NCBI RefSeq assembly: GCF_900215215.1 | Contig: NZ_OBDR01000013.1 | Span: 1 to 50,553, forward strand | Reading direction: 5' to 3' | Length of the DNA: 50,553 nucleotides | DNA from: Methanohalophilus euhalobius | Lineage (GTDB): Archaea > Halobacteriota > Methanosarcinia > Methanosarcinales > Methanosarcinaceae | Shown: positions 1 to 50,553 of the stretch, piece after piece | How the letters are laid out: every line of letters begins with the position of its first letter | Position numbering within the stretch: position 1 is the stretch's first letter | Notes under the pieces: generated by a model | Told to the model about the DNA's origin: nothing | Seen by the model: only the letters and a program-made list of their open reading frames with translations | The model's database searches: none | Program-made: the position numbers and the translations under genes

Positions 1-16
1 GAATTCTTAATACTAA

Positions 17-151
17 CGATCAGAATTCACCGAACTGCCATTGCGTGAGTCAGACAGAATTGTTATCTCCTGTCTCCATGAATATGAAGGTGATTTATTC
101 TCCCACACACGTTCTGTGCGGGAACTCATGAATATTGCTTCTGGTATATAA
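17..151 (+). pseudogene. Possible C-terminal coding remnant
   Basis: A reading frame of about 44 codons runs to a TAA at 149-151. It reads like protein, with stretches such as RESDRIVISCLHEYEGD and SVRELMNIASG. Two stops in the same frame at 8-10 and 14-16 close it upstream, so it is either the tail of a gene broken by a frameshift at the window edge or chance. I do not recognise a family. Confidence 0.2.
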
Positions 152-156
152 ACCTT

Positions 157-179
157 ATGTTCCGGCCAGACCGGAACAT
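157..179. promoter_or_regulatory. Perfect 9-bp inverted repeat upstream of the LeuA-family gene
   Basis: ATGTTCCGG at 157-165 and CCGGAACAT at 171-179 are perfect reverse complements with a 5-nt spacer. The repeat lies just after a TATA-like stretch (145-150) and after the stop at 149-151. It could be a terminator hairpin for an upstream gene, although no T tract follows, or an operator near a distal start site of the downstream gene. Confidence 0.4.
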
Positions 180-315
180 TTCACACGGCAAACCAGGAAG
201 GTTCGCGCATGAAACAGGTCATCGAAAGCAGCCCTAAGATACCATCATAGTATATATAGATTTCGTGGCGGGACATCTCACATAGATTTCCGGAATTAAA
301 CCATAAATAACACGC

Positions 316-326
316 AAATATAAATA
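316..326 (+). promoter_or_regulatory. Candidate BRE/TATA element for the LeuA-family gene
   Basis: The AT-rich AAATATAAATAG-like string lies about 38 nt upstream of the ATG at 359, which would leave a short leader. A second TATA-like run is at 251-258. The assignment rests on pattern and spacing only. Confidence 0.35.
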
Positions 327-358
327 GTAGAAAAACAAAGTGGCTTGCAGGAATTATC

Positions 359-1901
359 ATGTATGCGAAGAACAAACTGAGGGATCGCTTTTTACAGCGC
401 TGAATCGATTAGAAATAAAGAAATAACCATTTTTGATACTACTCTTCGCGACGGGGAACAGACCCCTGGTGTATCCCTGACCCCAAAACAGAAGCTCAAT
501 ATTGCAAAGCAGCTTGACAAACTTGGGGTAGATACGATTGAAGCAGGTTTTCCAATTGCATCCGAAGGAGACAAGGATTCGGTTAAATCCATAGCCGATG
601 CAGGTCTAACTTCAGAGGTCTGTGGCCTTGCCAGGGTACTCACAAAAGATATCGACGCCTGTATAGACGCAGGAGTGGACATGGTACACACCTTCGTCTC
701 CACATCGGACATCCAGAGGGAACACACCATACGCAAAAGTCGTGAAGAGGTGCAACAAATGGCCACCCAGGCCGTGGGATACGTAAAAGATCACGGACTG
801 AGATGCATGTTTTCTGCCATGGATGCCACCCGAACCGACCTTGACTACCTGGTAGCAATCTATAGGGCAGCAGAAGAAGCAGGTTGCGACATTATTAACG
901 TGCCAGACACCGTGGGTGTCATGTCCCCGTCGGGCATGTACAACCTGATAAGTGACCTTCGCCAAGAGATCAGTATACCGATAGACACACACTGCCACAA
1001 CGACTTCGGGCTTGCTGTGGCAAACAGCCTGATGGCAATCGAAGCAGGCGCCAACCAGGCGCAGGTGACGGTAAACGGTCTTGGTGAAAGAGCCGGCAAT
1101 GCAGACCTGGCGGAAACGGTTATGAGCCTCAAATCCATATACGGTGCCAGTCTGAATATCAATACTGAATATGTGGTTGAAACTGCACGTATGGTCGAGC
1201 GCTACACCACGGTTCCAATCACAGCCCATCGACCGGTGGTTGGTGAGAATGCGTTTGCGCATGAATCAGGAATTCATACCCACGGCGTCCTCGAAAATTC
1301 TGACACCTTCGAACCGGGCATAATGACTCCGGAGATGGTGGGCCACACGCGCCGTATCGTACTGGGCAAACATGCCGGCAAACATGCAGTACGCAGATCC
1401 CTTGAAGCTGCCAACCTTAACCCCAATGATGAACAACTCAATCACATCATTGAAAAGGTAAAAACAATAGCAGACAAGGGCAAACGACTGACAGATGCTG
1501 ACCTTTACGCGATTGCCTGTGCAGTCATGCACAAACCAATGGGCAAGCCTGCAATCGACCTCAAAGAGCTGTCTGTAATGACGGGTAACGTCACAACACC
1601 CACAGCAGTTGTGAAAGCACTGGTTAACGATGAGGAGAGAGTACTCTCCAATATCGGAATCGGGCCGGTCGACGCGGCACTGAAAGCAGTTACAGGAATA
1701 ATCGGTGAACACGCAAACATCAGTATCCATGACTTCCGTATTGAAGCAATAACCGGAGGATCGGATGCCGTTGCAGAGGTAATAGTCGGCGTACAGGATG
1801 AAAACGGACGGATAGTATCCGCACGTTCTGCAAGTGCAGATATTGTATATGCATCCGTTGAAGCACTCGTAACCGCTATTAACATGCTCCTCCAGAAGTG
1901 A
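359..1901 (+). CDS. leuA: 2-isopropylmalate synthase family enzyme (LeuA/CimA type), apparent frameshift near the start
   Basis: This enzyme condenses acetyl-CoA with a 2-oxoacid (2-oxoisovalerate if LeuA, pyruvate if citramalate synthase). It opens with the family signature FDTTLRDGEQTPG, followed by HCHNDFG, GLGERAGNADL, a metal-binding HESGIHTHG and a LeuA-type allosteric C-terminal domain (TGGSDAVAEV). The body is about 490 residues, normal for LeuA. The conserved frame has no ATG, GTG or TTG between the stop at 378-380 and the FDTTLRDG motif. An ATG at 359 with GGAATT upstream opens frame 2 and runs into TGA at 401-403. Deleting one T from the T5 run at 389-393 would join the two frames exactly. 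A sequencing error, a real frameshift or an ATT start at 408 are the alternatives. The regulatory domain argues against AksA. Choosing LeuA over CimA is uncertain. Confidence 0.8.
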
Positions 1902-1906
1902 GGAAC

Positions 1907-2665
1907 ATGTCACCTTATTTTATAGATTCACACTGCCATCTTGATTTTTCCAAGTTCAACAAGGATCGTGAAGAAGTCATCCTCCGTGCACAGGAAGCCG
2001 GGGCAGGAGAAATGATCAATTCGGGAATTGACCTGAAAACCAACTTTTCAACCCTTGAACTGGCCAAAACCCATTACTGCATCCACCCAACAATAGGGTT
2101 AAGCCCCATGCTTGCCACCAATCCCGATAAAGACAGGGTACCGGAAGTCCTTTCCCAGCTTGATGAGTATGCCCCCCAGGCTATCGGCATTGGAGAAGCA
2201 GGGATGGACTATTATCACTGCACCGATGAAACTCTACGTAAAAAACAGAGGGAAGTATTTAAACAGGTCATCACGATTGCAGAGAATCATGCAAAACCCC
2301 TGGTTATCCATGGCAGGGATGCCGAAGATGAAGCGCTTGCAATGGCAGGTCATCTCGACACAGTAATCTTCCACTGCTATGGCGGCTCCTTAGAGACAAT
2401 GAAAAAAATAACTGATGCCGGCCACTACATATCCATACCTACCCTGGTTTGCTTCTCCAGCCATCACAAAGAGATCGCTGCCACCGTACCTGAAGAACTT
2501 ATGCTGATAGAAACAGACAGCCCTTATCTTTCACCGCGTAAAGGCCGCAATGAACCCAAGTTCCTGGTCGATTCCATAAATACAATCGCAGAAATAAAGG
2601 ACATGGAACCTGCCGATGTGGCAGAAATCACACGGAAAAATACCTATAACGCATTCAAAATCTAA
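1907..2665 (+). CDS. TatD family metal-dependent hydrolase
   Basis: This is a TIM-barrel amidohydrolase-fold protein of about 250 residues. Visible metal-ligand motifs are DSHCHLDFSKF near the N-terminus, GEAGMDYYHC in the middle, VIHGRDAEDEA, and IETDSPYLSPRKGR near the C-terminus. Family members are metal-dependent nucleases or phosphoesterases, and the archaeal substrate is not known. The ATG at 1907 follows GTGAGGA. A GTG at 1898 that overlaps the preceding stop is the alternative start. The gene follows the LeuA-family gene closely and is 10 nt from the next gene, so cotranscription is likely. Confidence 0.85.
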   Translation: MSPYFIDSHCHLDFSKFNKDREEVILRAQEAGAGEMINSGIDLKTNFSTLELAKTHYCIHPTIGLSPMLATNPDKDRVPEVLSQLDEYAPQAIGIGEAGMDYYHCTDETLRKKQREVFKQVITIAENHAKPLVIHGRDAEDEALAMAGHLDTVIFHCYGGSLETMKKITDAGHYISIPTLVCFSSHHKEIAATVPEELMLIETDSPYLSPRKGRNEPKFLVDSINTIAEIKDMEPADVAEITRKNTYNAFKI

Positions 2666-2675
2666 AGGGATTTAC

Positions 2676-3311
2676 ATGAAAGTCATACAATGCAATGCCA
2701 CTACCAATGATGCAAACTCCTACCTTATAAATGACAGTATCCTCATCGATACCGGCCTGAATGGAGAAAGACTTGCCCGGGAAATTGAAAGTCATATAGA
2801 CCTCAATAAACTGGAACTGATAATCCTGACCCACTGCCACTATGATCATACAGCAGCTGTACCCCTGCTTGTGGAACTCAGCGGGGCAAAGGTCGGTGTC
2901 CACAGGGCAGATGGGGCCATGCTCGCGGATGATATGGGAAGCGTATCAACATTCTTTGGGCAAAAAGCGCCTGCTATTGAGCCGGATATCCTCTATGAAG
3001 ATGGGGATATGATCAAATTAGACGAAATCGAAGCCCTTCAGATAATCCACACACCCGGCCACACTCCGGGAGGCATATGTCTCTACGAACCTTTTTCCAA
3101 AAGCCTGTTCTCGGGAGACACAGTCTTTGCATCCGGCGGATTTGGACGCACGGATTTTGAAGGCGGCTCAGCCAGGCAACTCACAGAATCAATCGAAAAA
3201 CTGGCAGAAATAGATGTAGAAACCCTCTATCCAGGCCATGGACCGGTGATAAAAAGTGATGCCAACCGCCAGATCCAGCTTTCAATGCGTGCATCCCGAA
3301 CCATATGGTGA
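2676..3311 (+). CDS. Metallo-beta-lactamase-fold hydrolase (glyoxalase II-like)
   Basis: A protein of 211 residues with the MBL metal motif HCHYDH near residue 55, then HTPGHTPGG, SGDTVFASG with the bridging Asp, and PGHGP near the C-terminus. This is the compact hydroxyacylglutathione-hydrolase-like form common in archaea; the substrate is unknown and glutathione is not expected here. The ATG at 2676 is chosen because it follows AAAGGGA by 6 nt and matches the usual family N-terminus. The frame stays open 60 nt further upstream into tatD, and that extension looks spurious. Likely in an operon with tatD and the YgiQ gene. Confidence 0.85.
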   Translation: MKVIQCNATTNDANSYLINDSILIDTGLNGERLAREIESHIDLNKLELIILTHCHYDHTAAVPLLVELSGAKVGVHRADGAMLADDMGSVSTFFGQKAPAIEPDILYEDGDMIKLDEIEALQIIHTPGHTPGGICLYEPFSKSLFSGDTVFASGGFGRTDFEGGSARQLTESIEKLAEIDVETLYPGHGPVIKSDANRQIQLSMRASRTIW

Positions 3312-3320
3312 TCCATAACA

Positions 3321-5174
3321 ATGAAACACGATAAGAAAACATCAAAGCCCCTCCCCATGTCAAAAAAAGAAATGCATCAGAGGGGATGGGACACCCTTGA
3401 CATAATCATAGTGACAGGCGATGCATACGTTGATCACCCTTCCTTCGGGGCTGCCCTGATAGGCCGCCTCCTTGAGGCCAGAGGATTCAGAGTGGGAATA
3501 ATAGCCCAGCCGACTCACGATAAACCGGAAGAGTTTAAGAAACTTGGAAAACCAAAACTTTTCTTTGCCGCAACTGCCGGCAACATGGACTCAATGGTGT
3601 CCAACTATACACCATCCCTCAAACCACGGAAACGTGATATGTATTCTTCGGGAGGTACTCCCGGTATGCGACCGGACAGGGCGACCATTGTATATTCCAA
3701 TCGTATACATCAGGCATACCCGGATGCCCCTATTGTGATTGCAGGTGTGGAAGCCTCCCTGCGCAGACTTGCACAATATGATTTCCAGTCAGGAAAGGTA
3801 AGGAAATCAATTCTTGCAGATGCCCCGGCAGACCTCCTTATATATGGGATGGGCGAAACCCAGACAGAAGAAATCGCACGCAGATTACAGGCAGGAGAAG
3901 ATATCAAACAAATAAAGGACATTCCCGGTACCGTCTGGAAAACCCCGGTGAAGAGCTGGAAAGAAGAACTTAAAGGCATGTATTATATCGAACTGGAATC
4001 CTACACTACGGTTTCAGAAGAAAAGGAAGCCTTTGCCAGAAATTACAGAACCCTCTGGCAGCAGCAAAATCCGGGAAATGGGAAAGTACTGGTCCAGCCC
4101 CACCCCAAAACTATCATTGTCCAGAACCCTCCGGCAAAACCTCTTGAAACCCAAAAACTGGATGAGGTTTATGAGTTACCTTACACCAGACAAAAACACC
4201 CCGCTTACAAAGAAGATATCCCTGCTATTGAGCCGGTGCGCTTCTCCCTCACTACCCACAGGGGTTGCTTTGGTGCATGCTCTTTCTGCGCCATCGCCCA
4301 CCATCAGGGCCGCATGGTTAATTCCAGGAGTATTGAATCACTCTTAAGAGAGGCAAAAAGCCTCACCAAAATGAAAGATTTCAAGGGAAATATCAATGGA
4401 GTGGGAGGACCCACCGCAAATATGTATTCAATGGAATGCCCCCAATGGAAAAGCAAGGGCGTGTGTACCGACAAGTTCTGCCTCTACCCCAAGGTCTGTC
4501 CCTCAATGAATACTGACCACAGCAAAAACATGGAACTACTAAATCGCCTGGAACAAATTCCGGGGGTGAAAAAGGTTTTCATAACCTACGGTGTGCGCTA
4601 CGACCTTGCCCTGACCCAACCTGAGTATCTGGAAATGATATGTAAAAAGCATGTCAGTGGGAGACTTGCTGTGGCACCGGAGCATTATTCAAAAAAAGTC
4701 ACCGACAGCATGAGAAAACCCGGCAGGGATGTTTTTGAAAAGTTTGTGGAAATGTATTCAGCAATCAACAAGAAAATGGGCAAAGAGCAATACCTCCAGA
4801 CATATCTCATGTCCGGCCATCCGGGTTGCGGGCTAAAAGAGATGATCGAAACTGCCGAATACATACGTGATAATAAACTTTATAGTGAGCAGGTCCAGGA
4901 TTTTACACCAACCCCCATGACAGCATCCACCTGCATGTATCATACCGGAATTGATCCCTTCACAGGGGAAAATATAGAAGTTGCTACATCACGAAGAGAC
5001 AAGAAAATCCAGCGCACAATCCTCCATTACAGGGACAAACGAAATCGTAAATATATTCTTGAAGCTTTAAAAACGGCAGACCGAATGGATCTTGTGGGTA
5101 ACAGCTGGAAATGTCTGATTTCCGGCAAAAACGGCATGTGGGAATCCAACAGCCATAAACAACAGGGAAGATAA
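3321..5174 (+). CDS. YgiQ family radical SAM protein (UPF0313)
   Basis: A 617-residue protein with an N-terminal B12-binding-like region (DIIIVTGDAYVDHPSFG), a central radical SAM motif RGCFGACSFCAIAHHQGR (CxxxCxxC ligating a 4Fe-4S cluster), and a C-terminal YgiQ region. Further Cys-rich text (GVCTDKFCLYPKVCPS) follows the radical SAM motif and may bind another cluster. The reaction is unknown across the family. It starts 9 nt after the MBL gene. The last roughly ten codons overlap, in another frame, DNA that encodes a response-regulator remnant, so the present C-terminus may have been created by a deletion or insertion junction near 5140. Confidence 0.9.
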   Translation: MKHDKKTSKPLPMSKKEMHQRGWDTLDIIIVTGDAYVDHPSFGAALIGRLLEARGFRVGIIAQPTHDKPEEFKKLGKPKLFFAATAGNMDSMVSNYTPSLKPRKRDMYSSGGTPGMRPDRATIVYSNRIHQAYPDAPIVIAGVEASLRRLAQYDFQSGKVRKSILADAPADLLIYGMGETQTEEIARRLQAGEDIKQIKDIPGTVWKTPVKSWKEELKGMYYIELESYTTVSEEKEAFARNYRTLWQQQNPGNGKVLVQPHPKTIIVQNPPAKPLETQKLDEVYELPYTRQKHPAYKEDIPAIEPVRFSLTTHRGCFGACSFCAIAHHQGRMVNSRSIESLLREAKSLTKMKDFKGNINGVGGPTANMYSMECPQWKSKGVCTDKFCLYPKVCPSMNTDHSKNMELLNRLEQIPGVKKVFITYGVRYDLALTQPEYLEMICKKHVSGRLAVAPEHYSKKVTDSMRKPGRDVFEKFVEMYSAINKKMGKEQYLQTYLMSGHPGCGLKEMIETAEYIRDNKLYSEQVQDFTPTPMTASTCMYHTGIDPFTGENIEVATSRRDKKIQRTILHYRDKRNRKYILEALKTADRMDLVGNSWKCLISGKNGMWESNSHKQQGR

Positions 5175-5397
5175 AATCAGGGCCTTCAATAATTGTGCAG
5201 ACGATTTTGTCCTGAAACCAATTGATGAGTTCATACTCAAGAGCCGTATTGAGACCCTGCTAAAAGTAAAAGGATTGCAGGAGCAGATCCGCCAGGAAAG
5301 GGACCTGGCACTTAAGTACATAGACACGACAGATTCCATAATATCCATCACAACCCTGAAAAGGGAGGATATCGATATATGGAAACTTCCGCCATAG
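5149..5397 (+). pseudogene. Response-regulator receiver-domain remnant
   Basis: In frame +1, partly overlapping the YgiQ gene's 3' end, the sequence reads TAINNREDKIRAF, then CADDFVLKPID, then a helix (SRIETLLKVKGLQEQIRQE) and the start of a PAS-like segment (LALKYIDTTDSII), ending at TAG 5395-5397. ADDFVLKP is the beta5 region of a CheY-like receiver domain with its conserved Lys-Pro. The N-terminal half with the phosphoacceptor Asp is absent and no start codon is present. This is a decayed fragment of a receiver-PAS sensory protein typical of Methanosarcinales. Confidence 0.75.
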
Positions 5398-5402
5398 CAA
5401 AA

Positions 5403-6464
5403 TTAACACATTGCCCTTTCGAGCAGCTCAATAAGATCTATGAGCTCACAGTCTTCTGCAGCCATCTCAAGATTGGAGCGGCACAGGGGACAGGAAGTTA
5501 CGAGTAATTCGGCCTTTTCTGGAATCTCATCCAGTCTTTTGGAGGCAAGAGAGCGGGAAAGATCTGAGAAACTTCTCCTCACACCACCTCCGCCACCACA
5601 GCAGTGTGCATTTTCATGGTGGGTGTCCATCTCCTCTAGATTGCAGATACGCCTGATAACATTGCGCGGTGCTTCGTATATACCATGTGCCCTGCCTATA
5701 TGGCAGGGGTCGTGATAGGACACGGAAATATCAAGTTTGTGGATATCCAGTTCATCGAGTTTTTGTTCTAAAAACTCGGAAACATGAAGTACATCAAACC
5801 CATCGGGATAGTCCTTTTTCAGAGTAGTGTAGCAACCAGCACATCCTGTGATTATGGTTTTTGCTCCGCTCTTTTTTATCTGCTCCATGTTGTGCTCGAT
5901 TAATTCACAGGCATCAGAGCCTGTGCGAAGCAGAGGGGAACCACAGCATACCTCGTCCTCCAAAACACCCACCCCAAACTTCTTGAGTATATCAAAGGTT
6001 TTACGTGCAACTTCCGGATACCTGTATGCAGTCATACAACCTGCAAAATAAACATATTCGCATTTATCAGGCAGTTCATCTCTCTCCGTCGGTTCAAGCC
6101 AGTGCAGACGTTGCCGGGATTCGCGCAGGGGATTGCCCCATTCAACAGTATCCTTTTTGAGTTTTTCCTGAGCCTTACTGGCTCCGGCCTTGCGCACAAC
6201 TGCTGCACGTGCATTTTCAACTACATCCGGAGGTATTGCCCCTGAAGGGCACATTTGCTCACATATGCCGCAGGTTGTACAGGTATCCAGGGAAAAACGG
6301 AAACTGTCATCAATATCCGCCCCTTCATCTATTTGCTGGGCGATGAGCATTCGGCCCCGTGCATTGGTGGATTCCCAGCCATATTCATTGAATACCGGGC
6401 AATAAGCCCTGCAGGTTCCACAGTGCACACATTTCAGGATCGACCTGCGATTTTCATCATTCAT
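5403..6464 (-). CDS. GlcF/HdrD-like iron-sulfur subunit
   Basis: A 353-residue soluble Fe-S protein. It has two 4Fe-4S ferredoxin motifs, CVHCGTCRAYCP near residue 12 and CTTCGICEQMCP near residue 62. Two CCG domains follow (CCGSPLL and CCGGGGG), as in glycolate oxidase GlcF, lactate-oxidising Fe-S subunits and HdrD. Its ATG overlaps the stop of the FAD subunit upstream by 4 nt, so the two are translationally coupled. Together they would oxidise a 2-hydroxyacid such as D-lactate or glycolate and pass electrons through this subunit; the acceptor is unknown. HdrD itself is unlikely because of the GlcD-like partner. Confidence 0.85.
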   Translation of the reverse strand: MNDENRRSILKCVHCGTCRAYCPVFNEYGWESTNARGRMLIAQQIDEGADIDDSFRFSLDTCTTCGICEQMCPSGAIPPDVVENARAAVVRKAGASKAQEKLKKDTVEWGNPLRESRQRLHWLEPTERDELPDKCEYVYFAGCMTAYRYPEVARKTFDILKKFGVGVLEDEVCCGSPLLRTGSDACELIEHNMEQIKKSGAKTIITGCAGCYTTLKKDYPDGFDVLHVSEFLEQKLDELDIHKLDISVSYHDPCHIGRAHGIYEAPRNVIRRICNLEEMDTHHENAHCCGGGGGVRRSFSDLSRSLASKRLDEIPEKAELLVTSCPLCRSNLEMAAEDCELIDLIELLERAMC

Positions 6465-7837
6465 TTATCCAACCCCAGTTTTCCTGGATTGAGGATTCCT
6501 TTGGGATCAAGGGCTTTCTTGATAAGGGACATTACCGGCAGGGATGTAGGATGCTCAAGTTCCATATAGTTCGAGCGTGCACCACCAATTCCGTGTTCTG
6601 CGGAGACAGTCCCCCCCAGTTCTATTGCCTTGCGATAGATAAGGTCAGCAGCCCTGTGGAGCTTGTCCCATTCTTCCTCACTGAGCATATCGATACTCAT
6701 ACCGGTATGCAGATTGCCATCTCCTATATGGCCATATATCATGATCGGAATTCCTACTTCATCGGATATCCTGTGTACATTCTCGATCATCTCAGGTATC
6801 TTTTTTATTGGCACACCGACATCTTCTCCTACATACACCCGATTGCGCAGGGGGTCCAGGCGACTTATTGCCGCCCCCACGATACGCCGACCGGCCCATA
6901 TGCGGTCACTTTCCTGTTCATCCTTTGCCGCACGTATGTCATCTGCAATCCCTTCACATACCTTTTTCACCATTTCTGACGCCTCGGAGACCGCACCTTC
7001 TGAACCGTCCACCTCAACCATAAGAATAGCACCTGCATCAGGGATATCAAGACTCGGATCATAGGATTTCAGGGCACGAATAGTGGTATTATCCAGTATT
7101 TCACAGGCGGAGGGAATAGTTCCCGAGGAAAGGATACGCACAACTGCGCCTCCCGCTTTTTCTGCACTATCAAAGGAAAGGAGAATTACCAGCCTGGCGC
7201 GGGGCAGGGGATAAATCTTCAAAACCGCCTCAGTAATTATGCCCAGGGTTCCTTCAGAACCTACCATCAGGGATGTCAGATCATAACCTGAAGCCATTTT
7301 TAGTGTTCTTGAACCGGTCCTTATGATGCTGCCGTCCGCAAGAACTACTTCAAGATCCAGCACATAACGTTTCGTAGTTCCATATTTCACGGAACGCATT
7401 CCGCTGCCATTGTTCGCTATAAGGCCCGCCAGGGTACACATAGCAGTACTGCCCGGATCGGGAGGGAAGAAAAAACCATGGGGTTTCAGGGTTTCGTTTA
7501 GCCTGGAATGCACGACCCCAGGTCCGATGGTTACCTGCAGATTATCAATGTCTATATCGATAATCTCATCCATACCGCTCATATCCAGCACAATTCCACC
7601 ACGTACCGGTACTGCACCACCTGCAAGCCCACTGGCAGCACCCCGGGCCACCACAGGCATTTCATTTTCAGAAGCAAGTTTTACTATCTTGCTTACCTGT
7701 TCTGAATTATGGGGGCGTACCACATATTCAGGACGACCTTTTACCCGGGATGCATCCGAAGAATAGCAACAAATGTCCGAGGCCGAATTACTTACGTTTT
7801 TATCGCCGACTATCTCCTTCAGCCTGTTAAGAAGCAT
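6461..7837 (-). CDS. FAD-linked 2-hydroxyacid dehydrogenase (GlcD/Dld-like)
   Basis: A 458-residue flavoprotein of the VAO/PCMH family. The N-terminal FAD domain shows VARGAASGLAGGAVP and GLIANNGSGMRSVKYG. The C-terminal catalytic cap has GHIGDGNLHTG and the terminal ISAEHGIGG-like motif (TVSAEHGIGGAR). Its length matches GlcD and archaeal D-lactate dehydrogenases. It is the first gene of a two-gene minus-strand operon, its stop overlapping the start of the Fe-S subunit. Substrate choice between glycolate and D-lactate cannot be made from sequence. Confidence 0.87.
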   Translation of the reverse strand: MLLNRLKEIVGDKNVSNSASDICCYSSDASRVKGRPEYVVRPHNSEQVSKIVKLASENEMPVVARGAASGLAGGAVPVRGGIVLDMSGMDEIIDIDIDNLQVTIGPGVVHSRLNETLKPHGFFFPPDPGSTAMCTLAGLIANNGSGMRSVKYGTTKRYVLDLEVVLADGSIIRTGSRTLKMASGYDLTSLMVGSEGTLGIITEAVLKIYPLPRARLVILLSFDSAEKAGGAVVRILSSGTIPSACEILDNTTIRALKSYDPSLDIPDAGAILMVEVDGSEGAVSEASEMVKKVCEGIADDIRAAKDEQESDRIWAGRRIVGAAISRLDPLRNRVYVGEDVGVPIKKIPEMIENVHRISDEVGIPIMIYGHIGDGNLHTGMSIDMLSEEEWDKLHRAADLIYRKAIELGGTVSAEHGIGGARSNYMELEHPTSLPVMSLIKKALDPKGILNPGKLGLDK

Positions 7838-7896
7838 ATACGTTCAACCTGTAATGTATTGATCAATATTATGTGATTGAGTAGAAAACGTTTAGA

Positions 7897-7907
7897 TCTA
7901 TATAGTT
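7897..7907. promoter_or_regulatory. Candidate TATA element in the divergent glcD-like/arcS spacer
   Basis: The 82-nt spacer between the divergent genes contains a near-symmetric CTATATAG. Its distance of about 60 nt from the minus-strand start fits that gene better than arcS, whose start is only about 15 nt away. Confidence 0.3.
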
Positions 7908-7919
7908 CTATTCTATGCC

Positions 7920-9752
7920 ATGACCAGATACTTTGAAGTCCACCAGAGAGATGGGGCTGCAAGAACGGGAAGCCTCTATCTTAACAACACAATCCCTACA
8001 CCAGCGGTAATTGACCCTTCTTCCCTCAAACCAGAGGCAGAAGGAGATATAATATATCCAGGCAGCCAATGGCATTTCGGGAATGGAAAAGCAGCAACAC
8101 AAGCTACCCTGAAATTAAGGGAACGTGTGGGAAAAAATAAACTCATAATCATGCCTTCCTGCACATATTCGTCCATGGTAGCAGGAGATGTTACCTGTGA
8201 AAAGATTGATGTGCCAGCTGACGAGGGACCCACGGGTATAGCCTATTCTGAAAGAGACCCGGAAACTACACGGGACCTCTATGTGGCAGACGGCATCGGC
8301 TGTCATGAAGGCAACCCTCGCAGGCTGCTGGCCGAGCTCATGAAGGTAAGGAAGAACATTGCACCGGATTCGGCCCTGTATGCACCGAATATCGCCCTGC
8401 CTGAAAATGTTGCCATGCTGATTTATCTGGGCGTGGACATCCTGGATACGACAAGGGCAACGATCGCTGCCTTTGAAGATAAATACATGACATCAGCCGG
8501 TTTCATCCATCTGGACAGACTTGCAGAATTGCCTTGCTGCTGCGCCCATTGCAGCGGCACGAGTGCAAAAGAAGTGAAAGGCATGGATAAAAAGCAACGC
8601 GCCCGCCTACTTGAAAAACATAATATCGCCACCCTTGAGGCAGAAGTAGCCCTTGTCAGACAACGGATACGCAGTGCCTCTCTCAGGGAATATGTGGAAG
8701 GAAGATGCCGTCATGACCCCGCCCTTGTGGCAATGCTGCGTTTGAGTGATGTAGAATACGATTTCCTCGAAGAGAGAACAGCCCTTTTCAAACCCGCACC
8801 CCTGCTTGCAACAACCTCTGAATCCCTGACAAGGCCTGAAGTTGTACGCTTTGCCCGACGAGTACAGCAGCGATACACACCACCAGAAAAAGATATCCTG
8901 CTACTTTTACCCTGTTCGGCCCGCAAACCTTACTCTATTTCTATGACCCATTCCAGATTCCGCAAGGCACTTGGTAAGAATCTTAAACTTGTGCAGGAAG
9001 TCATAATTACCTCACCCCTGGGAATAGTACCCCGGGAACTGGAAGTCACATATCCTGCAGCACATTATGACACCACAGTAACGGGCTACTGGGATGCAGA
9101 GGAACACAGATGGGTAGAGGAATGTCTGGAGGACTTCCTGCTAAAACATCCTTACAAACATATTGTAGCGCATGTGGAAGATGAATATCGCAGTATATGT
9201 GAGAACGTGTCCAAAAAACTCGGATTGGAAATAACTTACACCTCCGACGGAAATGTGACGTCTCCAACCTCCCTGCACAAACTGGAAGATACAATGAAAG
9301 AATTATGTAGCGGGCTCAGCTATAGAGGAGATTACAGACGGGACATGCTAAAAGCCATTGCAGATTACCAGTTTGGTGCAGGTGCCGGTGAAAAACTATT
9401 ACCCCCTGATTCAAAAATAAAAGCTCCTTTCCCCCGCTACCAGGCATTCCTGGATAAGGAACAACTCATAACCCTGATACCCGAAAATGGTACGATAGCC
9501 CTGACCATCGAAGGAGCTAAGAGGATTATTGAAACAGGAGATTATGTTGTAAATATTGATGATTTCGTGCCGCGGGGTTCAATACTGGCACCGGGAGTCA
9601 TCGATGCAGATGAGCGGATTCGCCCCAATGATGAAGTGTTCATATGCGGAGATAAAGCATTCTGTGTTGGACGTGCTGCAATGAGCGGCCCCGAGATGAT
9701 ACACTCCAGCCGGGGCATTGCCGTGGATGTAAGGCACGTCAAAAAATTATAA
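7920..9752 (+). CDS. arcS: Archaeosine synthase ArcS (TGT-like, PUA domain)
   Basis: A 610-residue paralog of archaeal tRNA-guanine transglycosylase. The N-terminal barrel resembles TgtA. Near residue 330 comes the ArcS-specific motif PCSARKPYS followed by MTHSRFRKAL, and the C-terminus is a PUA RNA-binding domain (YVVNIDDFVPRGSI ... SSRGIAVDVRHVKK). ArcS acts on preQ0 at position 15 of archaeal tRNA in the last step of archaeosine formation. The CCCAHC cluster near residue 205 resembles the TGT zinc site. Followed 19 nt downstream by a RimI-like gene. Confidence 0.9.
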   Translation: MTRYFEVHQRDGAARTGSLYLNNTIPTPAVIDPSSLKPEAEGDIIYPGSQWHFGNGKAATQATLKLRERVGKNKLIIMPSCTYSSMVAGDVTCEKIDVPADEGPTGIAYSERDPETTRDLYVADGIGCHEGNPRRLLAELMKVRKNIAPDSALYAPNIALPENVAMLIYLGVDILDTTRATIAAFEDKYMTSAGFIHLDRLAELPCCCAHCSGTSAKEVKGMDKKQRARLLEKHNIATLEAEVALVRQRIRSASLREYVEGRCRHDPALVAMLRLSDVEYDFLEERTALFKPAPLLATTSESLTRPEVVRFARRVQQRYTPPEKDILLLLPCSARKPYSISMTHSRFRKALGKNLKLVQEVIITSPLGIVPRELEVTYPAAHYDTTVTGYWDAEEHRWVEECLEDFLLKHPYKHIVAHVEDEYRSICENVSKKLGLEITYTSDGNVTSPTSLHKLEDTMKELCSGLSYRGDYRRDMLKAIADYQFGAGAGEKLLPPDSKIKAPFPRYQAFLDKEQLITLIPENGTIALTIEGAKRIIETGDYVVNIDDFVPRGSILAPGVIDADERIRPNDEVFICGDKAFCVGRAAMSGPEMIHSSRGIAVDVRHVKKL

Positions 9753-9771
9753 CAGTGCCTGGAGGGCAACA

Positions 9772-10257
9772 TTGCTGTTTAGAAGGTTCGAAGGAAGGGA
9801 TTTTGCCGAAGTACTGCAGATTGAAATGGAGGCATTCGAAGACCATGACCCCTACACCTACATGAATTTCTATGAAATGAACCCGGAAGGTTTTCTTGTT
9901 GCTGAAAGCGGGAAAAACATTACAGGTTTTGTAATGGGATATCGCAGTAGTGAACAGGAAGGGAGGATATTTTCCCTTGCCGTTAAAAAAGAATTTCAGG
10001 AAAGGGGAATCGGTCAGGCATTATTGCAGATAATGCAGAGACATTTCCGCAACCGTAATGTAAAATATGTGCGCCTGGAAGTACGTGCCAGCAATAAAAA
10101 CGCCCGACGTCTTTATAGTCGCATGGGATTTGTTGACTGCTGGTATGAACCGGGTTATTACATCGACGGGGAATGCGGAATAATTATGAAGAAATATCTA
10201 TATCCCGCAGGTTTGTATGAAGATTTATTGACAGATAATTGGCCTGTCATATCTTAA
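9772..10257 (+). CDS. rimI: GNAT N-acetyltransferase, RimI-like
   Basis: A 161-residue GNAT protein. The acetyl-CoA-binding motif QERGIGQALL follows a beta strand (FSLAVKKEF), and the C-terminal motif NKNARRLYSRMGF is typical of RimI and archaeal N-alpha-acetyltransferases. The likely role is acetylation of protein N-termini. The start is TTG at 9772, supported by GGAGG about 10 nt upstream; no ATG lies in the conserved N-terminal region. It probably shares a transcript with arcS. Confidence 0.82.
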   Translation: MLFRRFEGRDFAEVLQIEMEAFEDHDPYTYMNFYEMNPEGFLVAESGKNITGFVMGYRSSEQEGRIFSLAVKKEFQERGIGQALLQIMQRHFRNRNVKYVRLEVRASNKNARRLYSRMGFVDCWYEPGYYIDGECGIIMKKYLYPAGLYEDLLTDNWPVIS

Positions 10258-10264
10258 GTTCCTT

Positions 10265-10549
10265 TCAGTTACTATGTGAAAACCCATCTCCCGATCTCTC
10301 GGCAAACTCCTGCATCCTGACAGAAGTCCTGCTTATACTGGAGATCTCATCTTCTGATATGATGGATGCCAGGTGATTGCCGAGGATAAAGATTGCATGC
10401 TTGTGTTCTGCTTTGCTTCGATGGATGTGGACCGGACTTATGGAGAGGGAATTATAATCCTCAAAATCATGCTCTACACCCTGATCTTCCAGATACCTTT
10501 TGATTTGGACCATCAAAGTATGCAACTGGATCAGTTCATCTTTGTGCAT
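10265..10549 (-). CDS. UPF0058 family protein
   Basis: A 94-residue, mostly helical protein starting MHKDELIQLHTLMVQIKRYLE, the characteristic opening of the archaeal UPF0058 family. It contains a His-rich middle segment (VHIHRSKAEHKHAIF). No function is established for the family. It is convergent with the rimI-like gene, 7 nt apart. Confidence 0.8.
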   Translation of the reverse strand: MHKDELIQLHTLMVQIKRYLEDQGVEHDFEDYNSLSISPVHIHRSKAEHKHAIFILGNHLASIISEDEISSISRTSVRMQEFAERSGDGFSHSN

Positions 10550-10624
10550 TGTAACAACCTGTATTATATCAATTTAAAGCAGCATAAACTCAGAGATAGA
10601 ATCTAAATGAGCTAGATAAAATCA

Positions 10625-10636
10625 TTCCCTAGGGAA
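10625..10636. repeat. 12-bp perfect palindrome upstream of the UPF0058 gene
   Basis: TTCCCTAGGGAA is a perfect palindrome in the 206-nt spacer, about 76 nt upstream of the UPF0058 start. Such dyads can be regulator sites. The rest of the spacer is AT-rich and shows no gene. Confidence 0.3.
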
Positions 10637-10755
10637 AAGACTTTCCTTGTTGACCCATATATTGTTTTCTATTTAATTTCAACTAATAATAATTAACAAT
10701 CCTGAATACAAAAATACAGATTCCGATTCAGTGAAAGAGGTTTTTAAAAAATATT

Positions 10756-11466
10756 TCATACATTAATTTTAAAAAATACTCTTACTAAAAGCATTGCCAC
10801 AAGTGCAGCAAATGGTATAAAAAGGTTGTCATGGCGGGAAATTGAACATTCCGTGACCATACCAACCACACTACCAACAACAGCCAGCGCTCCAACAAAA
10901 TAAAATCCTACTATAGAAGACAGGATTATTCCTCCGGTAGTGCCCTCCACCGTCTTGCATGAGCCAGGCAGTTTCAATTTCCCCAGATGACCGATCAGCG
11001 GAGCTACTCCATCACCCAGAGCCAAAACTACCATGGAAGCATAACATATACCTTCGTTTACAAAATAACTCAGACCCAGAAGGACAAAGAAAGATAGAAT
11101 GTAAAAAAAAGGATCCAGTGCAAACACTTCTTTCTCCCTGTTCCTCCATAAAAGACCATATACATACCATTTCTTTTCAGCCGGTTTGATAACTTCCATA
11201 ATGAGAAAAATAAGTGTTGCACTCGCAAGTGCCAGTGCGGCATATTCTCTGCCATAAATATCCGCGATAAAAGGAACCGCCACTCCCGACATATGCACTA
11301 TTTTGCGTAAAGGAAGGGATTCATTGACGCACAATGGATTATTATGAGCTGCCATCATCTGGAATCTGGCAGGTAAGTGGATATATTTTGCTATTGGAAA
11401 CCCGATACAACCATACATGATGCTACAAATTGCTATTTCAGATGAAATGTGGGAAAAATATATCAT
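10756..11466 (-). CDS. Dolichol kinase/SEC59-like membrane protein
   Basis: An integral membrane protein of up to 236 residues with about six hydrophobic segments. Diagnostic text is the conserved LALGDGVAPLIG followed by KTVEGTTGGI, the signature of CTP-dependent polyprenol/dolichol and phytol kinases. It may phosphorylate an isoprenoid alcohol or other membrane lipid. The start is uncertain: no clear ribosome binding site precedes the first ATG, and a start at the internal methionines about 36 residues in (before AAHNNPLC) would still keep the core. It stands alone, divergent from leuD. Confidence 0.72.
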   Translation of the reverse strand: MIYFSHISSEIAICSIMYGCIGFPIAKYIHLPARFQMMAAHNNPLCVNESLPLRKIVHMSGVAVPFIADIYGREYAALALASATLIFLIMEVIKPAEKKWYVYGLLWRNREKEVFALDPFFYILSFFVLLGLSYFVNEGICYASMVVLALGDGVAPLIGHLGKLKLPGSCKTVEGTTGGIILSSIVGFYFVGALAVVGSVVGMVTECSISRHDNLFIPFAALVAMLLVRVFFKINV

Positions 11467-11562
11467 TCAGGGATGAGATTATTATATGATTATTTGTATT
11501 ATTAGCACAATTCTGGATACAAGATGCCATCTCATCCAGTGATTTGATTTGCCGGTGATAGA

Positions 11563-12051
11563 ATGGAAGGAAAAGTATGGAAATTCGGAGATGACGTGGA
11601 TACTGACGCGGTTATCCCGGGAAGATTTCTGGTCCTAAACACCCCTGAAGAACTTGCAGCACATGCATTCGAAGGAGTGAGATCAGATTTTGCAGAAAAT
11701 GTAAAGGAAAATGACATAATCGTTGCTGGAAGCAATTTTGGCTGCGGTTCATCCAGAGAACATGCACCCCTGGCACTAAAAGGGACAAAGGTTGGATGCG
11801 TTATTGCAAAATCCTTTGCAAGAATCTTTTTCAGAAACGCGATCAATATCGGTGTACCATTACTGGAATGTGCTGATACCGACAGGATAGATGAGAACGA
11901 TAAGCTTAAAGTGGATATTTCCACCGGTGTAATCGAGAACCTGTCCAAAGGAGAAAAGTATCAGGCAACACCCCTCCCTGATTTTGTAAGGGAGATTGTA
12001 AATACCGGTGGACTGATAGAGTACACACGAAAGATAATCGATAAATCTTAA
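11563..12051 (+). CDS. leuD: 3-isopropylmalate dehydratase small subunit (LeuD family)
   Basis: A 162-residue swivelling domain of the aconitase superfamily. It begins with [15 protein letters not shown] and contains the [14 protein letters not shown] motif and a short C-terminal part. With a large subunit it would isomerise 2-isopropylmalate to 3-isopropylmalate. The loop after PGR reads FLVLNT rather than the YLRT described for homoaconitase HacB, so LeuD is favoured over HacB. No large subunit (LeuC) is in this window. The next gene, 21 nt away, is the matching dehydrogenase. Confidence 0.85.
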
Positions 12052-12072
12052 TAATACCGGAGATAATTAACA

Positions 12073-13200
12073 ATGACCCAATATAAAGTGCCTGTAATTC
12101 CCGGAGATGGCATCGGCCCGGAAATTGTAGCAGAAGGAATGAAAGTTATAGATGCCGCAGGAGAAAAATTCGGATTCGATGTGGATTGGATTGATTATCC
12201 GCACGGTGCTGACCATTACCTTGAAACCGGAGAACTGATAAGCGAGGACACACTCAAAGAACTGTCCGACTATTCAGCCATATACTTGGGTTCTATAGGG
12301 GATCCCAGGGTTGCACCGGGTGTGCTCGAAAAAGGCATCCTGCTTGCTGCACGTTTTTATTTTGACCAGTATATTAATCTACGTCCAATAAAACTTCTCG
12401 AGGGAGTATGGACTCCTGTAAAAGATAAAACCCCGACAGATATTGATTTTACGGTGGTAAGGGAAAACACTGAAGATTTCTATATCGGAATCGGTGGAAG
12501 GTCCAAAAAGGGTACCAGCAAGGAAATGCTTGAAGTCTCACGTTCCCTGTACTCCGCAAAATTTGACCTTGACATCGAAACCGACAGCGAGGAGATCGCC
12601 TATCAGATAGGAATGATCTCCAAAGAGGGTACCAAAAGGGTTATCGAGTATGCCTTTGATCTTGCAGAAAAAAGAGACAGGCATGTGGCTTCTGTGGATA
12701 AGGCAAATGTGCTCTCCGAGATCTATGGATTCTGGAGAGAAGAATTTGAAGAGGTAGCTGCCACACACCCCGATGTTGATACAGATTTCAACTATGTTGA
12801 TGCTATTACCATGTGGTTTGTTAAAAATCCCGACTGGTTTGATGTAGTTGTAACCCCCAACATGTTCGGGGACATTATCACCGACCTGGGCGCAATGATA
12901 CAGGGAGGACTGGGACTTGCACCCGGCGGAAACATCAATCCCGAAGGAACCAGCATGTTCGAACCAATCCACGGTTCTGCACCCAAGTACAAGGGGCAGA
13001 ACAAGGTCAACCCTATCGCCACAATATGGGCCGGTTCCATGCTGATAGACCAGCTCGGAGAAACCGAAGCTGGTGCAAGTATTGTTTCTGCCATTGAACA
13101 GAACATAATGGAAAACAATGTCAAAACCTATGATATGGGAGGCAACTCTAAAACCTCTGATGTGGGAGATGACATAGCAAGAATTATACTTGAAGAATAA
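12073..13200 (+). CDS. leuB: Isopropylmalate/isocitrate dehydrogenase family (LeuB-like)
   Basis: A 375-residue beta-decarboxylating dehydrogenase. It has [12 protein letters not shown] at the N-terminus, [14 protein letters not shown] (substrate/cofactor loop), the conserved K-A-N-V-L segment, [10 protein letters not shown] with metal-binding aspartates, and [13 protein letters not shown] near the C-terminus. The EPIHGSAP segment is typical of NAD-dependent enzymes. It oxidises 3-isopropylmalate if LeuB, or a homolog in the AksF pathway to coenzyme B. Pairing with leuD supports LeuB. A hairpin with T tract follows. Confidence 0.87.
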
Positions 13201-13209
13201 GTGATATTT

Positions 13210-13251
13210 AAGGGAGGTTTGCTGATGGGGTGATATATACCTCCCTTTTAT
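13210..13251 (+). terminator. Putative terminator hairpin after leuB
   Basis: AAGGGAGGT (13210-13218) pairs perfectly with ACCTCCCTT (13239-13247), with about 20 nt between, and a short T-rich stretch follows. It sits 9 nt after the leuB stop and may end the leuD-leuB transcript. Confidence 0.5.
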
Positions 13252-13306
13252 AGGCACCTGATAAATAGATGCAGAACATAAGTTCACAGTTGAGAAGGAT
13301 ACATAT

Positions 13307-14785
13307 ATGCATAGCACTAAATCTGTTTGTCCGGAATGTAAGGAAATCATAGAAGCCAGTATATTTGAGAAAAATGGCAGAGTATTGATGGAAAAAGAAT
13401 GTCCGGAGCATGGCAAATTCGAAGAAGTCTACTGGTCGGATGCCAACCTGTACCGAAAATTCCAGAAATATCGACATGAAGGAAACGAAGTTTCAAACCC
13501 GCGGACTTCAGATGATGAGGGTTGTCCCTTGAATTGCGGACTTTGCCCGTCCCATAAAACAACAACCCTTCTTGGAAACATCGATGTTACAAATCGTTGT
13601 AACCTCAATTGTCCCATCTGTTTTGCCAATGCAAAGAGCCGGGGCTTCATTTATGAACCTAGTTTCCAGCAGATAGAAGATATGCTAAAAACTCTGAGAG
13701 AAGAAAAACCAACCCCCTGTCCGGCAATACAATTCTCAGGCGGAGAACCAACTGTCCGAGATGACCTGCCTGCTATGATCCAGAAGGCAAAGGAACTGGG
13801 GTTTGTCCAGATTCAAATTGCTACAAACGGCGTCAGAATCGCAAAGGATATTGAATTTGCCCGAAAACTGAAAAATGCGGGATTGCATACAATATACCTC
13901 TCCTTTGATGGGGTCAAAGAAGAAACTTACCAAAAGATACGTAATTTCAATGCCTTGCCCGTAAAAGAAAAAGCAATAAATAATTGCCGTGAAGCGGGTA
14001 TTCGCAGTATTGTTCTCGTGCCCACCCTGGTTAAAGGGGAAAACGATGATCAACTTGCCGATATTGTTCAGTTTGCCACCGATAAACTGGACGTGGTGAA
14101 AGGAATCAACTTCCAGCCTGTGGCATTCACCGGTAGAATCGACAGACAAAGCAGAGAAAAACAAAGATTCACCATACCTGACCTGATCAAGGGACTTGCA
14201 GATCAAACCTCTGGCCAAGTACCCGAAACAGCCTGGTACCCAGTACCTTTTGTTGTACCCATCTCGCGTTTTATAGAAGGAATACAGGGAAAACACCTTC
14301 CCGAATTCACAGTCCATCCGCACTGTGGAGCTGCAACATACCTTTTTGTGGAGGAGGGCAGGATAATACCGATTACGGATTTCCTTGATGTTGAGGGATT
14401 CGTCGAGTTGCTTGATGATGCCACACAAAATCTCAACGGTAAAAAAACCAGAAATTTAATTACCCTTGCCAAAGTAGTCCGACAGATTCCGGGTTTGGTC
14501 AATCAGGAAAAAGCCCCGAAATCAATCAATGTTACAAAAATGCTGATCAACATAATAAAGGAAGGGGATCGGGAAGTAACCAGCCAATTCCACCGAAAAA
14601 CGCTTTTTGTTGGAGCAATGCATTTCCAGGATCTCTACAATTTTGACCTGGAAAGAGTTTGCCGCTGTGGCATCCATTATGCCACACCGGACGGAAGGAT
14701 AATACCTTTCTGTAGTTACAATACATTCCACAGGGATGAGGTAGAAGGACAATTCCTTAAACCCTACGATATAAATAAAAAATGA
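13307..14785 (+). CDS. Radical SAM protein of the tetraether synthase (Tes/MJ0619-like) family
   Basis: A 492-residue protein. The N-terminus has a rubredoxin-like CPEC with CPEHGKFEEVYW, then GCPLNCGLCPSHK, then the radical SAM motif CNLNCPICF near residue 98 and SGGEPTVRDDLP. C-terminal cysteines occur in VCRCGIHYATPDGRIIPFCSYNT. This architecture matches tetraether lipid synthase Tes, which joins the phytanyl chains of archaeol to make GDGT-type tetraethers, and its paralogs. Paralogs in Methanosarcinales make the exact substrate uncertain. Single gene, convergent with nrpR. Confidence 0.75.
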   Translation: MHSTKSVCPECKEIIEASIFEKNGRVLMEKECPEHGKFEEVYWSDANLYRKFQKYRHEGNEVSNPRTSDDEGCPLNCGLCPSHKTTTLLGNIDVTNRCNLNCPICFANAKSRGFIYEPSFQQIEDMLKTLREEKPTPCPAIQFSGGEPTVRDDLPAMIQKAKELGFVQIQIATNGVRIAKDIEFARKLKNAGLHTIYLSFDGVKEETYQKIRNFNALPVKEKAINNCREAGIRSIVLVPTLVKGENDDQLADIVQFATDKLDVVKGINFQPVAFTGRIDRQSREKQRFTIPDLIKGLADQTSGQVPETAWYPVPFVVPISRFIEGIQGKHLPEFTVHPHCGAATYLFVEEGRIIPITDFLDVEGFVELLDDATQNLNGKKTRNLITLAKVVRQIPGLVNQEKAPKSINVTKMLINIIKEGDREVTSQFHRKTLFVGAMHFQDLYNFDLERVCRCGIHYATPDGRIIPFCSYNTFHRDEVEGQFLKPYDINKK

Positions 14786-14797
14786 AAATAGATGATC

Positions 14798-15763
14798 TTA
14801 CAGGGTTTTCATTGTTCCATAATCCATAATCATTGAAACCGGCCGGGTAGTTACATCGATACCGTATTCTTCAACAACAGCCAGGGCGTTTACACCTACA
14901 GAAACAACAATCCCCGACATACCAACATCTACAGGTGCTCCCAGCACATTACCCGATTCATTATCCATTGCAAGTAACCCGCCTATATCAGATTCATGCA
15001 ATTGCTGGAAAAGAAGACGGGCATCTCCCGCAGCAGATTGTGGAATACTACGCATATTAGCCAGTATGGTCCCAGAACCCGACTGAAGCAATCCTGTTAC
15101 CGATGTGGATTGGCGCATCAAAAAAATCTTAATCGGGTCTATAGATGTACCCCTGTACGAGATAAGGTCTTTAAACACCACTGGTTCATTGTTTTCCACG
15201 GCAAGAATTCCCCCAAAGTTAGGCTTGACCGGAATTCCATGCCGCAGGAGAACCCCATCAAAAGTAATACTGCAAACTGTCGCAATCCCCACTTTCCCCG
15301 GTGAAACAAATATATCCTCCGAATCTTCTTCAAATATTCCCACCCTGGGACTTATTGAGTAATCAACTGCACTTCTCATCAAGTCGGCAGTTTTTTCAAA
15401 ATCATCCTTGTCCACATAAGATACGTTTACTATCACATTCCCTTGCTTTGTTACGGGGTCATAATCTGTGCGATAGATCAAGTCCTCAATCCTTGTGATT
15501 ACAAAATCAAGCCTGTCACCTATAAGGGCCTCTTCCAGTTCTTCCTTACCTCTTAATGTGATGGAGCGACCTGTATAGCCGTGTTTTTCGGTAAAGCCAC
15601 GCTCGTCCAGTATCCTGAGGTGATAGCGTACCGCCCTTTCACCAAGATTGTAACCCCTGTTGCGTAATTCGTCGGCAATGATACGGGCACCTACAGGCCT
15701 GTCACTTTCATTGATAATACGCATGATTTCGATAAGTTTTCTTTCGATCTGGGGATCAGTCAT
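14798..15763 (-). CDS. nrpR: NrpR-type transcriptional repressor
   Basis: A 321-residue regulator with an N-terminal winged helix (IMRIINESDRPVGARIIADELRNRGYN ... RAVRYHLRIL, roughly residues 10-75) and one NrpR (DUF128) domain from about residue 85 on. NrpR represses nitrogen-assimilation genes and is released by 2-oxoglutarate. A helix-turn-helix with a single NrpR domain corresponds to the NrpRI type of Methanosarcina, which acts with a separate NrpRII. No nitrogen-fixation gene is nearby, so it acts in trans. It is downstream of the ABC1 kinase gene on the same strand, 61 nt away. Confidence 0.88.
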   Translation of the reverse strand: MTDPQIERKLIEIMRIINESDRPVGARIIADELRNRGYNLGERAVRYHLRILDERGFTEKHGYTGRSITLRGKEELEEALIGDRLDFVITRIEDLIYRTDYDPVTKQGNVIVNVSYVDKDDFEKTADLMRSAVDYSISPRVGIFEEDSEDIFVSPGKVGIATVCSITFDGVLLRHGIPVKPNFGGILAVENNEPVVFKDLISYRGTSIDPIKIFLMRQSTSVTGLLQSGSGTILANMRSIPQSAAGDARLLFQQLHESDIGGLLAMDNESGNVLGAPVDVGMSGIVVSVGVNALAVVEEYGIDVTTRPVSMIMDYGTMKTL

Positions 15764-15797
15764 AGGATTCCTCCGTTTTTATGGGCATTATATTTAG

Positions 15798-15812
15798 CAT
15801 ATTTGCAATATG
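15798..15812. promoter_or_regulatory. Small inverted repeat upstream of nrpR
   Basis: CATATT-TGC-AATATG is a perfect 6-bp dyad in the nrpR upstream region. It does not match the GGAA-N6-TTCC operator known for NrpR, so autoregulation is not supported. It may be chance in AT-rich DNA. Confidence 0.25.
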
Positions 15813-15824
15813 TAAATTGTGATA

Positions 15825-17504
15825 TTATAGACTTCCAGTCCTAATAATATATATAATCAGACCCATACCGAAAATCCCGGCAGCAAAAAAGCCAAACAGA
15901 CCAAATAACGGAACACCCCACACCTGGGGTTCCATACCGGTTTGTATAACCAGGGAAGAACCAACTATAATGGCAGAAATAATAAGACTGAAAGCAAGCC
16001 GGTTGGAGGCAACGCTTATTTCCGAAAGGAGACGGTCGGTGCCTTCATGTTCAAATTTAAGATTGAGGTAACCTTTTTCGGCGACCTCGAGAATGTGTGA
16101 AAGTTGCAGCGGGGCACGACTGAGAAGCCTGCTTACATACCAGAGATTTTTGGAACTGTTTTTGGCCATATTACGCGGAGAAAAGCGCTTTTTCATGAAT
16201 TTACGTGCATAGGGCTCGGCGATCTCAGTTACATTGAAATCCGGGACCATTTGCATAGCAAACCCACCCACAGTCATTACTCCTTTAAAAAGCAGGGCAA
16301 TATTCGGAGGTACCTGTATCTGATGTTTACGCAAAAGAGACAGCATTTCAGAGGAAACCTCTGTGGCATCCACCTGATCCAGCGTGCGTCCGTAATATTT
16401 GAAAAGGAAATGATCATAATCAACTTTGAAGGAACGCACATCCAGTTTTTCATCCGCTACTCCCAGATCACGCATAACCTCTATGTATTGGGTGCTATCC
16501 CCGTTTGTTACGGCTAGAAGGGCATCTACCAAAAGCCCACGCATATCTTCGGACAGATGACCCGCCATACCGAAATCCAGCAGGGCGATTCTGCCGTCTT
16601 CCAGGGCAAATATGTTGCCTGAATGAAGATCAGCATGGAAAAAACCATGTTCAAAAACCTGTTTCATAAAAGCTTCAGAAACATCTGTGGCAATTTTTTC
16701 CCGGTCCAGATTCTCATTTGCCAGCTTTTCAAATTTGTTACATTTTATCCCTTCAATATATTCGAGGGTCAGGATGCGATCACTGCTGTAATCATTGTAT
16801 ACACGGGGAATTACAATAACAGGATCGTTTTCAAAGTTGGACAGGAAGTGTTCGATATTTCTTGCTTCCTGAGTATAGTCCATTTCCGAGTGAATTGACC
16901 TTGACAGTTCGTCTACAACAGCTACCGGATTATAGAGTTTTATTTCCTCGATGTGCTGCTGGGCAAATCCGGCAAGACTGTACATGATATCCAGGTCCGC
17001 TTCAATTATGCGGCGGATACCGGGCCTCTGTATCTTTACAACCACATCTTCCCCACTATGGAGGCGTGCTTTATGAACCTGACCTATAGATGCAGCTGCG
17101 ACCGGTTTTTCATCAAAATCAGAAAAAAGTTCAGGTATATCCCCGCCAAGTTCAGTTTTGAGTACTGCTTTTACATCTTCGAAGGGAAAAGGAGGAACAT
17201 CGTTCTGAAGTTTTGTAAATTCCTGTGCGTATTTCAGGGGTATCAGGTCTTCCCGCATGCTGAGTAACTGGCCGAATTTGACATAGGTGGGGCCCAGTTC
17301 CTCAAGTACCTTACGTGCCCTTTCCGGCCGGGTATCCTTTTCCTGCTCCCTTCCAAACCGACCTTTTACACGGCTGCGAACAGACCCCATTGACCTGAGG
17401 CCCATTTTATCCACAAAGTAACCAAATCCGTTCGATACAAGTACGTCTATGATACGCCCGTATCGTTTAACCATTGAATATCTGTGAGAAATACCCGGTA
17501 CCAT
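15825..17504 (-). CDS. ABC1/AarF/UbiB family atypical kinase
   Basis: A 559-residue protein. The UbiB signature KFGQLLSMREDLIP (KxGQ) is near residue 77, the Ala-rich nucleotide loop is AAASIGQVHKA, and the kinase-like catalytic segments are HADLHSGNIF and LLDFGMAG. Two C-terminal membrane helices are visible (AFSLIISAIIVGSSLVI and FGLFGFFAAGIFGMGLIIYI). Family members bind ATP and support isoprenoid-quinone or lipid metabolism at the membrane. In a methanogen, a role with methanophenazine or polyprenyl lipids is only an inference. It follows the phasin-like gene closely. Confidence 0.88.
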   Translation of the reverse strand: MVPGISHRYSMVKRYGRIIDVLVSNGFGYFVDKMGLRSMGSVRSRVKGRFGREQEKDTRPERARKVLEELGPTYVKFGQLLSMREDLIPLKYAQEFTKLQNDVPPFPFEDVKAVLKTELGGDIPELFSDFDEKPVAAASIGQVHKARLHSGEDVVVKIQRPGIRRIIEADLDIMYSLAGFAQQHIEEIKLYNPVAVVDELSRSIHSEMDYTQEARNIEHFLSNFENDPVIVIPRVYNDYSSDRILTLEYIEGIKCNKFEKLANENLDREKIATDVSEAFMKQVFEHGFFHADLHSGNIFALEDGRIALLDFGMAGHLSEDMRGLLVDALLAVTNGDSTQYIEVMRDLGVADEKLDVRSFKVDYDHFLFKYYGRTLDQVDATEVSSEMLSLLRKHQIQVPPNIALLFKGVMTVGGFAMQMVPDFNVTEIAEPYARKFMKKRFSPRNMAKNSSKNLWYVSRLLSRAPLQLSHILEVAEKGYLNLKFEHEGTDRLLSEISVASNRLAFSLIISAIIVGSSLVIQTGMEPQVWGVPLFGLFGFFAAGIFGMGLIIYIIRTGSL

Positions 17505-17538
17505 GGTATCAAAAAAGAGATGTTAGAAATGAATGGTA

Positions 17539-17907
17539 TCAGGACCACTCATCATCTTTTTCATGCTTGTCTTTTTCTTCAGCGGGTACATCCTCGCCCA
17601 AAGATTTTGCAAGCATCTTTTCAAGCCGGTCGATTTTTTCTTCCAGGTTCTTTACATGTTCCTGGGTTGCAACATCGGATTTGTTGACAGCTTCCTTGAC
17701 CCGGGAAGACATCTTTTCCTCCATCTCTTCCTGCTGCTTTCTCTTGGATTCAATCAAGTCTGTCACGAACTTTTTACCCTCTTCCCTGTTAATTTCCCCC
17801 CTTTCGACGAGTTCTTTCACATATTCATTAATCTTCTCTTCGGTCAGGGCATACAAGCCCACGGTAAAAAGCCCAAATTTTTTCATATAATATACTGGAT
17901 CGTACAT
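17539..17907 (-). CDS. Phasin-like coiled-coil protein
   Basis: A protein of about 122 residues. The short hydrophobic N-terminus (YYMKKFGLFTVGLYALTEEKI) is followed by a long charged helix (ELVERGEINREEGKKFVTDLIE ... NLEEKIDRLEKMLAK) predicted as coiled coil, with an acidic tail. This matches the PhaF/phasin-like proteins often linked to ABC1 kinases. The start at 17907 is chosen for GGAGG 8 nt upstream; an upstream extension of 16 residues is unlikely. The ABC1 gene begins 35 nt downstream, so the two are likely an operon. Confidence 0.72.
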   Translation of the reverse strand: MYDPVYYMKKFGLFTVGLYALTEEKINEYVKELVERGEINREEGKKFVTDLIESKRKQQEEMEEKMSSRVKEAVNKSDVATQEHVKNLEEKIDRLEKMLAKSLGEDVPAEEKDKHEKDDEWS

Positions 17908-18024
17908 TTTATTAAACCTCCAAGAAGTATATTGTATTTCACCATATATAAACAAAATGAAAACAAGCAGAAGAAAGAATTACCACACAGCCTGAAAACT
18001 GTATCCGCATAAAAAATATCAGAA

Positions 18025-19743
18025 TTACTTTGAAATCATCCCGTCAATACCCTTTCCAATGTAGGTCACACCGGTTGATTCTATGAAGTTATCACATACT
18101 TGCCGGGCATCCCCCTCTTCAATAACCGAACCTCCGGATAACAAAACTGCCCTGTGGGCTACTTCTTTCACAAAATCCATATGATGGCTGACAAAAACTA
18201 TTGTCGTGCCAAACCTGCGATTTATTTCCTTGAGCGAATTGGTAACATCTCTCAGAGTAATCGGGTCAAGATCTCCAAAAGGTTCATCCAGCATGAGTAT
18301 ATCCGGAGATGTGGCAAGAGATACCGCTATGTAGGACCTCACATGTTCTCCGCCACTTATCTGTGCAGGTTTCTTTTCAAGTATGTCAGGAGAAAGATCC
18401 AGAGCATCAAATACAGGTTCTGCATATTTGGCCACATCGAGTTGCGGCCATGCGGGGAATAATTCAAGATAGACCTGTGGCGTCAGTCCCATTTTTGAAA
18501 GGGATTGTTCTTTTTCTGCCTCTGCCATATCGGGCAACTGATAAATCGTATCCAGCATCTTTTCAGAAATACCCAACTCCTCTGCTTTTTGACGGGCGTG
18601 TTCTATCGCACCCTGTCTTTTGAGCCTGAGTTTAAAGGCAATATGCTGTCCTATTGTGGAATGGGGGGACAACGTAAATTCCTGATGCATGATACTCATT
18701 CTGCGACGCATTTCCATTCTTTGCGGGCTGAAACGGGAAATATCAATCCAGTTATCCTCAAGAGAATAAAGGACCCTTCCGCTTTGAGGTTCGAGAAGGC
18801 CGGCAAGCATCCGCAGCAGGGTTGTCTTGCCACTTCCGGAAGGGCCTATCAAACCCAGTATCTCACCCCTGTTAACAGAAAGAGAGATATCCTTCAGGTC
18901 CAGAACTTCTCCTACCCTCCAGAGGGAATAACGCTTGGCAAGATTTTCTGCCCTGACACAAACCTCCTCTGAAAAAGTACCCAGAGGTTTTTTGTCAGCC
19001 ATCCCATGAAGGAACTTGTCCAGAACTTGTCCAGAGTCACCTGATGCTACAATTTTTCCTTCATCAATGCAGAGCATATCATCGGCAAGGTAACTCAAAA
19101 TTTCCGGCAGATGGGATACTACCAGAATAGGAATGTTGAGTTTTTCTTTCAGAAGAAGAATTATGTCCAGTATTTGCTGTTTGGAATCCGGTCCAGCCAT
19201 TGTGACAGGCTCATCAAGAAGCAGCACGGATGGCCGGGATGCAAGCTGGCGGGCAAGAATCAGACGTTGTTTTTCTCCTCCACTCAATGCTCCGGAGAAA
19301 TGCAGGGCTTTTTCCTTCAAACCCACAATACCCAGATAGGCCATTGCCTCCTCATACATTTCATCGTAAAGAGGGTGATCGTTATCCGGAAGGGCTTCGT
19401 AACCTTCCCTTGCATAATAAAGCCTGCGGATTATATTTTCAACTGCTTTACCGGACCAGAGGCTGAAGTTGCGCTGAAGATGAAGGGCACTATTGCTCAT
19501 CAAAAAACGTTGACCGGTTTGCCCCATATCCGGACTTATAGCCGTTTCGTCAATCTCAATCGTCCCACTGTCAAAGGTTTCAATTCCACGCAAAATTTTA
19601 AGCAAGGTAGATTTGCCACTACCGCTTTTACCTGTAATACCAAGTATTTCGCCATTCTGTACGGTAAAACTGATGTCCTCAAGTACCTGTTTTTTCCCGC
19701 AGGGAGAATCGTAAATTTTTGAAATACCTTTTACTTTAAGCAT
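18025..19743 (-). CDS. atwA: Methyl-coenzyme M reductase activation component A2 (AtwA)
   Basis: A 572-residue twin ABC ATPase with no membrane segments. Domain 1 has Walker A GKSGSGKST, signature LSGGEKQRL and VLLLDEPVT; domain 2 has GPSGSGKTT, ISGGEHVRS and ILMLDEPFGD. Fused soluble ABC pairs of this form in methanogens are component A2, which uses ATP in the reductive activation of the Ni centre of methyl-coenzyme M reductase. The start at 19743 has GAGGTGG directly upstream; the 28-residue upstream extension is out of family. It follows GGGP synthase by 28 nt. Confidence 0.83.
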   Translation of the reverse strand: MLKVKGISKIYDSPCGKKQVLEDISFTVQNGEILGITGKSGSGKSTLLKILRGIETFDSGTIEIDETAISPDMGQTGQRFLMSNSALHLQRNFSLWSGKAVENIIRRLYYAREGYEALPDNDHPLYDEMYEEAMAYLGIVGLKEKALHFSGALSGGEKQRLILARQLASRPSVLLLDEPVTMAGPDSKQQILDIILLLKEKLNIPILVVSHLPEILSYLADDMLCIDEGKIVASGDSGQVLDKFLHGMADKKPLGTFSEEVCVRAENLAKRYSLWRVGEVLDLKDISLSVNRGEILGLIGPSGSGKTTLLRMLAGLLEPQSGRVLYSLEDNWIDISRFSPQRMEMRRRMSIMHQEFTLSPHSTIGQHIAFKLRLKRQGAIEHARQKAEELGISEKMLDTIYQLPDMAEAEKEQSLSKMGLTPQVYLELFPAWPQLDVAKYAEPVFDALDLSPDILEKKPAQISGGEHVRSYIAVSLATSPDILMLDEPFGDLDPITLRDVTNSLKEINRRFGTTIVFVSHHMDFVKEVAHRAVLLSGGSVIEEGDARQVCDNFIESTGVTYIGKGIDGMISK

Positions 19744-19771
19744 TTCCCACCTCATTAAGGGAAATCCATTT

Positions 19772-20515
19772 TTAACTTTTGATCGCAGAAACGAATTCAG
19801 CAATCTTTGCGCGGACATCGCCAGCATCTTCCACGGCAGTACCTGTCACGATCATATCCGCCCCTGCCTTTGCACAGGCAGCTGCAGCATTACGGTCGCG
19901 GATACCTCCACCTACTATCAAGTGTCCTTTATCGATAGCATGTTTCACAGCACCCACCATTTCAACCGGAACCGGATTATCTGCACCCGAACCTGCCTCG
20001 AGATAAACATAGCGCATTCCAAAGTAGGATCCTGCAAGAGCATAGGCTGCAGCAAGCTCCGGTTTTGTACGGGGCAGCAAACGTGCATCCCCTACCCATC
20101 CAACCGTGCCGCCTGGTTCCACTATCAGGTAGGCCATTGGAATGGGTTCAATGCCGAATTTGCGTACAAGAGGTGCACCCATCGCCTGGTTGGTAACAAT
20201 ATAGTTGATATCCCTGGAATTCAGCAGGCTCATGAAAAAAATAGCATCGGCGTATGAGCTCACGCCTGCGGAATCGCCGGGGAAAAGAATAGTTGGCACA
20301 TCAATTTGTTCTTTCATCAGCTGAAGGGTCTGATCAAGAACCTGACCCATCGCTCCGGTGGAACCCCCAATCATTATAGCATCGGTGCCTCCCTCAACGG
20401 CAGCTTTTGCAATCTCTGCCGCCCTTTCGGGTTTTTGGGAGGCGGGGTCTATAAGTGTCAGATGGACACAACCGTCCCTCTTTACAATATTATTGAGGTA
20501 CTCTTCCACCTGCAT
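19772..20515 (-). CDS. Geranylgeranylglyceryl phosphate synthase
   Basis: A 247-residue TIM-barrel prenyltransferase. Visible motifs are HLTLIDP at the N-terminus, MIGGSTG, the TNQAMG segment, YLEAGSGA (phosphate/glycerol site) and GGGIRD near the C-terminus. It joins geranylgeranyl diphosphate to sn-glycerol-1-phosphate, the first committed ether-lipid step. The ATG at 20515 matches the family start; the frame runs upstream through the L40e gene, which overrules earlier starts. It lies 8 nt after L40e, in an operon with atwA. Confidence 0.92.
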   Translation of the reverse strand: MQVEEYLNNIVKRDGCVHLTLIDPASQKPERAAEIAKAAVEGGTDAIMIGGSTGAMGQVLDQTLQLMKEQIDVPTILFPGDSAGVSSYADAIFFMSLLNSRDINYIVTNQAMGAPLVRKFGIEPIPMAYLIVEPGGTVGWVGDARLLPRTKPELAAAYALAGSYFGMRYVYLEAGSGADNPVPVEMVGAVKHAIDKGHLIVGGGIRDRNAAAACAKAGADMIVTGTAVEDAGDVRAKIAEFVSAIKS

Positions 20516-20523
20516 CAGACCGA

Positions 20524-20673
20524 TCAGCCTCTCTTTACTTCCTTGGATTTTACACGGAGATTTTTGTAACCACACTTTCTGCATTTAACAGCCCTTACAG
20601 CGTTACGGGCATTGCAATTCATGCAAATCTTCTTATTAAGTATACGTTCCTCAGCTTCGGGGAATCTTGCCAT
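20524..20673 (-). CDS. rpl40e: Ribosomal protein L40e
   Basis: A 49-residue basic zinc-ribbon protein reading [14 protein letters not shown], then [24 protein letters not shown] and ending KSKEVKRG. The four cysteines in two CxxC pairs and this text are diagnostic of archaeal large-subunit protein L40e. GGTGAG lies upstream of the ATG. It leads the minus-strand run L40e-GGGPS-atwA. Confidence 0.92.
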
Positions 20674-20730
20674 ATTCTCACCTTTGTAATAATTGTAATT
20701 AAATTAATAGTATCGGGCTGGCTAAATAGC

Positions 20731-20756
20731 CCTCAAAACATATAATTGTTTTGGGG
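20731..20756 (-). terminator. Hairpin after gatB
   Basis: CCTCAAAACA (20731-20740) pairs with TGTTTTGGGG (20747-20756) over 10 bp with one G-T pair and a 6-nt loop. It lies a few nt after the gatB stop and probably ends the gatCAB transcript. Confidence 0.5.
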
Positions 20757-20759
20757 CAA

Positions 20760-22190
20760 TCATCGATAATTCTTATCAATTTCCTCCAGCATCATCTCAC
20801 GTACTGAGCGGGCATCCGCACGACCACGTGTTTTCTTCATTACCTGACCTACAAGGAAGTTCAGGGATTTTTCCTTACCTGCAAAATAATCCTCCAGAGC
20901 TTGCGGGTTTTCTTTCAAAACTGCCTCTACAGCCTGGTCGACCACATCCCCTTCTACCTTCAGCAGCCCCTTCTCCTTTACAATGTCCATCGGGGACCCG
21001 CCTTCATCAAGGATGGTACGTATGATCTCCACAGCTGCCTTTTCGGTAACCTTACCACTGACTACCAGCTCGATGATCTTTACCATATCTTCTACTGTAA
21101 AGGAAGCTACGGTGAGATCACGGTAATTGAGCTCTCCCTTGAGGACATCGGAAACCCATACCGCTGCTGCTGCAGGATCTACCTTAGAGGCAACCTCTTC
21201 ATAGAAATCCGCCACCCTGATGTCAGATGTCAGCGCCTTGGCATGGGTATCCACCATTCCGTAGTCCGAAATGAACCTGCTACGCCTGGCATCAGGCAGC
21301 TCGGGAAGGGTTTCAAGGATACCCTCAACCCAGCTTCCAACCCTCATGGGTACCAGATCAGGTTCGGGGAAATAACGATAATCGTGCTCTTCTTCCTTGG
21401 TCCTCATGGAAATCGTGACCCCACGAGCCTCGTCAAAGTGACGTGTTTCCATAACAACCTCTTCTCCACGGCGTTTGATATTCTTCTGACGCATGATCTC
21501 ATAGAGCAGGGCCCTTTCGGCGCCTTTGTGGGAAGAGATGTTCTTAACCTCGGTTCGGTCACCCCCCGCAATAGAGATGTTGGCATCCACCCTCATCGAG
21601 CCTTCCAGGGTGCTGTCGAAGACGTCCAGATACTCAAGGATGTTACGCAGCTTGTCCAGGAAACGTCTGGCTTCCCGGGGACTGCGCATATCCGGCTCGG
21701 AAACAATCTCAATCAGGGCCATGCCCGAGCGGTTGTAGTCAATCAGTGTACCCCTGGACCTGTCAATGGTACCCATGTGCATCAGTCTACCCGGATCTTC
21801 CTCCATATGGGCGCGCCTGATCCGAACGACATGTTCACCGTCCTCACCTTCAATTACCACCCTGCCATCACTGACAATCGGGTAATCATACTGGGTGGTC
21901 TGGAAACCTTTTGGAAGATCGGGATAGTAGTAATTCTTACGATGGAACTGGGTTTGTTCCACAATCTCACAGTTTAGGGCCAGTCCGATCCTGATAGCAT
22001 ATTCCACAGCCCTTTTGTTCAGCACCGGCAGACATCCGGGAAGGCCCATACATACCGGACATACATGAGTATTGGGTTCTGAAGTATGATAGTCCGTGGA
22101 ACAGCCACAGAATAACTTGGTAGCAAGCTTGTTGAGCTGGACATGTATCTCCAGGCCTATCATGACACCATCGGGATTTTCGTATACCAT
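20760..22190 (-). CDS. gatB: Aspartyl/glutamyl-tRNA amidotransferase subunit B
   Basis: A 476-residue subunit with the GatB opening GLEIHVQLN, zinc cysteines (CGCSTDY ... CPVCMGLPG), FHRKNYYYPDLPKG, DYNRSGMALIEIVSEPD, and a C-terminal GatB/YqeY helical domain ending GQVMKKTRGRAD. It phosphorylates the misacylated tRNA residue before amidation. In archaea, where Gln-tRNA is made by GatDE, GatCAB serves Asn-tRNA. The ATG directly follows the gatA stop codon. Confidence 0.95.
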   Translation of the reverse strand: MVYENPDGVMIGLEIHVQLNKLATKLFCGCSTDYHTSEPNTHVCPVCMGLPGCLPVLNKRAVEYAIRIGLALNCEIVEQTQFHRKNYYYPDLPKGFQTTQYDYPIVSDGRVVIEGEDGEHVVRIRRAHMEEDPGRLMHMGTIDRSRGTLIDYNRSGMALIEIVSEPDMRSPREARRFLDKLRNILEYLDVFDSTLEGSMRVDANISIAGGDRTEVKNISSHKGAERALLYEIMRQKNIKRRGEEVVMETRHFDEARGVTISMRTKEEEHDYRYFPEPDLVPMRVGSWVEGILETLPELPDARRSRFISDYGMVDTHAKALTSDIRVADFYEEVASKVDPAAAAVWVSDVLKGELNYRDLTVASFTVEDMVKIIELVVSGKVTEKAAVEIIRTILDEGGSPMDIVKEKGLLKVEGDVVDQAVEAVLKENPQALEDYFAGKEKSLNFLVGQVMKKTRGRADARSVREMMLEEIDKNYR

Positions 22191-23612
22191 TTATACCACT
22201 CCGGGGGCCAGTTTAGTATGATGATTGGTATTTTTCTCAAAAGAGTGGGCTGCCTTGAGAATGGTAGCTTCATCAAAGTAGTTCCCGATTACCTGCAGTC
22301 CTACAGGCAGACCTTCGGAGAAACCACATGGCACTGATATGGAAGGCACTCCTGCAAGATTAATCGGGACAGTGTTGACATCCGAAAGATACAGGGAGAG
22401 GGGATCATCCATTTTTTCCCCTATCTTGAAGGCAGGAGTTGGCATTGTGGGTGCCATCAATACATCCACGTCCTCAAAAGCTCTTTCAAAATCCTGTTTT
22501 ACAAGGGTGCGAACCTTGAGGGCCTTTAGATAATATTTGTCATGATAGCCCGCAGAAAGAGCATAGGTTCCAAGCAGGATACGCCTTTTTACCTCTGCAC
22601 CAAACTTTTCCTGCCGGGTCTTTGAAGCCATCATATGCCAGTTTTCCCCTTCTGAACGATTTCCATAGCGAGTACCGTCAAAACGGGCAAGGTTGGAGGA
22701 GGCTTCACTCATGGCTATGATATAATACGCTGCCAGTGCATAGGGTGTGTTTGGCATCGAAACTTTTGTGTACTCAGCTCCCATATCCTCAAACTTGCCA
22801 ATAGCCTCCCATACCAATTTCTGTACATTATCATCGATGCCTTCCCCGAAGTATTCGGCAGGAACTCCGATCTTTAACCCTTCCACATCGTCCTGCAGGG
22901 CATCAGTATAACCAGCATTATGTTTAACACAGGTTGAATCCCGGTTATCATATGTGCCAATAACGTCCATCAGGGCTGCTACATCTTCCACACGATTTGC
23001 CAGTGGACCAATCTGTTCTAAAGAGTTGGCATAAGAAACCAATCCGTATCTGGAGACCGCCCCGTAAGTCGGTTTCAGGCCCACAGTCCCACAAAAGGCC
23101 GCCGGACAGCGCACCGAGCCACCTGTATCCGAACCCAGCGAGACAGGAACCTGCCCTGCAGCTACAGCAGCGGCACTGCCACCTGATGACCCCCCGGCCA
23201 CTCTTTCTGCATCCCAGGGATTAAGAGTCGGGCCATAGGTACTTGTTTCAGTGGAGGTTCCCATACCAAACTCATCCATGTTGGATTTACCGATTATCAC
23301 TGCACCGGCCTTTCGCAATCTTTCGATCACATGAGCATCATAGGGTGGCACATAACCATCCAGGATGGCAGAACTGCAGGTTGTGGATAACCCTTTCGTG
23401 GAAATATTATCCTTAATTGCAATGGGCACACCTGCAAGAGGGCCTTCAATGTCCAGAGAGTCAACTTTTCTAGCCTGATCAATAGCGTCTTCTGCAATAC
23501 AGGTGAAGGCATTAATATCACTTTTTTCTATTCTTTCCAGATAGGAGGCAACAACATCCTCGGCTGATGAGGAACCTATCTTGTTTTTTAGATCAGATAA
23601 ACCTTCCAGCAT
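22191..23612 (-). CDS. gatA: Aspartyl/glutamyl-tRNA amidotransferase subunit A
   Basis: A 473-residue amidase. The catalytic Lys is in IAIKDNIS, and the Ser-cis-Ser-Lys amidase signature is present as GGSSGGSAAAVAAG with GSDTGGSVRCPAAFCG. It releases ammonia from glutamine or asparagine for transfer by GatB. It lies between gatC and gatB in the same operon, 10 nt after gatC. Confidence 0.95.
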   Translation of the reverse strand: MLEGLSDLKNKIGSSSAEDVVASYLERIEKSDINAFTCIAEDAIDQARKVDSLDIEGPLAGVPIAIKDNISTKGLSTTCSSAILDGYVPPYDAHVIERLRKAGAVIIGKSNMDEFGMGTSTETSTYGPTLNPWDAERVAGGSSGGSAAAVAAGQVPVSLGSDTGGSVRCPAAFCGTVGLKPTYGAVSRYGLVSYANSLEQIGPLANRVEDVAALMDVIGTYDNRDSTCVKHNAGYTDALQDDVEGLKIGVPAEYFGEGIDDNVQKLVWEAIGKFEDMGAEYTKVSMPNTPYALAAYYIIAMSEASSNLARFDGTRYGNRSEGENWHMMASKTRQEKFGAEVKRRILLGTYALSAGYHDKYYLKALKVRTLVKQDFERAFEDVDVLMAPTMPTPAFKIGEKMDDPLSLYLSDVNTVPINLAGVPSISVPCGFSEGLPVGLQVIGNYFDEATILKAAHSFEKNTNHHTKLAPGVV

Positions 23613-23622
23613 TTTTTGGCCC

Positions 23623-23904
23623 TCAGATGATCTTTGGAGTTTTTATGTAGCCTTCCTGTATGTCTTCAGCATTTGCAAGAATGGCAGCCTGCTCCAGGGA
23701 ATCTGTTGGCTTATCTTCCCTGAATACATTCATGACATCGGCAACATGATATGTAGGCTTGACACCCGAGGTTTCCACCTCATCCAGCTGTCCGAAATAA
23801 TCCAGCACAGTGCTTAGTTCCGATGCAAATTCAAAAGCGTCCTCCTCATCGATATTGACCCGTGCAAGCCAGCCGATGTGTTCTACCTGTTCCTTTGTAA
23901 TCAT
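23623..23904 (-). CDS. gatC: Aspartyl/glutamyl-tRNA amidotransferase subunit C
   Basis: A 93-residue GatC, the small protein that wraps GatA and GatB. It begins MITKEQVEHIGWLARVNID and has the conserved ELSTVLDYFGQLDEV helix and the C-terminal NAEDIQEGYIKTPKII. The start at 23904 matches the family; the longer frame upstream adds a non-homologous leader. First gene of gatCAB. Confidence 0.92.
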   Translation of the reverse strand: MITKEQVEHIGWLARVNIDEEDAFEFASELSTVLDYFGQLDEVETSGVKPTYHVADVMNVFREDKPTDSLEQAAILANAEDIQEGYIKTPKII

Positions 23905-23975
23905 AATATGAAGCCTCTGTAAGCGTAATATAGCGTATGTGTTACACAAAAGGTAATGCTATTAATATGTTCTTA

Positions 23976-25139
23976 TCAGGTCTTTTTACTCCTGCGGTTT
24001 ACACCATACATCTGTACCTTTTTCATCCTGGCAAGATTGAGTACCCTGTCCATCTCATAATCCTCCAGGGCCCGGGCCTCCAGAAAACCATTTTCCACAG
24101 CTTCATTGAATATCTCATAACCAATACTGGAGCGGGCAAAAACCGTGGTGTAACCATCCGGCGTACCCACACCCCCGAAACTTATATCGGAATTTTCTGC
24201 CGCCATGTCGGTACAGAACTTGCATGAGGAGGACCTGTATTCATCAAATTCGGACAGAGAGAATCTGCTTATCTGACCTGCCTGCTCAAACTCGAACTTA
24301 CCCTTACGAATCTTCATTGCATCGATATCCGCAAGTCTCATACCATGGGTTTCAACAAATTCCTTAATGCCTTCGTAAGAAAATGTATCCATACAGAATA
24401 ATCCCAGACGCAACACATTGGCTCTCATGAACAGATGCAAAAAGCCATAGGGACTGCGCTGCATCTTGTGGACCGCATCTATATTGCAACTTGGACCTAC
24501 AAAAGCAATACTTCGCATACCCTGCTGAATGGCCTGCATCAACTGTTCCATTGTCATGCTGTGAGAATACATGCTACCAGAGGACTCAAGCACCTGTGCA
24601 CGATCCTCAGCAATAATTGCAACCGGTTTCCAGGGTTGATCCTTTGAATGAGTGGTTACTACCGCACAATCAATCAGGCCTTCCTCCAGTCCATAAGCCA
24701 GCAATGCCGTAACAGCACCTCCATCCTGTCCATTATGTCGGGGAAGCAGGCTTTTGGCACTGTATGCAAACCTGAGTTTGCCCACAAGTTCCTCTTCTGT
24801 AGTAATAGTGCGAGGGCACTGGTTGTAACACACACCACAGGACGTACATGGGCCTACAATCCTGGGACGTTTACCCTTTATTGCTATGGATTCACAGGAT
24901 GCGGCACAGGCTCCGCAAAGGGTACATATGCCTGGCTTGATAACATCTTTGTTAAGTTTGCCAAAAGAAACACGTTTTTTCTCATCAAGACTGCGTTTGA
25001 GACGTATTACGCTTTTTTTCATCTCATTAAATGTTTTCAGGCATTCACTTGAACAAAAATAATAGGTCTTACCATCATACTCCTGCTGGAAAGAAGTGTC
25101 TTCCTCTACTTTTTTTTTACAAATCGGATCCTGTTTCAT
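23976..25139 (-). CDS. FrhB/FpoF-family F420-linked oxidoreductase with N-terminal YHS domain
   Basis: A 387-residue protein. The N-terminus is a YHS metal-binding domain (DPICKKKVEEDTS ... YYFCSSECLKTF, residues about 4-40). Two 4Fe-4S ferredoxin motifs follow (CTLCGACAASC and CTSCGVCYNQCP), then the FrhB N- and C-terminal domains (GQDGGAVTALLAYGLE, FVGPSCNIDAV, CKFCTDMAAENSDISFGGVG). FrhB proteins carry FAD and move electrons between F420 and Fe-S centres. The natural partner is not known. The ATG at 25139 is preceded by GGTGG. Divergent from a radical SAM gene. Confidence 0.82.
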   Translation of the reverse strand: MKQDPICKKKVEEDTSFQQEYDGKTYYFCSSECLKTFNEMKKSVIRLKRSLDEKKRVSFGKLNKDVIKPGICTLCGACAASCESIAIKGKRPRIVGPCTSCGVCYNQCPRTITTEEELVGKLRFAYSAKSLLPRHNGQDGGAVTALLAYGLEEGLIDCAVVTTHSKDQPWKPVAIIAEDRAQVLESSGSMYSHSMTMEQLMQAIQQGMRSIAFVGPSCNIDAVHKMQRSPYGFLHLFMRANVLRLGLFCMDTFSYEGIKEFVETHGMRLADIDAMKIRKGKFEFEQAGQISRFSLSEFDEYRSSSCKFCTDMAAENSDISFGGVGTPDGYTTVFARSSIGYEIFNEAVENGFLEARALEDYEMDRVLNLARMKKVQMYGVNRRSKKT

Positions 25140-25237
25140 TATATCCACCGCAAAAACTGTCTATAATAGGATATAGCTGCACTATTATAAACTGATGGCA
25201 GAAAACTATAATTAATCTTACTACCCACCATGAGTAT

Positions 25238-26215
25238 ATGGATGCCCAGACAAAAGCCGAATTACTGGCAACAGGAAGAGTGGCAATCGATGAAAAACTA
25301 CTCGGGAAAACTACTGTTTCAACTGCAGGACCGGGTGCCGGCAAAGTAGGATTCTTTTTTAGTTCCGGAGGACGCCGGGTAAAACTTGGAGCAGATGCAA
25401 AATCTCCTTTAAAAGCGATTGAAAAGGATGGAAAGATCTGTATCTACAAAGAGGATAAACTGCTTGCCTGCGGACAAATTGAGGAAGAACTGCTTCACTG
25501 TCCCGAGCAGGCGTATATTAATATGACCGAGACCTGTATATTTGACTGTAAATTCTGCCCTGTCCCAAAACTCAATGGCAGGGTCAAATCAGTTGAAGAA
25601 GTGCTGGATATGATAGAAAAAGCACATGATACGAAAAAGATGAAAGCCATATCCATCACTGCCGGGGTTGATGAGACAGTTGAAAAGGAAGTTGAACGGG
25701 CGGTTGAGGTTGTCAGAAAATGCGAAAGATACCATGTACCCATCGGGGTTTCAGTATATCCCACAATCAATTCCAACAAACTGCTAAAAGAAGCCGGCGC
25801 AGATGAGATAAAATATAATGTAGAGACCATGGACCGCCAACTGTACAGCGCACTCTGTGGTGAACAGGACCTTGATTTTATACTGGACTGCCTTTCCGAA
25901 GCTGTCCGGATGTTTGGCAAGAACAAGGTTTGTTCCAATTTCATAATCGGTCTGGGAGAGAGCGATGAAACCGCAATGGAAGGAATCCGGGAACTTGTAC
26001 GAAGAGGTGTGGTTCCTATCCTGAGACCCGCAACAAGCCATCCCCTCAGAAAGAAAGAGGTTAATATAGAGAGGCCTTCAAAGGAACGTATCCTCAAACT
26101 CACCCGTTTCCTGAAAGAGGAGCTGGATCAAGCAGGGCTTGATACAAGACTGTTCAGGACAATGTGCCTGCCATGCACAGGTTGTGATCTGGGCCCTCAT
26201 AGAGATCTGGGATAA
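25238..26215 (+). CDS. Uncharacterised radical SAM protein
   Basis: A 325-residue protein. An unrecognised N-terminal segment of about 85 residues is followed by a radical SAM barrel with CIFDCKFC (CxxxCxxC) near residue 92, and a C-terminal CLPCTGCDLGPH (three cysteines) that could bind another metal centre. The barrel resembles the biotin-synthase/Elp3-like group (GVSVYPT, NFIIGLGE). I do not recognise a characterised methanogen enzyme; it is not Mmp10, whose text differs. It is divergent from the YHS-FrhB gene across a 98-nt spacer. Confidence 0.75.
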   Translation: MDAQTKAELLATGRVAIDEKLLGKTTVSTAGPGAGKVGFFFSSGGRRVKLGADAKSPLKAIEKDGKICIYKEDKLLACGQIEEELLHCPEQAYINMTETCIFDCKFCPVPKLNGRVKSVEEVLDMIEKAHDTKKMKAISITAGVDETVEKEVERAVEVVRKCERYHVPIGVSVYPTINSNKLLKEAGADEIKYNVETMDRQLYSALCGEQDLDFILDCLSEAVRMFGKNKVCSNFIIGLGESDETAMEGIRELVRRGVVPILRPATSHPLRKKEVNIERPSKERILKLTRFLKEELDQAGLDTRLFRTMCLPCTGCDLGPHRDLG

Positions 26216-26310
26216 AAATCAGTCGACAAATTTTGTGCTAATTATAAAATATGCCACTGTGCGATAATAAAGGAAAGTATTTATTGCAAAGGGATTCCAA
26301 GGGGTTGACT

Positions 26311-26523
26311 ATGAGTCTGTTAGAAAAACTCTGTAACATCAATGTGGGCTATATCATAGTAGCGGGGATTGCTCTGAGTGCTCTGCTCTTTAAGTTCCTT
26401 CTCCAGTATGCTGAAGAAGGGAATCTGGTACTTGTTATATTGCTTGGTCTTGCTATTGGTTTTGTGGCCACATTAATTACCCGGGTTGTCAAGAACCAGC
26501 GCTATTTGCAACAGCTTAAATAA
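26311..26523 (+). CDS. Small two-helix membrane protein
   Basis: A 70-residue protein with two hydrophobic helices (VGYIIVAGIALSALLFKFLL and LVLVILLGLAIGFVATLI) and a basic C-terminus (RVVKNQRYLQQLK). The start at 26311 is preceded by AAGGGG. Family unknown. It ends 3 nt before the convergent Mrr-like gene. Confidence 0.6.
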   Translation: MSLLEKLCNINVGYIIVAGIALSALLFKFLLQYAEEGNLVLVILLGLAIGFVATLITRVVKNQRYLQQLK

Positions 26524-26526
26524 CAT

Positions 26527-27519
26527 TCATTCCTTTCCCAGGCCTTTCAGGAGTGCCTCCCTCCATTCAGAGGCATTTTCCACATCATATATGTGCCTGG
26601 TAATACTTTCCTTTGATTCAAGGATTGCAAGTTTATCCTTGTGCAAAATACCCTGTTTCTCAATCTCTGCCCCTGCAATGTCTTTCAACCTGATAGTTTC
26701 GGTGTTGCCTTTATCCATCATGAGAAATCTGCGGTTGGTAAGCACCATACAGCCCTTTTTTTCCTTTTCAAATTTCAGGAGGGTTTCGCCCCGCAGAAAA
26801 GAAGGACGAAACAATTCAAGATTCTCTGCAAAACTATTTGGCTCCCTGATAGAAAGGGCCAGTACCTCAGGTTTTTTCTCATCGATTACTATATAAAGCG
26901 AGTTTGTATCCTGTTTTAAACCTATAATTGAACTTGCATCTATTCTCCTGATAAGTTCTTTTTTCTTCGAGAAAAGGGTGGCAGTTATTTTTTCAAAATA
27001 GATATGTTTCTTTGTGAGTACCAGCCAGATTTTGTTCCCTTCAATTGTTGCGCTATGTCTTCCAAACACTTCCTCTCCTGTTTCAAGTACATCAACACCC
27101 CTTCCTTTCCGGTGGAAACTCTCTCCTTCATCAGGACAATAATGATTAAGCATTTCAGTAAGCAGTGGGCCTTCTATCAGCTTGAGATTGTGTTTTGCCC
27201 CTTCTTTCCTTCCTTCACCGGTAAAACTGGAAGTAGTAACAATAATTACTCCATCCACATTTTCCCTGTAGGACAGGCTGCCATATTCACGTACTTCCTT
27301 GACTCCGACGGGTCCTGAATAACGTTTGGCCTGGACAAGCCATCGATGGGAAAGACCAAAATTATCGATAGATATTTCGATATCTACACCACCATCCCTG
27401 CTTTGTTGTGTCGAGCGGGTATTATAGCCCATTTTATCAAAAAGGTGAGCTACGAGCCTTTCAAAATCATACGGGTCAATATTGAGCAGTTGATTAATTT
27501 CCCACATCAAATCATTCAT
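26527..27519 (-). CDS. Mrr-type restriction-endonuclease-fold protein with PH-like C-terminus
   Basis: A protein of about 330 residues. The N-terminal Mrr_cat domain has FERLVAHLFDKMGY, DGGVDIEI and a QAKRY motif, the D...QxK nuclease core. The C-terminal part (about residues 120-330) shows two repeated beta-rich segments (HIYFEKITATLFSKKKELIRR and CMVLTNRRFLMMDKG) that look like bacterial PH domains. It could be a type IV-like defence nuclease or a repair nuclease. No methyltransferase is adjacent. The start at 27519 overlaps the end of the small zinc-ribbon gene by 8 nt. Confidence 0.75.
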   Translation of the reverse strand: MNDLMWEINQLLNIDPYDFERLVAHLFDKMGYNTRSTQQSRDGGVDIEISIDNFGLSHRWLVQAKRYSGPVGVKEVREYGSLSYRENVDGVIIVTTSSFTGEGRKEGAKHNLKLIEGPLLTEMLNHYCPDEGESFHRKGRGVDVLETGEEVFGRHSATIEGNKIWLVLTKKHIYFEKITATLFSKKKELIRRIDASSIIGLKQDTNSLYIVIDEKKPEVLALSIREPNSFAENLELFRPSFLRGETLLKFEKEKKGCMVLTNRRFLMMDKGNTETIRLKDIAGAEIEKQGILHKDKLAILESKESITRHIYDVENASEWREALLKGLGKE

Positions 27520-27679
27520 CCACGGTATAGGACAGACCACATTCCGGACAGGAATATGTTACTGTTGTGGTAGCATTTTTATTTTTATTCTCTATCCTAT
27601 CCATCCACGTGCCACAGGTTACACATTTCTGATCGAATATTGTGCGGTTGCTTGATTTTTCACTATCTGCTTTTGTAAT
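27512..27679 (-). CDS. Small zinc-ribbon protein, possible ATT start
   Basis: The frame encodes about 55 residues with two CxxC pairs, CVTCGTW and CPECGLSY, a typical zinc ribbon. No ATG, GTG or TTG lies upstream in this frame before a stop. An ATT at 27679 sits 7 nt after a strong GGAGGGG, so a rare ATT start is proposed. The stop overlaps the start of the Mrr-like gene, suggesting translational coupling. Too short for standard ORF calling. Confidence 0.55.
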   Translation of the reverse strand: MTKADSEKSSNRTIFDQKCVTCGTWMDRIENKNKNATTTVTYSCPECGLSYTVDE

Positions 27680-27828
27680 GGAAACCCCTCCAGGACGGGC
27701 AATTGTTGGTTGTGCACTATTTGTGAATAACCATACAAACCTTTAAATGTATGCAGTACAATATAATTCGTAATTAATCAGAATGACAGATATAGCTTAT
27801 GAAATATCTAAATGATGCGAGGGGAAGC

Positions 27829-28221
27829 ATGGACGAACTCGAAGAAATAAGAAAGAGAAGAATGGAAGAGATTAAGACAGATCTCGAAAAGACCAACTGG
27901 CCTGCAGAAGCCATGATAATATCAGATGCCGATTTTGAAGACTTTGTAAGCCGTTATCCACTTGTTGTAGTGGACTGCTGGGCAGAATGGTGTGGTCCCT
28001 GCAAAAGGGTCGGACCGATAATAGATTCCCTTGCCGGGCAGATGCAGGGAGATGTTGTTTTTGGCAAACTTGATACGGACCAGAACCAGGTTACTGCGAG
28101 AAAATTCCAGATCACTGCAATTCCAACCCTTCTTGTGTTCAAAAATGGGCAACTTGCAGACCGAATGGTGGGTGCATTGCCACAGGTAAGCATACAGGAA
28201 AAAATTAAATCATACCTCTGA
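27829..28221 (+). CDS. trxA: Thioredoxin with charged N-terminal extension
   Basis: A 130-residue thioredoxin. The active site WCGPC is near residue 54, the cis-Pro is in AIPTLLVFKNG, and the C-terminal helix ends IQEKIKSYL. About 30 residues before the fold are highly charged (ELEEIRKRRMEEIKTDLEK), which is longer than the usual bacterial form. The ATG at 27829 follows GAGGGGAAG. The methanogenesis marker 14 gene begins 12 nt downstream, so the two are probably cotranscribed. Confidence 0.9.
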   Translation: MDELEEIRKRRMEEIKTDLEKTNWPAEAMIISDADFEDFVSRYPLVVVDCWAEWCGPCKRVGPIIDSLAGQMQGDVVFGKLDTDQNQVTARKFQITAIPTLLVFKNGQLADRMVGALPQVSIQEKIKSYL

Positions 28222-28233
28222 GGGACAGACCTT

Positions 28234-29670
28234 ATGTCACACAAACCCAGGATGGCCGAGACTCCTTCCGTTAGACTGATAGACCTGAAATCAAAATCCA
28301 ATTCCTATTTCATCGTGGCCTCTGTAGAGGTGGGCAATACGACCACCAAATGCATCCTTACGGCCACAGACCTCGAAAAGGGTACGACATACCATGTGGT
28401 GAAAACCGTAAGGATGACAAGGGATGTAAGACAACCAAAACCTGGAGAAAAAGTATTCGGCAAGACGCTTACAGGTGTGGAATTAAGCCGCGAATCCGTG
28501 GCAGAGCTTGTCAAGAATACGCTTCAGGAGGCTGTAAAGAAAGCCAATCTGGATATTAAAAAAGATATTCACTTCGTTGTCCGCTCCACCGGCGTGGTGG
28601 CCGGATTCGATGTACCGGAAGAAGTGGGAGAATTTATCAAAGCTCTTGCAGACGGTTGCCTTATGGCGGGTGTCCCACCCAGGAACATGACGCCTCCGAT
28701 GTCCCAGGATAACATAAACCCCAGATTCAAGAAGTTCAGTAAACTCAATAAAGTTATTTTTGATGGTGCAGTTGCCAGTGTCCTTCCTCCCACAGGGGCC
28801 ACAGGTGTGGAAATCGTGGCCAATGAGATGGAGGGAGAACTTGCAACCGCCGGTATAAAAGAAGGAGCTAAATGGGTGGATGTGGATTTCCGTAATCCCT
28901 GTTTATCGATGGATTTTGGAACCACACTTGACGGGCGTGTCATCAGCCCGGAGGAACCCTATGCAAAGACCATTGGCAACTTCTGTGGCTATGCCGGAGC
29001 CATTCCCGATGCTATAATCCGTGGGACCCAACTTGTGGATTTGGAACTGGGAACCGCTCTGGATGTCTTTGACGAAAGACCACCGGGCATGATTACCATG
29101 TTGTTGAAGGGGAAGAAAATAAAAGAATATGCAAACCGCTTAATGGAAAAAATATCTATCGAAAAGGTACCTGAAAATGTCACCCGTTATGGAAGTGTCC
29201 CTGTAAATCCTGCCGCTGCAGCTGAAATCGGAGTCGTGCTCATTGGATGTGACGTGGGCACCAATGGTTCAAAAATGCATGAATTAACAGAGTTGGGTGC
29301 ACAGATATACAAGGAAGAGGGACTCAAGGTACTGTTCGCAGTAATCGATGAAGTGATGGCAGGTGTAATCTACCGCCTTGTGGAAGTGGCACAGAAAGAA
29401 GGAGTTGTATTTCCTGAAACTTCCATTGGAATCACCGGAAGGGCCGGCATATCAGGAGATAAACCCAAACTTATCCTTGAAAAACTGGAAACAATGGGAT
29501 TGGGAGATAAAATTGAAGAAAAAGTCGTATTTGTCGATGACGGGCTAGCCAGAGGTGCAGCCGTTATGGCACGATGTATGAACTCTCTGGGAACGCCTCA
29601 TAATCCCCTGGGCGGCCATACAGGTGGAAAATGCATCCTCAAGGACAGGATAAAATTGCAAAACCAGTAA
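28234..29670 (+). CDS. Methanogenesis marker protein 14
   Basis: A 478-residue protein of the methanogenesis marker 14 family, found only in methanogens and relatives. It contains ASKHA-like motifs, VEVGNTTTKCIL near residue 32 and SMDFGTTLDGR near residue 227, and GCDVGTNGSK further on, suggesting an actin/Hsp70-fold ATPase similar to activators of reductive metalloenzymes. The function is unknown; repair or activation of a methanogenesis enzyme is an inference. The upstream thioredoxin is tightly linked. Confidence 0.88.
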   Translation: MSHKPRMAETPSVRLIDLKSKSNSYFIVASVEVGNTTTKCILTATDLEKGTTYHVVKTVRMTRDVRQPKPGEKVFGKTLTGVELSRESVAELVKNTLQEAVKKANLDIKKDIHFVVRSTGVVAGFDVPEEVGEFIKALADGCLMAGVPPRNMTPPMSQDNINPRFKKFSKLNKVIFDGAVASVLPPTGATGVEIVANEMEGELATAGIKEGAKWVDVDFRNPCLSMDFGTTLDGRVISPEEPYAKTIGNFCGYAGAIPDAIIRGTQLVDLELGTALDVFDERPPGMITMLLKGKKIKEYANRLMEKISIEKVPENVTRYGSVPVNPAAAAEIGVVLIGCDVGTNGSKMHELTELGAQIYKEEGLKVLFAVIDEVMAGVIYRLVEVAQKEGVVFPETSIGITGRAGISGDKPKLILEKLETMGLGDKIEEKVVFVDDGLARGAAVMARCMNSLGTPHNPLGGHTGGKCILKDRIKLQNQ

Positions 29671-29672
29671 TT

Positions 29673-30341
29673 TTATTTTTCGGAGAGGGTTATTAGGGCC
29701 CTCTCCATTGCTTTTTTATGTAACTCCGCCGAATCATGAATTCCTCCCAGCTGCCCTCTGACGGCTCTGCAAGGATATTGCTGGATTAACAAACCTGCCT
29801 TTGCGGGAGCATCCTCTACTTTTGTACCGATTAGTTTTTCCGCCATTTTCCATGTGCTGCCGCATGGTGCACCCTTCCGGACCCGGACATCCGATATATA
29901 GCCGCTTTTAGTGGAGACTTCGAATTCCGGAAGACCAAAGACACTGGAATATGGTGCTGTTTCTTCCTTTTCCGCAAGAGTACAGCATACCTCATCCACC
30001 TCGATATAGATACCATATTCCGAAGATATTCTATCCAGTTCGACAAGCGGGGCCCGGGACGAGCCTCCGGGTACGATCAATGATGACACACCGGCCTGTC
30101 CGGCCAGGCGGGCAATCACCGGTGTAATATCGGGATGCAGAGAGTAAGTTATAATGGTGTCTGCATTGAATACATCCGGATTGATATCCAGTTTCTTTAC
30201 AAATTCTTCCGGCTCATCCAGAAAATCGGGTAACCTGGCGGGCAGGGAGGCAGTTTTGACAGAAAAATCCGAATGTTGATGTAGCGTGTCTATCAATCTG
30301 TTGCCGTACTTACCCCTTGTAATTACTCCTATAATCGTCAT
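29673..30341 (-). CDS. DUF166 family protein
   Basis: A 222-residue protein with text typical of archaeal DUF166 (IGVITRGKYGNRLIDTL, ADTIITYSLHPDIT, VPGGSSRAPL, KGAPCGSTWKMAEKLIG, QQYPCRAVRGQLGG). Some members are named as thymidylate-synthase-like without support. The conserved cysteines near residues 119-120, 161 and 191 may bind a metal. It is convergent with the marker 14 gene, 2 nt apart. Confidence 0.75.
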   Translation of the reverse strand: MTIIGVITRGKYGNRLIDTLHQHSDFSVKTASLPARLPDFLDEPEEFVKKLDINPDVFNADTIITYSLHPDITPVIARLAGQAGVSSLIVPGGSSRAPLVELDRISSEYGIYIEVDEVCCTLAEKEETAPYSSVFGLPEFEVSTKSGYISDVRVRKGAPCGSTWKMAEKLIGTKVEDAPAKAGLLIQQYPCRAVRGQLGGIHDSAELHKKAMERALITLSEK

Positions 30342-30403
30342 ACACTGGAAATGGAGAATAAGTAGTTATATTATTTACCGATAAATATTATGCAGGTGAA
30401 AAT

Positions 30404-30532
30404 ATGGATGATATAGACCAATCAAAGGTATATTTTGTATGCAATACATGCAGCTTCGTATTTCAGGCAGACCCCAACTTCATACCTATAAAATGTCCCC
30501 AATGTGGCAGTGAAGACACTGTCCGTACCTGA
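30404..30532 (+). CDS. Small zinc-ribbon protein
   Basis: A 42-residue protein, MDDIDQSKVYFVCNTCSFVF then KCPQCGSEDTV. The two CxxC pairs mark a zinc ribbon like those of HypA or rubredoxin-type proteins. GGTGA lies 5 nt before the ATG. It ends 9 nt before tmk and probably forms a unit with it. Function unknown. Confidence 0.7.
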   Translation: MDDIDQSKVYFVCNTCSFVFQADPNFIPIKCPQCGSEDTVRT

Positions 30533-30541
30533 GAGGTATAA

Positions 30542-31141
30542 ATGAAAGGAAAACTTGTCACCATTGAAGGGATCGACGGGTCGGGCAAGACCACCATTAT
30601 GGAATACCTGAAACAAAATCCCGTTTATTCGGATATTATTTTTACACGGGAACCTACAAAAGACTGGATCGGCCAGGCTGTAATGCGGGCAATCCATTCG
30701 GACGTTGATCCCCTTGCAGAGCTCTTATTGTTTACAGCCGATCATGCAGAACACATCCGAAATACGATCAAACCTGCAATTAAAACTGGTAGAGTGATAA
30801 TTTCAGACAGGTACTCAGACAGCAGAGTTGCCTACCAATCGTCTACCCTTAAAGACAGGTTAGATGAGCCGGTGGAGTGGATCAAGCAACTGCACAGGGG
30901 ATGGACCGTTGTACCGGACCTTACTTTACTACTTGATATCGACCCCGAAATTGCCGTATCAAGATGTAACAGTCGTGATGCACAAACCAAGTTTGAAAAG
31001 GTGGATTTCCTTTCGGAGGTTCGCAATGTATTCCTGCAACTTGCAGAGGAGAATCCTCAACGATTTGTAATCATCGACGCATCACAGAGTTTGGACAAAG
31101 TGAAAAAGGAAGTAGATAAAGTCATCAATGGACTCGAATGA
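30542..31141 (+). CDS. tmk: Thymidylate kinase
   Basis: A 199-residue P-loop kinase with IEGIDGSGKTT (Walker A), TREPTKDWIG (dTMP-binding arm), SDRYSDSRVAYQ (DRY/H motif) and the LID-type CNSRDAQTKFEKVDFL. It phosphorylates dTMP to dTDP. It begins just after the small zinc-ribbon gene and abuts a convergent small gene with no spacer. Confidence 0.92.
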   Translation: MKGKLVTIEGIDGSGKTTIMEYLKQNPVYSDIIFTREPTKDWIGQAVMRAIHSDVDPLAELLLFTADHAEHIRNTIKPAIKTGRVIISDRYSDSRVAYQSSTLKDRLDEPVEWIKQLHRGWTVVPDLTLLLDIDPEIAVSRCNSRDAQTKFEKVDFLSEVRNVFLQLAEENPQRFVIIDASQSLDKVKKEVDKVINGLE

Positions 31142-31372
31142 TCAAAGCTCATTGGAGTCGGCAAATTCGATAAGGGCCTCTCCCAGCTGTCTTGCATATT
31201 TGGGATTGAGATTAAAACGACCCCGTTTCTGGCCTCCTCTTTCCTTTGCAATTTCCACATATTCTTTTTCATACTTTTCACTGGTTTCCAGTGAGATGGT
31301 AAGATACCACCCTCCACCCATTTTTATTTCATGATACGCTGCTTCAACATCCTCAAATGAATCTTCATCCAT
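31142..31372 (-). CDS. Small conserved-looking protein of unknown function
   Basis: A 76-residue acidic protein, MDEDSFEDVEAAYHEIKMGGGWYLTIS followed by a basic stretch (AKERGGQKRGRFNLNPKYARQLG). It has no cysteines and no membrane segment. The start at 31372 avoids a short leader. It is probably downstream of the HisA-like gene on the same strand (16 nt apart). No family recognised. Confidence 0.55.
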   Translation of the reverse strand: MDEDSFEDVEAAYHEIKMGGGWYLTISLETSEKYEKEYVEIAKERGGQKRGRFNLNPKYARQLGEALIEFADSNEL

Positions 31373-31388
31373 AGTTATCACCTGATTT

Positions 31389-32096
31389 TTATCGTAGTTG
31401 TTTTACTGGTATAACTTGTTTGTGCACTGCCGTTGCGACAAGTGCACCTGAAATCCCGGCGTTTTCAAGTTCTGCAATATCTGCCATATCCCGCACACCA
31501 CCCCCCAGCAGAAGGGGATGACGGGATATTTTAGCAAGATGGGAAAGCATATCAATGTCCATCCCTGAAGAGGTGCCTACACGGTCCAGATCAAGGTAAA
31601 TTATGTCTTTCAAGGGTAAATCATTGAGCATTTCTATTGCCCGATCAGGATTTTCAGGGATATCCGATGATTTAGACAATAGTTGACCATTTTTGCGATC
31701 AATGCTCACACTTATGCGGCCCGGATACCGGCCTGCCAGGTTCCTGATCACATCCATTGAAGCCGTTTCAGTGCCCAGCACCAGAGTATCGGCAATTCGC
31801 AGCCATTTATCCGCATCCTCCTGTCTGTCTACACCAGCGTCCAACATGACATTAGATGTGGATGAAAGGGATTTTAGTTCATCAATATTTGCTTTGTTTT
31901 CCCCTTCCCCCTGCAGGATATTGAGGTCGGCAATATAGACTTCCCGCGGACTGAGAGCTTCTATTATACCACAGGGACTGGAAGTTTCACATACCTGGCT
32001 GGATAGATGAACCGCCTGGTAGTTTTTCCGGTCACCTCCCCGGGCATGGACTGCAATACCATTATATATATCCAATACAAAGACAATTCGAAACAT
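31389..32096 (-). CDS. HisA-related TIM-barrel protein (COG1411 type)
   Basis: A 235-residue barrel resembling ProFAR isomerase HisA: FVLDIYNGIAVHARGGDR at the N-terminus (first Asp), MLDAGVDRQEDADKWL, SVSIDRKNGQLL, YLDLDRVGTSSG (second Asp) and LLGGGVRDMADI. It is diverged from true HisA and fits the HisA-like group found in methanogens and H4MPT-using methylotrophs. It is divergent from mfnB, 46 nt apart, suggesting a role in C1-carrier cofactor synthesis. This is an inference. Confidence 0.75.
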   Translation of the reverse strand: MFRIVFVLDIYNGIAVHARGGDRKNYQAVHLSSQVCETSSPCGIIEALSPREVYIADLNILQGEGENKANIDELKSLSSTSNVMLDAGVDRQEDADKWLRIADTLVLGTETASMDVIRNLAGRYPGRISVSIDRKNGQLLSKSSDIPENPDRAIEMLNDLPLKDIIYLDLDRVGTSSGMDIDMLSHLAKISRHPLLLGGGVRDMADIAELENAGISGALVATAVHKQVIPVKQLR

Positions 32097-32142
32097 ATTT
32101 AATATGACACTTTATTCCATCCTATAAAAAAGAGGCCATTAC

Positions 32143-32844
32143 ATGAAACTGCTGGTTAGTCCAATAAATAACGAAGAAGCAATCTCCGCCCTAAAAGGCG
32201 GTGCAGATATAATCGATGTCAAAAATCCAAAGGAAGGCTCTCTTGGTGCCAATTTCCCGGGAGTGATCAAAGAAGTAAAGGAAACTGTAGGAAACCAAAA
32301 ACCCATCAGTGCCGCCCTGGGGGATTTTAACTACAAACCCGGCACCGCTGCCCTTGCTGCCTATGGTGCAGCAGCTGCAGGTGCGGATTATGTCAAAATC
32401 GGCCTGTATGATATCCAGACCGAGGAACAGGCCTATGAGATGCTTGCCGGAATTACTGAAGCTGTCAGGACAATGGACAATGTTGCGAAAGTTGTCGCAT
32501 GTGCATATTCCGATTATGCGAGGATCAATTCCATCGACCCGGCCCTCTTACCGGCAATCGGTGCAAAAGCAGGAGTTGACCTGGTCATGGTTGATACGGG
32601 AGTAAAAGACGGACGTTCCACCTTCGAGTTTCTCAATGAAGCACAGCTTAAGGATTTCGTTGAGAAAGCACATGCAAATGGACTGGAGACGGCTCTGGCA
32701 GGCAGTATCAAATTCGAGGATATAGAAGCAATAAAAGCCATCAAGCCGGATATCCTGGGTGTCAGGGGTATTGTCTGTGGGGGGGATCGTAGTACATCCA
32801 TCAAGCAGGAACTTGTAGAACAGCTTCGCGCCCGCCTTGGCTAA
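32143..32844 (+). CDS. mfnB: (5-formylfuran-3-yl)methyl phosphate synthase MfnB
   Basis: A 233-residue UPF0264 barrel. DVKNPKEGSLGAN carries the Schiff-base Lys27, and GDFNYKPGT, DYVKIGLYD, KVVACAYSDY and LGVRGIVCGGDR are conserved. It condenses two glyceraldehyde-3-phosphates to the furan precursor of methanofuran, the CO2/formyl carrier of methanogenesis. It is followed by a T8 tract. Confidence 0.93.
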   Translation: MKLLVSPINNEEAISALKGGADIIDVKNPKEGSLGANFPGVIKEVKETVGNQKPISAALGDFNYKPGTAALAAYGAAAAGADYVKIGLYDIQTEEQAYEMLAGITEAVRTMDNVAKVVACAYSDYARINSIDPALLPAIGAKAGVDLVMVDTGVKDGRSTFEFLNEAQLKDFVEKAHANGLETALAGSIKFEDIEAIKAIKPDILGVRGIVCGGDRSTSIKQELVEQLRARLG

Positions 32845-32852
32845 TTTTTTTT
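32845..32852 (+). terminator. T-tract terminator after mfnB
   Basis: A run of eight T immediately follows the mfnB stop codon, as is usual for archaeal intrinsic termination. No strong hairpin precedes it. Confidence 0.5.
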
Positions 32853-32942
32853 ATTACGCTCGTGAATCCCTGCTTGACATGCAGACAAACTTTTTTAAAC
32901 AGCAGGGCTATTTCATATTATATTTTTTAGCGGGGAGGTAAC

Positions 32943-33620
32943 ATGTTGAGACAGAGGTTTATAATGGATACTACCGGGCTTACCGATATCCAGGCTCGTC
33001 AGTCACTGGGACAGGATACCATCTGCGCAGGTATGAAAGATATTCTGGACCTGATAGCCGATGCCCGGCTGCATCTCCAGATCAGCTGCTATGTCCCTTT
33101 CCCTTCTGTTTATAATGAACTTCAGGAATTTACCAATAACAATAACTGTGACCCTGAAGTAGTGGCAAAGATCGATACCTGGCTTGTCAAGAAAACCCCT
33201 GACAGGTATGAGGTACAGATTCCCTCTCGCATCTTCCACGAATACGTATCCTACATGAGGGAGAGGATCAACAAAGGCATGAATGTGGCAGAGGAAGCAA
33301 TACGTGAGGCTTCCCGCGAATGTCTTATCCAGAATTCACAGGCAGAAACCAAACATATGGTGGAAAAGGATATCGATCGCGAAGTAGTGGGTCCCGTTGT
33401 GGGCAAATTCCGCAACAAATATCGCTCAGCCCTGCGTTACGGAATACTGGACAGTGCACCGGATATCGATGTGCTACTGCTGGCAAAAGAACTTGATGCA
33501 GCCGTAGTTGCCAAGGATTACGGGATTCAGAAATGGGCCGAACAATTGGGAGTGAGGTTTGTTCCCGCCGAAACATTTCCCCGGATGTTGCAGGAATATC
33601 TCAGACATACATCCCGTTAA
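32943..33620 (+). CDS. HARP, protein-only RNase P (UPF0278)
   Basis: A 225-residue PIN-domain protein matching the homologs of Aquifex RNase P: MDTTGLT near the N-terminus, [64 protein letters not shown], and [13 protein letters not shown] with the metal-binding aspartates. HARPs cleave 5' leaders of pre-tRNA without RNA and are often named RNA ligase partner protein. Archaea also have RNA-based RNase P, so its role here may be auxiliary. GGGGAGG precedes the ATG. Confidence 0.88.
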
Positions 33621-34456
33621 GCACCTGCCACAAAGGCAAACAATGCCATGAACATAGCCAGTTTGAAGCGTTTGGAGGAAAGGGCCGGGTCATTTTTCAG
33701 CACTGCATAGACAGCCGCGATAAAAAGCAGGTCAGCAATACCCACCAGAGGGAGGTAGTATTCACCCAGCATGGAATTCAGGTAAGGGTAAGGACTGGCA
33801 GCAATACCTATCAGGGCAAGAACCGAAGCTACAAGCCCTGCTTTTTTTTCCCCGATGAGAAGGGGGAGAGTGGTTGCTCCTGCATTTAGGTCCCCCTCCA
33901 TATCCTCGATATCCTTCACAATTTCACGTGCAATTGTAGCCAGAGTTGCAAGCAGGAATAATACCGAAAGGGCATACAATCCTTCTATCCCAAATACAGC
34001 GGCACCGAAAAGAAAAGTGGACCCTGTCAGGTAACCCACCGCAGCATTGCCAAAAAAGGGAGTAGTCTTAAGATTACGGGCATACAGGACAAGCAGGAGA
34101 GAATTGAAAAGCGCTATTAAAGCACAGACCAGATTAATGAACCAGGCAATGGTTATTCCAACAATGAAAAGGAATGCAGCGAAAAAAAGAGCCTGTTTCT
34201 TACTTACCCTTCCAGAAGGAATTGGCCTGTCAGGCCTGTTTATAGTATCAATAGCCACATCGAAATAATCATTGATGGTATTGCCGGCCCCTGTTACAAG
34301 TATTACTGCAATTCCCACACCCCCTGTCTCAAAGAATGGAAGGGCCTGAAAGGGTTGTTCAAAAATGATTCTAAAGGCAATTAACACGCCGATAACTGCG
34401 GCAAAGGCTGCCATTGCACAATTGGCAATACGCATTAATTGAAGATAAGGGTGCAT
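33617..34456 (-). CDS. UbiA prenyltransferase, probable DGGGP synthase
   Basis: A 279-residue membrane protein with about eight helices. The first UbiA motif [20 protein letters not shown] is near residue 60 and a second, DIEDMEGD, near residue 160. It likely adds the second geranylgeranyl chain to GGGP, giving the ether-lipid backbone; the short spacing and text match the archaeal (S)-2,3-di-O-geranylgeranylglyceryl phosphate synthases. It overlaps the stop of HARP by 4 nt, convergently. Confidence 0.87.
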
Positions 34457-34471
34457 GGAACTGGCCCGCCT

Positions 34472-35389
34472 TTATGCTCTTCCTGCTTCAAGCATGCGAT
34501 CAAGGGCTTTTTTGGCCTGCGCTGTGACCTTTTCCTCTATTCTTACCTCATATTCTTCATTTTCCAGACAAGCCAGAACAGATGCAGGGTCAATGGTTTT
34601 CATATCCGGACATATAGCATATTCGGAGCAGGGGTAAAAGTGCTTATCCGGATTGTCCTTGCGCAGGCGATGGAGAAGGCCGTTTTCTGTAGCTATAATA
34701 AATTCTTTTGAACCCGAAGAGGAGCAGTGTCTTGTCATTCCTGTGGTACTGAATATGTGATCAGCTTTTTCAAGTATCTCACGCCTGCATTCCGGATGGG
34801 CCAGAATCTCAGCGTCTGCATGGGATATCTTAGATAAATGCATATCTGATTCAAGCATATGATTGTGAGTCGGACAGTAGCCATCCCATAGAATTATTTC
34901 TTTATCAGTGTTTTTGGCCACATAGTCCCCCAGGTTTTTGTCAGGAATGAACAGTACTTTCGAGCAATCCAGTGAGTTGACAACTTCCACCGCATTGGCG
35001 GAGGTACAGCATACATCACTCTCTGCTTTCACCTCTGCACTGCTGTTTACATAGGACACAACCATCGCATCAGGATGTTGTTTTTTGGCTTTCCTTACCT
35101 CATCTGCAGTAGCCATTGCCGCCATCGGACAGCGGGCAAACCTGTCGGGAATGAGGACTTTCTTGAGGGGACTCAGGATAGCAGCGCTTTGCGCCATGAA
35201 ATCCACACCACAAAAAACAATGATATCAGTGGCCTGCTCGACTGCCTGACGGCTCAGGCCGAGTGAATCACCTACAAAATCAGCTATATCCTGTACATCG
35301 CCACGGCAGTAATTGTGGGCAAGGATCACCGCATTTTTTTCTTTTTTCAAGACATTAATCCTGTCTATTATAGCCTGCTTATCCTGCAT
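34472..35389 (-). CDS. nadA: Quinolinate synthase A
   Basis: A 305-residue enzyme with three pseudo-repeats. NYCRGDVQDIADFVGDSLGLS, CGVDFMAQSAAIL and YVNSSAEVKAESDVCCTSANAV are conserved, and cysteines in CGVDFM, VCCTSAN and HPECRREI would bind the 4Fe-4S cluster. It condenses iminoaspartate with dihydroxyacetone phosphate. It lies 74 nt downstream of nadX, its source of iminoaspartate. Confidence 0.93.
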   Translation of the reverse strand: MQDKQAIIDRINVLKKEKNAVILAHNYCRGDVQDIADFVGDSLGLSRQAVEQATDIIVFCGVDFMAQSAAILSPLKKVLIPDRFARCPMAAMATADEVRKAKKQHPDAMVVSYVNSSAEVKAESDVCCTSANAVEVVNSLDCSKVLFIPDKNLGDYVAKNTDKEIILWDGYCPTHNHMLESDMHLSKISHADAEILAHPECRREILEKADHIFSTTGMTRHCSSSGSKEFIIATENGLLHRLRKDNPDKHFYPCSEYAICPDMKTIDPASVLACLENEEYEVRIEEKVTAQAKKALDRMLEAGRA

Positions 35390-35463
35390 ATTACCACTGC
35401 AATCCCGGGATAATGAATTCCGGGCGAATACATAGATTATATAACATATAAGTTTATGCGATT

Positions 35464-36279
35464 TCAGGTCCCCACGTTGAAGGATTGAGTCAGTTTCTTC
35501 AAAGTAGAAATTACGGAAAGAGGAGCCAGATAACTTGTTTTTGGGTTTGTGGGAGAAGGCACGTTTTCCACTCTGGAGGTAAACCTTCCAAACTCACCTT
35601 CAACTGCGATTTCATGGATATTTCTTGTCAGGGCAGGATTGAGCACTATCCTTACCCTGGTATTATCAAATCCAATCCCTGCAAGACTTAGAGTAGCAGC
35701 CACATTCACATTTGCAGGGAATGACTGTACCGCCTCGGTTGCAGAGCCTTCAAAAAGAACAGTTCTGCCAGTTATGGAATCAATATCGATATTATTTTTA
35801 AGGACATAGGGGGCACCCCTTAATCCCTCTGGGGGTTTTTCGGTTGTCAGGGTGACTGAATGCAGAGCAGCTGCTGATGCGGATATCAGCCCATCTATTC
35901 CACAAATGGCACCAGAAGGGACGTAAATCCGGCAATTTTTTTCACGGGCTATGTTTTCGGCCATTTCAAGAAGTTGTGTGTCAACAAAGGCCCCTACACT
36001 TACTACCATGACATCACATTTTGCATGCAACGCCGCGGGAACCACTTCATAAACCGCCTGCTGGGAAGCACATTCTACCACCAGGTCTACCTCCCTGACC
36101 ATTTCAACAATTTCCATGATCTGCGGGTCAAAATTTTCCAGTGAACTTTTCACCCATTCCAGGGATTCATCATGGTGGTCATATATAGCATAGAGTTCTG
36201 CTTCAATCTGGCCATTATCAATAGCCCTACAGATCTCTCCACCAATGGCACCACAACCGAAAACTCCTATTTTAAGCAT
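35464..36279 (-). CDS. nadX: L-aspartate dehydrogenase
   Basis: A 271-residue NAD(P)-dependent enzyme. It opens MLKIGVFGCGAIGGEI (Rossmann glycine motif) and has VECASQQAVYEV, YVPSGAICGIDGL and NPALTRNIHEI near the active-site His. It oxidises aspartate to iminoaspartate without oxygen, replacing NadB in archaea. The start at 36279 follows GGAG by 8 nt; the longer frame runs into nadC's leader. Confidence 0.9.
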   Translation of the reverse strand: MLKIGVFGCGAIGGEICRAIDNGQIEAELYAIYDHHDESLEWVKSSLENFDPQIMEIVEMVREVDLVVECASQQAVYEVVPAALHAKCDVMVVSVGAFVDTQLLEMAENIAREKNCRIYVPSGAICGIDGLISASAAALHSVTLTTEKPPEGLRGAPYVLKNNIDIDSITGRTVLFEGSATEAVQSFPANVNVAATLSLAGIGFDNTRVRIVLNPALTRNIHEIAVEGEFGRFTSRVENVPSPTNPKTSYLAPLSVISTLKKLTQSFNVGT

Positions 36280-36380
36280 AAATGAGACTCCTTTATGTTC
36301 TAGAGGGCCAGCGCATAAAAGTATTATCATTACAAAGCATATTAAAACTCCCCGAACATAAAGTAAAACTGGTGAAAAGG

Positions 36381-37217
36381 ATGCTGAGAGAACAGATAGA
36401 GAATTTCATCCGGGAAGATCTGGGTTATCATGATATCTCATGCCAGATGGTACCGGATACTATTGCAGAAGCCGTGGTTTTTGCAAAGCAGGATTGTGTG
36501 GTTGCCGGTGTGGAGGTTGCAGAGGCCATTTTTGATTATTTTGATATCGAATATACAAGAAAGGTTGCAGACGGGGAAAAAGTCCAGAATAACGATGTGG
36601 TCTTTGAACTTAAGGCAGGAACGGTATCCTTATTACGTGCTGAAAGGTTGAGTTTGAATTTCCTGGGACACCTGAGCGGTATTGCAACCCTTACAAGAGA
36701 TTGCGTGGAAGCTGTAAATCAGTGTTCTGAAGCAGTTGTGGCTGCAACCCGTAAAACAACTCCGGGAATCCGGGAGTTCGAAAAACTGGCCGTAATCGCA
36801 GGTGGAGGTGACCCACACAGGTTCAACCTCTCCGATTCCATTATGATAAAAGACAACCACAGGAATATAATGGGCCTGGAAAATGCAATCCTCAAAGCAA
36901 AGGAAATGGCAAGTTTTACCCAAAAGATAGAAGCTGAAGTTGAATCCGCAACCGATGCCATCCTGGCTGCAAGGATGGGAGTGGACATCGTTATGCTGGA
37001 CAATATGTCCCCTTCAGAAATAATATCAACCGTGGAAAAGTTGCGTCACGAAGGATTAAGGAATAAGGTAATAGTAGAGGTATCGGGAGATATAAACACC
37101 GAAAACCTTGCCGAATACGCAAAAACCGGAATTGACGTAATCTCTATGGGCTCCCTGATCCATAAAGCACAATGGGCCGATCTGAGTATGGAGATGAAAG
37201 GGTATTTTATGCCATGA
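36381..37217 (+). CDS. nadC: Nicotinate-nucleotide pyrophosphorylase
   Basis: A 278-residue type II phosphoribosyltransferase. REDLGYHDISC at the N-terminus, RAERLSLNFLGHLSGIAT, TRKTTPGIREFEK, GGGDPHRFNLSDSIMIKDNH and VEVSGDINTENL are signatures. It converts quinolinate to nicotinate mononucleotide. The ATG at 36381 is preferred; the frame extends 33 codons upstream but without similarity. Divergent from nadX-nadA. Confidence 0.93.
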   Translation: MLREQIENFIREDLGYHDISCQMVPDTIAEAVVFAKQDCVVAGVEVAEAIFDYFDIEYTRKVADGEKVQNNDVVFELKAGTVSLLRAERLSLNFLGHLSGIATLTRDCVEAVNQCSEAVVAATRKTTPGIREFEKLAVIAGGGDPHRFNLSDSIMIKDNHRNIMGLENAILKAKEMASFTQKIEAEVESATDAILAARMGVDIVMLDNMSPSEIISTVEKLRHEGLRNKVIVEVSGDINTENLAEYAKTGIDVISMGSLIHKAQWADLSMEMKGYFMP

Positions 37218-37424
37218 ATTCCGTAGCCGGGTTAAGGTTTCTTCCTTTTCTTTTACCCTGTTTGCAACTCTCTTAAAATCTTTCGGCCTTAGGTGTGTGT
37301 AGAGTGGAGGGAAGTGGGAGCAAAGAGCCTCTCTCCAATCATCAGGATCGCAATCAACCATTATTTTATCTATATAAACAAAATTCATTTGTGTATTGCA
37401 TTTTGGACAATTGGCAGTCATCAT
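37056..37424 (-). CDS. Uncertain small ORF with an N-terminal CxxC
   Basis: Up to 122 residues. MMTANCPKCNTQMNFVY resembles half a zinc ribbon, then WREALCSHFPPLYTHLRPKDFKRVANRVKEKEE. A GGGGTG lies just before the ATG, 12 nt after the preceding gene's stop, so the 5' part may be real. The last 160 nt overlap nadC in antisense, so the gene is probably truncated and its tail read by chance. No family recognised. Confidence 0.35.
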   Translation of the reverse strand: MMTANCPKCNTQMNFVYIDKIMVDCDPDDWREALCSHFPPLYTHLRPKDFKRVANRVKEKEETLTRLRNSWHKIPFHLHTQIGPLCFMDQGAHRDYVNSGFCVFGKVFGVYISRYLYYYLIP

Positions 37425-37435
37425 AATCACCCCAT

Positions 37436-37708
37436 TCAGATTATTTCTGCATAATATTCATTATCTTGAATCCCAAACTCAACATTTGCAGGAAATGCAT
37501 TAAGGCCACTATGTGCTAAAGCAACACAATCATATGCCCATCCAGATAATTCTTGAGGTAATTTACAAATTTGACCATTTTTCAAGTGAGCCAAAGGAAG
37601 ATTTTCTATTGCTTCTTTGGTCTTATGCCTTACAAAAGCCACCTTTTTGACATTATATATTTGACCCTCATTACCATCACTAATATTAGGTATTTTTAAT
37701 TCTGGCAA
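37436..37708 (-). CDS. Uncertain small protein, TTG start or broken ATG start
   Basis: A 90-residue frame from a TTG: PELKIPNISDGNEGQIYNVKKVAFVRHKTKEAIENL with C-terminal DNEYYAEII. An ATG at 37738 opens the same frame with MIESKEE and then a TGA at 37717-37715 before joining. Either TTG is the real start or one base change broke a longer gene. The AT-rich composition differs from the nad genes. No family recognised. Confidence 0.4.
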   Translation of the reverse strand: MPELKIPNISDGNEGQIYNVKKVAFVRHKTKEAIENLPLAHLKNGQICKLPQELSGWAYDCVALAHSGLNAFPANVEFGIQDNEYYAEII

Positions 37709-38152
37709 TTTATCTCATTCTTCTTTAGATTCAATCATTATTACACCAATTGAAAATTGTACTCCCAGTTTAAACAAATGTTTCAACTGATGTGAAAGTA
37801 ATTAACCATATAAATGACAGTCAAGCCTGTTAACCCTACACCATTTCCACTCGAACACAAAAGTGCCCGGCGTGGCAAAAATAATCCCTCTATTTTTATT
37901 CCACAAATTCCCTGATAGCGATTTCTAAACCACTCCTCTTTTCAAAATACCCAGTACCCGGCATCTTCCATGCTACGTAATGCCTCTGGCTTTTGATTCT
38001 GCCGTACCCTTAGGTACACGATTAAGGAGTGTGTGCCACTTCTGGCAGACACAAAAAGGTGATTGTTCTACACTTTCTTCTACCTTTTTTAGTGCATGCA
38101 GTATCGTAAGAATAAATACTCATGACAGAGCTCTAGTATCCGTGTACTTTTT

Positions 38153-38195
38153 TAGCCCAACCTTAGCAAGGTGAAAGGGATTTTAACTCGGGCTA
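38153..38195. other. Nested hairpin of unknown role
   Basis: TAGCCC (38153-38158) pairs with GGGCTA (38190-38195), and inside it CCTT-AGC-AAGG (38161-38171) forms a second stem. A T run precedes it. It could be a terminator, an RNA element or chance. Confidence 0.3.
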
Positions 38196-38213
38196 CAGTT
38201 TTATGTCATAAAC

Positions 38214-38220
38214 TTTATAT
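38214..38220 (+). promoter_or_regulatory. Candidate TATA box of the surface-protein gene
   Basis: TTTATAT about 70 nt before the ATG at 38289, preceded by an A-rich BRE-like stretch, would give a leader near 45 nt. Confidence 0.35.
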
Positions 38221-38288
38221 TGGTTTCCAGTAGTGTATTTAGGCAGTATTCAGATAATAAATTATGAAAAAATCATGGCGAGGGGAAC

Positions 38289-39536
38289 ATGGAATTCAAA
38301 AAAATGATCGTATGCCTGCTCTTGATAGCAGCCTTGTCCTCAGTGGCATTTGTGGGCTCTGCCTCTGCAAAAAGTGTTCTTTATGAAGGAGAGATACAAG
38401 CCGGTGACGGGTACCAGATAAACAATCATGTAATAGATGTAGCCGATGTGTTCCCTTCAAACGAATATGCATCGTTTTATGTGTATGAAAAGGACACTGA
38501 ATTGATGGACAAAGGGCTGGATATTAACGACACTTTTACCTTTGAAATCGATAATGAAGAAGTTGAAGTAAAACTTCTCGATACAAAGAAAGCTACTTTA
38601 AATCTTGTCAATATACTCATTACAATTACCGATGAGGACATAATCAATACAAAGGGAGTTGTCGATGGTGGTCATGAAAAGGCGGAATTTTCCGGTACAC
38701 CCATTATAGAAATTACCAAAAGTGCAAGTTCAAATACCATACAAGCAGGTGATTCAGTAACCGTTACTGTCAGCGCAGAAAACAAAGGGGATGACGAGGC
38801 AACTGATCTCAGATTTTCCAACAACCTCCCCGAGAAATTCATCCTGGAGGAAACTTTCGTAAGCCAATCCGGCAAGATGTCCCTGAGCATTGGGGAATCT
38901 CAGCAAATTTTTGTCTACCGCATCAAATCGACAGAACCCGGCACATTTACACTCAAACCTACTACTGCAACCTTTTCTAACAATGCAGGAGTTGATTTCC
39001 CGCAGGCAAGTTCCAATACTCCTACAATCACAGTGGAAGGCGAACCCGCAGCCATGGCAGATGTGGAAGTCTCGGCAGAGCTTCAGGAACCTGTTATACC
39101 GCGGGGCGAGAGTACTGAAGTAACTTTACTCATAAGAAATAACGGTGAAGGGGGTGCTGAAGCAGTTTCCGTGGACATCCAGCTTCCCGATGGACTTGAG
39201 TATGAAAGCGGGGACAGTGAGATCGAGATTATCAGTGGTACCCCCACAATATACCTGCAAACCCTGGGAGTGCAACAGGAAAAGGAATTCACTTTCAACG
39301 TCAAAGCAGAGGAAATGGGAAGTTATCCGGTAACAGCCTCCTATTCCTACATCAGTACTGAGGACCCTGAAGCAGAAAAAGTAAACAGTGAAACAACAAC
39401 AAATGCACTGGAAGTCACAAAAGGCAAATACGATGTGATCTTCGAGCAGCCGCTATATGTATATATCGTGCCTGTAGTCATTATCCTTGGGGCAGCAGCA
39501 TGGATATATTACCGCCGCCAACAATACCGCTTTTAA
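38289..39536 (+). CDS. COG1361-type S-layer/surface protein
   Basis: A 415-residue exported protein. A signal peptide (MIVCLLLIAALSSVAFVGSASA) ends near residue 27. An N-terminal domain is followed by two CARDB/DUF11-like beta-sandwich repeats (IEITKSASSNTIQAGDSVTVTVSAENKG and VEVSAELQEPVIPRGESTEVTLLIRNNGEG). A C-terminal helix (VYIVPVVIILGAAAWIYY) precedes a short basic tail, anchoring the protein with its body outside the cell. GAGGGGAA lies before the ATG. CetZ follows 20 nt downstream. Confidence 0.83.
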   Translation: MEFKKMIVCLLLIAALSSVAFVGSASAKSVLYEGEIQAGDGYQINNHVIDVADVFPSNEYASFYVYEKDTELMDKGLDINDTFTFEIDNEEVEVKLLDTKKATLNLVNILITITDEDIINTKGVVDGGHEKAEFSGTPIIEITKSASSNTIQAGDSVTVTVSAENKGDDEATDLRFSNNLPEKFILEETFVSQSGKMSLSIGESQQIFVYRIKSTEPGTFTLKPTTATFSNNAGVDFPQASSNTPTITVEGEPAAMADVEVSAELQEPVIPRGESTEVTLLIRNNGEGGAEAVSVDIQLPDGLEYESGDSEIEIISGTPTIYLQTLGVQQEKEFTFNVKAEEMGSYPVTASYSYISTEDPEAEKVNSETTTNALEVTKGKYDVIFEQPLYVYIVPVVIILGAAAWIYYRRQQYRF

Positions 39537-39556
39537 ATATCACCTGGAGGAATTAA

Positions 39557-40663
39557 TTGCTCAATATACTTATGGTCGGAAACGGACAGTGTGGCAACCG
39601 TATTCTGGACTCTATAAACAGGCAGGCATTCGGCTCCAAAAGTCGATTTGCCAAATTCTACGCAAAACAACAGTATAAAAGTAATGTACAAACCCTTGCC
39701 ATAAATACTGCCGTAAACGACCTCAAGGAAATGAAATATACCAAGGCAAAGGATCGAATCCATATACCTCACCTGCATGGAGTTGGTGCAAACCGAAATG
39801 TGGGAAGGAAAGTTTTTGATGAAAATAAATCCCAGATTATGCGCAACCTCGATGAGAGAGGCAGTTTCGATATTGCTTTTGTAATAACTTCTGCCTCCGG
39901 AGGTACAGGATCATCTTTTACTCCTTCCCTGATCCGGGAATTGAAAGAACAAAATGATTATCCTGTATATGCAGTAGTTGTCCTCCCCTTCAGGGAAGAA
40001 GGGACACTGTACCTGCAAAACGCTGCATTTGCCCTCAGGGATATAAGGGGAAGTGGAGTTGACGGGATAATCCTTGCAGATAACCAGTACCTCAAACAGA
40101 TGGGCGGGGATGTGGAATCTGCCTATGATTCCATAAATGAGATGATTGCAAAAAGGCTGCTCTTCCTGCTGGATTCCCTGGACAGCGAGATGATGATGGT
40201 CACAGACCTCGGTGATTTCAAGACTGTTATGAGTGGGGGAGCCGGGATTGCAACAATTGGTTACTACGAAGCAGACGGGGAAGTACCTATCAGAACAGCC
40301 ATACAAAAGGCTGTATCCCCAAGCGGATTACTGTTTAATACCAATGTTTACGAGGAAGCAAGCAGGTCCATGATAATCATCAAAGGTGACAAGAGTTCCC
40401 TGAGCATCGATGAAATCTCTACGGAAGTTGAGAAACTTTCTGATTCAGTAGGCCATGTTTTCAAAGGAATAATTGTCCGCAAAGGTGAATATCCCCGGGT
40501 ACTGTCTGTCCTTACCCTTGAATCCGCTTCCGAGCTGGAAGAACTCTATCATCTTGCAGTCGGTGCTATCAATACCGAAAAAGAGAAAAAGGAACGAGTC
40601 CAGGAAGATAAGGAAGTCGATAAAGCATTCTCCCAGATAGAAGGGCTGGAACCGCAGTACTGA
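39557..40663 (+). CDS. Tubulin/FtsZ-superfamily protein (CetZ-like)
   Basis: A 368-residue GTPase. The N-terminal GNGQCGNRIL and the tubulin signature loop SASGGTGSS near residue 115 mark the superfamily; the GNGQCGNR text is nearer to tubulin (GQCGNQ) and CetZ than to FtsZ. CetZ proteins control cell shape in haloarchaea. The start is TTG at 39557 with GGAGG 8 nt upstream. The close surface-protein gene suggests a link to the cell envelope, by inference only. Confidence 0.85.
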   Translation: MLNILMVGNGQCGNRILDSINRQAFGSKSRFAKFYAKQQYKSNVQTLAINTAVNDLKEMKYTKAKDRIHIPHLHGVGANRNVGRKVFDENKSQIMRNLDERGSFDIAFVITSASGGTGSSFTPSLIRELKEQNDYPVYAVVVLPFREEGTLYLQNAAFALRDIRGSGVDGIILADNQYLKQMGGDVESAYDSINEMIAKRLLFLLDSLDSEMMMVTDLGDFKTVMSGGAGIATIGYYEADGEVPIRTAIQKAVSPSGLLFNTNVYEEASRSMIIIKGDKSSLSIDEISTEVEKLSDSVGHVFKGIIVRKGEYPRVLSVLTLESASELEELYHLAVGAINTEKEKKERVQEDKEVDKAFSQIEGLEPQY

Positions 40664-40693
40664 CATGATGTGCAATGTTTCCAGGAAAGGACA

Positions 40694-41375
40694 TTGTCAC
40701 AAGCAGACAATGTAATCGAAATCCGCGGATTGGAAAAAGTCTATGGAGATGGTGTCGAGGTGAAGGCGCTTGATGGACTGGACCTTGATGTAAAAAAGGA
40801 GAAATCCTTTCCATAGTTACCCTTCCGGATCCGACAAAAGTACCTTCGTACCTTGCTCCACATGATAGATATTCTGGACACGCCCACAAAAGGCACTATC
40901 CTGATTGATGGCCAGGATATCACCAGCATGGATGACCGGCAGCGATCCAGTGCACGAAACGAATTGCTTGGCTTTATATTCCAGTACCATCATCTTTTAC
41001 CTGACTTCACCGCACTGGAAAACGTCATGATGCCTCTTTTGATAGCCGGCAAGAAAAAGGATGAAGCTACCAGAGAAGCTGAAAAACTGCTCAATGAAGT
41101 TGGACTTAAAGACCGTCTGCATCATTTTCCAGACCAGCTTTCAGGGAGACAAAACCAGCGTGTCGCCGTGGGCACTTGCTAACCAGCCAAAGATCATTAT
41201 CGGGGACGAACCTACAGGGAATCTGGATAGCCATTCCAGTGACAAGGTCTACGAACTTTTAAAGAAACTGAACCGAGAATTTGACCAGACATTCATCCTG
41301 GTGACCCATGATGAAAACATGGCCCGCAAAACTGACAGAATCGTCAGGATCGTAGATGGCAAAATTACTGAATAA
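40694..41375 (+). pseudogene. Decayed ABC transporter ATPase (MacB/LolD type)
   Basis: The gene is recognisable throughout: VIEIRGLEKVYGDGVEVKALDGLDLDV, then [44 protein letters not shown] and [12 protein letters not shown]. It needs at least three reading-frame changes. They occur near 40797 (AAAAAGGAGAAATCC), around the Walker A near 40830-40850, and near 41160 after the signature motif. Walker A reads GSDKST rather than GSGKST, and the signature LSGRQ rather than LSGGQ. Inactive. The TTG start with GGAAAGG is intact. Confidence 0.88.
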
Positions 41376-41384
41376 GGGAATAAC

Positions 41385-41834
41385 ATGGAATACAGAGAAG
41401 GAAAAGTAGGAAGAGTATTTGTCCTCAGGGTAGATGACGGTGAAGACATACTGGAAAGTATAACCGCCCTTGCAGAAGAAAAAACTATAGAAAAGGCATT
41501 TCTTTTCATGCTGGGAGCATGCAGAAATTCAAATCTGGTCACCGGCCCACTCAAAGATATGATTCCTCCGGAGCCCATATGGAATTCATTTGTGGACCCG
41601 CATGAAATAATCGGTATTGGTAACATAATGCTTGAGAACAAAAAACCCGTAGTTCACCTCCATACCGGTCTGGGCAGAGACGGTAAAGCCAGTATTGGAT
41701 GCATGCGAGAACACAATGAAGCCTTCATGGTAACGGAAATCCTTCTTCTTGAAATCGACGGGATGGATGTTTTGCGCAAATTTGACAGTACAAGAGGATT
41801 TGCCCCTATCAATTTCGGGGAAAAAGAGAATTAA
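41385..41834 (+). CDS. PPC/DUF296 domain protein
   Basis: A 149-residue single-domain protein of the PPC (plants and prokaryotes conserved, DUF296) family. YREGKVGRVFVLRVDDGEDILESI opens, and VHLHTGLGRDGKASIGCM with GHxH-like residues is the core. Prokaryotic members may be trimeric and DNA- or metal-binding, with no firm function. It starts 9 nt after the ABC remnant and its stop overlaps the convergent HTH gene by 4 nt. Confidence 0.83.
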   Translation: MEYREGKVGRVFVLRVDDGEDILESITALAEEKTIEKAFLFMLGACRNSNLVTGPLKDMIPPEPIWNSFVDPHEIIGIGNIMLENKKPVVHLHTGLGRDGKASIGCMREHNEAFMVTEILLLEIDGMDVLRKFDSTRGFAPINFGEKEN

Positions 41835-42208
41835 ATGCATATCTGTTTTAGCCTATTGAGCGCCTGGGATTTACACTCTATTTCGGCCGATATGTCATTT
41901 TCCAGATTTCTCATGAATGTATCAAAGGTTAATTTTAATTTGTAGTAACGCCGGGGCCTGCCCCGATCCTTTGATAACTTCTGATCCCAGGACTCCACTA
42001 TACCTTTTTCACATAGAGGTTTCATGGCAACACTTACTTCAGGCTGTCTCAGGCCGGTGAGATTTTCAATCTGGCTTGATGTAAGCGAATCGCCATCAAT
42101 AAGGCAGGTCATAGCTAGAGCTTCTATCCGGGAGAGGGAGAGGTTTTGAAGTAGGCCTGCAATTTCCCTCTTGCTGGAATCAAGCTGTATGAAAGCAGCA
42201 TCATTCAT
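41831..42208 (-). CDS. Winged-helix transcriptional regulator
   Basis: A 125-residue regulator. A helix-turn-helix region (ALAMTCLIDGDSLTSSQIENLTGLRQPEVSVAMKPLCEKGIVES) spans about residues 30-75, a basic wing follows (KLSKDRGRPRRYYKL), and a short helix ends the protein. It resembles ArsR/TrmB-type archaeal regulators. It is divergent from enolase, so it could regulate eno or itself; no operator was identified. Confidence 0.75.
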   Translation of the reverse strand: MNDAAFIQLDSSKREIAGLLQNLSLSRIEALAMTCLIDGDSLTSSQIENLTGLRQPEVSVAMKPLCEKGIVESWDQKLSKDRGRPRRYYKLKLTFDTFMRNLENDISAEIECKSQALNRLKQICI

Positions 42209-42305
42209 AAAGGAAGAAAAATGGCTCCATTAATATATATTTTATGAATGTATTATAGGAAAGGATGTACAAAGCATTAGCAACAAGGATTTCAGGGACA
42301 AGAAT

Positions 42306-42315
42306 ATTATATATA
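42306..42315 (+). promoter_or_regulatory. Candidate TATA box of enolase
   Basis: ATTATATATA lies 45-54 nt before the enolase ATG, at a distance that would give a leader near 25 nt. Confidence 0.45.
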
Positions 42316-42359
42316 CAGTAATTCCCTATTCAGTAAACAAAGTCCAAGGCGGAATTATC

Positions 42360-43637
42360 ATGAGTTACAGGGCAGAAGAAGCAGGATACCGGATAGAAAA
42401 GATTCATGCAAGAGAGATATTGGACTCCAGGGGAAATCCCACAGTGGAGGTTGATGTGTTCACGCCAAAGGGTTTTGGCAGGGCCAGTGTCCCTTCAGGA
42501 GCTTCCACAGGAACAAATGAAGCCATTGAAATGCGGGATAAGGAGGATGAACGCTACAATGGTAAAGGTGTCCTCGATGCCGTGGACAATGTCAATACAA
42601 CAATAGCCGGGGAATTGACGGGTTATGATGTACGCAGCCAGAGAGAGATCGATGGGTTAATGATTGCCCTTGACGGAACCGACAACAAGATAACTTTCGG
42701 TGCAAATGCCATCCTGGGTGTTTCAATGGCTGTTGCCAATGCAGCTGCGGATTCGCTCAATATGCCCCTGTACAGGTATCTTGGAGGATCGAATTCCTTT
42801 GCACTCCCCGTTCCCACAATGAACGTCCTCAACGGCGGCAAACATGCAGGCAATGGTCTTGCAATCCAGGAATTCATGATCCAGCCCAAAGGGACTGATA
42901 CTTATTCAAATGCCCTGCAGATGGGAAGCGAGACCTATCATACCCTGGGAAAGGTCCTGGAAGACAAATATGGTGCTTCTGCAACCAATGTGGGATATGA
43001 GGGAGGATATGCTCCACCCATTGACCAGACCGTGGATGCCCTGGATGCTCTGGTAAGTGGCATCGAAGAAGCAGGATATACCGAGTCAGAGGTTACCATC
43101 GGGATGGACGCTGCTGCCTCCGAATTTTTCGATGGGGATAACTACAATATCGACGGGACCACCATGACCGGAGCAGAACTTACCGACTTCTATGTCGACC
43201 TGATTGACACATATCCTATAGTAATGATTGAGGATCCTTTCCATGAGGAAGCCTTTGAGGATTTTGCAAACCTCACCAATGAAGCCTGGGAAACCATTAT
43301 TGTGGGAGATGACCTGTTTGTCACAAATGTATCAAGACTTGCCAAAGGTATCGAGATGGAAGCTGCAAATGCTCTTCTGCTCAAGGTAAACCAGATCGGT
43401 ACTCTTTCTGAGGCTTTTGATGCTGCAAGCATGGCATTCCGCAGCGGCTATAATGTAGTGGTAAGCCACAGGTCTGCAGAAACCGAGGATACAATGATTG
43501 CAGATATTTCAGTGGCAATCGGAGCGGATCTCATCAAGACCGGAGCTCCGGCCAGAGGGGAAAGAACTGCCAAGTACAACCAGCTTTTGCGTATTGAAGA
43601 AAACCTGGGAGATGCTGCACGTTATGTGCAGCTCTGA
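42360..43637 (+). CDS. eno: Enolase
   Basis: A 425-residue enolase with AREILDSRGNPTVEVDV, VPSGASTGTNEA, NVLNGGKHAGNGLAIQEFM, the metal and catalytic residues in MIEDPFHEE and VGDDLFVTN, and the SHRSAETEDTMIADISVAIGADLIKTGAPARGERTAKYNQLLRIEE block. It interconverts 2-phosphoglycerate and phosphoenolpyruvate for gluconeogenesis. The ATG at 42360 follows GGCGGAATT. Confidence 0.96.
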   Translation: MSYRAEEAGYRIEKIHAREILDSRGNPTVEVDVFTPKGFGRASVPSGASTGTNEAIEMRDKEDERYNGKGVLDAVDNVNTTIAGELTGYDVRSQREIDGLMIALDGTDNKITFGANAILGVSMAVANAAADSLNMPLYRYLGGSNSFALPVPTMNVLNGGKHAGNGLAIQEFMIQPKGTDTYSNALQMGSETYHTLGKVLEDKYGASATNVGYEGGYAPPIDQTVDALDALVSGIEEAGYTESEVTIGMDAAASEFFDGDNYNIDGTTMTGAELTDFYVDLIDTYPIVMIEDPFHEEAFEDFANLTNEAWETIIVGDDLFVTNVSRLAKGIEMEAANALLLKVNQIGTLSEAFDAASMAFRSGYNVVVSHRSAETEDTMIADISVAIGADLIKTGAPARGERTAKYNQLLRIEENLGDAARYVQL

Positions 43638-43643
43638 AACTTT

Positions 43644-44774
43644 ATGTTCGAATTCAGGATTGCACGCAGGCATATCGCTTCAGAACAACGAAATACATTC
43701 TTTTCCATTCTTGCTGTAGTGTTCATTGTAGTCCTCATGTCCCTTATGACCGGATTTACCGTGAACTGATAGAAAAGACAGTGGAAAACTCTCCTCATAT
43801 AGTGGGTGTATCCTGCAGAAGACAAGGATGCAGGCATACATCTCTATGATCATTATAAGTCTGTAATCGTAAGTACACCTACCGTTATTGCTTTCTGCAT
43901 TCCTTGAAAAACAGGCCGTGATTACATACCGGGACAATTCCGCAGGAATCAACATATTCGGAGTGGATCCTCCGGATGAAAATAAAGTGATGCATCTTAA
44001 ACCCGATATCGTTGAGGGAAATCATGAAGAGCTTTCCGGAAGTGGTAAAGGTATCCTTATAGGGGATGACCCGATGAGTGGGTACAGATAACCTCCCCTC
44101 AAGCAGGCGAGCTTTCCCTGAAAGTTATCGGGATTTTTGACAGCGGTACCGGCCGGGATAAAAGTGATGCCTATGCAAGAATGGAAACCCTGCAGGATTT
44201 TTATGATGAGAAGGGAACAATTACTGCAATATCCATGCATGTCACAGATCCGTATAATGCAAAGACAACCACTTTAGAAATTGAAAAAGAAACAGGTCTG
44301 AAGGCTGATAGCTGGATTGAGATCAACAGTCAACTCCTGGATCTACTCAATACCCAGAAGGTAATTGTGTGGCTTTACTATATCCTGATCTATATAACTG
44401 CCGGATTTGATATTGCCAATACACTGATCAATATTCTCATGGACAAGAAAAGTGAGATCGGAATGCTCATGGCAATGGATACTTCCAGGAAAAGCATCAC
44501 TAAAATATTCCTGATAGAATCCACAATCCTGGGAGCTTTCGGCCTGCTGCTGGGTCTTGTATTGGAATATTTTACAGCTTTAGCAATTGGATCCCACGAA
44601 ATAGAATTGCCTGCTGAAACGTATCTGGTACTTACATGTATGCCCATGAAAATTGCGGCAATGAATTTCTTTTATGCCACCATTTTTGCTTTTACAATAA
44701 ATATGATCGCCGGGGTCTATCCGGCAACAAAAGCATCAAAACTGAATCCCGTGGAAGCTATAGAAAGTATATGA
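43644..44774 (+). pseudogene. Decayed FtsX-type ABC permease (LolCE/MacB)
   Basis: Start and end are recognisable. MFEFRIARRHIASEQRNTFFSILAVVFIVVLMSLM is the cytoplasmic start and first helix, cut by TGA at 43767. Then come LIEKTVENSPHIVGVS in another frame, a periplasmic-domain piece (ITYRDNSAGINIFGVDPPDENKVMHL) and a last open segment of about 197 residues with three helices, ending GVYPATKASKLNPVEAI. At least three frame breaks and some lost sequence separate the pieces. It is the likely partner of the dead ATPase at 40.7-41.4 kb. Confidence 0.88.
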
Positions 44775-44775
44775 T

Positions 44776-47532
44776 TCAGAAATCAAGAAGGGAACTCTGG
44801 TTGCCGCTTTCTGGAAGTTTTTCCTTTTCAGGTTCCCTTACTTCGGCATTCATCTGACATCCTTTGTCAGCAGGTTTGGATTTTGCAAAATCAAAAAGCC
44901 CTTTTTGCCTGGAGTCATGATCCAGGGTTGCCATATTCACACCGAATACTGAAAGGATACGTTCCACCGGCGGAAGGAGCTGTTTCTGTATATAGTAATC
45001 AACATCCAGAGCTAGGTTGTGCTGCCTGACATACTCAGGGTCTTCCGCACGATTTACAAAAAGATCCTTCCCCGCAACTATCACAAAGGGAATCCTCTCT
45101 CCGATGGAAGGACGCATTCCGGTACGCCGCTCTATTTTCTCCACCACGGTGAGATGGGGTTGCTTGTTCTTGTAACTGGAAGGACTCTTGGAAAATGTCT
45201 TTGTCAGCACCAGGTCATCAATAATACCAGAGTCACGGGAGACATCCAGATTGCGTACCCTGTCCACAGTAGTTTTCACATGTTCCACTGCCTTTTCGAC
45301 ATTACCTTCTTTCAGGACATATTCCAGTACCTGGTTTAACATATTGGATGTAAGCTCACACCAGTCACGCCTGACGGTTTCCAGGCCCTTGACCTTGATT
45401 TTATCCTCCCAGCCATCCCCCACAGGTTCAAAAAGCCATTGTGCATAGCGTTTCTTCGCTACAAGCAGGACACGCCTGGCAGTGGCTTCGAACTCCAGTT
45501 CCATGGGATCCGGCAGGGATGCGGTTACCAAGGAAGCAACTTTGCTGCCAACCCGGGCAGATTCCTCAAGGGTTAGGTCATCAGGAGACATTTCCCTGTT
45601 ATCCCTGTCCATGCAATGCACAAAAACACTGTCCGTATCTCCGTAAACAATGGAAAGGTTAACTTTTTTGTCATCAGGTCTAATCTCGCCTGCTTCATCC
45701 CTGAAATAGACCTCGTCATTCCTGAGAATCACACTGCCTATCTGGCTGCAGACAATCTCCTCTGTGCGGGCGATATTTTCTCTGCCAATACTTGTTACTG
45801 AACCGGCCATTCCCAGACTGTACAGACGAGCCCGGGCATAACCGGAATATCCATAAAAACTGTTGAGCAGGATTTTCAGGGCAAGCTGGGTGGCATCAAG
45901 AACACGGTGTTGATTTTCATCCCGGGTCTTTTTCATTATTTGCTTGGTCTCACTGCGCCTTCTCAAAAGTTCCTCGAGTACCGAGGGTACGATGCCTTTG
46001 TATAGATGGGGTTTGACAAATTTATCCCCGGTAGGAGAGACTATAAGGTCATCTGCTTGTAAATTGGTGTTTTCCACAACGGTAGTATAGCAGAGATTGT
46101 GGGCCATTATAATGGTGGGATAAAGTGACTTATAATCCAGCACAAGAACATTTTCATGTAACCCCTTATGAGGCTCAAGAACTGCACCTCCTTTAAGATT
46201 CTCATTCAGCTTCCTTCTTTGCTGGGATGTATGTTCATCGGGTTTGGATGACATGACCCTGTTCTGCTTGCCATATTCACTCAGGAGCAACTGTTCGACC
46301 ATATTGGTCTGGCCACCGCTTATAACGTCCTGAAGCAGAGTGCCGCTTACCTGGGATACCGCTATATGTTTATCGAGTAATTTTAGTTGCAGGAGCAGCT
46401 CCAGGGCAAGCTCGGAGTCACGTCTGGCGTAATTAATGAATTCATAGAGTTTGGTGCCATCATCTTCCCAATATTCTTCCATGTCCTGAGGGGAAACATC
46501 CAGTTTTTCCTTGTCGAGCAATTCATGAGAGACATTCCTGAGTGTATAGCGTTTCAGGCTGAATTCCTGCCTGATCAGGGGCAAAACATCGACAACGGCC
46601 CTGCCGGTGATATCAACCATTGTGCGAGTGCCTATTTTCCTGTAACCCAGGCTCCTGCCGTCCCTGCCCACATCGGATTTGATCCTGTGGCCGTTTTTGC
46701 TAAGAATGGATACACGGTCGGTAATATAGGGAATATCAAAATCATTGCTGTTGTAGCCGGTCACTACGTCGGGATCATATTCCCTGAAGATCTCAAAAAA
46801 CCGGGACAACATGGAAGCTTCATCCTGACAGGCTTCCACATCAGTGTCCACGCCATCAGCTGGTTTGGCTATCAGGACTATGGTTTCTTTGCCCTGATAG
46901 GCCGGTGCAAAGGAGATACTGATCATTATCACGGGAGAGGTTTCAGGAGTGGGCATATTGCCATCCACTGGTAAACACTCGATGTCAAAGGCCAGATGTC
47001 TCAGAGGGGCAGGTTCCTTTCTTTCAAATTCTTCCACGTCCTCACTGCTGCAGGTTATATTGCAGAGAGGAAGGTCCTGCAGGGCAGTCTGAGGAGTCAA
47101 CCGCATCCAGCCCATCCCATGCAGGCCCCTGTCAATCAGAAAGCGATTCCTGAATAGGATGTCTGCCTCGTAGATCTCTTTTACAGCAGGCATGGCGGCT
47201 ATATCATCCCTGATCTCCGGCACGTTACCCGGATCATGGGTGATTATCTTTAACATGCGGGTGGGTGTGGTCTGGTAGCCTACCGGTTCAAATCTCTCAA
47301 CCTCATCAATGGCTTTTACCTGCTCGAACTTTTGCTTTATATCAGATGCAACCTGTTCCAGATCTGCATTACAATTTACATAAAAATAAGGTTCAAAGCC
47401 GGGTACCTGACAGCATATACTTTTACCTTCTGAAGAACGCCCAAACAGGCGGATTACAGGAGAGTTGTCCTGTCTGAAGTAGTCGGCATCTATGAGCTGG
47501 AACTCTAATTGATCAGGTAGGTTTGTGGTCAT
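44776..47532 (-). CDS. polB: DNA polymerase, family B
   Basis: A 918-residue archaeal PolB. The 3'-5' exonuclease has FDIECLPVDG, YNSNDFDIPY and YARRDSELAL. The polymerase has DYKSLYPTIIMAHNLC (motif A), KILLNSFYGYSGY (motif B) and YGDTDSVF (motif C). The long C-terminal tail holds two PCNA-binding-like boxes, QKGLFDF (about 876-882) and QSSLLDF at the very end. The start at 47532 is ATG; a GTG 9 nt upstream is possible. Monocistronic, convergent with the dead permease with 1 nt between. Confidence 0.95.
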   Translation of the reverse strand: MTTNLPDQLEFQLIDADYFRQDNSPVIRLFGRSSEGKSICCQVPGFEPYFYVNCNADLEQVASDIKQKFEQVKAIDEVERFEPVGYQTTPTRMLKIITHDPGNVPEIRDDIAAMPAVKEIYEADILFRNRFLIDRGLHGMGWMRLTPQTALQDLPLCNITCSSEDVEEFERKEPAPLRHLAFDIECLPVDGNMPTPETSPVIMISISFAPAYQGKETIVLIAKPADGVDTDVEACQDEASMLSRFFEIFREYDPDVVTGYNSNDFDIPYITDRVSILSKNGHRIKSDVGRDGRSLGYRKIGTRTMVDITGRAVVDVLPLIRQEFSLKRYTLRNVSHELLDKEKLDVSPQDMEEYWEDDGTKLYEFINYARRDSELALELLLQLKLLDKHIAVSQVSGTLLQDVISGGQTNMVEQLLLSEYGKQNRVMSSKPDEHTSQQRRKLNENLKGGAVLEPHKGLHENVLVLDYKSLYPTIIMAHNLCYTTVVENTNLQADDLIVSPTGDKFVKPHLYKGIVPSVLEELLRRRSETKQIMKKTRDENQHRVLDATQLALKILLNSFYGYSGYARARLYSLGMAGSVTSIGRENIARTEEIVCSQIGSVILRNDEVYFRDEAGEIRPDDKKVNLSIVYGDTDSVFVHCMDRDNREMSPDDLTLEESARVGSKVASLVTASLPDPMELEFEATARRVLLVAKKRYAQWLFEPVGDGWEDKIKVKGLETVRRDWCELTSNMLNQVLEYVLKEGNVEKAVEHVKTTVDRVRNLDVSRDSGIIDDLVLTKTFSKSPSSYKNKQPHLTVVEKIERRTGMRPSIGERIPFVIVAGKDLFVNRAEDPEYVRQHNLALDVDYYIQKQLLPPVERILSVFGVNMATLDHDSRQKGLFDFAKSKPADKGCQMNAEVREPEKEKLPESGNQSSLLDF

Positions 47533-47541
47533 GGTTTTCAC

Positions 47542-48232
47542 TGTGAAAGATGATTGATTATGGGTTGCTGTATGAGATTTCTTATTTATAACTTAAACCC
47601 CGTGACATATCTACAAAAGCCAAAGTGTTTGGAATTCATACCAAACAACCCTCACGCAAAATATTTTAGTATGTTGATGCAAAGCCACAATTTAATCCTG
47701 CGATGGAAGACCGCAATCATAGTTGAATATGATTTACTTTTCAGTTGTCTTTGTAACGCTCTTTTTTCTCCTGAATGCAAGTTTTTCAACTTCCTTTACA
47801 TCCAGTCCCGTATCGATGTGCCACCTCGGACTGTAGATTCCATTACCGGGGCTTTGCTATCTTCGTTCATGATTTTTTCCCTTTCATTGTTTGAGTTTAT
47901 GCACTGTGCTGCTATGATTATCCGTACTGCGGTGCCCAACTTCCTAGTTAATGTTAGCAGATTTATCAAAAAAACTAATCAAGTAATAAGCTAAGACAGA
48001 TGCTTAATTATACTCTCAAACCCACTAACATTTTTCGTTTTGCTCTATAAATAGAATCTCATAATTTCAAATGGTGTTGATATCTTAGTCTTGATGGATG
48101 ATAGAATGTGAGCCAAATGATATGTAAGTGGTTATACGATGTGAGAATGAGTCAGAGATCCAAACAACAGATAATTTCTGTGCCTCTAAGTTCTATTTAG
48201 CAAAAAAGGGAACTAAAAATGAGAAAGTAAAG
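47542..48232. other. Gene-poor stretch of 690 nt between polB and the tRNA
   Basis: No intact gene is supported. The plus strand has a 146-codon open frame at 47554-47994, but its composition (many Phe, Ile, Cys) looks like chance. On the minus strand a small broken frame is at 47734-47870. The 48.0-48.2 kb part, the tRNA downstream side, is AT-rich without clear signals. Confidence 0.45.
47734..47870 (-). pseudogene. Possible small frameshifted gene
   Basis: An ATG at 47870 preceded by AAAGGGA encodes MNEDSKAPVMESTV and then ends after 24 codons. A shift of one frame gives PRWHIDTGLDVKEVEKLAFRRKKSVTKTTEK ending at 47734. Both halves look protein-like. A small gene of about 45 residues with one frame break is possible; no family recognised. 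Confidence 0.3.
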
Positions 48233-48342
48233 TGCCCGGAGCGTGACTCGAACACGCGGCCTCCAGATGTCTCAGGAGACATGGGAGCACCCAATCGTTT
48301 ACCCTATGAGTCTGGCGCCCCAACCAACTAGGCTATCCGGGC
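48233..48342 (-). tRNA. tRNA-Met (CAT) elongator with canonical intron
   Basis: Exon 1 is 48342-48305, starting GCCCGGATAGCC and ending CTCATA; exon 2 is 48268-48233, starting ATCTGG. Acceptor GCCCGGA pairs with TCCGGGC, the anticodon stem is CCAGA/TCTGG with loop CTCATAA, and the T arm is GCGTG-TTCGAGT-CACGC. The 36-nt intron after position 37 forms a bulge-helix-bulge: CTCA pairs with TGAG, flanked by 3-nt bulges TAG and ACA. The CCA end is not encoded. The text matches archaeal elongator tRNA-Met rather than initiator. Confidence 0.92.
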
Positions 48343-48412
48343 CTGGTAGCACATACAGAAGGTAAAAGTGATATTAAAAAGTATCGATTAAAATAGCATT
48401 ACCGATTGTAAC

Positions 48413-49132
48413 TTATTCAAATTTCGAAAGGAGATATGTATCAACCCATTGTGGTAGTTCATTTTCATCTTTGATCCAGATCTTTCCATCTATATCTTTT
48501 TCCACAATCAAAACAGAAGTATCATTTGAGTTATCAAATACATATGCTCTTCTGCATAATTTTAATGCATCAAACAAAAAGTTATTTGATCGCTTATATC
48601 TATCTTTTATCTTATGATCAGGGACGTTATGTTGTCCTTTTTGAACACGTTCATTCACTCGTCCCTGGTTGATTGCAATGTCTGATGTACTTACAAAATA
48701 AAGATACAATTTCCAACCTTTTTGTCTGGCCCGTTCCATGAATTCAATTTTAGATTCATGTGAAAATACTGTTTCAAATGAAAACAAGTTGATATCCAGA
48801 TCTATTAGTTTATCTCTAATAAAATCTGCTATCAAAGACCCCATATAGGAATTGTTGATATTATTAATAAGACAATTATTCTCAAATTTGATATCTTTAA
48901 TGTCAATTTTACTTATTGGGAACAGGGTTGAATTTAAAAGATGCTCTTGGAATTCAGATATATCCGTTTGTATTCCAAGATTTTCAAAATTAATAATGTT
49001 TTGAGTATTAAGTTTGTCAGGATCAATATGTAATTGTGGATTTATTAATTTCGGGTCATCTTCAATAAATTGTTGGACCAGGGTGGATTTACCTGATCCA
49101 TTTGGTCCCGCAAATATTCGAATCCGCTTCAT
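48413..49132 (-). CDS. Zeta-toxin-like P-loop kinase
   Basis: A 239-residue protein. Walker A is FAGPNGSGKST, the catalytic region contains HIDPDKLN, and the second half has FSFETVFSHESKIEFMERARQKGW, YLYFVSTSDIAINQGRVNERVQKGQHNVPDHKIKDRYKR, the signature of zeta-toxin/UDP-GlcNAc-kinase-like proteins. Zeta toxins phosphorylate UDP-activated sugars; an archaeal target would differ. Very AT-rich compared with neighbours, suggesting transfer. Its ATG overlaps the stop of the small partner by 4 nt. A toxin role is inferred. Confidence 0.8.
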   Translation of the reverse strand: MKRIRIFAGPNGSGKSTLVQQFIEDDPKLINPQLHIDPDKLNTQNIINFENLGIQTDISEFQEHLLNSTLFPISKIDIKDIKFENNCLINNINNSYMGSLIADFIRDKLIDLDINLFSFETVFSHESKIEFMERARQKGWKLYLYFVSTSDIAINQGRVNERVQKGQHNVPDHKIKDRYKRSNNFLFDALKLCRRAYVFDNSNDTSVLIVEKDIDGKIWIKDENELPQWVDTYLLSKFE

Positions 49133-49416
49133 AGTTTATACATACGTTTTTTGGGGACAACGAATGCGTTTTCTAGTGTTTTGATCACTTCGATTCTACC
49201 ATCCGGATGTTTCCTGACAATAGCATTACCCTGTTGGATTGTAATAGCCCTGCCATTTTTAAGAGCATCATTTGCTGCACGGGTTGTTGCCTTTCGTGCC
49301 ATTTGTTCAATGTGTTCAGATTGTCTGTCATCTGACAGGCTATTACTACATGCTGATGTGCCGATTTGTTCACTGACTTTAGATTGAACATTTGGTGGTT
49401 CGGTTATTTTTGACAT
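49129..49416 (-). CDS. Small partner of the zeta-like kinase (putative antitoxin)
   Basis: A 95-residue protein. A polar N-terminus (SKVSEQIGTSACSNSLSDD) is followed by a helix (EHIEQMARKATTRAANDALKNG) and a compact C-terminal motif (ITIQQGNAIVRKHPDGRIEVIK). It precedes the kinase with a 4-nt overlap, the usual order for antitoxin and toxin. It does not look like the epsilon antitoxin. Confidence 0.6.
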   Translation of the reverse strand: MSKITEPPNVQSKVSEQIGTSACSNSLSDDRQSEHIEQMARKATTRAANDALKNGRAITIQQGNAIVRKHPDGRIEVIKTLENAFVVPKKRMYKL

Positions 49417-49589
49417 GTAAATTCCTCATTGCTCTGGTATATTCTAATATATCGTTGAGCGCTTAAGTAAGTTTGTTTTATTGAGTTTTCTGAAAAATCA
49501 TGTTGTTGATTGAATAAGTTTGTGCCATTTACGCCCTATCCCTAACATGAATCCCAAAATAAAAAAAGAAGATGGGGAAAAACTCCCCA

Positions 49590-50144
49590 TCAGTAACCTG
49601 TGGCCTCTGCAAAGGTAAGCAGCAGGTTGGGATCAGAAGTAGTGCCCCTGACCTGGATTACCATGCTGTCATTGTTCCAGACATAGGCATAACGTGGCAC
49701 GTCCTCGCCGCCCTCGGTCACATGCCAGATGATGCGTGTGGCAAAGTGGTCATTGATGGAGTGCTCGGTGAACCTCTCTCCCTGTGCCATTGGATTAAAT
49801 TCGTTTTTGTAGTCGTTGACCAGGGTTTGGGCAGCCTCCGTGTCAGTGCATTCAATGGCGCTGATTTGCACTTCCACACTATCCCCGTTTTTGTAGATAC
49901 CCTGCGTGGCTTCAACTACCGTATCTTCACTGCCCACACCGTCCAGCACACTTCCAGAGTCCAGCTGGCGCTCACCTATCATCTCAAATCCTGCCGGCAC
50001 TTCATCAAGTGACACTGCATCTGAAACAGACCCGATCTCAGGATTATCGATTTCTTCACCAGTACTGCCTGTATCGGTACATCCCGACACTGCAAGCATT
50101 ATCATTGTAATGGCCAAAAGCAATGCTACTATTCTCATTTTCAT
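49590..50144 (-). CDS. Lipoprotein of unknown function
   Basis: A 184-residue exported protein. The signal peptide MRIVALLLAITMIMLAVSGC carries a lipobox (AVSGC), so it is likely anchored through Cys about 21. The mature part is acidic (GSTGEEIDNPEIGSV) and holds a beta-rich domain ending VIQVRGTTSDPNLLLTFAEATGY. The start at 50144 is chosen over a frame running 48 codons further upstream because the signal peptide begins here. No family recognised. Confidence 0.75.
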   Translation of the reverse strand: MKMRIVALLLAITMIMLAVSGCTDTGSTGEEIDNPEIGSVSDAVSLDEVPAGFEMIGERQLDSGSVLDGVGSEDTVVEATQGIYKNGDSVEVQISAIECTDTEAAQTLVNDYKNEFNPMAQGERFTEHSINDHFATRIIWHVTEGGEDVPRYAYVWNNDSMVIQVRGTTSDPNLLLTFAEATGY

Positions 50145-50298
50145 AAAAGATCCCTTTTCCAAAGTGGATGGATTGTAATTTAGATTCAGATATTTAAAAG
50201 TAATCCGCAATGAGCAGATCAAAAAAAGAATAAAACACAAACCAAAAAAAAGAAAAGAGAAGTAGAAGGGATTAGTCCCTTCTATCATTCAAGTCTGC

Positions 50299-50553
50299 TT
50301 AGTTTCTCCTTACGAGGTAGGCAACTGCCAGAAGTCCAGCGATTGCGAAGACTGCTTCAAATCCAGGGATTCCTGGTTCTTCAGTTTCGTTGGTTGCTGG
50401 TTCCTCAGGCTCGGTTGGCTCGGTTGGCTCGGTTGGCTCGGTTGGCTCGGTTGGCTCGGTTGGCTCAGTTACGTTCTCAGTTTCGTTGTCCTTTGGCTCG
50501 GTTGGCTCGGTTGGCTCGGTTGGCTCGGTTGGCTCAGCTGGTTCTTCGCCTTC
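50299..50553 (-). CDS. C-terminus of a PGF-CTERM surface protein (5' end outside the window)
   Basis: The visible 84 codons contain TEP repeats (two blocks), then NETEEPGIPGFEAVFAIAGLLAVAYLVRRN. PGF followed by a hydrophobic helix and a basic end is the PGF-CTERM sorting signal processed by archaeosortase A, which attaches the protein to the membrane lipid. The TEP-rich stem is a likely glycosylated spacer. The N-terminal domain is beyond 50553. Confidence 0.85.
   Translation of the reverse strand, partial: EGEEPAEPTEPTEPTEPTEPKDNETENVTEPTEPTEPTEPTEPTEPTEPEEPATNETEEPGIPGFEAVFAIAGLLAVAYLVRRN
50408..50470. repeat. 9-nt tandem repeat, block 1 (TEP codons)
   Basis: Six perfect copies of GGCTCGGTT from 50408 to 50461 and a variant GGCTCAGTT to 50470. 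On the minus strand it encodes Thr-Glu-Pro units of the PGF-CTERM stem. The perfect copies suggest recent slippage. Confidence 0.9.
50495..50539. repeat. 9-nt tandem repeat, block 2 (TEP codons)
   Basis: Four perfect copies of GGCTCGGTT from 50495 and one variant. It is the same unit as block 1, separated by a segment coding KDNETENV. Confidence 0.9.

Follow-up and report, generated by a model that had tools for sequence, protein, structure and literature searches.

An N-terminal YHS domain on a predicted F420H2-oxidizing core distinguishes a 387-residue protein of Methanohalophilus euhalobius, here called the YHS-FrhB protein. From residue 58 on, its sequence reads as that of an ordinary F420H2 oxidase of the FpoF/Fsr-N type, and the unusual part is the YHS tip alone. 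We propose, with a probability of about 0.4, that it is an oxidoreductase passing electrons from F420H2 through FAD to three [4Fe-4S] clusters, with a sensor or docking domain for a soft metal (probably copper) at the electron-exit end.

The gene lies in a 50,553-nucleotide stretch (contig NZ_OBDR01000013.1, positions 1 to 50,553), called the window below, and runs on the minus strand from an ATG at 25139 to a stop at 23976 (Table 1). The coordinates given by the sequence-only reading, 23976-25139, are thus correct for a 387-aa ORF when read on that strand. That a wrongly placed start or frame had joined two genes was dismissed, since this is a single ORF, has an ATG and a GGTGG of its own, and keeps its length in dozens of species.

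Table 1. Features of the YHS-FrhB locus, in window coordinates
Feature	Position	Strand	Basis and remarks
YHS-FrhB gene	23976..25139	-	387 aa, stop included; ORF and translation, full-length orthologs across the order
GGTGG, Shine-Dalgarno-like	25145..25149	-	just upstream of ATG; read from sequence
YHS domain, residues 3-39	25023..25133	-	PF04945; putative metal ligands D4, C7, C29, C33
Ferredoxin domain, residues 65-109	24813..24947	-	PF13237 and related models
FrhB_FdhB_N domain, residues 125-200	24540..24767	-	PF04422, 86.3 bits
FrhB_FdhB_C domain, residues 209-360	24060..24515	-	PF04432, 142.3 bits
gatC, next gene downstream	23623..23910	-	PF02686 and TIGR00135
Radical SAM gene, uncharacterised, divergent from YHS-FrhB gene	25238-26215	+	family searches
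Thioredoxin	27799-28221	+	family searches
Methanogenesis marker 14 (mmp14)	28234-29670	+	family searches

The N-terminal YHS domain claimed by the sequence-only reading is real: the Pfam search matched PF04945 at 44.0 bits (E 2.2e-11) against a curated cut-off of 30.3 bits. That reading erred in calling DPICKKK CxxC-like; the ligands are spaced as D4-x2-C7-x21-C29-x3-C33 and correspond to the D/C-C-C-C set found in YHS/TRASH domains (PMC4626032). A YHS match occurs in 36 of 48 aligned relatives, and across these 36 sequences D4, C7 and C33 are invariant; position 29 is Cys, replaced by His in each of the four ANME-2 rows examined. Purifying selection acts on the domain within the genus, with dN/dS of ~0.04-0.17, mostly ~0.06, in ten within-genus pairs (rough values, the part having just 42 codons); the remainder of the protein gives ~0.05-0.09 within genus. 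A chance match can be set aside, given the score above the curated cut-off, the conservation, the low dN/dS and the fact that the genome scan found no other YHS match.

The isolated YHS domain is predicted to form a beta-hairpin plus helix, and its fold matches, all non-significant (E > 1), include L24e, MYM-TRASH and aromatic monooxygenase YHS domains. The AlphaFold model, whose pLDDT is below 50 where the YHS domain meets the ferredoxin domain, does not place the one against the other. YHS/TRASH domains may bind Zn or Cd or be structural, and the YHS domain of toluene 4-hydroxylase is metal-free in its crystal (PMC4626032). Here too the domain could be a structural zinc-finger-like module (a treble clef like that of ribosomal L24e) serving to stabilise the protein or dock it to a partner, with no metal regulation. 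The weak matches to L24e and MYM-type TRASH zinc fingers point that way, as does the ANME-2 His ligand, which is compatible with Zn; we nevertheless consider this somewhat unlikely, the D-C-C-C set being the one tied to copper in a YHS cyclase (PMC4626032), and Cu ATPases lying near the gene at several loci.

Behind the YHS domain, Pfam bears out the succession described by the sequence-only reading, two 4Fe-4S motifs and then the FrhB domains. The ferredoxin domain (Fer4_10 at 25.5 bits, at cut-off, for residues 65-109) holds the motifs C72 C75 C78 C82 and C98 C101 C104 C108, and FrhB_FdhB_C contains the ligands of a proximal [4Fe-4S] cluster (C218, C249, C306, C309); all 12 cysteines, eight ferredoxin and four proximal, are invariant in the 48 relatives. 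Residues 58-376 resemble Fsr, the F420-reducing CODH beta subunit and FrhB in both sequence and fold (PDB search, Foldseek). The two domains, the proximal ligands and the fold all place the protein in the FrhB/FdhB family, and homology suggests that it uses FAD and F420. The further claim that its domain order differs from those of FrhB, FpoF and Fsr is right for the YHS tip, but residues 58-376 follow the ferredoxin plus FrhB order of FpoF and Fsr-N.

FrhB-type modules serve many enzymes, among them Frh, Fdh, Fpo, Fsr, glutamate synthase and F420-CODH, and the genome has three FrhB_C matches including this one. FpoF/FqoF, the electron-input subunit of F420H2 dehydrogenase, likewise places FrhB_N and FrhB_C behind a 2x[4Fe-4S] ferredoxin domain, but lacks a YHS domain and is part of the fpo complex. 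Our protein is not FpoF: it scores 120.5 bits with the FpoF model NF040616 (cut-off 475), and the true FpoF, at 690 bits, is encoded elsewhere in the genome. Nor is it the FrhB of the F420-reducing hydrogenase, reaching 186.3 bits with TIGR03289 against a cut-off of 331.5. Fsr, F420-dependent sulfite reductase, provides the best PDB sequence match (7np8, E 1.2e-51), and its N-terminal half (Fsr-N) shares the domain order and cluster ligands, a layout defined for Fsr-N and FpoF by Susanti and Mukhopadhyay (PMC3448663). The YHS-FrhB protein differs from Fsr in its added N-terminal YHS domain and in stopping at 387 aa after FrhB_C, with no NIR_SIR siroheme sulfite reductase half found by Pfam, and cannot be Fsr itself. 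The top Foldseek match of the predicted model, the F420-reducing CODH component 8riu_B of Ca. Ethanoperedens, again has the ferredoxin plus FrhB layout; it is 29% identical, lacks YHS and has CODH as partner.

In Fsr, electrons pass from FAD to cluster 1, to the N-terminal ferredoxin clusters 2 and 3 and on to the partner (PMC10229431). By family resemblance, the YHS-FrhB protein would be a cytosolic F420H2 oxidoreductase of FpoF/Fsr-N build, in which FAD, bound in the FrhB domain, accepts a hydride from F420H2 and single electrons travel from FAD to the proximal cluster, then to the two ferredoxin clusters and a redox partner. What this partner is, we can only guess. We also guess that the YHS domain, fused right before the electron-exit ferredoxin domain, binds a soft transition metal via D4, C7, C29 and C33, and that it may be a sensor or docking switch gating or directing electron output under metal stress. 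Copper is the favoured candidate metal by analogy, because the Mycobacterium phlei adenylyl cyclase owes its activation by copper to a YHS domain with this type of ligand set (PMC4626032) and because genes for Cu ATPases lie near those of some relatives. The M. phlei enzyme likewise joins a D-C-C-C YHS domain to an enzyme, but its catalytic domain is unrelated and its YHS domain is C-terminal. The metal-sensing or metal-reducing function suggested by the sequence-only reading is a fair guess from such YHS precedents.

Comparison of ortholog loci revealed no conserved operon partner; the neighbours vary by genus, so context cannot name the electron acceptor. They are gatCAB and mmp14 in Methanosarcina; radical SAM, CopA, thioredoxin and mmp14 in Methanolobus; a U32-like peptidase in ANME-2; and PAP2 and DUF5350 in Methanoperedens. 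In the window, gatC is followed by two minus-strand ORFs that we take, by eye from the ORF list, to be gatA and gatB. The order YHS-FrhB gene then gatC recurs at Methanosarcina loci, and gatC is probably an incidental operon neighbour. Family searches found a DUF166 gene on the same flank as the radical SAM, thioredoxin and marker 14 genes. This radical SAM, thioredoxin and marker 14 neighbourhood is common to Methanohalophilus and Methanolobus, the Methanolobus version also having CopA and a small membrane protein. Further off in the window, an ORF at 18025-19827 (minus strand) encodes a 600-aa ABC-type ATPase with two ATP-binding halves that, by eye, resembles component A2 of the methyl-CoM reductase activation system. 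In METP1 (L144, 6523-8775) a rubrerythrin-family gene flanks the ortholog on either side; one of the two encodes a rubredoxin-like domain, and their products could be local redox partners.

CopA-type Cu ATPases (CPC motif) are encoded 2-6 genes from the ortholog in Methanolobus-type loci, and copper-type P-type ATPases 2-3 genes away in two Methanoperedens contexts. Genomes with such an ATPase near the YHS-FrhB gene have just ~2-5 Cu ATPase genes each. With conserved synteny counted once, the copper link amounts to about three independent cases, and it is an association, not proof. No Cu ATPase neighbour was found in the window or in Methanosarcina or ANME-2 loci, and the two Cu ATPase copies of the source genome are on other contigs. 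The Methanomethylovorans copy (L050) has a P-type ATPase next to it, which was discarded as copper evidence, not being among that genome's TIGR01511 matches. Stand-alone YHS ORFs of the same order lie 0.3, 3.3 and 6.9 kb from Cu ATPases in a few genomes; most of those listed are not near one.

Six Methanolobus-type loci (L084, L088, L100, L104, L108, L124) have as divergent neighbour a siroheme-type NIR_SIR gene with Fe-S motifs. Since Fsr combines such parts in one fusion (PMC3448663), the YHS-FrhB protein might supply the F420H2-oxidizing half of a sulfite or nitrite reductase made of two proteins, the siroheme protein being the acceptor. We find this very unlikely: the pairing is confined to one genus-level group, with no siroheme neighbour in the window or in Methanosarcina, ANME-2 or Methanoperedens loci, the siroheme gene is divergent rather than co-transcribed, and the YHS domain would be left without a role.

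Full-length orthologs including the YHS domain (55-97% identity) were found in most Methanosarcinaceae and also in two further families, recognised through named relatives as ANME-2 and Methanoperedens, among 186 genomes of the order. Outside the order, in a 393-genome sample of the phylum, alignments among the matches listed start past the YHS part and represent FrhB-type paralogs. A maximum-likelihood tree of the core (unrooted, and with some long outgroup branches) unites the Methanosarcinales cores in one clade (support 100/99), which shares with Asgard and Theionarchaea relatives a long stem (100/100) apart from FpoF, FrhB and other paralogs. These relatives, the core's sister group (FrhB-like proteins of Helarchaeota, Lokiarchaeota, Njordarchaeota and Theionarchaea, 45-50% identical), lack YHS; the Asgard ones (L145, L148, L150, L151, L153-L155) have in its place a C-terminal extension of ~110-120 residues, which in L150 has no Pfam match. 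At several of these Asgard loci the core gene is followed by a small GTPase-like gene and one for a 386-398 aa protein. The simplest story from these sequences would be one YHS gain in an ancestor of Methanosarcinales.

Loss or decay of the YHS domain is seen in a few lineages: second copies in some Methanolobus begin at residue 41-42, without it, the tip is degenerate in Methanomethylovorans, and C33 is lost in Methanolobus profundi. The domain thus looks accessory to the redox core, and its absence from the sister clade and the second Methanolobus copies fits that expectation. In four Methanosarcina-like genomes (G153, G081, G159, G177) the ortholog is seemingly broken by frameshifts or stops, which suggests recent loss. 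Six species (L071, L180-L184) of a genus recognised as Methanococcoides through the M. vulcani locus L101 have an in-frame TAG at residue 341, where sister species have a Tyr codon, followed by 45 conserved codons up to the normal C-terminus; since PylB is encoded in the TAG-bearing genomes (G092-G095, G099, G100), pyrrolysine read-through is likely.

Core homologs without YHS also argue that the core reaction does not require the metal, and this bears on whether the protein is instead an F420H2-dependent metal reductase. Its YHS domain would then be a metallochaperone, as NmerA is for MerA, from which the redox core receives a soft metal such as Hg, Cu or Ag. MerA with NmerA embodies the shared idea, that of a flavin reductase bearing a soft-metal domain at its N-terminus, though to our knowledge it has other folds, another electron donor and no sequence relation to the YHS-FrhB protein. 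The placement of YHS before the electron-exit ferredoxin domain would suit such a reductase, and mer operons of Sulfolobus encode stand-alone TRASH proteins (PMC3466566). Next to the YHS-FrhB gene, however, no mer genes were seen, and the redox core persists where YHS is lost. FrhB cores usually feed protein partners, and none is known to reduce metals directly; together with the survival of the core without YHS, this makes the metal reductase quite unlikely. In a strongly reducing cytosol, moreover, copper should already be Cu(I). Equally doubtful is a wider formulation, an F420H2-driven metal reductase or metal-switched F420H2 oxidase whose YHS metallochaperone or sensor is connected with the F420 pool by way of Fe-S clusters and FAD; if true, it would give methanogens and ANME a means against copper, mercury or similar metals.

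Returning to the F420H2 oxidoreductase with a metal sensor or docking domain, we found no paper in the open-access literature joining a YHS domain with FrhB, or F420H2 with YHS. Open-access literature on YHS in methanogens or Methanosarcina held nothing on the YHS-FrhB protein, and an ANME comparative study reports many FrhB paralogs, several of no known function, with YHS unmentioned (PMC9012536). What is new is the YHS tip on a known FpoF/Fsr-N-type core, conserved across methane-making and methane-eating archaea. F420H2 is a central electron currency of these methanogenic and methanotrophic archaea. The presence of the clade in most Methanosarcinaceae, in ANME-2 and in Methanoperedens means that it is probably useful to the cell, and the carriers include cultured strains of Methanolobus, Methanosarcina, Methanococcoides and Methanohalophilus, which makes the idea testable. 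Should the YHS domain sense copper or some other soft metal, or hand it on, the protein would link metal stress directly to F420 electron flow in methane-cycling archaea.
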